NCBI GenBank assembly: GCA_034670405.1
Contig: JAXDDX010000145.1
Span: forward strand, 877,001-941,000
From: Hoplostethus atlanticus
Lineage: Eukaryota > Chordata > Actinopteri > Trachichthyiformes > Trachichthyidae
Direction of reading: 5' to 3'
DNA: 64,000 nucleotides
In this document: piece after piece, positions 1 through 64,000 of the stretch
How positions within the stretch are numbered: position 1 is the stretch's first letter
How the letters are laid out: every line of letters starts with the position of its first letter
Translations under genes and position numbers: made by a program
Notes under the pieces: generated by a model
What the model saw: the letters and a program-made list of their open reading frames with translations, nothing else
Told to the model about the DNA's origin: nothing
Databases searched by the model: none

Positions 1-5
1 TTCTA

Positions 6-130
<125 letters not shown>

Positions 131-151
131 CCTTTGGTCTCCAGTGCTCAC

Positions 152-2222
152 CCTGCATGTTCATAGAAGGAATGGATACATTCTCTACTGTTCTTGTCCC
201 ACAGCTTTATAGTTTTATCATCGCTGGACGACACAATCAAACGATCGTCTGGAGAAAACCTGCAAGAGAGGCATTGGAGTTTTCAAAATAAAACCCTTAA
301 GCCTTAAGCTATTGCAATTTTTCTAATGACACTGACTCAAAGTTGTGGGGAAGAAAAACAGACAAGTAGATATATCCTATAAGTGTATACATAAGTGGAA
401 ATGCAACAAACTAAATATGAAAAGTAGCACCAAACAATGTGATAATGGCCAATACTGAATCTAGCGTATATGGATTAGACAAATGTGTGTCTCATACTTG
501 GCGCAGCGGACCCAGTTGATGTGCTGGTTGAGAGAGAAGAGGAACTTCTGCCTGTGGACAGTCCAGACTTTGATGGTCTTGTCGTCAGAGGCTGTGACCA
601 GAGTCTGTCCGTCACCGGAGAAGTTAACGCTACGCACTGTGCCGGTGTGAGCCCTGAATACAGTCGACTCAGCCTTCCTATACGAACACAAAGTAAAAAA
701 AACTATCTCAGCTTCCTTGTCTATGGTACTTTTCTGACGCTGAATACAACAATCGAGTTCTGAAGTGACCCTTTCACAACAAAAACATTTGACCAGGTTG
801 ACATTTCAATTTTGGCAGCATAAATAAGCCTAAAGTGATAATCCCAAGTGGTTGCCTGCTTTCGGCACCTATTGCACGCCTGACTTTGCTGGCAGGGGGA
901 TCCCTCTCTGAGTAGCCCCTCTCAAGGGTTTTTCCTTGTCCTCAGTGAGGGTCTAAGGCTGGTGGGTATCGTGTTTCATCATTTACTGTTTTCATAATGA
1001 GGGTGTTGTGAAGCCCTTTGAGACTGTAATTACACAAATAAACTAAATAAACTAAATAAACTAGACTCACTTTGATAGATATTGTGATCATGATTAGTCT
1101 TGATGATGATTTGAGGGACCGAATTTATTTTATTTCACTTTTGTTTTTGCATCTTGACTATTTTCAACTACAGCGGACATTTCTAAATTAAATTCATTTT
1201 GATATTGATGACTTGCATATAGTCTGTGATTAATAATTGTTGAAACTAAAATAGCAACACGTGATTACACATAGTTTATTGTGCAATCTCAATTTCAACC
1301 CACTAACTATATAACATCTTCAGTTTTCAGGTCTGACAATGAACTTCTGTTCAATAAAGAAAAATATTGTATTATTGCTTTATTCATATTCATTCATATC
1401 TTAGTAATTATCACACAGAAGCTTTGTGAACTGCTTTGTATACCTTGTCTTTCAACTTTGTATTCAGTCAATTTTTTCAATTTTTTAACTAGTGGATTGC
1501 CCTTTCCTAAAATAAGACTGTATGCTATTTTCAATATAAGGGTTGAAAATGAATTCTCTGTCTTTAATCAGTAAAGAGAAGTTTCACTTTACATTTTGAA
1601 TAGACTCAATTAAAAGTGAACTGGCCCAAACTGGTGAAAATAGACAGTAGAGGGAAGTGAGACAGTAAGAGCACACAGACAGCCCACCTAGGCAAGTGCA
1701 CCAGTTCACTCAACAGTGAGAGACGGCACCAACAAAAAGAAACTCACATGCTGGGCACCCATAGGCGTACGCTCTTGTCTCTGGAGGCTGAAGCCACCAG
1801 GTGACCTGAGGGAGAGAACTGAACAGATGTGATAGCGTCTTTGTGTCCATCAAAGCGATAGGCTCGCATCTGAGGCTTCATGTTCCAGATCATCACACAG
1901 GAGTCCATGGAGCCTGTGGCTGGGAGAGGAGCAGGCGGAGTGAGCACATACTGTATGAACACAAAAATATACAGACCCACGCATAGGTGCACACATAGAT
2001 ATTATCCAGACAAACAGCAAAATATATCCATCCACAGAAACACACAGCAAAATATACAGAGACGGACAGTGGGTATCCAGACAGATACCCACAGAACAGC
2101 ACATGCTTTAAGACACACACACAAAAGAAGCAGTTACCAATCTGTTTCATGTTACAGTTGAAGTCCACACTTGTCACAGTGTCTCTGTGGCCCTTGAAAT
2201 GTCTCTCTAGGGTTGGATCAGA
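152..2222 (-). CDS. poc1a: POC1 centriolar protein homolog A, partial (5' exons)
   Basis: WD40-repeat protein of centrioles and basal bodies, needed for centriole stability and cilium formation. Four coding exons are visible on the minus strand: 2138-2222 (begins [14 protein letters not shown]), 1748-1919 ([16 protein letters not shown]), 498-677 ([15 protein letters not shown], then [10 protein letters not shown]) and 152-259 ([20 protein letters not shown]). All junctions are GT-AG and the phases fit (1, 2, 2, 2). The joined product follows vertebrate POC1A closely through the first three to four WD blades, including the paired 'SDDKT.K.W' motifs. The rest of the propeller and the C-terminal POC1 motif lie beyond the left edge. 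The start codon is not settled: the polypyrimidine tract before 2222 argues for an upstream first exon, but no ATG/donor pair between 2230 and 2660 is convincing. An ATG at 2270 reads in frame without splicing and is the fallback. POC1B is less likely, because the linkage to alas1 is the POC1A arrangement. Confidence 0.9.
845..1060. repeat. Dispersed repeat, LINE-like 3' tail
   Basis: This stretch in a poc1a intron contains 'gggtttttccttgtcc', then 'gaagccctttgagactgt', and ends in tandem AAATAAACT units. That combination resembles a 3' end common in teleost genomes (glycine/serine-coded 'TTTTTCCTTG' block, 'CTTTGAGACTGT', short terminal repeats). No reverse transcriptase remains. The family assignment is from memory of such tails, so moderate at best. 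Confidence 0.45.
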
Positions 2223-2776
2223 CTGGAGAGAGAGATAGAGAGAGCAACAGTCATACAGCAAAACACCCATTCATTCACATTGGCCACAGGAAATATCATT
2301 GGAATAGTTATTTCTTGCTACTATTGGCTGAGGTTAGTAAAGCAATACAGCCCATGTAGACTGTAGCGGCGCTGTTTCGCAGTCTACTCTTGGCGGCTCC
2401 TTGACTCCAATACCAAAAGCCCGCTTCGACAGCAGAGAAGCAACATGTCAGCATTTATTGCAATGGTGGCAGTCAATCTTGAACTTTGGTCGATATCAAG
2501 TTAAACGCGGAATTACACGGTGTTGTTGTATTTTGTCTCCAATCCACACGATATTTTGCTAATGCTACCGCACAAGGAGGCGCTGCGTAAAACGTCATAC
2601 GCAGCGACAAACGAGGAACGAATGACGTTTTACGCCACGCTTCCGCGTTTCGTTGTGATAGCAACGGGCCGGGTTACCCAGGAAATATAAGCTGTGTGCG
2701 ACTCGCCGTTAAACTCGGAGAAAGAGAAGAAGAAATCTCCGTGGCCTATGCTTTATTACGAGAGGATACCTGTGGC
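2223..2776. promoter_or_regulatory. Divergent promoter between poc1a and b9d2, with X-box-like site
   Basis: About 550 bases separate the first recognised poc1a exon from the b9d2 ATG. GTTGTGATAGCAAC at 2652-2665 resembles the RFX X-box of ciliary genes: the right half AGCAAC fits RRNRAC, and the left half GTTGTG misses RYYNYY at one position. A TATA-like 'aaatataagc' follows at about 2682. Upstream are nested inverted repeats: CGCTGCGT (2581-2588) with ACGCAGCG (2599-2606), and a perfect 14-base pair at 2585-2598 and 2622-2635 whose arms contain ACGTCA/TGACGT, CRE half-sites. The poc1a 5' end must also lie in this interval. Confidence 0.6.
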
Positions 2777-3304
2777 ATGGCAGAGCTGCACATTATAGGT
2801 CAGATCGTAGGGGCCAGTGGCTTTCCACAGAGCAGCCTATTTTGCAAATGGGGAGTTCATGCGGGAGGTGCGTGGCGGCTTCTCTCTGGCCTGAAGGAGG
2901 GCCAGACTCAGGTGGATCTCCCACAGACTGGAGATATGGCGTACTGGAGTCATCCAATTGATCTTCACTACACGACTAAAGGACTCCAAGGCTGGCCAAA
3001 GCTTCATCTGCAAGTTTGGCACCAGGACTCTTTTGGCCGTTGTCAGCTGTATGGCTATGGGTATTGTCACGTCCCCTCCAGTCCCGGGCACCACCACGTA
3101 CGTTGTGTGACATGGAGACCGCTTGGGTCTTGGCAAGAGCAGCTAGCTCAAGTGTTTGTTGGCGGTGGCCCCCAGCTGCGTACCCCAGACCTCATCTACA
3201 GTGGGGCGGACAGATACAGGCTGCACACTGAAGCCATGGGGACTGTTGAGTTGGAGCTAGGCGTCATCATGCGACACTTTGACAAATATGGCGTCGAGTG
3301 TTAA
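2777..3304 (+). CDS. b9d2: B9 domain-containing protein 2
   Basis: Component of the tectonic/MKS complex at the ciliary transition zone, which gates protein entry into the cilium. The product is 175 residues, the same as human B9D2 as I know it, and is collinear throughout: [16 protein letters not shown] at the start, [39 protein letters not shown], a conserved [12 protein letters not shown] block, and a terminus FDKYGVEC. The B9 domain fills most of the chain. The frame is open upstream to 2696, but similarity begins at the ATG at 2777. Oddly, the whole coding sequence is one exon, whereas the human gene is split by introns. An AATAAA lies 125 bases after the stop. It stands head to head with poc1a, another centriole/cilium gene. 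Confidence 0.95.
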
Positions 3305-3428
3305 CGTTCGTGTAGAATTGAAAAGGACAAAGTTGTGATGCATTAGAGTCTGAATACATGGAGGACTAACTCGTATTTACTGTTTATACCCCCCCATTAC
3401 GTTTCTGCTTTTATACGCCAAGTATGTA

Positions 3429-3434
3429 AATAAA
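3429..3434 (+). terminator. b9d2: b9d2 polyadenylation signal
   Basis: AATAAA lies 125 bases downstream of the b9d2 stop codon. It is the first canonical signal after it. Confidence 0.65.
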
Positions 3435-5136
3435 GACACTGTTGTCTAAAGCTAAAGTTTGTTCCTTATTGGCATCTTGCTGAAGAAATAAAATGACTTT
3501 TTCACCTTGTTAGCTATTTTTCCATGCCATAATATACATCTATGTAACAATAAGTGCCAACAAATTCAAAAATGTTTATTTTATTGTATTTTACATAAGA
3601 ATACCATTACTTTTACTTAATGAAAAAACTATCTTCAGTCATTACCTCATGGTGTACCAGTAAGTGTACATAAAAATTCAAATCAATAATACCATTACAT
3701 TTTTTAGCGATCCCACCCCTCCACCCCTCCCATCAAGTAAAACTCCCTTTCTCTCCCTAACGGATGTCCCAATGATGTACACCGCCAGCTACTTTTGAAT
3801 GGTCCGTCCCTGCGTTATGTCCCGCTCCAACATCCTGTTTCAACAGGAAATACGCCAAAATAAGGAAGCAAGATGCTCTCAAAATGCCTTTTATTGTGAC
3901 TTTAAGTGAAATGTTTTCGTGGAAACATGATTAATCAAACCATAAAATGATCAAATCAATCATTTTAATCAACATTTTATCCTCACCCTACACAATTACT
4001 TGTCCTGACAACTATTGAAATTTTAATTAAAATGTAATTAATGTAATCTTAAAATTGTTTCCAAACGAAGAGATGAATGATTCTGAACCACTAATTCAAC
4101 AATTTATTTATAAGCAGGCACTCAAAATATTTTTAACCCTAATTGCTTCCAACCAGCCCAAAGGTAGTTTCTGATTAGGAAATATGGTGAAATATTGCCA
4201 TTGGGATACTGATTTTTCATGGCAGTTTGCACTGAAAAGTAATGCCCAAAAGCATTTCTTTTAGGTTTAAATATTTTTTGACCAACAATATGATCACTGA
4301 TCTTAGAAGATAGGCACAGATACTGTCAATTCCAACCCAGTTTCTTAAAAACACTATTTCAAATGGAAAACTTCCATCTCAAAACAGCATGCAAAAATGG
4401 CCTTGTGAGATATTTCAAAATTAAGACCTGTTCAATTATGAGTTAAAAGTTTTCAGGACAGGTAAAACACAACTTACGGTCAAAAGAGCATCTCATGTAT
4501 AAGGAAGAGGATTGTGCCCAAACATATTTATATTGTTCTAGATAACAGAAAACCTGGCTTCTTATTTGCAGCATTGGACTTGTTTAACAATGCCTTAGAC
4601 CCATGTGTTGCATTTACAATTACAAATGTATAGCACAACCTAAATGACTTTTGGCCTCCAATATTAGAAATTACTTATTGTATGATGTGAGGCTCAAGAA
4701 AAGTCATGACTGTTATTACATAGATGACATTTCCTCTAATCCCTTTAAGATATATACCATATTGCTCTGTCCAAGTTTTTTTTCCTCTGCAAACTTTCAA
4801 CTCAAACCAGGCAAAACATATCTGGTAAAAAGAGACATCTCATGTATGAGAAAACTGCCCAAAACATACGTCATGTTGTTCTGGACAGCAGACAACCTAA
4901 CTTCTTATTTGCAACTGTAATTTCATGGTATCATTTCAACAATTAAATACCTGAGCCCTACTAATATTGCAACGGATTCATGATGTAAGCCTTGAGAATC
5001 ACTAACGGATCCCAGTCTGGAACAAAAATATCAACAAAACAAACAAGACAGCAACTGGTCCAGAATGTTTAAACCCCCAACTGAGAGCACAACGCTTCAG
5101 CATTAACCTACTACTAGCATAATGTTTTCTGTAGCG

Positions 5137-5222
5137 TAGCCCTGATACAGGACCCTCTGTTTACCTCTCCCATAGAACAGCCATATGATGAAAGACTCCC
5201 AAAGGGTCCTGTATCAGGGCTA
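5137..5222. repeat. Perfect 20-base inverted repeat
   Basis: The arm at 5137-5156 (TAGCCCTGATACAGGACCCT) is exactly complementary to 5203-5222, with 46 bases between. The spacer holds a smaller inner pair, CTGTT/AACAG. It lies just upstream of the MITE-like element at 5336. Confidence 0.9.
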
Positions 5223-5335
5223 ACTGCAAAGCTGCTGTGAAAGTGACAATGTTTTACTTGTTTACATGTTTGAACTCTGTTTGCAGATCACAACTTTTAG
5301 GCCAGACTGCTATATGATTTATAATCATAAAAGCA

Positions 5336-5701
5336 GGGTTCCTACACCTTTTTGCTAATCAAATTCCATGACTTTTCCAAGACCATAGTCCATGACATAC
5401 TATAGCACAATTTCCATGAGCAGTATTTGTCAGAGTCTATGTTGCAAATGTCACATTTTTACTTAAAATAGCTGATCTGAATGACCCCTGCTATTCCGGC
5501 TTATTTCTGGCTACAACTATCACTTAGGACCGATACTATCAGAAAGTTTCTGATTTGGGAAGTGGATCAACAAGCAGCAAAGCTTGACATTAAATTAAAA
5601 TAAAATATGCACATGTGCAATTTCCCTTAACTTTTCTAGGCATGGGAAACACATTTTTGAATTCTACGACTTTTCCAGGTTTTCTGTGACCGTAGGAACC
5701 C
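5336..5701. mobile_element. MITE-like element with short terminal inverted repeats
   Basis: The segment starts GGGTTCCTAC (5336-5345) and ends GTAGGAACCC (5692-5701), a perfect 10-base terminal inverted repeat around 366 bases with no coding capacity. 'Ccatgacttttccaag' near the left end and 'cgacttttccagg' near the right are typical of a widespread non-autonomous fish element that I associate with the hAT superfamily. No clear 8-base target duplication is visible, so the exact ends and the superfamily are uncertain. Confidence 0.55.
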
Positions 5702-7708
5702 AAAGGAGTGTCCAATCAGTGGTCCAAAATAATGTAACTAACTGTTTTCAGTAATCGTATAACACTGTAACAGTTATTGGATGTCAATCTAGTTATGTGG
5801 AGTAATGTCAAATATATTCCCCTACAAAGGTCAAGTTAACTTAATGTTCAGACATTATTTATGTCGTTTCGAGAGTATTTACATTTCCTTAACTCGCATA
5901 TAACTAGCGAATAAGAAGCTACGAATAAGGAACCAACTTCAGTCGGTTGCTCACTTCGCAAGTGCTTGCAGCCACACTCACCAATGCAGATGTCATCTTT
6001 CCTGATCTTGGAGACAAGCACCCGGTGAAAACAACTTCTTAGTGTTCTTACTGTTACTCCTGAGAAGTAATAGTATCTACTTTTTCATAACACTGTGTTA
6101 GCAACACGAAAAGCTAGTGATAGTTAACCAGTTAGTTAGCTCACAGCAACCACCCGTTGCTCACAACAACAAAGTGCTTTTTCAGTTTACGCGCCGCGAT
6201 TGGGCGCTGAGTTTCCGGTCGGAATTCTTAAAGGGAAAGTCCAACGATTAATGTTTTGGCCGACTAAAAGGTCAACATTACAACGCTAATGCAGTCCTGC
6301 AGCATGGTCAAATGAGAAACCCATACGCCGGAAACAACTGTACAAAACATTGGTGTGATATTAACTCATCTAGATATATAATATAATACGTAAAAATATA
6401 TTAAATTAGGCGAGTATGAACTCTGGACACGTGCCACAACATTCGTCACCGCCAGGTGCCAGCAGTGCGACACGGATTGGAAAACGTTAACATTACTGTG
6501 TTAAATCTTTTAAGCTAATAACAAGTTGTTATATCAAAGATTTAGTGAAACTATGTATTTCATCCTATAAGAGGATTGCTTTATTCTCTCTGTTATCATC
6601 AAAACATTCTCTGTAGGCTATTAGGCTCTTAATACACATCTCACCGCAAAAATAAAAAAATAAAAATAATCAAAAATAACCGCAACCTCGTGCAAAGTTG
6701 TTTAGAAATTCATTAACAATTTCCCTTCCCATAGATGGACTGCAATTTAAAGTATCAGTTACCTCTAGCTCTGCACTCATAAAGAGAAGTTGCCAATTTC
6801 AATTCATCTGTGAGTGAAGGACAAGCATTCATATTTTACCTTTCAACACAACATGAGTGTAAAATGTGTTAGTAGGGATTAGTAGCAATAATAGTAGAAG
6901 CAATAGTAGCAATAAATCTGCTGCTATTAGCACTTGGAATGTAACAAGTGTGTGCTCTCTAGCATCCTTTTAAATAGTTTGCATCATCAACACATGTCTG
7001 TATGTCTTTGCTATAATAAACACATGACTGGTAAATATAGCTGTGAGGATACAACAAATGTGGCCTATTTGTACAGGCATGTACATAACTTTGGGAAAGG
7101 AGTAGAAAGGGCACTTCCTGATTCATCACGATGACATGGCAACACACCAGCCCTCTGCATCATTGTCATCATGGTCATTCATGGAAAAACCCAAACATTT
7201 TATAGTAATTCTGTGGACCCATCAGATGTCAACACAGTCCCTTCTGCACCTCAACCAAATCCCCTTATGCCCACAGCCATGGCTTTGAGTCCTGCGGCTG
7301 CTGTTAGGTAGCCAACAACTCATGGATCTATGGTGGTAAACTACCTTCCATACCCCATATTTATACAGCATGACTAGCTGTAATTATGTTGTTTTCACAT
7401 TACCGTATTAGGCTATTTTCTCATGGTAGAGTCATACCTCTGTTTTATGATGAAAGCAGACTGCGTGCACCTGCCAACCCAAGAGCTGTCTATGTAGAAA
7501 GTTATGGAAATATTTAATGTAAAATATATATTATTAGTCATTTTAACCCTAGCCATAGGGTTGACATACATTTTGAGATTTAAAATGTAAAATTCAAATT
7601 GATTTAAAATGTTAAGATAAAAAAATATCTAAGTGTAATAAATCAGGCCAACAACGCCAACAGTGAGGTAATATAGAGTATTGTTTGGGGTACATTAGAA
7701 CATTTGAG

Positions 7709-7752
7709 ACATTTAGCGGATGCTGTCATTCAGCGCCACTGACAATAGGTGC
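7709..7752 (+). repeat. Diverged copy of a dispersed fish repeat block
   Basis: 'acatttagcggatgctgtc' followed by 'attcagcgccactgacaat' aligns with the better preserved copy at 23657-23700, with roughly a quarter to a third of positions changed. A third copy, inverted, is at 31279-31315. Confidence 0.5.
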
Positions 7753-10700
7753 AACAGAGAGAGAGTCTGACATATCTTTACTTTCGAGTTACTATGCTGA
7801 CAAAGAGAAGTTGAATTGACTTTTTATAATTAATTTGACTTTTATCCTCAGTAATTTCCCTATATAAAAAATGAAATGATTAGAGGGGAGAAAAAAACGT
7901 TCCACTTTGTTCATCTGTTGCATCACACCTCTCTTTTAAAGACACCTCACCTTTACTCCCTGACTTACTGTTTACTCTACAGATTGTGTAGTATGTGAGC
8001 CAAAATACTATTTGCTGGAAGGTGTTATTTCCGTTCAACTGTTCTAAATCAAACTAACATATAGTCTTAAGTTAAATTGTGAAATATGGAGTCATACTAA
8101 TACTATGCAATACGAAACAACAAAACAGAGTAGTTTTATGAATTTAATCATTCACATTTTATCAATTCACAAGTCTTGATAAATGTTTATTGCCTAATTC
8201 CAGTACCTGTTGAATAGAGGGAGGGGTCAAATGGAGAAGGAAGGAGGAAGACAAACAGGAGAATGATTGGAATCCATTAAGCAATGATTACAATTTTCAT
8301 TAGGTAAGTAGAAGGGCCACACACACACACACACACACACACACCAGGGAGTGAGATCTCTTTAAATGCTCCTCCGTCAGTACTCCATCCAAGGTTAGTT
8401 GACAGTGTAATCAGATTAGCACACATAGGAAAGATTCAAAACAGTGTTAAGGTTTTTCTAGTGGTTGGACACTAGAGCGAACATAAAGGGCTTCCTCCTG
8501 ACACGACCACCAATGACAGCTGAAACTGACCGATATCTTACCAAGGTGTTCGATTCTTCTCGCATGCCTGCAGAGTTTCTTTTTTCAGTAATAGAAGATG
8601 CTTTAAGTTTTTGAGTGACTTGAACTGCTGCTGTTTGAACCTCCAAAGTGCTCTAACCTATCTCTATCTCTATCTCTATCTCATTGCTGAGCCTGTTTTG
8701 AAGCTCTGCTGTAAACCTGTTGATTTGATGTAGCTAAGTGGCCCTCCAGCCCCGATAAGTATCAATAACAGCCTGGCTTGTTGACTGCCTCACTGCAGCC
8801 AGAGCATCTCATACAGAAATGTGTCATTTTTAAATTATACAATGGGTTTTTAATAGGTTGGGGGAAAATCACTCAATACATAAATGTTCATTTAAACTTA
8901 TAACGTACAATATAATCTCACGTCGTGTTTGTGATGTGACTGGGTAATGATGACAGCATGATAGGGCGGCAGCCTTCTCTCAGACACACAGACAATTGAT
9001 GATGCATGACCTTATATTTGCCTGGACATGTTACTGTGAAACCAGAGTGGTGAAAGTAATTAATGTGTCCTGGTTGACACCTCTGATATGACCTCATTCC
9101 CAAATCATGCTTATGTATCCTTTTGCCACAATCGATATCTGTGCATAGAAAATACATGTAAAAGCCCATACAAAACATCAAGTGGTTCAACATAAAGTCT
9201 AAGTTGCGTGACAAGAACACAGAGAACAATCCAAAACATGCAGTTTCCTTCTGCAAAGTTTTGAAAGACACACCTCGCAACAACCTCAAAGAAGGAATTT
9301 CTCTCCGAGGGTTGCGCTCCATTGTTCCAGGCCCTTTCAGACACGGGTGTCAGGAAAGGTCATTTCTTCAGACAGTAGGAGGGCGGAGGTTTATTTTTAG
9401 CGACAAAAATGATAAGACTGAGAAGCTAACGAATGGGGAAATGCGTGCCTATCCACCGATCGGTTCACGGTTGCGCACGTAGAATTGCACCACTGCCGCA
9501 TGGCGACATGTTTACCATCGCTGTGTAACAATACAAAGAAGAAGCATTAGATATAGATAGCACATTGGGGTGCTTGCTATTTGGTGAATGCATGGACTTA
9601 TATGCATGGAATATATCTTCTTTGTTTCCAAACAAGTTACAACTTGATGCTATTCAGCCAATACAATCATTTCCGACGCCTATTCTCTGGCCTCGACACT
9701 TGGAATTGATTTAATGCGTCTCTCAAATGACTCACATCGCTTGTTATGTGAAAAAAGCAGATATCCATCAATGAGGGATTCAGTTACTCTTCAGCTGAAT
9801 GTTATAACGGGCAAGAAGAGTGACCTACTTCATAGCGAGCATGATATGGTCAATGGTCCCAGGCACATACGACAGAGGCTAGTGTTCATGGAGAGCAGTG
9901 GAAAGAGGGTTAGCTCATTGTGCTCTGTACCATTAGGTGGCTATTGTCTTGTCATGCTACAACTGTGTAAGCATAAAGCGAATGCTCTTTTACAGAGTGA
10001 ATGAGTGCAGCTGTAAAAAAAAAAGTCAGTAATTCAATTCCATGCAAGTGCAAGACGCATTATGCCAAAGAAAAGCAGAAAAGAGGATTTTATTCTCCAA
10101 AATAGTAGTTGGTAGTTGGCTTTGTCCAATGATAGTATAGTAATATGAAAAAATATTTAGCCCTTGACTGGATTCAGATTGAGTTTGCAGTGAAACTGAA
10201 ATTCCATGCCATTTTTAAAAACATTTGCATTCATTTCACCAGTCATCTAGTTTGCAAAGTCATAAGTCTATACCTCATTCATGTGAATGTACATGTTATT
10301 GTAGGACTTGACTTGACTTGACTACTAGCTGCATTTAAAATACACAAGTTATATGTTATGTTACGTCTATCTCTCTTGAGTGTGTTGCAGAACTGGAGTG
10401 GATCAGGGACAAGGTTGACGCCAGATCTAGGTGGCAATGAACTTCTAGTGCAAAGGTTGTAGGCTTAGTCAGAACACAGCCACTACACCAAAATTCCCCT
10501 TCACAAAGTGATCTCGCCAATAGTTGAATGTCCTTACGATGCACTATGAAGTGAGCCACGGTCATCAGCTGAACTGCTCATCTACACACAGTGGTGTAAT
10601 AAGAAAGAAAAGAAGAAACTGTCATTATTGCAGGGTGGGAGTTCAGCCTTTACTCTGCATTATCTTTATCCAATGTATTTTTCAATTATTTGCCTGATAA

Positions 10701-11441
10701 CCTTTTACTTTCATAGTGTAAAAACTAGTTGGCAGCATGGAGGAGCACACACAAAATCATGACCCTCACTATCGCACTTTTTACTTGGATCTCGCCCATG
10801 AATGAATAGAATGCTAACAGGGCAATAAAATGAAACGAACGCTTTAATGATAATATTCTCATTCTCACGATGCTGCTAGCATTGCGTGACTTTATTTGTT
10901 CACTGGACCATGATCCTATCAGCAGGCCTTCCGCCAATAAAAGAACTGCTGTGGTGTTTGGCAGAGTGGTGGGCTACAGGGAGGAAAAGGAGTGACCTCA
11001 CCCAAACATACTAGTCCCGTTGCTGTTATGCTGGTATGAGTGGGCGGTATTGTTTACAATGCAAAGATATGTGTCATCGCCCTTTATGTCACACATATGC
11101 CTCCGCAAACACACACACATACATCTGTCTCTCTCTAACGCGCACACACAGACGTGCGCTTAAACGCGTCCACTTAAATAGATAGAGGAAATAGAAAGGG
11201 GCGGGGCTTTTACACTGGACTTTGTGTTGTGAAATGGTATTCTGTTGTGCAGCAAAGCAATTACTGCAGACTGGAAACCTAACAGGAAGAGAGGAGAAGG
11301 GTTGGTTTCCTGGTCATCTAGTCATCAGAGATCTGGTTTGACTACGCTTGTGACTGAAAGAGCCTCGGAGGTATGCCGCCTTTATACATCCTTGTTCCTG
11401 GTTAGGAGTCACATGGGCCTGGACAAAGTCTGACTCTGGCC

Positions 11442-11685
11442 TTACTAATAATACTACTACTACAATAACTACTACTACTACTACTACAATAACTACTACT
11501 TCTACTACTATAATAACAACTAGCACTACTACTACTACTACCACTACTACTACCACTACCACCACTACTACTACTACCCCTACCACTACTATTACTACCA
11601 CTACTACTACTTCTACTAATACTACTACTACTGCCACTACCACTACTACTACTTCTACTAATACTACTACTACTTCCACTACCAT

Positions 11686-11724
<39 letters not shown>

Positions 11725-11811
11725 AATAACTACTACTTCTACTACTATAATAACAACTTCCACTACCATTACTACTACTACTACTACTACTACTGCTGCT
11801 GCTACTACCCA
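11442..11811. repeat. (CTA)n trinucleotide array
   Basis: About 370 bases of CTA/CTACTA units with scattered ACC, TAA and TTC variants, and a short (GCT) run at the end. In translation it produces long poly-Val or poly-Ser frames on the minus strand, which are not genes. Confidence 0.97.
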
Positions 11812-12445
11812 AGGTCACTTTTACAGAAAGAAAGAAAAAACTGAAGAAATTAAAAAGAGATGTGATCAAAATCTTGTTTTCACCAGCCACATATAACCTT
11901 GTATGCCTGGAGTCTTTCCAACACCTGGGGGATATGAGAGTTCCACAGAGGGAGTGGAATGTCCAGCTGGTTGGACTGGACACTGGCCAATCTTTGTCCA
12001 TGGGCAAGCGGAGCAAGGTACCAAACCTACTACTGGGACAGACTCCTCGTGTACTCACTGTATCCATAATCCTAATCCACTGGCTTTCATACTTTTTTTT
12101 TTGGACTGTTTTCTTTGAGAATAAAACGGCAACAATATTTCATTCAGCCTACTTCATGTTCCAGGGTCTTGAGAAAGGCCTTTCAAAACTTGTTTTAGAC
12201 ACACATTTCTCCTGAATTTGAGGATCAATACTGCCCTCATCTTCCAATCATCCTAAACCCTAGAGGACATCATAAGAGTGCTTTAAAGAGGTGCAACCAA
12301 AATGGCAGCCATACTTAACATAGCAAACTAGTGTGCTAAAGGATGAGGATAAAGGTGTTCCAACAGTGTAGTAGGACACATATGTTGCTTTGGAATGAGT
12401 CCTGTAAGCCTTTTCACCTAATTCACCTAACCCGTCTACATGCTC

Positions 12446-12545
<100 letters not shown>

Positions 12546-15112
12546 TTTTTCTACTGAGCTAGATATAAAAAAGATGTCAAGGATTCAATGGGCTGCTACA
12601 AAAAGGCACGTTTGGCACAGCAGCAAAAGTCATAAATCCGCTGCTATTCATTCACGTTATCATTTACTAGTGGCAAGGAAGTACATACCTCCTACTTGAT
12701 GGTAGGAAGTTCCGTGCAAAAAAAAATAATGCTTAACTTTGCTTCACTTGAACTCACTCACGGGAAGAGTTCATGAGGATATTCTGGAAATTTCAGTGTG
12801 TCGCAAGAACACCTGCCACTTGGAGTCGCCTCCGCCGTCTCCGCCGCCATTGAAACACTTGGGCAATAACCGGTGCAATAACCGCTCGTCTGCGGCGGTC
12901 AATGTCAACACATTCACAGAGGGAGTAGTAATCGCCTTCGGTGTGACCATGAGCTGTCCGCTCGAGGTTGTATTTATCAGTTAGAAAAGTTAGAAAAGGT
13001 GCCGCTTCCTCCTTCCTTGTAATCAGAGGAATAGAGGGGATTTTTCAGCTTGTCATTTAGTAACAACCCTCTTCATAACACACCTTCTATGTGAAACTAG
13101 GTCAAGGAAAACAAATACAAATGACGATGGCTCTTCAAAGACACAGGTCAGCCTTTATGTTTCCTTTTGGCACGTGTCTGTGTGCACGTACGTGTGTACA
13201 CATAAAGTATACATACAATTTATGCACTCCCATGCACCTTTCAGGCTAGTTGGAGCAGGGAAATAGTCACGTGATGACATTCCAGGAGGCCCCAAGGACC
13301 CGAAGATTATCTGAACCTTGATGGGGGTGGCCAGGCTGAGAGCGAATCCAGTGTTTAAAGACGACCGCAGAATAAGAATGGCTAGAATGGACAATGGAAT
13401 TGAGTATTAGAAAGATGATGGCATCATTTGTCTGTTCATTCCAGTCGAAGGTGTGGCGGGCTGTCCACCTATTAAATGATGTTTCTATGTCAGCCATCTC
13501 TACACCAGGTAGAGCAAAGGATGTTACCACACCGGCGCCTTGAAGTGACCTTTCTGACACGACGCAGAGGGATGAAAATGTCATCATTTCAAAGAGTATT
13601 AATCCCAAAAGATGACATTGCATTCCTAATAAGGGATCTATTGTTTTCAGAAGCCAGCTGCAATGTGACGTAATCCCCGACAGCACTCGGGAATGTTTGC
13701 AACTTTGAAATGTAATACCGTTATTATCAGCGACAGTGGTATCTACCATCATGGGGAGAATACTTTCATAGACAGAGGCTTTCATAAGTAGAAAATATTT
13801 TTGTTGTCTGTGTGTGTGTCCATCCATATTTAACTGTCAAAGGGTTAGTGTGGGGTGTGTTTCACCAGGTGACAGGTCACCTTTCTGTCTCTTTACAGCT
13901 TAAGTAAAAACCAGGGAGTGACCTTTCTGAAAGAGATAAGCATCAGCCTTGTATGTCAGCCTGTCTTTGTCAGATGGTCTGGTCAATGGGAGGATCAGCT
14001 GGGAGGGAGGGGGGGGTTGATGTTAATTGCTCAGCTCTATCTCTGCCCACTGGAAAATGTACTCTGAGAGACTGCCTGTCAAAATGCAGGTTTTGTTTCT
14101 TGAACTGCTAGTTAAATAGTGCCGTTAGCCTTTCTCCGCTGTCATGCAAACTAGAATAGTCGTGACCTCATTGAGTATTGTTGGGCCAGAGGACAACAGC
14201 TAGCATTATTTTAAGACGACAATCTTGCTGCAGGCGAAACCCGCTCTTGTCATTAGCTGGATAAAACCCTGTTATTACATTAGTTCCTCGGCCTCTTCCC
14301 CAGCCTGCAGTCAGTCTGTCAGTATAATGAAACCGAGTCAAGGAAAACAACGGATACTCCAAATGTTCCTCAGAGAATGTCAAAGGCAACAGATCCTTTC
14401 CGTGAGATTCCAAACCGTGCCCCCGTATCTCCTTCAGCCGTGAAAAATGTCCTTTTGGTGGGCGGATATGTTTGGTTTGTCATTGCGGGGTTTCCAAAGT
14501 GGATGTTTGGTCTGTTACAAATAAGCAGATACTGTCGTCTTACGTCGTCTTCACGCGTCATCATTCTAAACACATCCGTGAGTGTAGTTTGGAACGTCAC
14601 TTTTTTTCCATTGCATTCCAAAACACTCAACAAAATCTGCTACCTGAATGCATCATCAACAGGTCTATCCTCAAAAGCATAACTGATGTAAGCAAGTCTT
14701 AAGCGGACACATATCTTCGAGCTTTTCTTTTAGTGTACAATTGGTGTCATATAAAAATGGCGGATGTCTTATTTTGAAATGAAATTCTTCGTTTAATAGT
14801 GAGACATGTACGAACATGACCAAGTGCGTGGTATGTTTTTTTGTTGTTGCTGTTGCTAAATTCACATCCTGACCACATGTTGGGTTGAAAAGTAAGAAAA
14901 GATGGGTGTTGTCCCAAAAGTCAGAAATATGTTGAAAATGCCATTTCTTTTTTTTTTTTTAAGCTTTAAGAGAAATTGTTGGGGGAAAATTTTCTTTTTA
15001 TCTCCTTAACTTTCTTTATATTCTTTTTTTTAAATCAGGGTACAAGGACACAAGTTTAATAGATAGGTTAGCATAACAGAAAAAGAGTAAAACGAGAAAG
15101 ATTCGAGAAAGA

Positions 15113-15149
15113 TACATTTCACTGCACACGAGGTGTGCAGTGAAATGTA
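15113..15149. repeat. Perfect 17-bp hairpin with a 3-base loop
   Basis: The arm 15113-15129 (TACATTTCACTGCACAC) pairs with 15133-15149 without mismatch across the loop GAG. It stands alone in AT-rich intergenic DNA, with no T-run immediately after it. Confidence 0.9.
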
Positions 15150-17777
15150 AAGATATTAAAAACAAACACAAAAACTAAAAAAGCACACAATCTCCGCGGA
15201 GCTACCACGACGGCGTCTAGACACGGCCGCGCCACCTTAGTGACTTACAAAAAGAAATACAAAAGAAACATGACAGGTGACAAGATGCATGTGTGTCACA
15301 CCAAAAGCAAATGGGTTTAGTAAAATAGTTCCTCCTTTTGCCTTGTGAAACAACAGTGGCTTTTACAACACCCAAACTCTTGGGAAATAGATCTATGCAC
15401 TGAACTACCATCAATACCTCAATGACCTTTCTGTGACATGTACTATGCCTCACTTTGTACATCACGGTTAAATTAAAGTGTATAAAGAAAAAAAAGTAAT
15501 AAAATAGAAACGTTCTTCAAAATAATTTAAAAAGTCTTGTGTGAGTGTGTGTGTGTGTGTGTAGTGAGCCATCGTTAGTGTCCAGGTCACAGTGTGAGCC
15601 ATCTGCGCTAGGAGTGACAAGCACAATGTGATATTATAGAAAATAGGTAGGTGCCCTACATTTCAAAGTGGAAGTCTGTGTGTGTGTGTGTGTGTGAGTG
15701 ATGGCTGTTGATGGCTGTCTTTTTCCCTTTATTATGTTGTGAATCTGGGTCACCTTAAGCCTCACAGCATTTATCTATGATCACCGGCTGACAGCGCAGC
15801 TGGCGAGACACGCAACACAGTACAAGGTTTTCAATTTCATGGCCTCAGCAATCTGCGCTTCAACTCTTTAGGTCAAATTATACGATTTGTGCTTGTGTAA
15901 TGGTCGTCGTTGTAACATCTCCAAAAAATAAATAGAGGATCACTTTATTCCCGTTGCAGACAAAATGGTGCCAACGATTCATTCCCGTATTAGATGTTAA
16001 TGTATTCCATCACCACCGGAGCATTGAAACTTGGAAAAAGTCACATCAGGTGTCGGGCCATTCATAAATTGGACAATATTATAGTCAAAGTAAAGTAATT
16101 TCAACATAAATCTTATAGAAAGACCACCAAATTGCATTCCTCCTTCATACCAATAGGGTGTAATGTTTTTAAGGTGTGTATCCAGAAACATTTCCTTTCT
16201 CAATGTTTTTTCAGTATCACCACCTCTGTGATACATTTTCTATCCCAATGCATTTCAGGTCCTCTATCTTGTGTCCACGCTATAAAGTGGTGGGCTTTTG
16301 TCCTTGGCCTTGAGCCTGCGGGATGTTTAAACAAAATATAATATTTTCTGCATTGGCAAAATAAGATGTACGCCACGTGCATGGTCTCTCTCCTAAAACA
16401 CTTTGGTTTGGTGGTGAGCGGCTAAATGCAGATTTACAACTACAATGGAGCTTGATTGGAGAACATTTTCAATTTTCAATCTGAAATATAGGAAAGGGCT
16501 TCTTTCTTCCTCCTCCATTTTGCACCAACAAAGAGGTAAATTACAACACTTCATCACAAAATAATGGGAATGCATTGAACACCACAGGATGATGAAATAT
16601 ACAAGTGTAATTTGCTTTCAGCCTCTCAACCAGTAGGTCGTCTTTCCTTTTTTCCCCAACAGTCTGGATAACCCTTTTCCCTAAATCCCTGCAGCATGGT
16701 TTCTCTTTGGAAAGTGTATTTGTTTTAGCCTTCAGAGTTTGCTTATTGATAAACCTTTCCCGAGAGGGAGTGGGCGCGGCTCTCAAATTTCAAAAGATTA
16801 TGCTTGCCATTGTCTTTTTGTTTGGCTTTTTTTCCCCCCCCCACCACGTTTAATGAGCTTGACAATAAAATGAAATAGACTTGAGGCATGAATTTAGGTA
16901 AAGTGTGGGTTAGAGATGTCCTGTCATATAAAACTCCCCACAAAGTTTGGTTACCAAGAGTCTGCTCTCCAATAAAACAGATCTGTTGAACTGGAATGTC
17001 AGAGGACCTATGATGGAAGTCACACAAGCATGAGCCAGCCAGCTCTAGGTTGGTACATTCACATGCACATTTAAAGTCAACAGTTTCACTTTGACATTGT
17101 ATGTGTGTTGACTGAGGTCTGAATACAAGTGCCAAATCATAACACAGCCGTGAGAATAGATGACATGTAGTAGGGCCTACTTTATCGAGCTCCTTAATAA
17201 CTTTGAGACGTTTTACTTAAACATGAAATAAACAAAGTGCAATGAGCTATCAGTGACAGCAAATATATTAAGGAGACTCTTCAGGCTGTTTGTCAATAAA
17301 AAGAGTGTATTCAAAGAGTATTCCTCAAATTACCCACTTTCTCACAGCCACAAGTAGGTCAGTGGACCAAAATAACCAGGTTATGAAGACCATCATCAGG
17401 AATACACAAGGATTTCCCCACTCACTGAGCCAGAAAAATTGATGCAATTGTGGAGTTTCTGAGAGGTCTAAGGGCATCAACAGATTATGACTGTTCTATG
17501 GGGCACAGGCACAACTAGATTATGACTTTTCATCATATTCCTCCACGTAACATGGGTCCTCACAATTGTTCTAGACTCACTCTGAATTCAAACCTAGTTC
17601 AGTTAACAAACCAGCCCCAGTTCCAACAAATGTAGTTAATACAATATGATCTGTACACATTACTGGAACTTAAAATGTTTGTATTAACGTTGCTGTATCA
17701 AAAAGGTGCAGTGAGTCTACATTTCTTAAAACTGAAAAAAATAAAAATAAGGCAGACAGTCACTTTGCTTATCAAGT

Positions 17778-17783
17778 TTTATT
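17778..17783 (-). terminator. alas1: alas1 polyadenylation signal
   Basis: AATAAA on the minus strand, about 160 bases past the alas1 stop codon (17939-17941), sets a short 3' untranslated region ending near 17760. Confidence 0.75.
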
Positions 17784-17938
17784 CTGAGCATATAGAACAT
17801 CTGAACATAGAATATTTTAAATAATATATCTTTAGTTGACTTAACAAAGACACTAATACATTCCATGACAGTGACAGAGGAATGGGTGTTGAGTGTGCAC
17901 GTTCGGACTCCAGACAGCCACAGCAGCAGTGTGTAGTG

Positions 17939-20900
17939 TTAGGCGCAGGCTGATATAGGGTGGCTGAGGCCGCTGAAGTAAGACTTTTCTCGCTCACTCA
18001 TCACCTCAAAATGTAGTGGCTGCTGGCAGAAGGTACACTCTGCTGAAGAGTGGGGCTTGAGCTCCAGGCCCACCTCCTTCCATGTCTGCAACAGCTTCTC
18101 TGTAGGTGGGAGAGAAAGAAAGCAAAAGGGCTTTGAAAAAAAAGTTCACTTTAAGACTCATTTATGAGGTAAAGCTACAATCAGTTTCAATGTACATCAA
18201 AACAAGAAAAGTACTGTGATGGAAGGTATCATAAGCAAAGCAAAGCTAACCAACCAACTCCAATGAAATACATTAATACAGTACTGAAAGTGATTCTTAC
18301 CAACAAAGTATTTCATCATCTGAGGCGTGTGGTGAGGTGTGGGAGCAATGCGCAAAAGCTCATCGCCCCTGGCAACTGTAGGGTAGTTGATGGCCTGCAC
18401 GTAGATACTGTAGCGACTCATCATGATGTCACACACCTCCGTGTTTTTCTCTGCATCTGACACCTAACAATCAGGAGACACAGATATTCATTCAGATGGA
18501 AGCATGGGCACTGGAGTAATTGGAGATTATGAAGAAAGGTCAATAAGTTTCAAATGTAATGTGGCTGGAGCACTGACTGTGTCAAATCCCATGCCAATAG
18601 ACAATAAATTATATGGTATATTACTCTGATGGGGATGATGTGGCTGGGGCAGTGCACCACAGGCAGTCCTGAGTCCATCAGCATCTGTCTCAGCAGCTTG
18701 ACGTTGCGCTGGTGTTTGCGTCTCAGTGCGCGGCCCTCCTCCCCTTTAAGGGTCTGGATTGACTGCCTGGCCCCCGCTAACAGCATTGGCGGCAGAGAAG
18801 TGGTGAAGATGAAACCCGCAGCGTAAGAACGCACAGTGTCCACCAGGGCAGCAGTACTAGCGATATAGCCACCCACACAGCCAAAGGCCTTGCCTGGAAG
18901 AAGACAGAGCACATTGTTATGGGTTCAAGTGCTGATTTGCATTTAAAAAATAAACTCAAATATATTGCACATGCAAAGGAATGCATAATTGTGTTTAACG
19001 CAATGCGTGTTCAAACTATCAGTATGAAACTTGTTGAACTCGTCAGACACTCATTCTTGAATATGCGTGCCAAATTTCATGGCGGTAAAAGAATGGCGGT
19101 ACTGAATGTTGAGGCAGATGGAGAAAAGTTGACACCTTTCAACATTACCATACTGCCTTACTTTGTCAATATTAATATATGTCTGTCATTTTGCTTAGAT
19201 ACATACTTAGAGCTACAGTTGCATTTTGCATCCCTTCGAGTAGGCATCTGGTTAACAAATAAATGTTTTAGGTTAGATGGGACACAGTTATCTAAGAAAT
19301 CTATTTTCTAATATTCTGAATGGTGCTGACAGTTGCAGAAGTGAAAGACCTGCAGAGCTCTGAGGGATAATTGGCCTCTCGGTTTGACAGCTACTCGCAG
19401 ACACAGAGGGTAATTCAATAACAGCACAACAAGAGCCTGTCGTCTCCTAGCAACAGCAGAACAGCTCCTGCTTAAGCAGAGCTTCTCAAAGTACCCTGGC
19501 ATACTGGGTGACAAAACAGAGGCTGGCTCCTGAATAACAACACAGGTTTGCTAGGAGTATCCCAGTTAACTGGCTGTACTAGTTTCCTAACTTACATAAA
19601 TGAAGAAAATAGCAAATAGGTTACAGCTAGGATGGCCAGCTTAAGCCCCTTTGGCTATGACAAGTTAAACTAACTAGTCCAAGAATATCCAAAAAGGTTT
19701 TGGCATAATTTTAAATTGACCTGACAGAATGTAATTAGTAACCAGCTCCAGTAGTTTGCCTTAATAATAAACACTTTGAGCATAAATAATATGCTGACCT
19801 AGAGTCCCCGAGATGATGTCCATCTTGTGCATGACGCCATCCCTGTCTCCGATGCCCCCTCCCCTGTTGCCATACAGGCCCACAGCATGAACCTCGTCCA
19901 CGAAGTTGATGGCACCAAACTCATGGGCCACGTCACACATTTCCTCCAACGGACACACAGCACCTGTTGTATTGAAGGATGGATAGAAACAGAGGACATT
20001 AAAAAAATGTTTAACCCAAGTTACAGGAGCAACAGGTACTGGTAGTTTACACAATACTAACATAGAAATTGTCATTTTTGTTTGACTACCTCTGTAAAAT
20101 ATCTATTTTCCTATCAAACTTTTTGAAACCTGTTCAATTTAATCAAAACTCTGGTTCTTGTACAAGGAAACAGACAAGGATCAGTGACTCCAGTTGTAAC
20201 TAGCATTCCTTGGAGTTCTAACCCACTAACCTATTCCACAAAGCTGCTTCAACTACTACCATTCATGAATTCATAGTCCTTATAATTGATAGATCAGTGT
20301 TTGCTAACATTACATTTTAATAGTAATACAGATAAATGTGTAGCTATGTATCCAATGTAACAGAACCATGTTTTAAGAATAGATTGGGGACAATCCAAAA
20401 CTGACCATCCATGGAATGGACGGTCTCAAAGGCCACAATCTTCGGCTTGGTGGGGTCGCCCTTCTGCAGCAGCTCTCTAAGGTGGGCCACATCATTGTGG
20501 CGGAAAATGAATTTCTTAGCACCGCTGTTCCTGATACCCTGGATCATTGAGGCGTGGTTCCCCGCATCAGAGTAGATCTCACAGCCTAAAAGAGCAGGAG
20601 ATAAAGAGATATTAAAAACTAGTTTGCAAGAAATTAGTCCATTGGCCTTCGTACAGACTTAGGATCACGGTCAAGCTCATTGGTAATTCAAATCAAATGT
20701 TATTAGTCCAAAAGAGGACTAATAAGAATAAAATAACTGACATCAGATTTAGGCCTCTTGTGAGATGTGTTTTTTTAACATACCAGGCAGCATCTTGGCG
20801 AGGGTGAAGAGGGTGGAGTCATTGGCGACAAAGCAGGAGGTGAAGAGCAGTGCCGCGTCCTTCTCGTGGAGGTCAGCCAGTTCCTGCTCCAGGTCCACAT

Positions 20901-23361
20901 GGAACTTACTGGTCCCCGAGATGTTCCTGGTGCCTCCCGCCCCTGAACCGTGCTTCTGTAATGTATCCCTGGAAACAGAAGATTCTGATATGAAATTTAA
21001 CCCGTCTATGGAATAAAATACTGATGAAATTCTTGTTGGTGGGGTGGCACCTCTTCTAGACAGTGGTTGTTCACCCTGAATATTTAGTGGTATGGCCAAC
21101 ACTGGATATAAATCCACAATTCTAAAGAAGCTTAGGTCTTAGCTTTCATCTTAGTAGCAGTTCTGTTAGTCATATAGAGTGTATATGTCTCTTATATGTA
21201 CTGATCTTTGTATGCCTGCTTTATCGTATTTTTAATTTGTTATTATTTATTAGGCTTTGTACAGCACTTTGGTCAACTTTGTTGTTTTTAAACGTGCTTT
21301 ATAAATAAACCTGACTTGACATCTTGATTGTTTTTAGGAGCTGTACAACAACAGATTGGCAGCCTTTAAAAGCTATAAGCCCATTGAGGGGGAAAAAAAG
21401 AAATTTGGGCCAATTACTGATAGCAAGGTAACACCTTGAAGTAAGGGGACACCTTGAAGCAAGGTGTTACCACTGCAGAGGGATAAAAACAACCAGGCAA
21501 GCTGAAACAGGCCGAAAGGAAAGGAGGAAAACATCACACAGTTCATTAGTGCAAACAGGGTATAGGAGTAAACTATGGTTCACTAACACGCTACACCCAC
21601 ACAAACAATGGACTGGATCACCCATGGGTGTCAGGTTGTGTCCACCTCCCTTCCCTCAGTAGGACAACGGAAAACATACACAGCTCAAAGTGTCATTACA
21701 CCCACAGAAAAAGGGGGGGCTGGCTGGGTGACCTATCAGTGTAGTCTTTCGTACATTACATACAAATAACTCCTCCAATACTCACATGATGGATTGCACT
21801 ACCCGTGGGTGTCGGCTCATGCCTAAGTAGTCATTGCTGCACCACACTGACACCTCCCTCTTGTCCTCTAGAGAGTCTGTGTAGTTGTCGGCCATGGGGA
21901 ACTCAGTGGCCAGACGGTTCACAGTCTTAAACACACGGTAAGTGTGGTCGCTCTTCTTCTCGTCGATCTTCTTTTCCATAAAAGTATCATAATGGAAGTT
22001 GGAGACTGTCGAAAAAGGAAGATGGTTTTCGTAAGCAAGGGTAATTCCTGCAATACTAATAACATGGCTTGCACTGGTGTTGGATGAGGCAATTTCTTAT
22101 TAACAAAATGTCTTGTAAGCTCTTATTGTTCACCTTATTTGCCAAACAGCAACATGTGGACACTTACAAAATCTTCCGATATACAACTAAATACAAGCCT
22201 TTCAAACTATTGAGGTTGACCTGTGATAATTAATTTACTGTGTGGCTAGGTAATTACAAAAGTTGTAAGCAAGAAAAAAAAAAAAAAGTAAACTAAACTT
22301 ACAACTGCTTGGCAAGTTATCCTGCAACAGATGGGAGACCCTTTTTGGCCGCTGCTTCAGTAAGTTCTTCATCAGAGAGGCATGGTCTCCCCCGCCCACC
22401 TTAGTGGTACTGGCCAAGGAGGGCTGCTTCAGCTGGGCAGGAGACACATCTGGGATATACACAGAAAGGAATACCTCACTTTTCTTTAGATCATGGCCTC
22501 TTTTTAATTTGACTCCCACAAAAACTAAAATTAGAATTTATGTAAAATACTTTCCATCCATTTTTACATTTCAGACTATGCAAAGCACAGTCTATACACA
22601 GATGTGATTCAAGAGACACAAACTGCAAGAAATTAAATCCAGCTTCAGTTGTCCCTTAATGTGATTTTCCATGTGCCCGCTCACCCCAAAAGCACGAATC
22701 CACTCAATACTACAATACATCAATACATTTTCTTAGTGTCTTACCTTTCTGGACAGTGCGGACTTCCTGAACATCCTCTTGGAGTTCCATGCTAACCTGG
22801 CGGACCACATTGCTATTCTGGCCCATCTCAGCAGCCAAAAAGGGGCATTTGGAGGCTGCCACCTGGCCAGAGGGTGGCATAGGGTGGCCGGAGGACAGCT
22901 TGGGCTCCTGTTCCTGCTTGGGGCCTGGAGGTGGAGAGGAGTTTTAAAATAGCAGATACATACTCAGTCATTTATTCAAAACCCCAGGAGCACTATGATT
23001 AACTGTGGTGTAGCTAATAGGAATCCAAAATAAAGTATCTGATGTGTCAGTCATTAATACACTTTACATAAACAGGATACATAGGTACAGCTAGGCTACT
23101 GGATTTCTGAGGATATCAGGCAAAAAAAGCCTCTCCCTCTCCATCACACTTACCTTCATTGGCAGACAGGGCGTCCTCAGTCTTTTGGTGGGAAGAAGAG
23201 GAACAGAGGGCTCGGACCATCATTGGGGCCAGGGGCTTGGAGGCCAGATCCATCATGACGGGGCATCGCTGGGCATAAACCACCAGAGACTTTCTGGCCT
23301 GTTGGAAGAAGGTCTGGGGCACACGGGACAGGAACGGACAGCGACGCACTACCACATCCAT
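17939..23361 (-). CDS. alas1: 5-aminolevulinate synthase 1 (housekeeping ALAS)
   Basis: Mitochondrial PLP enzyme that condenses glycine and succinyl-CoA, the first and rate-limiting step of heme synthesis. Coding exons on the minus strand: 23361-23154, 22924-22745, 22449-22303, 22005-21786, 20968-20784, 20585-20406, 19963-19799, 18893-18625, 18463-18301, 18099-17939. They join in phase to 625 residues (human ALAS1: 640). The presequence has heme-regulatory Cys-Pro motifs at residues 8-9 (RRCPFL), 33-34 (QRCPVM) and 96-97 (SKCPFL). The catalytic core includes [31 protein letters not shown] and ISGTLGKAFG, whose Lys430 should bind PLP. The N-terminus ([13 protein letters not shown]) and C-terminus ([16 protein letters not shown]) match ALAS1 rather than ALAS2. 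The ATG at 23361 is chosen because it aligns with the human start. Exon 1 is non-coding and lies at about 24351-24520. Expected control: heme blocks import through the CP motifs. The 5' exon also appears to carry an IRE. Confidence 0.97.
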
Positions 23362-23656
23362 AGTCAGCAATAATGCTTATGATTGTCCAAAGGTCTGGTG
23401 GATGGAGACAAAATTGAAAGAGTGAAGATAGTTGTTGAGTTACAGATCTTTTCTGATTGATGATTATCAATCGTATGGAGAAAAACAGAATGGATTTGAG
23501 CAAAAAACAAACTCGGGACAATTATTGTTCCGTGTTCTTGCTATACAAAACTTATTTTTAAAAAGGTGTTGGTTTAAGTAATAAAGCATAAATAATGAAG
23601 AAAAGTTAAGCCCGTTTTACAACCACAAGGATTATATTACAGAATTTACATTACAG

Positions 23657-23700
23657 TCATTTAGCAGACGCTTTTATCCAAAGCGACTTACAATGAGTGC
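23657..23700 (+). repeat. Dispersed fish repeat block in alas1 intron 1
   Basis: 'catttagcagacgctttta' followed by 'tccaaagcgacttacaatga' is a block found in many teleost genomes, probably part of a short interspersed or DNA element. Full element ends are not recognisable here. Confidence 0.6.
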
Positions 23701-24350
23701 CTTCAACGTAGGTAGGCACGAGAACTACTAGTCACTAGAAATCGTAAGTGCATTAACTTCCTAAACAAGCATCTACGAGCATAACCAGTGCTAAGGTTAA
23801 AGTGCAATAAGATAGCTGCCTACTTTGTATTTAAACAAATGAAACAAATAAGGGAAGCAAATAAACAAGTACTAGACCCAGCTGGATCCAGTTTTCCAGG
23901 AATCACCCCCCACCCCCCTGCTAGGGGTCCCCGACATGCATTGTCGTTCGTGTCTGCCCTTCTTGCTAGTACGTCCCCTTATGAAAACTCACTTTCCACG
24001 GCAATTTTGTCTGTGGAATAAGAACGCTAACATTACTATCATCCCCAATCATTATTACAAATCTGTTTGTGGTCAGTTACAATGTCTGTACGGGCTGATT
24101 TAACGTTAGCTGGCAATAGCTTCATTAATAATGTATAACAGAATAAGAATGGCTTGTTGGCCGACTAATATTAAAGAACCAGCTACTAGATTTTGGGAAA
24201 CCCTAGTCAGACTGTTAACTAACGTTATCTTACTAAGTCTGGCCGTCCGTCAACCTGGTCGGTTGACCTACCTTAGCTAGCATAGACGTTAGCTAGCTAA
24301 AGTAACGTTAGTACCAACAGGATGATAACGACGAAAGTGGAGAAACTTAC

Positions 24351-24520
24351 CTCGTAAAAGCTTCACACGATATTAAGGAACCCTGTTGCTGGTCGCTTAA
24401 TTGACAGGACAACAAAACAAGGCTAGTCTAAACCCCAAAACGAGATAACGTTACTCCTTTTTGAGAAGGTGAGAGACAGATGACAGCCTTCGTTATCCTG
24501 CACTGAGGACGAACGAAAAG
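24351..24520 (-). other. alas1: alas1 non-coding exon 1 (5' UTR)
   Basis: The minus strand reads ...ACGAG|gtaagt with the donor at 24350, and the matching acceptor before the coding exon is at 23395-23396, leaving 33 untranslated bases (23394-23362) before the ATG. The upstream limit is inferred from a TATA-like box at about 24539-24545, which would place the start near 24514-24520. No ATG occurs in this exon. The IRE occupies its 5' end. The transcription start is inferred, not observed. Confidence 0.65.
24487..24519 (-). promoter_or_regulatory. Iron-responsive element (IRE) in alas1 5' UTR
   Basis: On the minus strand this folds as a textbook IRE. Lower stem TTCGTT (24517-24512) pairs with AACGAA (24494-24489), extended by two U-G wobbles at 24518-24519 and 24488-24487. 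There is a bulged C at 24511. The five-pair upper stem is GTCCT (24510-24506) with AGGAT (24499-24495), one G-U. The hexaloop is CAGTGC (24505-24500). Loop, bulge and upper-stem length match the consensus bound by IRP1/IRP2, and the upper half is nearly the same as the ALAS2 IRE as I remember it. It would be cap-proximal, the position needed for translational repression at low iron. Open point: whether transcription starts at or upstream of 24517. Confidence 0.85.
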
Positions 24521-24580
24521 GACGAGAACGTGCAATCGCTTATAAGTACCCACACGGACGGAGTTCTCGCGAGAGGTTAT
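24521..24580 (-). promoter_or_regulatory. alas1: alas1 core promoter: TATA-like box and TCTCGCGAGA motif
   Basis: CTTATAAG at 24539-24546 is TATA-like and reads the same on both strands. The perfect palindrome TCTCGCGAGA at 24565-24574 is a known vertebrate promoter motif. Spacing fits a start near 24514-24520. The region is CpG-richer than its surroundings. Confidence 0.55.
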
Positions 24581-25382
24581 TAGACTACGTCAAAGGAGCC
24601 TTCACGAATGATATTTCCTCGCGTCGGGATTCTTGTGGTGTTTTTTGTATGGATTGTGTTCTAAAAACAGCAACAATGTGAAGACCATTGACCCACTGGC
24701 CAAAGACTAATCTCACAGATTTTTGAAAAAATATGTTTTGGTTACTTTCAGTTTAAAAGCAAGGAGGAACACATGCAATTAAAAAAAATGTATCATTTGA
24801 ATGGCTACATTTCATATTCATCAATGTAAGTTTATTGATAAACCACATATTCTTAAATATTTTATAAGAATATTGAAAATATATAAATACTATCCTGTAC
24901 TCATCCAATAAGAAAGCTATGAAATTGATAAATATCTGTCTGTCCTTAAAGGTCGTCTTGTAATTATATTATGTACCCTAGGTAGTTTGTATGCATGGTA
25001 TACTTTCATCTTTGTGGGGTTTTTTTTTCCTAAAAAAATAAATAAATCCCGAAACACCCAAAATGTTATTACCATCGTACATACCTACTATATGCTATTA
25101 TTCCACAGGAAGAATGCATAACATGTCTATTATCAACTGTGGTATCCCAAACTGCAAAAAAAAAAAATCCATATTTGTGTTGATGGGCATTGACTTTAAT
25201 TGGATACAAAGTTTTGACATTCATTACATGAATCAAACTTCAACCCAAGATTTCAAGCGTCTTGTGCTGTCTACTTCTTGTCTGTATGTGACCCCTGGTG
25301 TTACAATTTAGGCATTGAACTGGGCCTTGAGGTCACAGAGACCATAGCCACAGAATTAAAAATCTGTGTTGATGAGAATACA

Positions 25383-25427
<45 letters not shown>

Positions 25428-26999
25428 AATGCTGATCCTCTGATGTTTTTGATGTTTTTGAGGAGTCTTATTGAAGACACTGGCGTGATTTGCGTGATAA
25501 ACCACAGTGTTGTGCTGCCCTCTATAGATCTCTTAAGGCGTTGACACTGTTTCCTGCAATTAGGGAGGGTATTTGCCATAGTTTTAAATCAGTTACTTAA
25601 AGTTGATTTTAAAATGACCTACAGGACAGAACTCTTAGTATGCTGTCTGGTTAAAATATATCCCTCTGCAGTGGTCAGAAGTGAGGGTCTGGGGAGGAGG
25701 AACGTAAATACAAATATAAGAAACAACACAGGATTACAAAGTGGGCACATAAAATACATAAAAGCAGGTCTATAAAATAAGTAATAAACAAGTAATTTAA
25801 AATATGATTGTGAATTTGCAGTTCATCGTGAAGAGTGTTCCACAGTCGAGGGGCCCTTTGCATAGTGTGTGCTGGCGGAATGATCAGGAGTACGAATTCA
25901 AGAGTGCTTGTACTTGTACTTGTCGCAAATGGCCAATAAAACTCTTTGAACTCTTGAACTTGAACTTGATGACAAAAGTGAAATCACCTTTTGCCAGTTC
26001 TTGGACAGCTGGATTATTATTTCAAATAAACTAACAATCCTTCAAGTCCCACATTTTAAACTCTGTTAGAGCAGTGTGAGTGTGTGTATGTGTGTTAATT
26101 GTTTTGAACACTATTCACTCTTGGAGGGCAATCTCTGTGCCCCTCAGCTTCACAGGCCTAGTTTACATTGCACTTTTTGCATCTCTGCCTCTGAGCATTT
26201 TTTTTTTCTGGTCCAATAGGGTTCTCTCTCCAAACTTGGCCAGCCAAGTGATCCCAAATGTATAACTATAATTATCTGTGCACTAGACAAAACATGAGTA
26301 AGGCCCACATTATGTTCTGTGTGTAACATTCCCTGACGTCATGGGGCCAAATAAACATTGGCTTACTCACAGCTCCTCTCTCTATTGTAGGCCTACTTAT
26401 AAAGCTAGACAACGGGGTGACACAGCAAAATATCTGTTGCGTGTGTTGTAGGCTATAGCCCTAATCAGGAGCCACACATTGAGGGGAGACCATATGTAAT
26501 GCTAATGTGAAAATATTAACCCTAAGTTTACCTCAAGTTGTTAAACGTGAACACACGCTGATGATAATAACATGTTCCCCTTGCTGTTTTCACAATCAGC
26601 AAAATGTGATTTTGAAAAATCATTTTTCCTTTGAAGCGGACAAAGTTTAAGGGAAATTCACCGTTCAAGGGGGGTGCTTGTATGATCTGTCCATCACAAA
26701 TAGCCCCTGGCTTTATGTCTTTCTTGTTACGCAAGCGATATGGCTAGGACGTAAAAGCAACCGAGAGAAAACAAAGCACAGATGTCTCACTCTGCCTATT
26801 TCCGGGGACCACGGTGAGAAAAAAAAACCGAGATGTAAACCAGTCTGCTCTCATGTCTTCCGTTAAAAGCATCTAAGGTTTATTTGGACGATATCGCACA
26901 CAAGCGGTTACGATGCAGATGAAAAACATCTGCTTTTGTTTTGAGTTGTTTTTAAGAAAACAACCTCCTTTCAGGTCTTTACGAGCTCGGTCGGTATGG
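24581..26999. other. Intergenic region between alas1 and shisa5
   Basis: No coding exon recognised. It holds a TG run followed by ATATAT (25383-25426), a LINE-like tail (about 25895-25970), and a perfect CRE palindrome TGACGTCA at 26334-26341, some 870 bases before the shisa5 ATG. alas1 and shisa5 are transcribed away from each other here. Confidence 0.6.
25895..25970. repeat. LINE-like 3' tail
   Basis: 'gtcgcaaatggccaataaaa' followed by 'ctctttgaactcttgaact' and TTGAACTTGAACTTGA has the form of a LINE 3' end with terminal short repeats ('...aataaa...ttgaacttgaa'). A similar tail with different upstream sequence is at 57729-57811. The body is truncated. Confidence 0.45.
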
Positions 27000-27214
27000 C
27001 AACGGAATTACCCGTGGCTATGCTTGTGCGAGATTACAGCGCGCATGCGTTAACGCCCACTTCTGCAGACCGGATGTTGGGCCACATTGTCTTGCTTGTT
27101 TTGCGCTATTATCTCCTCTACGTAGACGATCTTTGCAAAGGAGAAACGAAACAGTACCTCGGTGAGGAGTAGATCGCCAATTTCCTGCCTGGATTCAGGA
27201 ATCCTCAAGTAGCC
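27000..27214 (+). promoter_or_regulatory. shisa5 promoter and 5' UTR, with NRF-1-like site
   Basis: CGCGCATGCG at 27040-27049 contains the palindromic core of the NRF-1 site, with the last consensus bases changed. It lies about 165 bases before the ATG in a CpG-richer stretch. No TATA box is evident. The start site cannot be fixed. Confidence 0.45.
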
Positions 27215-30200
27215 ATGGCGGCAGGCCTGTCCACTGTTGTTGTGTGTCTTTTATGTGTGATCCTGGTTCCCGTTGTGTCTGGTGAGTTTGATTTTAAACA
27301 CGTCAGCGAATGCTCCTTTCTTCATATCCATGCCACGTTGTCGGTGTTTGTTTCAATATGGTCTATTGCTTTCTTTAATCAGCTCAGATCGATAAGAAGT
27401 CGACGCAAAGAGACCGAGTTAGGGCGATGGCAATGACGTTATCTGTGCAGTAGAGAGCTGGGTGGTTTGGTATTACTTTAATAAAATAAGTTACGGTTTG
27501 TTTTTTAAAACTATTATAAAAAACTATAAACTGTGTTTTATATTGTCGTTTACCCCGTGGCGCACTCCACTAGCGGAGAACCGAAAAGGCGGTTATTAAT
27601 TTGTTTTTATTGATCTGAAGCAGCGTCGGTTGCCAAAGCACACACTAAAATCCACAGTGACAGACTGAATGGATTGAAATAACTGGTCGTTGTGTGAATG
27701 TGCGTCAACGTTACCCTATAATGACTGAATACACAGACTTTACCCAAGTAAAGTGTGTTCAGTCATCTCTCATCTTTTTGCTTCTGGCAGTGTGTTAAAT
27801 CACCTCTACAAATTTGCTTTCAGCAGTAATAAGGCTGAACTTTCTCCTAATACCCCCCCATCCTTGTTACAGCAGGGGACCGGGAGTGTAAGTCCTACAC
27901 CGATATCGGTAATGAGTACCACTCGTCCCAGAAATGCTACATAGGATTTTGCTGTGGAACCTGCAACAACAGATATTGCTGCCAGGACTCCTTCTGGCGT
28001 CTCCGTGAAGATAAACAGGATGATTGTTACGAAAGGTATTCTACTCTTATTCTGTCTATTTTGATAATTGATAAATAAATTTAAAAAAGGATGGACTTTT
28101 ATTTCAGGTTTCAGTGTTTGGAGTGATTTCAAGACTGGGCTAGAAATCACGGTAAAAGAAAAGATGCATAATGTTTTGTGACAGTGTGAGGATAAAACTT
28201 GTTACGTGGTAAGAAACCCCGAGCGTAGGATCATTTTTATATCTCTCTTTCTCTCTGTTCCTGTTTATATAACCACAGGACAGATGTTCTTTCGCAACCT
28301 GTTATACAGTGATTATTCTGTTCAGGCAAAACAGGAAGTACTGCCTTCCTGTGCAAGACCACCACCATGCATCTAACCAACCTTGCAAATCAAGTCCAAG
28401 TTGCATCAACAATCTCCTTTTTGTTTCAGATTATCTGACTTCTTTTCTCTTCTTCATTGAAGCGTGACGCACGCTGCATTGCAAGCCTTTATGAACCACA
28501 CATAAATACTGATTGATTTATACTGAAATAAATAAATACATAAAGGTGTGTGTGTGGTGATTATTGCGATTATTATTGTGATTATATAATAATTTGTTTG
28601 CATTGTTTTTGCTTCATTTGTCTCTCAGCTCTGGCGTCAATGAGACCGTGACCATCGCCTCTGGTGTTGCCGGTATTATCGTCGTCATCGTCCTCATCAT
28701 CTGCTGCTGTGTCTGTCCCTGCTGCTGCCTGTACAAGATGTGTCGCCAGCCACGACGTAAGGAGCAATTTACTAAAGAATGATCCAAGTCAATTGACGAT
28801 GCTGCTGGATACAGAACCAGCGCCTTGTTCTTTCACCGTGTCATGCCTCCATGTTAGTACCCATAACCTAAGTAGATAATGTGGCCTATTTTAAAGGACT
28901 ATATATATTTTTTTAGGAATATTTGTGATGCCTCTTTTATTTGGATAAGCGTTAATACCTCAAAGACTTTGTTTGGCACCTCCCTCGATTGATTGGATAT
29001 TTGGTACCCAGAGCTTTAACACCACACTTCAAAGGCATTGCTTCCTGTGCTGTGGGCCTGGCTTCTCAGAAGAGCCTTCTTTGTTTCCTCTTTTAGATGC
29101 CGTATTAATGCACCACAAAGCAATTTCTCACAAGAAATGACATACCTCAGAGGTTAGCGATGGCATTTTCATCAAATGGAGTCATACGTGTGGGTTTTGA
29201 GGTGCTTAACTTGCATTTTTCCGCAAGCGCATAAGCAAGAAATACCTAGAGATCCTCTGAGGTAAAAGCTGCTACAAAGGCAAGAATAACAAAGGACCCA
29301 CGTGCCAAAAACAAAGGGATTGACCTTGAAAGGCAAAGTCTGTAAATCACAAGCTGGCAGCCTGCTGCAGCCTTAATAAGATGCACTGCATGCCAGACTG
29401 ACAACAAACTTTTTTTCTTTTTTTTTTTTAGTAAGCCTGCATGGAACGACAGGCCCTATTTCTTCGGTTTAAATGAAGAACTGTGGTTTAAGGTGGTTTC
29501 GGTCTCTAGCGTGTTGCCGTGCTTGTCCGTCTGATCGGCAAAGTGCGTGTTTGCGGAACATCAAGGGATAGGGCGTCATCAGGGGACTGGGCGTGTATGA
29601 CTCAGTTGAGGATCTTTGGCCAACCCAACACATGACTTCCATTACCGCAGCCTCCTCGGCCTCACCGGTTAACACTGCGTGCTGCAACATGAAGCACAAA
29701 CTGATCCAACGTCAAAGATTACAATGATGCAAAAGGAGGTTTATTCAGTTTGGTAAAGACTGTCCAGATCTGTGGAGTTTGTCATCTATCTCAAGGCTTT
29801 TAGAGAGTAGGGTCACCCCCAAAACCTTTAGGAACTAACCTAAGCTTTCTTGATACTGTTCAGGGAACCAGTCTAAGGAAAAACCCAACGGATACAAAAG
29901 CGAAACTTCTGTTAAGTGGTGAGGACAAACCCTTAGTAGTCCTATAGGGAGGAAAAACCTTGGCGCGTCCAGTTCTTACTTTGTAGTTCATATCAGGGGG
30001 AAGGGCCGGCTCATCTCTCCACAGCAGAGTGGGTTCGTTTCCAATGTTTGTCTCCTTCCCTTTTCCCTTTTGGTCCTTACTGCCACGCAAAGACTAAATC
30101 TTTGCTTTCTCCTCTTCACAGATCTCAGACCAGATAGCACTCACACTAGTCTCCACCCTGGGGTTTATCATACCAGTCCCCTCCCCTATGAATTCCTCAA

Positions 30201-30507
30201 TAATGTCCTCACAGCAGAGGAAAGTACCTACGCTGCACACTCAGCTCCAGTCTCAGTCGTGCCTGTCAGCTTGCCAGCTAGTAAGGTTAGGCATGGTGCA
30301 GTAGGCTAGCGTGGAGCCGCTGGCTGGGGGCTGTTGCAATGTTGGGATCACACTCAGGAATTTTTTTTGAATTCCACCTCGCGTGAGTCATCGTTTCCAC
30401 GACAACCACGGGGTGGGGGAGGAGAGCTGGGGAAAAAAAATTCCCATGTCATTTACAGGAAGCGGTCGTGTTGACACCCACTCGGGGTGGAAAAACTGGT
30501 GGTGGGG

Positions 30508-30554
<47 letters not shown>

Positions 30555-33129
30555 TCTCTTGACAGCTTCCTTCTCTGAACTTAACCTAACTTAACCCTTG
30601 TACCCACAGTGAAGTGTGTATACTTTAAATGGAGAAATGAAGAGGCTCTGTCTCCTCCTTCAATACCACTGATACTGTAAGCTGTAGTGTCAGCCAATAG
30701 GTTAATATGATTCATTTAAGCTCCTTTTTATAGTTTTATCACAAGGTTTTACTTAGGGAAGAATTTCTGATGAATGCAGAAGTGACGTTTTGAGTGAAGT
30801 CCGGCCCACTTGTGGAACACATCGATTGTTTGTGCGATGGTTTTCCCTGAAATTGAAATTTCTCTCGTATAGTCCCGATTACAAGGCTCAATTCTTCCTC
30901 ACTACTGTATAATTCTGATTTCTATCGGCCTATTACTCATCCACGTCTTACCTCTTGTGTGTTTCCAGCGGTGGTGGCCACCACCACCCATACCACGGTC
31001 GTTACCAGCACTCCCCAGCAGTACCCCCAGCAGTACCCGCAGCAGCCGACCGCATCCCCGGCACAGCCGCAGTCCTACCAGGGCGGTCAGTACCCGGGCT
31101 ACCAGCCCATACCGATCCAGCCGGGCTACGGAGCCCAGCCCGTGCCCCAGGGCTACGGACCGCAGCCCTTGCCGACGGCGCCCTACCACGGACAGCCTTA
31201 CGCACCGGGACCGCCACCGCCTTATCAGGAAGCTGGTGGGTTCGGATTTTTTTTTTTTTAATTTTTTTTTTTGGAGGTTACTCTGGATAAAAGCCTTTGC
31301 TAAATGCCTATAATGAAAATGTAGTCATATAGAATAGACAAAAAAAATGCACCGTTTGTTATAGCTGTCTGTATAGTTGTCATATGGGAGATTTCAGCAG
31401 GGCTGCATTTCACTAATGGATAGGTAAGCAGACTATAGGCAGACAAAAACGAGACTGTTGGGCTGTTAGGATTAACTTTCTTTGTTGATTATACCCCAGC
31501 AGGTAATTACATATTACAGTGTAAGTTGATAGTAAATACATTGCGTTTTGCTCCCTTAAAATCGCTGCAGGCGGATGCGGAGGTGGAATGACCACTGCAG
31601 ACATAAAGTTAGCCCGAACGTCTGGGGGTGAAAAAAAAGGAAGTGGAACAACATTTATAGTCGTTTGTCCGAGACAGAACGGACCTTGTGGTTACTGTCC
31701 AAACATTTTAAAGGGGGGGTATTGTACTCATTTTGGGCTATTTAAACTGTTCCTGGGGGTCTTTACAAGACGTTTGTGAAGTCTATATCAAAAAAAATCC
31801 TAAAACCAGCTTCTGTGGTGTGTGTTTCAGTCTCTCATTTTCTCCATTGTAAAGAACAGGCTGTTTTGAGGGCGTGGAGGTTGTATGTAATGAGCACTGT
31901 AAGTCTGTCGAACGTGTCAGGCTTGGTGAACTTTAGCCACCATTAGTACAATCGCGTTTGGTTGTTTGCGCTGCTCTGTTTGGATGCAAATAGATTGCAT
32001 CCATCCATTGGCCGCGTCACGCCTCACTCACGGCGTGAGGCGGCCAATCAGAGCAGTGCTCATTACATACAACCTCCACGCAATGGCCTGGCGGAGGCGG
32101 AGAGCAGAGCGCTCATGCTGCTCAAGGTCAACAAATAAGCTTGATGCAGAAATCTACCATAACCATGGCGGCCGCTCCAGAACCAACACTGAGACCGGAC
32201 ATGTTTGAGCCGGACTCTGACCCAGAATGAGAAGAGGCAGCTGAGGCGGTTCCACTTAGTTTCTCACTGATAACAATTCTGTGTAATATTGTACTTTGTG
32301 CCTTGTGTTTGTGTATGTGGGTGTGTGAGCAACACTCTCTGCTGTAGCCGGTCTATTTATGGCTCATGTCCATAAGCTTATTGAATACAACTTGCAGACA
32401 AGCTAGGATTGACAATTTTGTTGAGCTAGTTAACCAATATATTATTGGATGCAACCTATTTGCATCCAAACAGCGCAGCCAAACAACCAAACACGATTGT
32501 ACTAATGGTGGCTAAAGTTTACCAAGCCTGACACGTTCGACAGACTTATAAAACAGACACTGGTCCCAACAAATAACTTTAAGATGAGTCCTGACTCCAA
32601 CCAATAACTTTACTTTTACTTTACTTTTAATGACTCCAGCTTTAGTTTTCTTACTTCTTCCACGCCCAACAAGCCCGTGGCTAGCCCCTGAGAGGGGCTG
32701 GATTAGCCCCTTATGACGTCCAAAGGAACCACTTTCTGAAACGGGCTGTTTTTGGCACCGTTTTTGGAAAAAGGAAAATACAGAACGGGTTGACTTCCAG
32801 ATTTCAGCTGCTTAGGGAAGTAATTTCCTGTGGAACATGTATAAGCGCCAGGAATAAACCGTTTTCCATAATATGGGACCTTTAAAGACCCCCTCCTGTT
32901 CAAACCGTGTTTTTCTCTCTTGCTTGTTTCTTCAGGCTACGGTCCAGCTCCGATGCCTTACAGCCAGGCCGCGTACGCCCCGGGGCAGCCGGCGTACCCT
33001 CCGCAACCCCCCGCCCAACCTCAGGCCCAGAGTCCGCCCACCGCGCCACAACCAGCGCAGCCAGACTACCACGCCCAGCCGGCATACAACCCAGCTTACG
33101 GCCAACCGCCGCCCAAGAGCGGATACTAG
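27215..33129 (+). CDS. shisa5: Shisa family protein, shisa5 (scotin)-like, first tandem copy
   Basis: Type I membrane protein of the endoplasmic reticulum/nuclear membrane. Mammalian SHISA5 is p53-inducible and pro-apoptotic. Five exons: 27215-27281, 27873-28035, 28629-28756, 30969-31235, 32936-33129, all GT-AG with consistent phases, giving 272 residues (human SHISA5: 240). Exon 1 is a signal peptide ending VVSGE/A. Exon 2 is the Shisa cysteine-rich domain with CYIGFCCGTCNNRYCC. Exon 3 gives the membrane helix ending in IICCCVCPCCCLYKMCRQ. Exon 4 starts PVVATTTHTTVV, as in SHISA5, and is Pro/Gln/Tyr-rich with the PPxY-type motif PPPPY. Exon 5 is Pro/Ala/Gln-rich and ends PPPKSGY. PPxY motifs bind WW-domain proteins such as NEDD4-type ligases. 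A fold-back element and a short repeat block sit in the last intron. SHISA4 is the main alternative, but the tail and length favour SHISA5. Confidence 0.88.
30506..30555. repeat. (AC)n microsatellite
   Basis: An AC run, interrupted once by AAAC, in the third intron of the first shisa gene. Confidence 0.9.
31279..31315 (-). repeat. Inverted copy of the dispersed fish repeat block
   Basis: 'ctctggataaaagcctttgc' followed by 'taaatgcctataatg' is the reverse complement of the block at 23657-23700 with a few changes. It lies 40 bases after a shisa5 exon. Confidence 0.55.
31871..32547. mobile_element. Fold-back element with ~100-bp terminal inverted repeats
   Basis: The arm 31901-32002 and the reverse complement of 32447-32547 are nearly identical (about 95 of 101 positions). 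Both contain TTTAGCCACCATTAGTACAA and TTTGGATGCAAATAG. A second inverted pair is nested: 31875-31898 (GTGGAGGTTGTATGTAATGAG...) with about 32056-32081. Between them is a hairpin, 32007-32023 with 32032-32048, one mismatch in 17, containing CCAAT on its outer edge. No open frame of note. It lies in shisa5 intron 4. Most likely a non-autonomous DNA transposon, or two copies inserted in opposite orientation. Confidence 0.7.
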
Positions 33130-35313
33130 ACCACGCGGCCGCCAACATCCCGGGAACGTTTGCAGAACTGAATTGGGAACGCGTAATTTTGAATTGAACA
33201 CCCTTTTGAGTGTCGTGTGTCACGTGTGTCGGTGGTAAGACGTGGGGGATGCCATGAAAGGTTTGTTTTTGTTGCCAAGTGCATGACCTCCCAAAATACA
33301 GGCATCTTTTTTTTTTTTTGTGTGTTATTTCTTGGTCGCCCCCATCTTAGTGAGTTAAACGTAGAACCACCAAGTCCAATTTTTAAAAATGTGTTTTTGT
33401 AAATTTTTCAAACTGAACATGCCCCGACGTCACCCTCCTAGCCCCTCCCCCCTATCTTTGAGCTCCTAATTCACCTGCTGTTTTCACCAGCTTTGGTGAA
33501 TGGAATTGGGCCGCATGGTCAAACTATGGCCGGCTGTGATCATAATCCCATTGCTAGTTACTGATTTATTTTACACCCCCCCCCCCCCACTTCCCCCTGT
33601 TATATGTGTTACGTGTCTGGGCACAGATTAAGCCCAAAGTATACAATAAAAGATTTATAATGTATAGGATGTGTTTCAGTGGAAGTATTTTTTTGTTGAC
33701 TACTAAAATTCAGGGGGGGGAAAGAGACTTGCTTATTGTGTGTCCGGGAAATGGGTTCTTTTTTAAAACTTCTTAGTTTCAAAACTATTTTTTCTGGGAA
33801 AGACCTTACTACGGCCTTATCAGCGAAGGGTGCTTCGATTTGTGTTTTTAAATGCTCAGCGGGAAGGAAATGTTCATCAGTTGTCATCTGCTGCATGCAG
33901 CCCACACGTCGTGCAGGTCAACTCCACGCACTGAGCCACGCACGTGGGGGGGGAAATTCACATGCCTTTCAAATTTTGATGTGTTCACGCACGCGGGAGA
34001 AGTTTTAATTTTGCTCAGGGTACTTGGAATATTTGTTTGTTTGCCCGTCTCTCAACCGTCCGACGGTGCTTCACGTATAAGGAGTTGACCGAGTTTAACG
34101 TGACCTGAAAATGCAGCAGATGCCCGAACATGAGCGTTATCTTTCTTTTCAGTCGACCACGCGGTCGCATAGTTGAGTTCAGGACAAAAAAAAAAAAAAA
34201 AAAAAGCAGTTACTGAAAATGGAGGAGTTATGTTAGCAACCAAATGCAAAAGACAACTGTGCCTTTTTTTTTTAACCCGACTTCTCGTTTCAACCAAAAC
34301 TCTGCATGTCGTGAAGTGCATTTAAAAAAAAAATTCTATTTATTCATTGACTTCTTCTCTTGTTACGTTTGCCTTGTAAACTTGTTACAGGTTGCAACAC
34401 CGCTATCAAGCTGCACAGCCCCTATAAACCGTATAGCCTCTATAGGAGTCTGTAGGTCATGGCATCACTTTCTATTGATTCAGTATTGTTTTGGCTATGT
34501 TTCACTCATTCTTGTTCTGTGGTGTTTGCTTTGTCAAATCATATTTCATGACTTGAGTATGATCGTCCTCTGTTACATTCATTAGACTGTACAGTCATAA
34601 TAGTCAGTTTGGAGTTCTGGTGTGTGTGTTTTTATTTTTATAACCTAAACGAATATGCCTTCCTCTCTGGCTGCCACTCTGCTGCTCATTCTCACCTGAT
34701 TTGAAATGCCAAATGTCAGAGATTGGCAGTTGTCTCACTTCCCCTTTGCAACTTTATTTTTAAACTTTTGCGGTTGAGGTCAAGGAAGTAATGCTGAACA
34801 TATTCCATTGAGTGGCATCCCAGTGTGCTTCACAGTATCACAAGTGCATCCATCATGTTACTGATCATGTCGGGCATCGATTACGAGAGAGCCCGTACCG
34901 TGTGTCACGATGATCTCTTGATAGTCTCCTCCCAGGTTTTTCTACTTTTTTTGGTGAGGCATGCCTTTTTATTACAATGATGATTTGTTCTGTGTAGTGA
35001 AACACCGCAGTGTGGGCTCGCCTCTTACCTTTTCTTGTTCTGAAGTCTGTCTCGATCAGTGTCTAGTGCCTACATGCTCTCGATTTCCGTCTATCGGCCA
35101 GTGTTGGTTCTTCAATGTGACTTCATAACTTCAGTGTGTGTGTGTGTGTGTGGATTATAGCGATCCATGACCTTTATGGAAGATCCACGCTCTTGCTTCT
35201 GTCTGTGTTCTTCAATCAGCAATTGTTGTTATATGGATGTTATTGTGAGAATATGTGTACATTTATTATTTTGTGAAAAAAAAAATACCACTTAATTTGC
35301 AAAGTTAAATAAA
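33130..35313 (+). other. Probable 3' UTR of the first shisa gene and spacer
   Basis: No coding exon is recognised between the stop codon and the second shisa gene. Candidate polyadenylation signals are AATAAA at about 33645 and at 35308-35313, so the 3' UTR may be either about 0.5 or 2.2 kb. T- and C-homopolymer runs are common, and a small TG run is at about 35133. Confidence 0.45.
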
Positions 35314-35550
35314 AAATACGTTTTCCAACTCCTGCTTTTTATAGTGATTTGTGGTTGATTTATGAAGTGATCAACAGTAGTTGAGAGTGACCCACTGCAG
35401 TATTACTCTTTTAACAGTAACAAAAACGACTTTCACAGTGAGTATGGAATGTGGTTGGGCTACTTGTCACCAGAGAGGGACAGACAGTTTGAAACCATCT
35501 TCCTGCTGCGGAGTGTCTTTACCTTTTTATTACAGGGATTCATTGCAGCT

Positions 35551-37299
35551 ATGGTTTCAGCTGTCTTGTCCAGTGTTGCCTGCGTTTTGTGCGTGACCCT
35601 ACTCCCGGCGGCCTTGTCTGGTGAGTTTTATTTTGGGAATTCATCCAAGAGAGATTTAAGATCTTTTTTTATCGCCACGTCTTCCTGCTGGTCGTGTTAC
35701 ATTGTCTGATAGCTGACAGTGTTGAAAGTGAAACAAAGATTGTGTAAGCCACATTAAATGACGAAAGAATGGAAAATATTGTGCTATGCTTTTCACTCTA
35801 GGGTTATAATCAGTTGATCAATTGGGGTCACAGCTTCATAACTACTACTTTCATTTTTACATCACAGTGTGACCATGAATGCTACTTTGAAGTGGGTGTG
35901 TTAGCACATCTTTACTTTCGTTTGTGTGACTGTGTGAGTTAGAGGCAAAGAGAGAGACCAAAAAAACAACCTTCACCATGGTTGTGTGTTTCATATATAT
36001 TACAGCTGAGAACTGCACAGGCTTCTGGGACACCAGTGGCAATTACTACGATGTCCAGCAATGTGGAAGCAACTACTGCTGTGGAAACTGCAACAAAAAA
36101 TACTGCTGCGCTGATGCAAAATTTCATCTGTCTCCAGACAAACAAGGACTCTGTCCTGAAAGGTGTTGTGTCTGTGTTTCAGACTCCCTCCATACAAAGA
36201 TCTGATACTAGTATCAAATATGAAAGGGGATCAAACTCATTCATTCCCAGTATATGCATGGTTTCCTGGGCAAGGGCAGTGGTTCACCCAACCATTGCAT
36301 CCTAAACCATCCTCACCAGGAAGTTAAAAAATATATATATCAGCATTATTTATGACATTTAGTATTTTACTTTATTATCCATTTAAAGTATCCTTTATTA
36401 TCCTTTATTATCATGATATCATTTTTTTCTCTCCTCCCAGATCTAGCGATGCAAAAGGAAATCACGATGGCGTCCTTCTGATTAGTACCATTAGTACCAT
36501 AGGCACTCTCTTCCTCCTCATATTCTTTGTGTTGTTCATATTCTGCTGTGTGTGTCCTTGCTGCATCCTCTACAAGAAGTGTCGCCAACGTCAAAGCCGT
36601 CGGCCTCAAAGTAAGACGCGCTGCACTGGTGGCGATGGTACATTCCTAGTTTAGTTTAACTACACAGCAAACGATGTGCAGTGGTTGCCGAGTAACAGAG
36701 TAACAAGACAAACGCTGACTTTTTACCCAGCTGTGATATACACCACAGTAGTCAACGCGCCCCAGCAGCCACCTGCCCCCTCGGGATATCCACAGGGGGT
36801 CCAGTACCCAGGCTACCACCCTGTACCGTTCCAGCCTGGCTATGCAGCCCAGCCCATGCCCTCAGCACCACCCCCGTCATATATGGCAGCTGGTGAGTTT
36901 TCAAATTTCACAATTCTTCTAAGCTATGGCTCTTTCAGACTGGGCTAGCACTACATTGATCTGAGTTGCATTAAGGAAAGACGGAAGGGAAAGGACATCT
37001 TCCCTTCCACTTTAATCTGTGTCTCTCTGCAACCAGATACTCAATTCTACTTCGATTCGACTATTGGAATTGAGAAAAGCAGCGTGCTATTTTTCTGTAA
37101 CAACAAATCTTTTATTTCTGTCTTATTGTCTTGTCTTCCAGTCTACCCACCAGGGCCTTACAGCCAGGTTGCCTTCTCTCAAGGGCAGCCAGTGTACTTT
37201 CCCCAACCCCCCGACCAGCTCAATGCACCGCCACCGTACTCAGACGACCTTGCACACCCACCCTACAATCCCTCTTATTCTGATGGGCAAAACACATAA
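35551..37299 (+). CDS. Shisa family protein, shisa5-like, second tandem copy
   Basis: Paralogue of the gene at 27215, with the same five-exon layout and the same intron phases: 35551-35620, 36006-36162, 36441-36610, 36731-36892, 37142-37299, giving 238 residues. Exon 1 is a signal peptide ([14 protein letters not shown]...ALSGE). Exon 2 is the Shisa cysteine domain with [16 protein letters not shown]. Exon 3 is the membrane helix followed by [18 protein letters not shown]. Exons 4 and 5 form a Pro-rich tail with PPPSY, PPPY and PPYNPSY, possible WW-domain ligands. The frame is open upstream of 35551, but an acceptor-like tract ends at 35534-35535 and the signal peptide starts at this ATG, so I use it. 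Introns are much shorter than in the first copy. Together they look like a tandem duplication. The divergence of the lumenal domain suggests an old one. Confidence 0.87.
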
Positions 37300-37398
37300 A
37301 CCGCATAGTTTACTGACTGGACCATCATTCACACAGAAATATGTTGTCTCTGTGAATTACAGATGTGTTCATACAATGGAAAAATAGCAGGGAAGGTT

Positions 37399-37404
37399 AA
37401 TAAA
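37399..37404 (+). terminator. Polyadenylation signal of second shisa gene
   Basis: AATAAA lies 100 bases after the stop codon. Further signals occur at about 37633 and 37775, so alternative ends are possible. Confidence 0.55.
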
Positions 37405-38007
37405 GAAAATGCACTGATAGAGTTAGAAACCAAAAGCAGTAAATAGATGCCAGAGTTCTAATGTAAACTGAACCCTTTATTAGAAACCTATTTTTATAAT
37501 AATGTATCAAGATTTGAATTCATTCTATGTGTGATTGTAAAATGCATTGCTACATTTTGTCACTTTTTGCACTGGTTAGTGAACTTTTTGAATACTAGCG
37601 TCACTAAGGACGATTTGTCTTACAGTATCTGATAATAAAAGCTTATGACGTTTTATGAAGTTTAAGTAGAAACCTGATGAAATGTAAAAAGTCATATACA
37701 TGACATGATGAAGGCAATGATAAACTATGAATCATGTATAACACAGTCTTGAAATACAACTGCAATAGAGCAAATAAACACAAAATCATTGTTTCTCTTT
37801 ACAGTATTAGCAGCTTTTGTCATTGCTGATAGTAAGTGGTGTGCTTGGGTGATTACCCCGTCCCTGCCAGGATGTTGCGATCGCAAGAATTAACGCAAGT
37901 TCAACCAACTGCCGCAATACTTGTGTAGCCAGCTGGAATGGCACAGCAGGGGGTGGGCCTCTCCACAGCCACTCCCATCCACAGGTTTTCCCAATTAGGA
38001 TTTAGGG

Positions 38008-38015
38008 TATATAAG
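38008..38015 (+). promoter_or_regulatory. TATA box of an unrecognised transcript
   Basis: TATATAAG is a strong TATA box. About 125 bases downstream, GAG|gtaagg (donor at 38139-38140) is a near-perfect splice donor, so a first exon of about 38038-38138 is plausible. Alternatively this stretch is a solo LTR. I could not find LTR ends. Confidence 0.45.
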
Positions 38016-38451
38016 CGGTGGACAGGGCTATGCTCTCTGGCTGTGCATGACTCCTCCCTGTGGCAACGTAGCTGGTATCCAGGTTCGCGTGGTGTTTCTC
38101 TGGGCATGGTCTTAACTCCATTGTAGGGCGTAGATGAGGTAAGGTCATTCTTTACATACAAATGTTTAACACGCAGCATAGGGTAGACTGTCATAACGTT
38201 GCTCTTTTGCTTTAGGTCCTTCTGCGTGACAATCTACCCCCTGCAAACCTCCCCTAACAGACCCTACTGCTGCTTTGTTTAGGTTATTGTTTTCTCTTTC
38301 TTTTGTGTTGAGGGTGGTTATAGGTTGGGTACTGTACTCCCACACCAGTGAAATGTATGTTTTGAAGTGTTTGTTTCGAGGCCTAGCTGTGCGCACCAGC
38401 CTGCTTAGGAGGGTACTGGTGGTGGTGGTGGTTGGCCTTCCCTCACCTTCA

Positions 38452-38597
<146 letters not shown>

Positions 38598-38697
38598 AAA
38601 TTCAATAAGAGGAAAGAATGGCTTGTCTTTCCGTCAGACTGATACTTGAGTCAGTCTTACAATACTTTATTGATACTGTAATCCAGCAGGTCAACTG

Positions 38698-39275
38698 ATG
38701 AAGAATCTTCTCTGCCTCTTCTTCCTCATCCTCGCAATATATGGTCAGGAAGGATCTCCCACACACACACCTGGTACCGGTCTGTCTCTCTCTCAGGATG
38801 CTACGATGTGCTGCAGACTGGTGTTTTAACAAGCCTGACCCAGACTGTTATGAGCTACACTCAGCCTCCTATGGTGAAACCTGTCTGTTACAGCATTTGA
38901 GTCATATTGTTTTAACTTCCTCTTTATTTTTCCTCTTGCTTCATCCCTTACAGTTATTATTTCAATAAAACGTTTAAATATCTGTTTTTACAGACTCAGA
39001 CTTTTGCTGTGGATCATGCTGCTTTGGAAGTCGAGGTCAAAACTGACGTTAGTAGAAAACGGGTTTCTGAGGTGAGAGACATTGTGTCCACACTAGACTA
39101 GACCAGCGTTTGTGTTTCCTCAACTGAGAAATCACCCAAATCCCTCTTTCTCCTGCCACAGGTTGCTGATATGGCTGGATTTGAGCATTTCGATTGTGAT
39201 TTATCCAACGTCCGAGCTGCCATGAGATCCACCTCAACTCTCCTCAGCAAGAGTGGAAGCACTGGAGGCCTGTAA
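38698..39275 (+). CDS. Candidate small secreted protein, unrecognised
   Basis: Not recognised. The ATG at 38698 opens a good signal peptide (MKNLLCLFFLILAIYG). With GT-AG splicing, exons 38698-38743, 38797-38873, 38994-39035 and 39162-39275 stay in phase and give 92 residues ending in KSGSTGGL, followed by AATAAA near 39650. A different reading of exons 2-3 is cysteine-rich (CAADWCFNKPDPDC..., then DSDFCCGSCCFG before a stop). Its FCCGSC recalls the Shisa motif FCCGTC, which suggests a decayed third shisa copy, but the signal-peptide exon does not join it in phase. Weak points: the first intron would be only 53 bases, and neither product resembles a family I know. The TATA box and donor upstream fit a real transcript. 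Confidence 0.3.
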
Positions 39276-39766
39276 CGGCAAGGTAGTGATGTCACACACA
39301 CACTGAAGCCTGGCCTTCTGCTGTCTCTAGCTTCAGAAGGATCTGTCAGCAGTGGCCCAGATGACCCCCCCTGACCGCCTTTAGACATCCATCCAGACTG
39401 GCACAGGTGAGCAGACACACATATTCTTCTTTGTCTGCATGCTGTATGTGCTAGTTCAGAGATAAATACATTCAGTTACTACATTCATCAGTGTATAGAT
39501 ATCCCCAATTCTTTTTCCTTCTCTCTCTTGCGCTCTCAGAATTTAAAGATGGTGTATGATTTTGTGGTCTATTTTCTATTTCATTTCAGGGTCGATGGAA
39601 AGATCCCCTCTCACATAGGCACACCCTGCACCACCAAGCACCTGTTTATGCATTATAATAAAATCTAAAAATAAACAATTGTGTCAGTGGGGAAAAATAA
39701 TATGGGTAAGGCAGTTTTGGAAACAAATCCAGTTAACCATACCAGATGCAGGGTCACTTAAGCTGT

Positions 39767-44500
<4,734 letters not shown>

Positions 44501-44645
44501 TGAGTGTTGATGTCAGCTGAGAGGCGGGGGTGGAGAGACTGAAAGAGAGGGGAGGGGGAGGAGAGCGGGCTATTCAAGGCACTTGTCCTCTGTCTCCCTC
44601 AGTCACACAGAGCAAAGCAGGGGGAGCACAGAGGAGGGGGGGCGA

Positions 44646-44659
44646 GGCACACATGCATC

Positions 44660-44692
<33 letters not shown>
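44646..44692. repeat. (CA)n microsatellite upstream of itga7
   Basis: A CA run in the presumed 5' UTR or promoter of itga7, followed at about 44770-44790 by a GA run. Confidence 0.9.
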
Positions 44693-44694
<2 letters not shown>

Positions 44695-44961
44695 GCCAAC
44701 ACACGGCCACATTTTCTCAGACTGCTCCACAGACTGACAGCAGCAAGCGGAGTTGAGAGCCAGCGCGCGCGCGAGAGAGAGAGAGAGAGATTGGAAACAA
44801 GGGAGGCATCCACACTGGCCGGAGTGGAGAGGAGAATTACACAGCACTTACCCTTTTCTCTTTCAGCTCTCTATCAAAGCTTCTGGGGGCCCACAAAAGG
44901 AATAAACCTCGCTCTACTCTTGAACTGAACTTGCTCTGCTACGGGACCCCCGCGCTCTGCT

Positions 44962-47900
44962 ATGGCAGCCCCCGTGGGCCTCGGGAACTTCGCCGCCTGC
45001 CTCTCACCTCGTTCCCACCGTTGGCGCGTCTCTCTCTGGGCTGCGTTGACCCTCGCGAGCCTGGCCTGCGGGTTCAACCTGGATACCACTCACACGCTGC
45101 ATAAGTTGGGAGAGCGTGGCACCTTTTTTGGTTTCTCTCTCGCGCTCCACCAACAGCTTACCCCCGAGCCTCAGAGCTGGTGAGTGGATTCGTGCACAGC
45201 AGTCCTGTATGTCCCGTGTGTGTGTGTGTGTGTGTGTGTGTGCTCTTAAGTTCAAACACGTGTGATAGCCTATGTTTAAGTGCACCTGCTCCCTCACTAT
45301 TAATTATCGTTTTGTGTGGTTACTACCGGCAGCATTTACCCATTAAAATGATTCTCCAGCACTGAACTGGGTGCAGTGGGTTTCATCACGTTTACGTGCC
45401 GCATTGTATAGCGAGTGCGGTCTGAGCTCAGTTAATAGACGGTGATTTACAGTAAGCGGAGATGCCGGGAGTGGGTGAGACTCTCGGTCTGCTGAATCAG
45501 CAGGCAGGCCGCTACATCTGAGGAGGGCGAAAGAAGAGGGATTTAACAGTGATTCTGCTGGAGCGCGGGCCGGGTCAGGGCCCGATGCGGTGATGAGAGT
45601 GCACATTATGAAGGGAGCGAGGATACTAAAAGTGTGTTGGTGTGTGTTATCGTGCAGGCCTGCGTGTATGCGAGTGAGTTTGTTTTTTTGAGAGTTGTGC
45701 ATATGTGTGTATGAGTGTTTGGGTATTGTGTATGTTGCCAACAGCTGGTGTCTTTCTGTGTGCCTGGAACAGTCATGAGCCCAGACCCCCATCCTCCAGA
45801 GAGCATGAACAACATGCCTGGTTGCAAATCTTTGGAACTGTAAGAAGTATAGACACATTGTGATTAATATTGAATGACAGGAAATTGTTTGCATTTTTTG
45901 TTGTTTATTAAGAAATGCAGATATTTCATCTGAGGTGCCAGTATGGACTGTTTTGTTCACTGTCTGTTTAAAGACACTGTGAATGCACTGCAGGGATTTC
46001 CAAACAGTTCCTCTTAAGGGTGCAGCAACAGTGGGAACTGAAACGGGCACATAAATATGATTCACAGATCTATAACACAAATATGTCCTCTCCTCCACTG
46101 GAAAATAAGAGACTCAGACATTAGTTTACTACAGTTTCCCTGTTAAGGAGCTCCATATTTAGCTGCTGGCTCCTCAGTTTACCCAGGCTGGAGTCATCCT
46201 GTCGCCTGGTAAGACCGGGGGGAATGACATCAGACGGGACAGTCAGTGGGTAAGCCTGTCACCCCTCCGAAACCTCTTACCTACTTACTGTCCAATAGCA
46301 TTCCTGGAACTTATTTTAACCACTAAGTGACTATGAGCTTACAGTATTGTATAGCCCACCGCCGGGGCCCATTTAGCAACTCACTAAAGGGCATATTCCT
46401 CTCCTGATGCCTGTTGCCCTTCTTGTTTAGATGGTTGCTGTGAAAAGTCGGGAATCCGGGTTAAGTCACAGCAGTCACAGATTCATAGCATACATGCATT
46501 AGTGGATTCATCCACCAGGAGACAATCGATAAAATAGGTCTGACCTGACGCACTGATGCATCTGCTGGAAGAGTGTGTAATGCTCTTGCCAGTACGCTGC
46601 CAGTGTGACGATCATCTTGATGATTTAATCACTATGTTAGACTGAGGATCTCACTACATTTTGGAGGTGATCTCACTGCAGTTTGTGTGATTCATACATT
46701 TTCATCAAAACGTGTTGATTGTACACTCACTCCCTGCATTATTGCAACTCTGATCTGGGAGTTTGGTTTCATGTTGTCCTCGTGATGACTCCACTCATAA
46801 AGGGTCATAGAAGTAAATTTGCCTGAAACGTATTGTAATGGGATGCTATTGACTCACTTTCTCTTTGTACCGATAAGGTTTGGGTTACTGGAGCCTTTGG
46901 CCATATTTTGTTGCACTTATTGTGTCTTACGCCACCCGATTCAACAGTGAATATGATATTGCTTGCTTTGATGCTCTGTCCCGCGCTTACTCATAACGGT
47001 GTCATGCGCTCCATAATGTTACAGTGCTAATAGAGATGGGTTTAGTCATGCTGTAGTCCTTTTTAGAGCGCTACCGTCTCTGTTTTCCAAAGGAACGATG
47101 ATTCAGATTGCAGTGGGCATGCTTGTGGAGATATGAATGCCTTCCTGCTCAGTCTTATCATCATGGCTGCCCCAACCCCTCCGCCCGCCGCGACTCCTTT
47201 TCACTATGGAAGCGAAGGTCACGGCACAAGTCTGCTCTCCAGCCCACTCCTCTCCTCTTCAGCTAGCTCACTTAGCGCCACTAGCTCATGTTGACTGACA
47301 TGCCGTAAGCAGATCCTGGCTAGAGGAAAGGGCTGGGAGGAAGTGCAAGTATGCCACATGGGAAGAGGGATAGGAGCCAAGATCTGGCAACCCAGACTTG
47401 TGTGAAAGGCAGGTTTCTATATTGTCTCGGTTGTCATTGCCATAAAGCAAGAAAAAAAACAACGTCTGGACTAGGTGACTATTTCCTCTACTGCTATGAA
47501 GGCGAGGGGGTATTTGAGTCTCCTGGTGTTATGTGTGGCTCTGCTATTTATACTGCTATGAGAAGCGTTTCCGCTAATAGCCCACCGCCCCGATGGAGAA
47601 AGGAAGCCCCCTTGTGCTTAACCCCTCTACTGTCAATCTCCCCTGGCTACAACTACTGGATATTTTACGATGTGGTAACCGTCTACCAAACAACACATAG
47701 CAGCAAAACATACCTGAGTCCAGCAGATGGACAGAATCCAACCCTGTCGGTAAAGAAGACGTTGCAGTGCAGATGCAGGGGTAAATGCTGCATGAGTGCA
47801 TGATGGGGACTCATACAGTGTCTAGCTCTGCACAGCATTATCACACACCCTGCACAACCTTACTGCCTCAAACACTTTGTAACCATGCTGACTGCCTGTA

Positions 47901-50675
47901 TCCACTATGCAGGCTGTACTGTAAACTCATAATGTCTTCCGTTGTCATACTCTCAGCAGCATATATATATAATGTTTAGTTTGTAAATTCTACCCAACAT
48001 ACCCACGTCTCCAGCTTCAGAGTTACATGTCATATGCTTACGTTGGTCTCTGTCACATGATTTCATATCAGGCTCTTTTGTCCAAACGGAGGCAACGTTT
48101 TAGAGTGCTTGGACTATAGGGTGGGGGGAAGCCATCGCTCCTTTGTCTGATGCGGGTCACAAATCATCTATTAACACTTTTCGCTGAAGGATCTCTATCT
48201 GGCCTCGGGAGACATTTATTGTACCTCTCTATTCTGCACCGCTGATTTATAGTCCCTCTTCTCCGTTAGATTTATTAAAGATCCATGGCAATAATTTCCA
48301 TGTGCACATGGTGATATTTCTAAAAATGAACACTTTTTTTTAGATACCCACACGACAGGTGCTTTGACAACATTGTTAGACTGTTATTTGTCAGACCGTC
48401 AAGGGAAAGTAGAGAGTCTCGGGTTGCCGCCAGGTTCACGTTTACAACCGACGGATCAGCTTCGGTTCCATTCTCCCGTCTCACCGCCGGCGGACCCGCA
48501 GGTACATTAACCTCAGACGTCTAGTCCGGCGTTGGGTTTCGCCGGCTGACTTGAGATTCTCAAACAGTGCTCTCTGGAGCTGAACAAATCCCCTCATCGA
48601 ACGAGAGGCCTGATTAACACAGCTCTAAAAGCCAGGAGTGACGCAAAGTGTGGCGGTGCTTTTTCAGACAACATCCAGTAGCTTTCAGAAATGGAGGTAA
48701 TATTATTTTTCATTTATCTTCTCGTGAATGACGTACATTCTTGCAGTTAAATTGTGAAAAACAGGACATTTTTTTTTGCTTTTTAGAGTGCAGAAAAACA
48801 TCCCACCTTACAGTGCACAACGCGTTTCTAAACGTGTGTTGAATGAGGCGCGGCATAACTCCTTCGCACATTGGAAACACAATGAAAAGGATTTCTGGGG
48901 GCTCGTTTGCATTACAACAGCCAGATAAAGGCAGCTTTCTGAACACCGGCTTAAGAGTTGACAATGAACCTTCCCCTTTTTCCCTCCCTAATTCAATTCA
49001 TTATGTTTCTCTTGCTCGCTCCCTTTTTTCGTCCGTCCCACAGTTAAGTCTTGTTCCTGAATCTCCCAGGGGCCATTCATGTGAAAGCCTCGTAAATGTA
49101 GGGGGCTCACCCTGTTGCAGCGCTTATTTATATATGGGAGATCAGAAAGAGCAAAAGGGGGTAGGGGGGCATGTGCTTTACAGTGTGTGACACCTACACA
49201 CACACACATTGGAATCGCAAGAGTGTGGAGAATAGTATGGCATCGCACACACATACACCTATACACACACACACACACACACACACACATTTAGACAAAC
49301 ACACATGCACACACACAGATTCCACTGCTCTTTACCGCCTCCCTCTTACTCTCTGTCTATTTAGCATTCTCTCCCACAGCCCCTCCACTGGCCTGCCATG
49401 GGCCTTGATAAAAGCTCGGTGGGAAGCTGCCCTGCCTGGCAGAGAGCTTTCAGGAATATTGCTCTGCGGACCACGTGCTCACTGGGGGGCTGGGGGGTGG
49501 GGGGGGACTGGGGACGGGGCCGATCTGCAGAGTCAGGAGGAAACCACACAGCCAAAGATGTGATAGAAGTGCAGAAAGTGTAAGGAGGCGTAGGAGCTGA
49601 TTCCGCACCTGCACAGTTGAGATAGATGAGGCGCCGAGGTGGTCCAACGCTCTGTTATGACTACTTATGGAGGCTTGTTGTATTGTCGTTGGTGTCATAA
49701 TTGCTTGGTTCCCTGCCAAGCTCAGCTGGGGAAGCATTAGCTCTAGTTGACTCATGCATTTGACTGTGAATGAGGTATGGGCTCTGTGTGGGGGTGGAGG
49801 GAGTGGGGGGGGGGGGCGGGAGCTGCAGAGATGAATAAATCATGACAGTCCTCCCCTTCGATTATATATGTATATGTGTGTGTGCGCGCGTGTGTGTGTG
49901 TGTGTGCATCTGGGCGCACTTGGGTGTATTCAGATAAAGACGCAGTTTAATCAATTGCCTGGTGGCAGCTGTACTGGGAACTGAGATCAGAGAGATGCCG
50001 CGAATAGCAGGAACAGGAAATTACAAGGGATGCGGAGGCTTTTTGTATTTATAAGAAACAATTTGCTCATTGATTTAGTAGAAAGGCCTACTGATGATTG
50101 TTTTTCTTTAAACGGATGCCCATGGTTTATTACAAGCCCACTAATACAAAAATAAAAAGTCTTATTTTTCCCAAAAGGCCTACAGATCCTAGCATGTCTC
50201 ATCGTTCTCATCGTCGGTTACGCCCGACTGCTTCCCAGGGGCTCAGGTGGAGTTAACTGATGGTGGACGGACCCGTACACCCCCTAGATGGTGCTCAGGA
50301 TCGGTCTCAGCCTGACATAATCAGATTAGTGCAGGTTTCAACTGTAAATAAACGGCCGACATCTCTGCTGTTTCGCGAACACAACGTTTTTTCACTTGAA
50401 AGAACAAAAAGATGCAAAGAGTGAAAAAGTACAGTATAATAAATCTGTTTATAATGTCAATCTGTGTATATGGCTGTTTTTCTGCTACATTCCTGTGTAG
50501 TTGAGGTTTTTTTTTGGGAGATACCAGGTTTTTCTGCAGTGAGGGCCTCCTGGGAAAGGCCTGGTCACTGATGTGGAGAGAAAGCCTCAGGGGCCAATAT
50601 GATTAGAATGGTAAAGAAGCAGTCAGCAGCTCCCCGCTTCAATCTTTATTCTGCAATTAGGTGGGTTATTACTAG

Positions 50676-50723
<48 letters not shown>

Positions 50724-50951
50724 TTATTGTTGTATTTGTGTGTGGACAGGATACAGATAGAGCAATTACGTTTGGTACAGCCATGCGTGCCAAACTTTCC
50801 CCAAGGAAAAGGGGCATAGTGCTTCTATTCAGATGCATTGCTGTCTGGCTTTTAAAGTGCACAACAGATGCGGATGACTTTAATGAACAACAGGGAAAAG
50901 AGTGTACAATATGCAAGAAAAGTGAGAGGGAGAGCGAAAACAGACACGGAT

Positions 50952-51010
<59 letters not shown>

Positions 51011-52427
51011 GGTGGGGAAGAAAGGAGGAGAAAGAGAGAGAATCAGAGGGGCCTTAGGGGTCGTCTTCTCTTTACACGTTGGACCTGAGGGCCAATCATT
51101 ACGTCATCTATGTCTGGAAATGGCCCTTCGCTTATTGATCAGCAGCAAGGCAGGTGGTGAGCTTAGGGGTTGTTAAAGATGCATGTGCTGCGGGGATGGG
51201 ATTACCATTGTCTTCTATTACACAGAGGGGGAGCAAAATATGTCTTTTGGTCTGTTCCAAGTTCCAAGAGTCTTTGCTTTTAATTTCATACAGAAGTGAC
51301 CTCACGCTGTCCAAAAAATTGAGTCACATGTGTGGGCTGTGAACCATCCAAGGGTTTTTTTATTCTCCATAGAGTGGCAGCTGTTTCTGTCTCTCTCTCT
51401 CTCTCTCTGCCCCTCTGTGTGAGTTGTCCGAGAGGGCATTCCAGTGGAGATGCTGGAATAAAGGCGGCTTGATGATTCACGGCCCGGTCATCTCTCGTTC
51501 TCAGCTGTCGCTCTCTCGTCAGTAAAACTCGGGAGAGAAAAACAGGTCAGGTGTGAGGTGGCATCTTCTGGAACCCTGTCAGCAGCAGAGCCCCTTTAGC
51601 CCCGTTTTATAGAGCATGGAGGTTGGAACAGGCTGGTGCAGGGAGTGTGTTGACCCATGGTTTACACAGTTGTTGTACAGCCGTGTGTGTGTGTGTGTGT
51701 GTGTGCGTGCGTTCCTTTGTTAATCTTGTTCATGTCTGCATGCCTGCATACATTTTTGCGTATGTGTGTGTGTGCGTCCGGATCAGAGGTCACACAGTCT
51801 TCAGTCCTCAGGATAACAACAGCAGGCCTAAAGACCGCTGGCCCCCATGCTGATCCTTTTAGAGCCACTGTCTACTGAGCAGCGGCAGCACATTACTCTT
51901 GACAGATGTTGTACGACGTGAGAAAATGGATTTGGAGGGCTCATAAAACAATAAATTAAATGGCCCACGAAACAAGAGAGAGTGGTTTCATAAATTGGAA
52001 ACGGTGATTTCACATTTCACAAACTTGAATTGCCTCAAACCGCTCCGTAAAAGAAGAGTTAAGAGAGTTTATTCAGCTACTATTTAGCCCACGCCTGGAA
52101 CATAGCAAAGAAGGGATGGGTTTGAGGGAAAAAAAGAAGAACACAGTGCTTTTGTTTCGCTTTGCCCTTCTAGTGGAGCTGCACGCTAATGTTGTCCCCT
52201 CAGGCTGGATGATGTGGAGTCACTGTTGTTGTGATATAAAGGCAGCTTCTGCGGCTGCCTCTCTTTCCTCTGAAGTGCTTTTTCACTCTCTTCTCTCGCT
52301 CTCTCCATTTTCCTCTCTCAAGGTTCTTCTGTGTTTTAATCTGATTGTCATGATTTGATTTTACATTGTGGGTAACTCCGGTCTTTCTAAACAAAAACCG
52401 TGACTTGAAATCGTCTAGGAATGACAG

Positions 52428-52462
<35 letters not shown>

Positions 52463-53339
52463 ATGTATGTATATCACTGTTGTCAGAGGAAAAACTTGTA
52501 TCTCCAAAAATGTCAAAAAGAAAAACAGTCTTTTTCCCCCCCCAGCTTGGCGACCATGCATTTTTGAGATCATCTAACTGGTTTTGAACAGATTCAACCC
52601 TTGTAGAATTGTTTCAACCCACCGAGGAGCGTCTAATCTTTGAAGTTGAAACGCGAAAATGACCAAAATTCGAGTTGCGAGGTTCTCAGCGACCTGATGT
52701 TTGTCCCGTACAAACTAGGGTGATAAACCAATTAGGCCTCACATGGCCCATAAGGCATTTGCAAAGAGGTAACCTTAGGTACCAGGAGGAAGTGACTAGC
52801 GCCTGGAGCAGCTGGCTGGGGAATGGCTCCTCAGTAACCACTACGCCGGGTGATTGGCGCACCTTCGACACGAGAGGGAGCAACCAATCAGTGACATCGG
52901 TTGAGACGAAAACCCGACACACTCTCATTTCTCACTCTACAGTTGATACATGGACACGATGGCATTGTTGTCTAGTCCTTTCCCTCACTGGTGCACGGTA
53001 GTGACCAGGGGTGTGACTCCTGAGAGTGGGGGGAGGAGTGAAGGATGCTTGGATTGTGTGCATGGGGGGGGGGGGGTTTAGATGGGGGAGGGGAGGACAG
53101 GATCCTGGAGAGAATGAGTGTCAGGGTCACTGCACACACTCTCCTCAATGAACACACTGGGATGAGGGTAGTGGTAAAGAGAGTAATGAGGGGTGTGTGT
53201 GTGTGTGTGTGTGTTGTGTGTGGGGGATGATTTGACAGCGGAGGAGGATGTTATGTTTCAATAAAGCAGAAGACCTAATAACCAACTCTTTTACAGCCTT
53301 CATCAGTGTTACATGACACATAAACACACAGTCACGTAA

Positions 53340-53381
<42 letters not shown>

Positions 53382-53513
53382 ATCCCTTCTCACGCCGGTG
53401 CTGGCTCTGTGGTGTCTGGGTTCATGCGGGCATTCCGACCGACTCGTCACCTTCACACTCAACACTCAGATATCTCCTCCAGGCTGGGACTGGGGGAGAT
53501 AACACACACACAC

Positions 53514-53550
<37 letters not shown>

Positions 53551-56500
53551 GACACACACACTGCTCTCACTCCATGTCAAATGTGGGCTGAAAGATGAGC
53601 TTGGAAACGGAGATCGCTCAGGCGTGGAAGACGTTACCATGTCTGACTCAGTCCTGAACAATGAAGTGAGCAAAGAACTGGGCAGACGGGGCAAAGAAAT
53701 GATATCATTGTTTGTCCGTGACATTTTATCTGTGTCAAATGTTGGATTTAAGGGCCAGCGCCTGGCTGCTTTTATCCAAATCTTGCTCTCTTGCTAACTC
53801 AAACAGATCTCTGCGGTTTAGCTGAAATAACGGGAACATATACACAAATCTGCCCATTATATTTTGGTTTCATCCCTGCAGATAAGATACCAGTGCCTCT
53901 CTCACTTGTTTAAATCTGACAAGCTTGTACGGCTGACTGAATGTTATGTCTTCAGCCACCAGCATAGATACCCCCCCCCCTCTCTTCAGCATACACCCCT
54001 AGCAGCATAACAGACCTCCCACTCTCACACCCCAACACCTGCCTGCCTATCTACCCACGTGTGGGAAAGGAAGGTATCACCTCAACTCCGTAACGTAAAC
54101 CAGAGACCCCTGGAATGCTAAGTGGAGTTGTTTCTATTAGCCAGATCCTTTTTGTTTAACATACGTTAGCATTAGCTCAACATCGTCTGGCGGGGGGGGT
54201 TAATAATAATGTGGACCACCGGTGATACGGCGCAGCCAGTTCATGTCAGATGTCGGGGTTTTTTGTTTTTTGGGCCGGGTGGCGGTTCTCGCTCATTTGT
54301 TAAGGTGAGGGGGGAAATCTGTCTTGAGGCGCGCTCGGCTGCACTTGAAGAGAAGTGCGATGCGTGGCAGGAAGGGGCAGGAAGGGGTGAGGGGGGGGAG
54401 TGGCTGTGGAGGTAGCAGCTGTCCCGACTGGCGGTCTGGGTGGTGTACAGGTTGTAGTTATTTCCTGTGTGTGGTGCGTGTCACTGTGTGGCGGTGTTTG
54501 TGGTTGAGGCCTTTGCAAAGGGTGGAAGGAAAAGGAATGGGATGAGGGGGAGTTTTCTTTTGAAAGTGGCTTAAAACACGGGCGGTGTTGGGATGTACAG
54601 CTGTCTGATCTACTGCGTCTCCCCTTTTCCCACCTTCTAACCCTCAAACCACCATTTTTCCGCGGTTACTTCTCCATAACCAATGAGTCATAGAAATCCT
54701 CGCAACGCTCCGCTAAGATAATAGATGAAAGCAACAGCTGCAGACAGGTTGCTCCAGTGTACACCCTTTCTTGGAAGTCGTTAACGTCCCCCTTTCAGTG
54801 CATGAATTCAGGAGCCTACTGGTCTAGCAGCATCGTATTTGTCAGTACAGTTGTATATTTGGAACATACAGATATGCGCTATCTAAACAGCTGGAAGTAC
54901 GACAGCATTGCATCATGCAGTACCTGTCTGCTGTAGTGTGGCGCTGATAGCTCTTAGGAGTCTGGTGTTCCTCAAACCTAGCAGAGGTTTGACCTGGATC
55001 CATTTTTGGTGGCGTTCTCACTCCAATTTTCGCTTGGCGTCCAAACACGTCCTCAAAGAAAGCACTGAGAAACATTGAAACACTGCACAAAATGTGAGTC
55101 AGTGCTGTGGAATCAAGAGAAGTGACACAACCAACCAACAGTCTCCATGACAACCCCGGCCTCCGCTGGTCTATCTGTCTGTTTTTCTCCGGCCCATCCA
55201 GTGCTATCAGCTTGCCGGACAATATTTATAGCCAAAATGCTTCCCAGCCGCAGAGAGAACTAATTTAGGTGCGTTGCAATGGAACAAGGGAGATACTAGG
55301 GGGCTGGTGGAGGGAAACTGGAACTTTTTACACAGGCACATTTGCTAGCAATGCGTCACAGATTCCTCGGCTAACTTTATTGTGACAGCTACACATGAGC
55401 AGCAGGTACATTGTAACAACTATGTTTTTTCTCTCTCCCCGCTTTCTTCTTTTCTTTCTCCTGTCTTTTCTCCTCTCAATCTGCCACCCCCCCCCCCCCC
55501 CCCGTGTCTTGCTCCCATGCCTATGCCATGGCTGACAGCGCTGGGTGGAATGCGGCTCAACGTTGGGTTTTTAAATAGCCTCCTAGCCTGGATCGGCCGT
55601 TCCTAATAAGGCAGAGAGCAGCGCCACCGCCCCCGAAATATCAGCAACCCGCCTCACCTCAGAATAAAACTTTTTTTCCTGAACCTTGACGCTAAAGATT
55701 GGAGGGAAAAGCTAATGTTGACAACAGGATGAGAGCGACAATGTCTTTAGTGCGACGTAGCTGCGTATTGAATCCATTTCAATTCCAAATGCAATGACAA
55801 CATGGTTTATTTTAGGTGGCCTCAGGGGGATTTGGATGCTTTGCCTGAGCCACAGTTGTGCGTACAGTAATGGTGACTGAGGGGGGGCCAAGGATATGGC
55901 GTTCAACATGCCAGTAGCCACACGCAGAATAACAGGAGAGCAGGTGATGTACTGTACAATGGCCGTGCCCAAAGCAACAGTATGTCGTGTGTAGTTGGCA
56001 TCTCATACTCGTGATGTCACTATACTTGATGTGCTGTAATCTCCTATGTCTTTCACCACACTGCAAGTATAGGGCTATATTGATTTCACCAGCTTAGTGC
56101 TATGTCACCACAGACCTGCCCTATAGCTAGGCTTTTTAAACATTTTCAGAATTCAGTTTCTTGTCTTTGGACCTGTGAAAAATAAGTTTTTGTCATGTCG
56201 TGCTCACCAGACGTAGCCCTGCTGCAACCTCAACATTTAGTCTTTGTGGCATTAGAATAAAGTGTTAATGATGTTCCTTTAGGATCCTGGTGGGGGCGCC
56301 ACAGGCTGCAGGGCAGGGCGCATTGCGGGGCAGTCGGCCGGGAGCCCTGTTCAAATGTCCAGTCACGCCAGAGGAGTACGACTGTGAAAGGGTGGATATC
56401 GATGGAGAAGGTGAGTCTGTAAACGACACAGATCTTATTCCAATCACTTTTCCATTTGTATAACAAACCGCTGTTTGCTTTACGGTAGTACAAATACAGA

Positions 56501-56877
56501 TTCCTTTACAAATTGGAAACCATTACGCAGTTATGTAATTACCACTTCCTTTTGTGTTTTCCCTCAGTGAGTCTGGACAGAGAGAGCAAAGACAACCAGT
56601 GGTTGGGAGTTACTGTGAAGAGCCAGGGGATTGGAGGGAAGGTGGTGGTAAGTAAAGACCATGTGCCGGTGGTAGAAGCGAGGTCTCCTGTCTGAAAATC
56701 AAGACTTCATTCATTTGCTGCTGACCCAACTTTTCATTGATACAGAAGACACATTTTCAGCTTTATTATAATAATAATAATAATGACAGCAATAATAATA
56801 ATAATAATAATAATTATTGCTGTCATATATTATATATACATATAATATATTAATTATTATTATTATTATAATATTAA

Positions 56878-56910
<33 letters not shown>

Positions 56911-59900
56911 TACTTTAATTAAAGAGCGCCTTTCAAAGTACCCAAGGCACTTAACAACACGGTTGAAATATAAACTTGTATTGTATTGTATTGTGCTTGT
57001 GATTGTAATTTTTTGTAAGATTAGCTTTCAGTATTACTCAAAGGAGTTAACACAAACAAAATATCAAATATCAAATATATCAAATATCCAATATAATAAA
57101 TAAATGAGATAATACCATTCGCCATCCCTCACCAGACCTGCGCTCACCTGTATGAGCTCAGGCAACGTGTGACCCAACCCTCGGAGACACGTGACCCCAT
57201 CGGCCGCTGCTATGTCCTGAGTGAGGACCTGACGGAGCGAGATGACCTGGATGGAGGGGAGTGGAAGTTCTGCGAGGGCCGGCCGCAGGGGCCACGAGCA
57301 GTTTGGCTTCTGTCAGCAGGGCCTCTCCGTCAGTTTTACCCCAGACAACAACTTCATCCTGTTTGGAGCTCCAGGAACATACAACTGGAAAGGTAAGGTG
57401 GTAGTTTCACAGATTAAGACTCATCCTAGGCTAAAAAGTTGCTTTCAGTGGAGACATTTTTCTAATCTAGGTCTGTAGTCTATATTATATAGTCTTATAG
57501 TCTATATAGTCTTATAGTCTTCTAATGAAATGGTTCAAATTGCAGTCCCCCTCTAAGAAAATTATTATTTTTAATACTCACTCCACCATGTATATTTCAT
57601 ATTTTTATATTTTTGTATGTGTATTTTTTCTTAATTGTGTATTTTGTATTTACATCTTGTATTTTTTTAATTCTGCTTTTACATTTTTTTATTTCCATTC
57701 TTGCATTTATTTATATTTACTGCTCTAGACTGCACTGAGGAGTTCTGCACCGAGGTTTTACTCGTTTTACTTGTAAATTGACGTGACAATAAACTTGAAA
57801 CTTGAAACTTTTGAAAACAATTAAATGTTCAGATTTAAAATATTTCATAAGTTCAAGACATTAATTGATATAGTAATTTCAATATATACAAAATCAGCAT
57901 TTATATGCTTTTTATTGGGAGGTGGCTGTCCCTGCCCTACATTTTAGTTGATGAAAATAATATTGAATATTGAATGTTAAGAATTTAAATTAAAAAAAAC
58001 ATAAAAACTACTTTGGTATAATTACCTTGACTTTTAATAATGCATTTTCAATGGATTAGCTACACTATATGGCCAAAAGTCAGCGGACACCTGACCATCA
58101 CACCTATATGAGCTTGCTGGACATCCCATTCTAAAACCATGGGCATTAATATGGAGTTGGACCCCCCCCCCCACTCTTCTGGGAACTGGGAAGGCTTTCC
58201 ACAAGCTTTTGAAGTGTGTCTGTGGGAATTTGTGCCCATTCAGCCAAAAGAGCATTTGTGAGGTCAGGCAGTGATGTTGGACGAGAAGGCCTGGCTCGCA
58301 ATCAGGCCTTCTGATTCCTCCCAAAGGTGTTCAGTGGGGTTGAGGTCAGGGGCTCTGTGCAGGCCAATCCAGTTCCTCCACACCAAACTGGTCTAACCAT
58401 GTCTTCATGGACCTCGCTTTGTGCACAGGGGCTCAGTCATGCTGGAACAGCAAAGGGCCTTCCCCAAACTGTTGCCACAAAGTTGGACGAGCCCAATTGG
58501 CTAAAATGTCTTGGTATCCTGTAGCATTAAGATTACCTTCACTGGAACTAAGGGGCCAAGATCCAAAACCGGTGCTGAAACACCTGAACTTAATCACTAG
58601 TAGGTGTGTCCACTGACTTTTGGCCATAGTGTAGGTTCATGTTTTTTTTCCCCACGTCTCTGAGTTCCATTTGAATACCCTCTTCCCTCTGCCTTCATAA
58701 TTGTTGTACCATCACTGTATGTTCAAACATGAATCTGTCTTTTCTCTGAATCAAGTGTGATGTTTTAATACGTTTCAATATGATGATTTTCTACAGTCGG
58801 CATGGAATCAAAAATTTTTTTACAAACAATTCTCTCGCAGGCTAACTCTGATGAGAAAGCTGACCCATGTAAACAGTACAAGGCCTAAGTCGCTATCCGT
58901 TTCATCGAGTTTCTATCATGGGATCAGCAATATCTAATTGATTTATAAGCCAATGAACTGATTGGACGCAGCATTCATACAGACCAATGGCGGGCAGCTT
59001 AATCAAAGAAAACACTGAGATTGATCTGGTGCAGCAAATTGCTCCTGGGTTGATGTATGGTATTGTCATGGTCTGACACAGGGATCAATGTTATGCTGCA
59101 CTGTATAATTTATGTCACAATTTTCATTGTATGACATTTTAAATTTTAAGTAGATAGTGCTGAGTTTTCTGATTTTACTGACTGTTATTTTGTAAAACCC
59201 ATTGAGTAATGCTGTCAGTGTGTGCACTATGTGTATTTAGATGGTGAATATGTGTGTGAGAGCATAGGAGCGCGTCTGTACCCAGCATGCTCTCTTGTCT
59301 TCTGTGCTGTGCCCCTCACTTGTTTTCTTTCTAGGTGAGATGCGCGTCCAGCTCGTAAACCAGACCCTGCTCGATCTCGGTTTCTACGACGACGGGCCCT
59401 ACGAGGTGGCGGATCAGAAGCAACTTAATGCTCAGCTGATCCCCGTGCCCTACCACAGTTACCTGGGTAGGATCTGCCCTCCCTGCTCACTGCTGCCTGT
59501 GCACAGGAGAGAAAGAGAGGGCCAGGAGGAAGGGCGACGCCGTAGCTCAGACTGTACCCAAGGCACCCATACCATGACTGTGTGTGTGACTCACCCTGCA
59601 TCACGCCCTGAATATGTCTCCACCTCAATTTTTTAAATACTTTCCCACATGAATATGGGTGGACATTGTCAAAAATGGCCAGAGCTCATTCTGGCATGAG
59701 GGTTGAGTGAACATGAATACTTGTGGATGTGGATACGCTGAGAAATTTTGCCCCTCTCCCTTTTTGAGGAAGGGAAATATTTACCAAAGAATCTAACAAT
59801 GCTGATGATATCCTCATTCCATCCACTCGCTATTAAAAAAAATGACAACATTCTGGGTACAGTCTGAGTCTGAGATGTCGTCTTTCCACCAAGTACTCAG

Positions 59901-60489
59901 TGGTTTCAAGGGAAGAAACCCGCTGAGCCTCCACAATGACAAAACACCAATCAATCACAGCCCTTCTCACCTGCACCTCCCTCTCCTCCCCTCTCTCTCT
60001 CTTTCCACTCTTTCTCCTTCACCATTCCACCACCCCTTCACTCCCCCTTGCAATTCTCTCTCTCTTTCTTTTCTCTGCCTGGGCCGTAGGGCTCTTGTTC
60101 ATGGCTAGCCCCGTTGAAGATGCGCTGCTGTACAAAACTCTGGAGCCCTCCAGCCGGCCCACACCGTTTGAGGACGTAGCTCATAATAGCTACTTAGGTT
60201 TGTAGGCGTGAGGTGGTGGTGGTGTTGTTTTGAACCTGGCTGGGCTTGTAGTGGCAATAGTGTCTCACTCTCTTCATCCGTCTTCGTCTCAATTACCCGT
60301 GCTAATTCCAGGTGTTCAGTGTGTGTGTGTGTGTACAATCTGTGTGGAGCCTAGGAGTTTTTTTCCACCTTCACTGTTCTAAAGAGACAGCCATCCATAA
60401 ACCTCAAATTCAAGCACATGTATTATAAGACTTCATAAATTGATTGATTTTACATGGTCAAGGTAATGGTTGTCTCTTTGAGTAGCAGC

Positions 60490-60527
<38 letters not shown>

Positions 60528-62918
60528 GTCTGTGGATCTTTCTTGTCTGTGGTCTCGCTGTTTCCGGTCTGTTTAGCCAGCCTGTCAGTCTGCATGTGTG
60601 TGTCTAGTGTGTCTGAAGCTGCCCAGGGTACCTTGGTGGTGGTTTTCTCCTAGTTTTTGTTTTGCTAGACTGATTTACGGACTAAATAACTAACATTGAT
60701 CTGAGGAAGTCATTGCTAACTTTTTGTAGAATGAGTTCAGAGATGCTTGTCAGTGATCTGTGGGTATTTACTGTCTAGTGAGCCATAGCATTAGAGGATA
60801 GTCCTGTTGTGGAACCGAGTCGATGTGCTTTCTCGTTCCATGTAATCAAATAGATAGCTCGAGGCCATTTAGGGTCTAATGAATGCTAACCGGTAGCGTT
60901 TTAGTGGGGTCAGTTGTGCCTTTCCATTAAGTGTGTGGATCTACTATAAATCTCTCTATTCACATATCAGCAAACCTACTTACCTCATACTCATGATGAG
61001 CCGCCCCCCCCCTTTGACGGCACTAATTCCCACATGACCTATGAGCTTCAATTATAACATGACGCATGCCTCCATCGAACCTAACCGAATGATATGCCGC
61101 ACATGTGCATGCTTACTAAATGACAGCGTTCTAGCTATTTCTGATGCCTTTTAATGAAGCCTCACACACACAGGATTCCACTGTTAAATCCTTCGGATGC
61201 CAATTTATCTTGCAGATTAGGAGTAAACACCAAAACTCCCCTACACCCATGGCTCGCTCACATCCAATCCATAACATCGTATTATTGGCGTGTTTTAAGC
61301 CAGATGGAGCGATTTGTCGGGGCCGGGTTTATCTGGAGGCTGTCTGCCAAGTTAGAGTGGATTCTTCCATTTCAAAGGCAGCACTAAATGATCCTCTAGC
61401 AGTTTGTCAAAAAGAGGAACACAATGTGAGAAAAAGACTTTCTGCGCTTGTATTTTCTTACATATAGTTTAGCCACATTTAACCACATTGTCATTAGGTT
61501 GTGCAAGTCTCAATGACAAAGCCGTCACACGTTTGTGAGACCGATACAGGGGCCCCGCCCCTTTTAAAAAACCTTTGCAGGATAAAGCTTCCATTCCCCA
61601 TTTAGTTTTACAGAGACGACCTAGCAGCTAGCTTGCGCGTTAAAAGCCACCCTGTGTGTAAAAAGTAGCAGCTTGTCCCCGTCCGTCGGTTTTTTACAGG
61701 AGCTGAGCTGCAAGACTGTTGCATTCCACACCTGCCACCCTGGAGCTGTTTGTCTGTCTCCCCCCAGAATCCCCTGCAATCCCTCTGCATGTTTACTCAG
61801 CGCTAACAGACGCCCCCACGTCCTGATATATTACCCCTCCCCTTCCCCTTTTTCACACACCCCTGCATGTTAAGCTAGCATTTGCATGTTGTTTCTGATT
61901 TGATTTCTCTATGTGAAACATTTGATACAATGTGCCATTTTTCACAGACTCATAATTTCAACACAATCTTGCACATGCACATGCACACACCCCTCCCCCT
62001 TACACTTCTCCACTCGTCCACTCTACCTGATTTGTATGCAAGCACATCCTCACATTCCCTCACATGCACAGACACACATACACCTACATCGTGCACACCC
62101 ATACACAAAGAGAGGGGAATCGCTTTAGGCTATAAATCTGATTAATGTCCAGCCGCTATGTTTACACGCTGCCTTCACCAGAGAGACAGCTAATTCATTG
62201 CAGTGGCACCATGAGACATGAGGCAAAGCCCGATACATCTTCTTCTCTTAACCTCACAAACAGCCTTTTTTTGCTCTTACCACTGGACAGGACCGTTCTC
62301 CCACCTCCGACGGCCTTCCACTAGCTAACACAACACACACCATTTACACCCATCATGAGTATGACATAAAATCAATAGTCACTTAAGGCACACATTTCAT
62401 TAGTACCAGGATGAGCAGAACATGCTAACACTAAGAGGAGATGAGCCTCTGAGCCCCATGGTCGACATTAACCCCTGATCCTTCCTCCTCCTCCTCCCCC
62501 GGCCCTTCCTCCCTTCCTTCCCCCAGGGTTCTCTGTGGACTCTGCCATGGCGATAATGCGCCTTCGGGAGCTGACCTTCGTGGCGGGGGCGCCGCGGGCC
62601 AACCACACGGGGGCGGTGGTGCTGCTGCGGAAGGACAACGTGTACCGGCTGGTGCCGCAGCACATTATTTGGGGGGAGGAGCTGGCGTCTTCCTTCGGGT
62701 ACTCGGTGGCCACCGTGGACCTCAACAGTGATGGGTGAGGAAACGTTGAAGAACAGAAGGCGGCGGCAGTGAAAAGAAATACATGGATGATAAAATGAAA
62801 ATAAAAATGTTTAGTCCTCGCTCTCGAACTGAAAACATATTATCAATAAATCATCATTAAAACATAGACTCTTGGTACTATGGTCATATGAAGGTCCACT
62901 AGAGGAATTCTATTCTAT

Positions 62919-62978
<60 letters not shown>

Positions 62979-64000
62979 ACTAGCTGGACAGACCTGATTG
63001 TGGGGGCTCCTAATTTCTTTGACCGTAAGGCAGAGATTGGCGGGGCTGTATACGTGTACCTGAACCCCTTTGGTCATTGGGACGACCAGGCTCGGCCCAT
63101 CCGCCTCAATGGGACCTATGACTCCATGTTTGGCATGGCGGTCAGCAACATAGGGGATCTGGACCAAGATGGATACGGAGGTGAGAGGAATAGAATGGGG
63201 ATGTCTGAATGGACTGTTTGGTTCTTATATGTGAAGCTAAAAATGTGTTTCAATCTCTTGTGTCTGTTCAGATATCGCAGTGGGAGCACCGTTTGATGGA
63301 GATGGCAAAGTCTTCATCTATAGAGGCTCTGATGCAGGCATTGAAACAAAGCCTGCTCAGGTGAGTTGTACCACTCATAGTGTGAAGGACTGAAGGAAGA
63401 ATACAGGAAAAAGGAAGTATATTAAAGGAAGGAACGAAGGCAGGCTGGAAGGAAGGATGACAAGAAGGAATGAAGGCAGGTAGAAAGGAAGGCAAGAAGA
63501 GGGAAGGAAGAAGGAAAAATTGATGGAAAAGATGAAGGAAAAATGAAGGACGGGAGAAAGGAGGGAAGGAAGGAAGGAAGGAAGAAAGCAAGGAAAAACA
63601 ACACATGACTGACTCAATGAATGAACGAATGAATGCCATCAAAACATTTGTAACTGCTGATCATAGTGATGCATAGTCTGACCAGTTTTCTTCACCCCTG
63701 TCAGGTGCTGGATGGTCGTGACTTTGACGTGAAGTGTTTTGGCTACTCCATCTCAGGGGGTTTGGACATCGATAACAACCAGTACCCAGACCTGGCAGTG
63801 GGCTCGCTCAACGATTCAGTAGTTCTCTTCAGGTGAGATCGGATGTAAAGACCTATGTGAGACCTATACCTATACTCAAATGCGTTTGGACACATCCTTG
63901 CCAGGCTCCTCTGGTGACATATACAGAGGAAAAATAAGTCAATTTTCTTTGTCTCATCCAAGGTCTCGTCCAGTCATCCACGTGCTCCGAGATATATCTG
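44962..64000 (+). CDS. itga7: Integrin alpha-7, partial (N-terminal beta-propeller)
   Basis: Laminin-receptor integrin alpha chain, pairs with beta-1, mainly in muscle. Exons: 44962-45179, 56283-56410, 56568-56647, 57136-57392, 59335-59466 (X1), 60090-60197 (X2), 62527-62734, 62984-63180, 63272-63360, 63705-63832, 63963 onward. Exon 1 holds the signal peptide (hydrophobic to about residue 38), then mature [21 protein letters not shown] blades follow, with Ca-binding loops DLNSDGWTD and DLDQDGYGD, and [19 protein letters not shown] and the X2 exon sequence identify ITGA7 rather than ITGA6 or ITGA3. The ATG at 44962 is taken because it precedes a signal peptide and the conserved FNLD. Exon 4 has one extra C at about 57292-57293: the frame runs to GRPQG, and the conserved [10 protein letters not shown] continues in the next frame. 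The expected exon is 256 bases, and 257 are present. The gene runs off the right edge. Confidence 0.93.
45180..56282 (+). other. itga7: itga7 intron 1 (11 kb)
   Basis: Donor TG|gtgagtgg at 45180 and acceptor tttag at 56281-56282. No exon-like similarity was found inside. Contents: TG/CA runs (for example about 49261-49288, 51683-51705, 53340-53379, 53502-53547), TC (50679-50719), GATA (50952-51010) and several poly-G/poly-C tracts. The length suits an intron with enhancers, but I cannot point to one. Confidence 0.75.
50952..51010. repeat. (GATA)n microsatellite
   Basis: About 15 uninterrupted GATA units in itga7 intron 1. Confidence 0.97.
56764..56911. repeat. (AAT)n array with self-complementary core
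   Basis: AAT/ATT-rich simple sequence in itga7 intron 3. ATGACAGCAATAAT (56783-56796) is exactly complementary to 56813-56826, so the first half folds into a long hairpin. Further TATATA and TTATTATTA tracts complement it. Confidence 0.85.
57729..57811 (+). repeat. LINE-like 3' tail in itga7 intron
   Basis: 'actgcactgaggagttctgc' near the start, then 'gacgtgacaataaacttgaa' and repeated ACTTGAA units, the form of a LINE 3' end (CR1/L2/Rex type). Upstream sequence is T-rich and not codable. Confidence 0.5.
58063..58631. mobile_element. Tc1/mariner-type element, internally deleted
   Basis: The left end CACTATATGGCCAAAAGT and right end ACTTTTGGCCATAGTG are imperfect terminal inverted repeats. 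They extend inward as ...CAGCGGACACCT and AGGTGTGTCCACTG, and each is flanked by TA (58061-58062 and 58632-58633), the Tc1 target duplication. The interior ('ttaatatggagttggacccc', 'caaactgttgccacaaagtt') is the 3' part of a Tc1-like transposase gene common in fish. The minus strand still reads [20 protein letters not shown], followed by breaks. At 569 bases it has lost most of the transposase and is non-autonomous. It lies between itga7 exon 4 and exon X1. Confidence 0.85.
59335..59466 (+). other. itga7: itga7 alternative exon X1
   Basis: A 132-base phase-1 exon with tctag acceptor and CTGG|gtagga donor. It encodes [15 protein letters not shown]...DDGPYEV...[11 protein letters not shown], matching the human ITGA7 X1 segment (DDGPYE...LIPVPANSY) between blades III and IV of the propeller. 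In mammals X1 and X2 are mutually exclusive and tune laminin-isoform binding. Both are multiples of three and share phase, so either can join exon 4 to 62527. Confidence 0.88.
60090..60197 (+). other. itga7: itga7 alternative exon X2
   Basis: A 108-base phase-1 exon with ccgtag acceptor after a long pyrimidine tract and TTAG|gtttg donor. It encodes [20 protein letters not shown]... ending AHNSYLG, close to the human X2 segment (LLFVTN...LVYKTLDP...NSYLG). It lies 623 bases after X1. The donor is weaker than that of X1, as may suit regulated choice. Confidence 0.9.
60489..60526. repeat. (TG)n microsatellite
   Basis: A TG run in the itga7 intron after exon X2, about 290 bases downstream of its donor. 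Confidence 0.95.
62920..62974. repeat. (TC)n forming an itga7 polypyrimidine tract
   Basis: A 55-base TC run ends nine bases before the acceptor AG at 62982-62983, so the microsatellite itself serves as the polypyrimidine tract. Confidence 0.95.
63395..63600. repeat. GGAA-rich degenerate repeat
   Basis: An imperfect array of GGAAGGAA, GAAGGAAGA and related units in an itga7 intron. On the minus strand it yields Phe/Leu/Pro/Ser-rich frames that are not genes. Confidence 0.9.

Follow-up and report, generated by a model that had tools for sequence, protein, structure and literature searches.

A stretch of 64,000 nucleotides from the fish Hoplostethus atlanticus (hereafter the window) carries on its minus strand, upstream of a splice donor of the alas1 gene, a hairpin with the sequence and structural grammar of an iron-responsive element (IRE), and this hairpin is, with high probability, a genuine IRE at the 5' end of a teleost alas1, related by common descent to the IRE of ALAS2 and bringing the enzyme under the control of both iron and heme. 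In mammals it is the erythroid gene, ALAS2, that is known to carry the IRE. In the alas1 mRNA the element would sit near the cap and, at low iron, would be bound by IRP1/IRP2, blocking the initiation of translation; ALA synthesis would then follow the supply of iron, and the three CP (heme-regulatory) motifs of the protein would add control by heme to control by iron.

Table 1. Features of the alas1 locus and its surroundings, in window coordinates.
Feature	Position	Strand	Basis
IRE hairpin	24487..24519	-	sequence, pairing, motif scan and null, covariance model, match to human ALAS2 IRE
alas1 exon 1, noncoding; 5' end 24521 assumed	24351..24521	-	canonical donor GAG-GTAAGT at 24350
Predicted pairing partner of the IRE loop and 3' arm (24504-24484)	24399..24425	-	ViennaRNA, prediction
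TATA-like TATAAG, weak	24539..24544	-	sequence
alas1 exon 2: 33 nt of 5' UTR, ATG at 23361, RRCPFL and QRCPVM	23154..23394	-	canonical acceptor and donor, translation
alas1 coding sequence, 10 exons, 625 aa	17939..23361	-	boundaries by eye, checked by frame and splice sites
WD40 exons, poc1-like gene	151-2001	- (as alas1)	WD40 motif scan

Read directly from the minus strand, positions 24519-24487 of the window are TTTTCGTTCGTCCTCAGTGCAGGATAACGAAGG, which divides into the hairpin parts TTTTCGTT-C-GTCCT-CAGTGC-AGGAT-AACGAAGG. The lower stem joins 24512-24519 with 24494-24487 (TA, TA, GC, CG, TA, TA, TG, TG) in eight pairs, six of them Watson-Crick and two of them terminal wobbles, and gives way to an unpaired, bulged C at 24511. 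Above this, the five pairs of the upper stem join 24510-24506 with 24495-24499 (GT, TA, CG, CG, TA), the basal pair being a G-U wobble, and close on the CAGTGC loop at 24505-24500. The loop, the bulge and all 13 pairs, three of them wobbles, are intact. The hairpin claimed in the first-pass annotation, with a lower stem of six pairs (eight with wobbles), a bulged C at 24511 and a CAGTGC loop, is borne out pair by pair, and so is its five-pair upper stem, save that the basal wobble went unmentioned there.

PMC8466369 lists five features of an IRE, namely a CG cross-loop pair between positions 14 and 18, AGU at positions 15-17, U or C at position 19, a bulged C8 and a five-pair upper helix, and the alas1 hairpin has all five of them. 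The cross-loop pair and the AGU are supplied by CAGTGC at 24505-24500, position 19 is the C at 24500, the bulge is the unpaired C at 24511, and the upper helix runs from pair 24510/24495 to pair 24506/24499. The lower helix is likewise that of a canonical IRE, with eight pairs of which two are wobbles. Together with the identity of the encoded protein as ALAS1, the five features of PMC8466369 uphold the claim of a canonical IRE in the 5' exon of alas1, the exon being a predicted one.

That such a hairpin arose by chance in unrelated promoter or exon sequence has a probability close to nil, and we rejected this explanation on the strength of the single grammar site, the match to the ALAS2 IRE and a Markov null. 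When both strands of the 64 kb window were scanned strictly for the IRE grammar (bulged C, five standard pairs, CAGWGH loop), a single site came up, at 24519-24487, and in 1500 first-order Markov windows at least six lower pairs were seen in two matches and eight lower pairs in none. A covariance model seeded with five printed human IREs (three from TFRC, one each from SLC40A1 and ACO2), a set that contains no ALAS or ferritin IREs and from which seven further printed IREs were left out, matched the window nowhere but at the alas1 hairpin (23.8 bits, E 6.7e-4), figures that are rough given five seeds and a shortened calibration. A chance origin would sit more easily with the folding energy of a 46-base piece, which is modestly low (z -1.55; 12 of 200 shuffled sequences reached an energy as low or lower) and is, on its own, weaker evidence for an IRE than the grammar scan. 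It would also sit more easily with Rfam 15, which, in scans of the fish sequence alone, gave no IRE family match in the whole window at the gathering threshold, nor, with E values of up to 10 allowed, in 2.5 kb or in a slice of 61 bases. It is contradicted, however, by the eight lower pairs seen in none of the simulated windows, by the near-identity to the ALAS2 IRE described below, and by a gene family, strand and exon that are all right for an IRE. The IRE core was also sought in collections of viral and prokaryote contigs, where it had 0 matches, as expected because the element is a vertebrate one.

As the first-pass annotation had proposed, the gene that follows the hairpin is alas1 and not alas2: its product is an ALAS enzyme that bears heme-regulatory CP motifs and whose core is ALAS1-like when set against a provisional human ALAS1 sequence, which also serves in the comparisons below. 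The nine introns that separate the coding exons are all GT-AG, and the 625-aa protein contains the Pfam domains Preseq_ALAS and Aminotran_1_2. Three CP motifs had been described as intact, and all three are found in the translation (RRCPFL, QRCPVM and SKCPFL, the third encoded in exon 3). A full-length alignment to human ALAS1 matches at 471 of 646 positions, and within the 438 core residues 368 are identical to human ALAS1 as against 318 to human ALAS2, for which the protein reference was taken from PDB 5qqq. At the 116 core sites that differ between the two human enzymes, 67 residues are ALAS1-like, 17 are ALAS2-like and 32 are neither. The CP motifs are, in addition, of the HRM_t type, which PMC3904948 assigns to six of six teleost ALAS1 proteins and to none of five teleost ALAS2 proteins.

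Were the gene really alas2, the IRE would be unremarkable. Such an identity has in its favour that the best PDB sequence match of the protein is an erythroid ALAS, 5qqq, though the 54 matched PDB sequences include none that bears the name of the nonspecific enzyme, ALAS1; it is nonetheless very improbable, and we rejected it on the protein alignment, the core identity and the HRM_t CP motifs. The poc1-like WD40 exons within the window would also speak against alas2. A POC1 chain was ninth among the best 60 of 119 PDB matches to these exons; the label poc1 for the exons at 151-2001 is otherwise our assumption, and POC1A, we take it, adjoins ALAS1 in mammals.

Other features of the window lie further afield. 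An open frame at 2591-3301 (+) presumably encodes a protein resembling the B9-domain protein B9D2, exons at 27173-33129 (+) are taken by us to belong to a cysteine-rich, proline-tailed membrane protein resembling shisa5/scotin, and an exon at 62892-63293 (+) presumably resembles an integrin alpha repeat. A TG/CA microsatellite of roughly 400 bases, at 39762-40190, was seen as repeat-coding open frames, and intron 1 of alas1 holds at 23651-23701 (-) the 3' tail of an UnaL2 LINE (Rfam RF00436, 64.4 bits).

The fish element was compared with the 5' IRE of human ALAS2, printed in PMC12845348 as GUUCGUCCUCAGUGCAGGGCAAC and located in PMC2413145 at NM_000032:13-36, not far from where that record begins; a mouse Alas2 primer given in PMC8752087 contains the identical 15-base stretch CGTCCTCAGTGCAGG. 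The core at 24514-24492 agrees with the printed human sequence at 21 of 23 positions, a match for which about 4e-6 would be expected per window assuming equal base frequencies, whereas no other 23-mer of the window agrees at more than 15 of 23. The two elements share, besides these bases, the CAGUGC loop, the bulged C and, on the predicted exon structure, a location in the 5' UTR. They differ in the 3' arm of the upper stem, which holds both mismatches (AU here for GC) and in which standard pairs remain, and in that the fish element belongs to the housekeeping paralogue. A likeness this close would follow more readily if the ALAS1 and ALAS2 elements share an ancestor than if they had converged, though two sequences are no proof. 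It fits the idea, raised in the first-pass annotation, that the IRE was retained from before the ALAS1/ALAS2 split, and we infer that the alas1 element descends from a pre-duplication ALAS.

The position of the hairpin fits the predicted exon structure of the alas1 5' UTR, for which a start at 24521 is assumed. Exon 1 ends at 24351 and is followed by GTAAGT, and exon 2 begins at 23394 after a pyrimidine-rich acceptor, a canonical-looking arrangement. The donor at 24350 would join the alas1 start exon as had been claimed, the splice sites and the ATG at 23361 looking canonical in these predicted exons. The spliced 5' UTR, 204 nt from the assumed start, contains no ATG. A 5' UTR IRE that controls translation typically stands within about 40 nt of the cap, and we infer that the hairpin is included in the transcript and is cap-proximal; binding of IRPs to it and the resulting repression of translation would be the expected consequence. 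This functional reading is at its weakest over where transcription starts. By the usual TATA-to-start spacing, the weak TATA-like site at 24544-24539 would put a putative start near 24511-24516, within the lower stem of the IRE.

This site is one of two observations that would suit a relic, that is, an IRE that was inherited but is unused, whether through a transcription start within the hairpin or below it or through a fold of the 5' UTR that hides it; the other is a competing helix predicted within exon 1. When folded locally, the hairpin forms readily, with an upper-stem probability of 0.89-0.90 and a formed lower stem for eight starts from 24530 to 24514; from starts at 24513 or below the lower stem is lost, the upper stem still standing at 0.89. 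In folds of the whole UTR with ViennaRNA, the IRE hairpin reaches a probability of no more than about 0.01 from any of the 14 starts tried, and enforcing the IRE costs 4.9 kcal/mol relative to the competing helix. With shuffled flanks the median hairpin probability is 0.89, with 175 of 200 above 0.5, and six of 200 suppress the hairpin to 0.01 or below, as strongly as the real flanks do. In a transcript growing from 24521, the hairpin holds at 0.90 up to 70 nt and drops to 0.23 at 95 nt; it recovers to 0.90 at 105-110 nt and is close to nil at 120 nt and longer. We treat the competing fold as a caution and not as a refutation, because global folds of a 200-nt UTR are unreliable and because IRP binding could pay the cost.

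A relic is also at odds with the intact state of the loop, the bulge and every pair, and with the standard pairs that are kept at both bases where the core departs from that of human ALAS2. Teleost ALAS1 5' UTRs in PMC3904948 bear on it in both directions, three of the four having an IRE, which argues against a relic, and one of the four lacking it, which counts against a genuine element. Overall, we consider an unused relic unlikely. The folding predictions would also allow the alas1 5' UTR to be a two-state RNA, in which a cap-proximal IRE could be hidden by its partner at 24425-24399 in the same exon and control by IRPs and iron would depend on a further input, for instance alternative starts, the kinetics of folding or the activity of a helicase; to this model-based scheme we attach little credence. 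The reading that we prefer remains that of a genuine and working IRE in the 5' UTR of alas1.

IREs in teleost ALAS1 have been described before. Tzou et al. 2014 (PMC3904948) surveyed ALAS 5' UTRs using the SIREs program, taking those of teleost ALAS1 from annotated gene models or extending them with cDNA, and Table 4 of that study reports ALAS1 IREs in three of four teleosts, in none of five mammals and in none of five birds, reptiles or amphibians. For ALAS2, the same table reports an IRE in three of three teleosts; across vertebrates the text counts nine of 13 ALAS2 5' UTRs with an IRE and the table sums to nine of nine. Outside the vertebrates, Table 4 gives IREs rated high quality in the ALAS of one of two chordates (a tunicate) and of one of one echinoderm (a sea urchin), and medium-quality IREs in honey bee and sea anemone ALAS. 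The tunicate and sea urchin elements, compared here by description, resemble ours as 5' UTR IREs of an ALAS gene, in their case one that stands outside the ALAS1/ALAS2 split.

Since teleost ALAS1 IREs were reported in 2014, in the same gene, the same untranslated region and the same class of element (PMC3904948), the element in the window is a further instance and not a new one. The first-pass annotation was right to see an IRE in a fish alas1; on whether such an element had been reported it was unsure, and the three of four teleosts in PMC3904948 settle that it had. Its ancestral-retention idea had likewise been anticipated there, the authors proposing that the ancestral ALAS had both an IRE and heme-regulatory motifs, with teleost ALAS1 retaining the IRE. 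A functional test of a fish alas1 IRE was sought in the literature, and none was recognised among the matches listed. To the report in PMC3904948 the present case adds the sequence of its own IRE, the exon structure in which it lies and a comparison with the ALAS2 IRE.

The near-identity to the human ALAS2 IRE lends direct sequence support to the 2014 proposal that the IRE is older than the duplication of ALAS1 and ALAS2. If the element is functional, the housekeeping heme enzyme of teleosts would respond to iron as well as to heme, unlike that of mammals.
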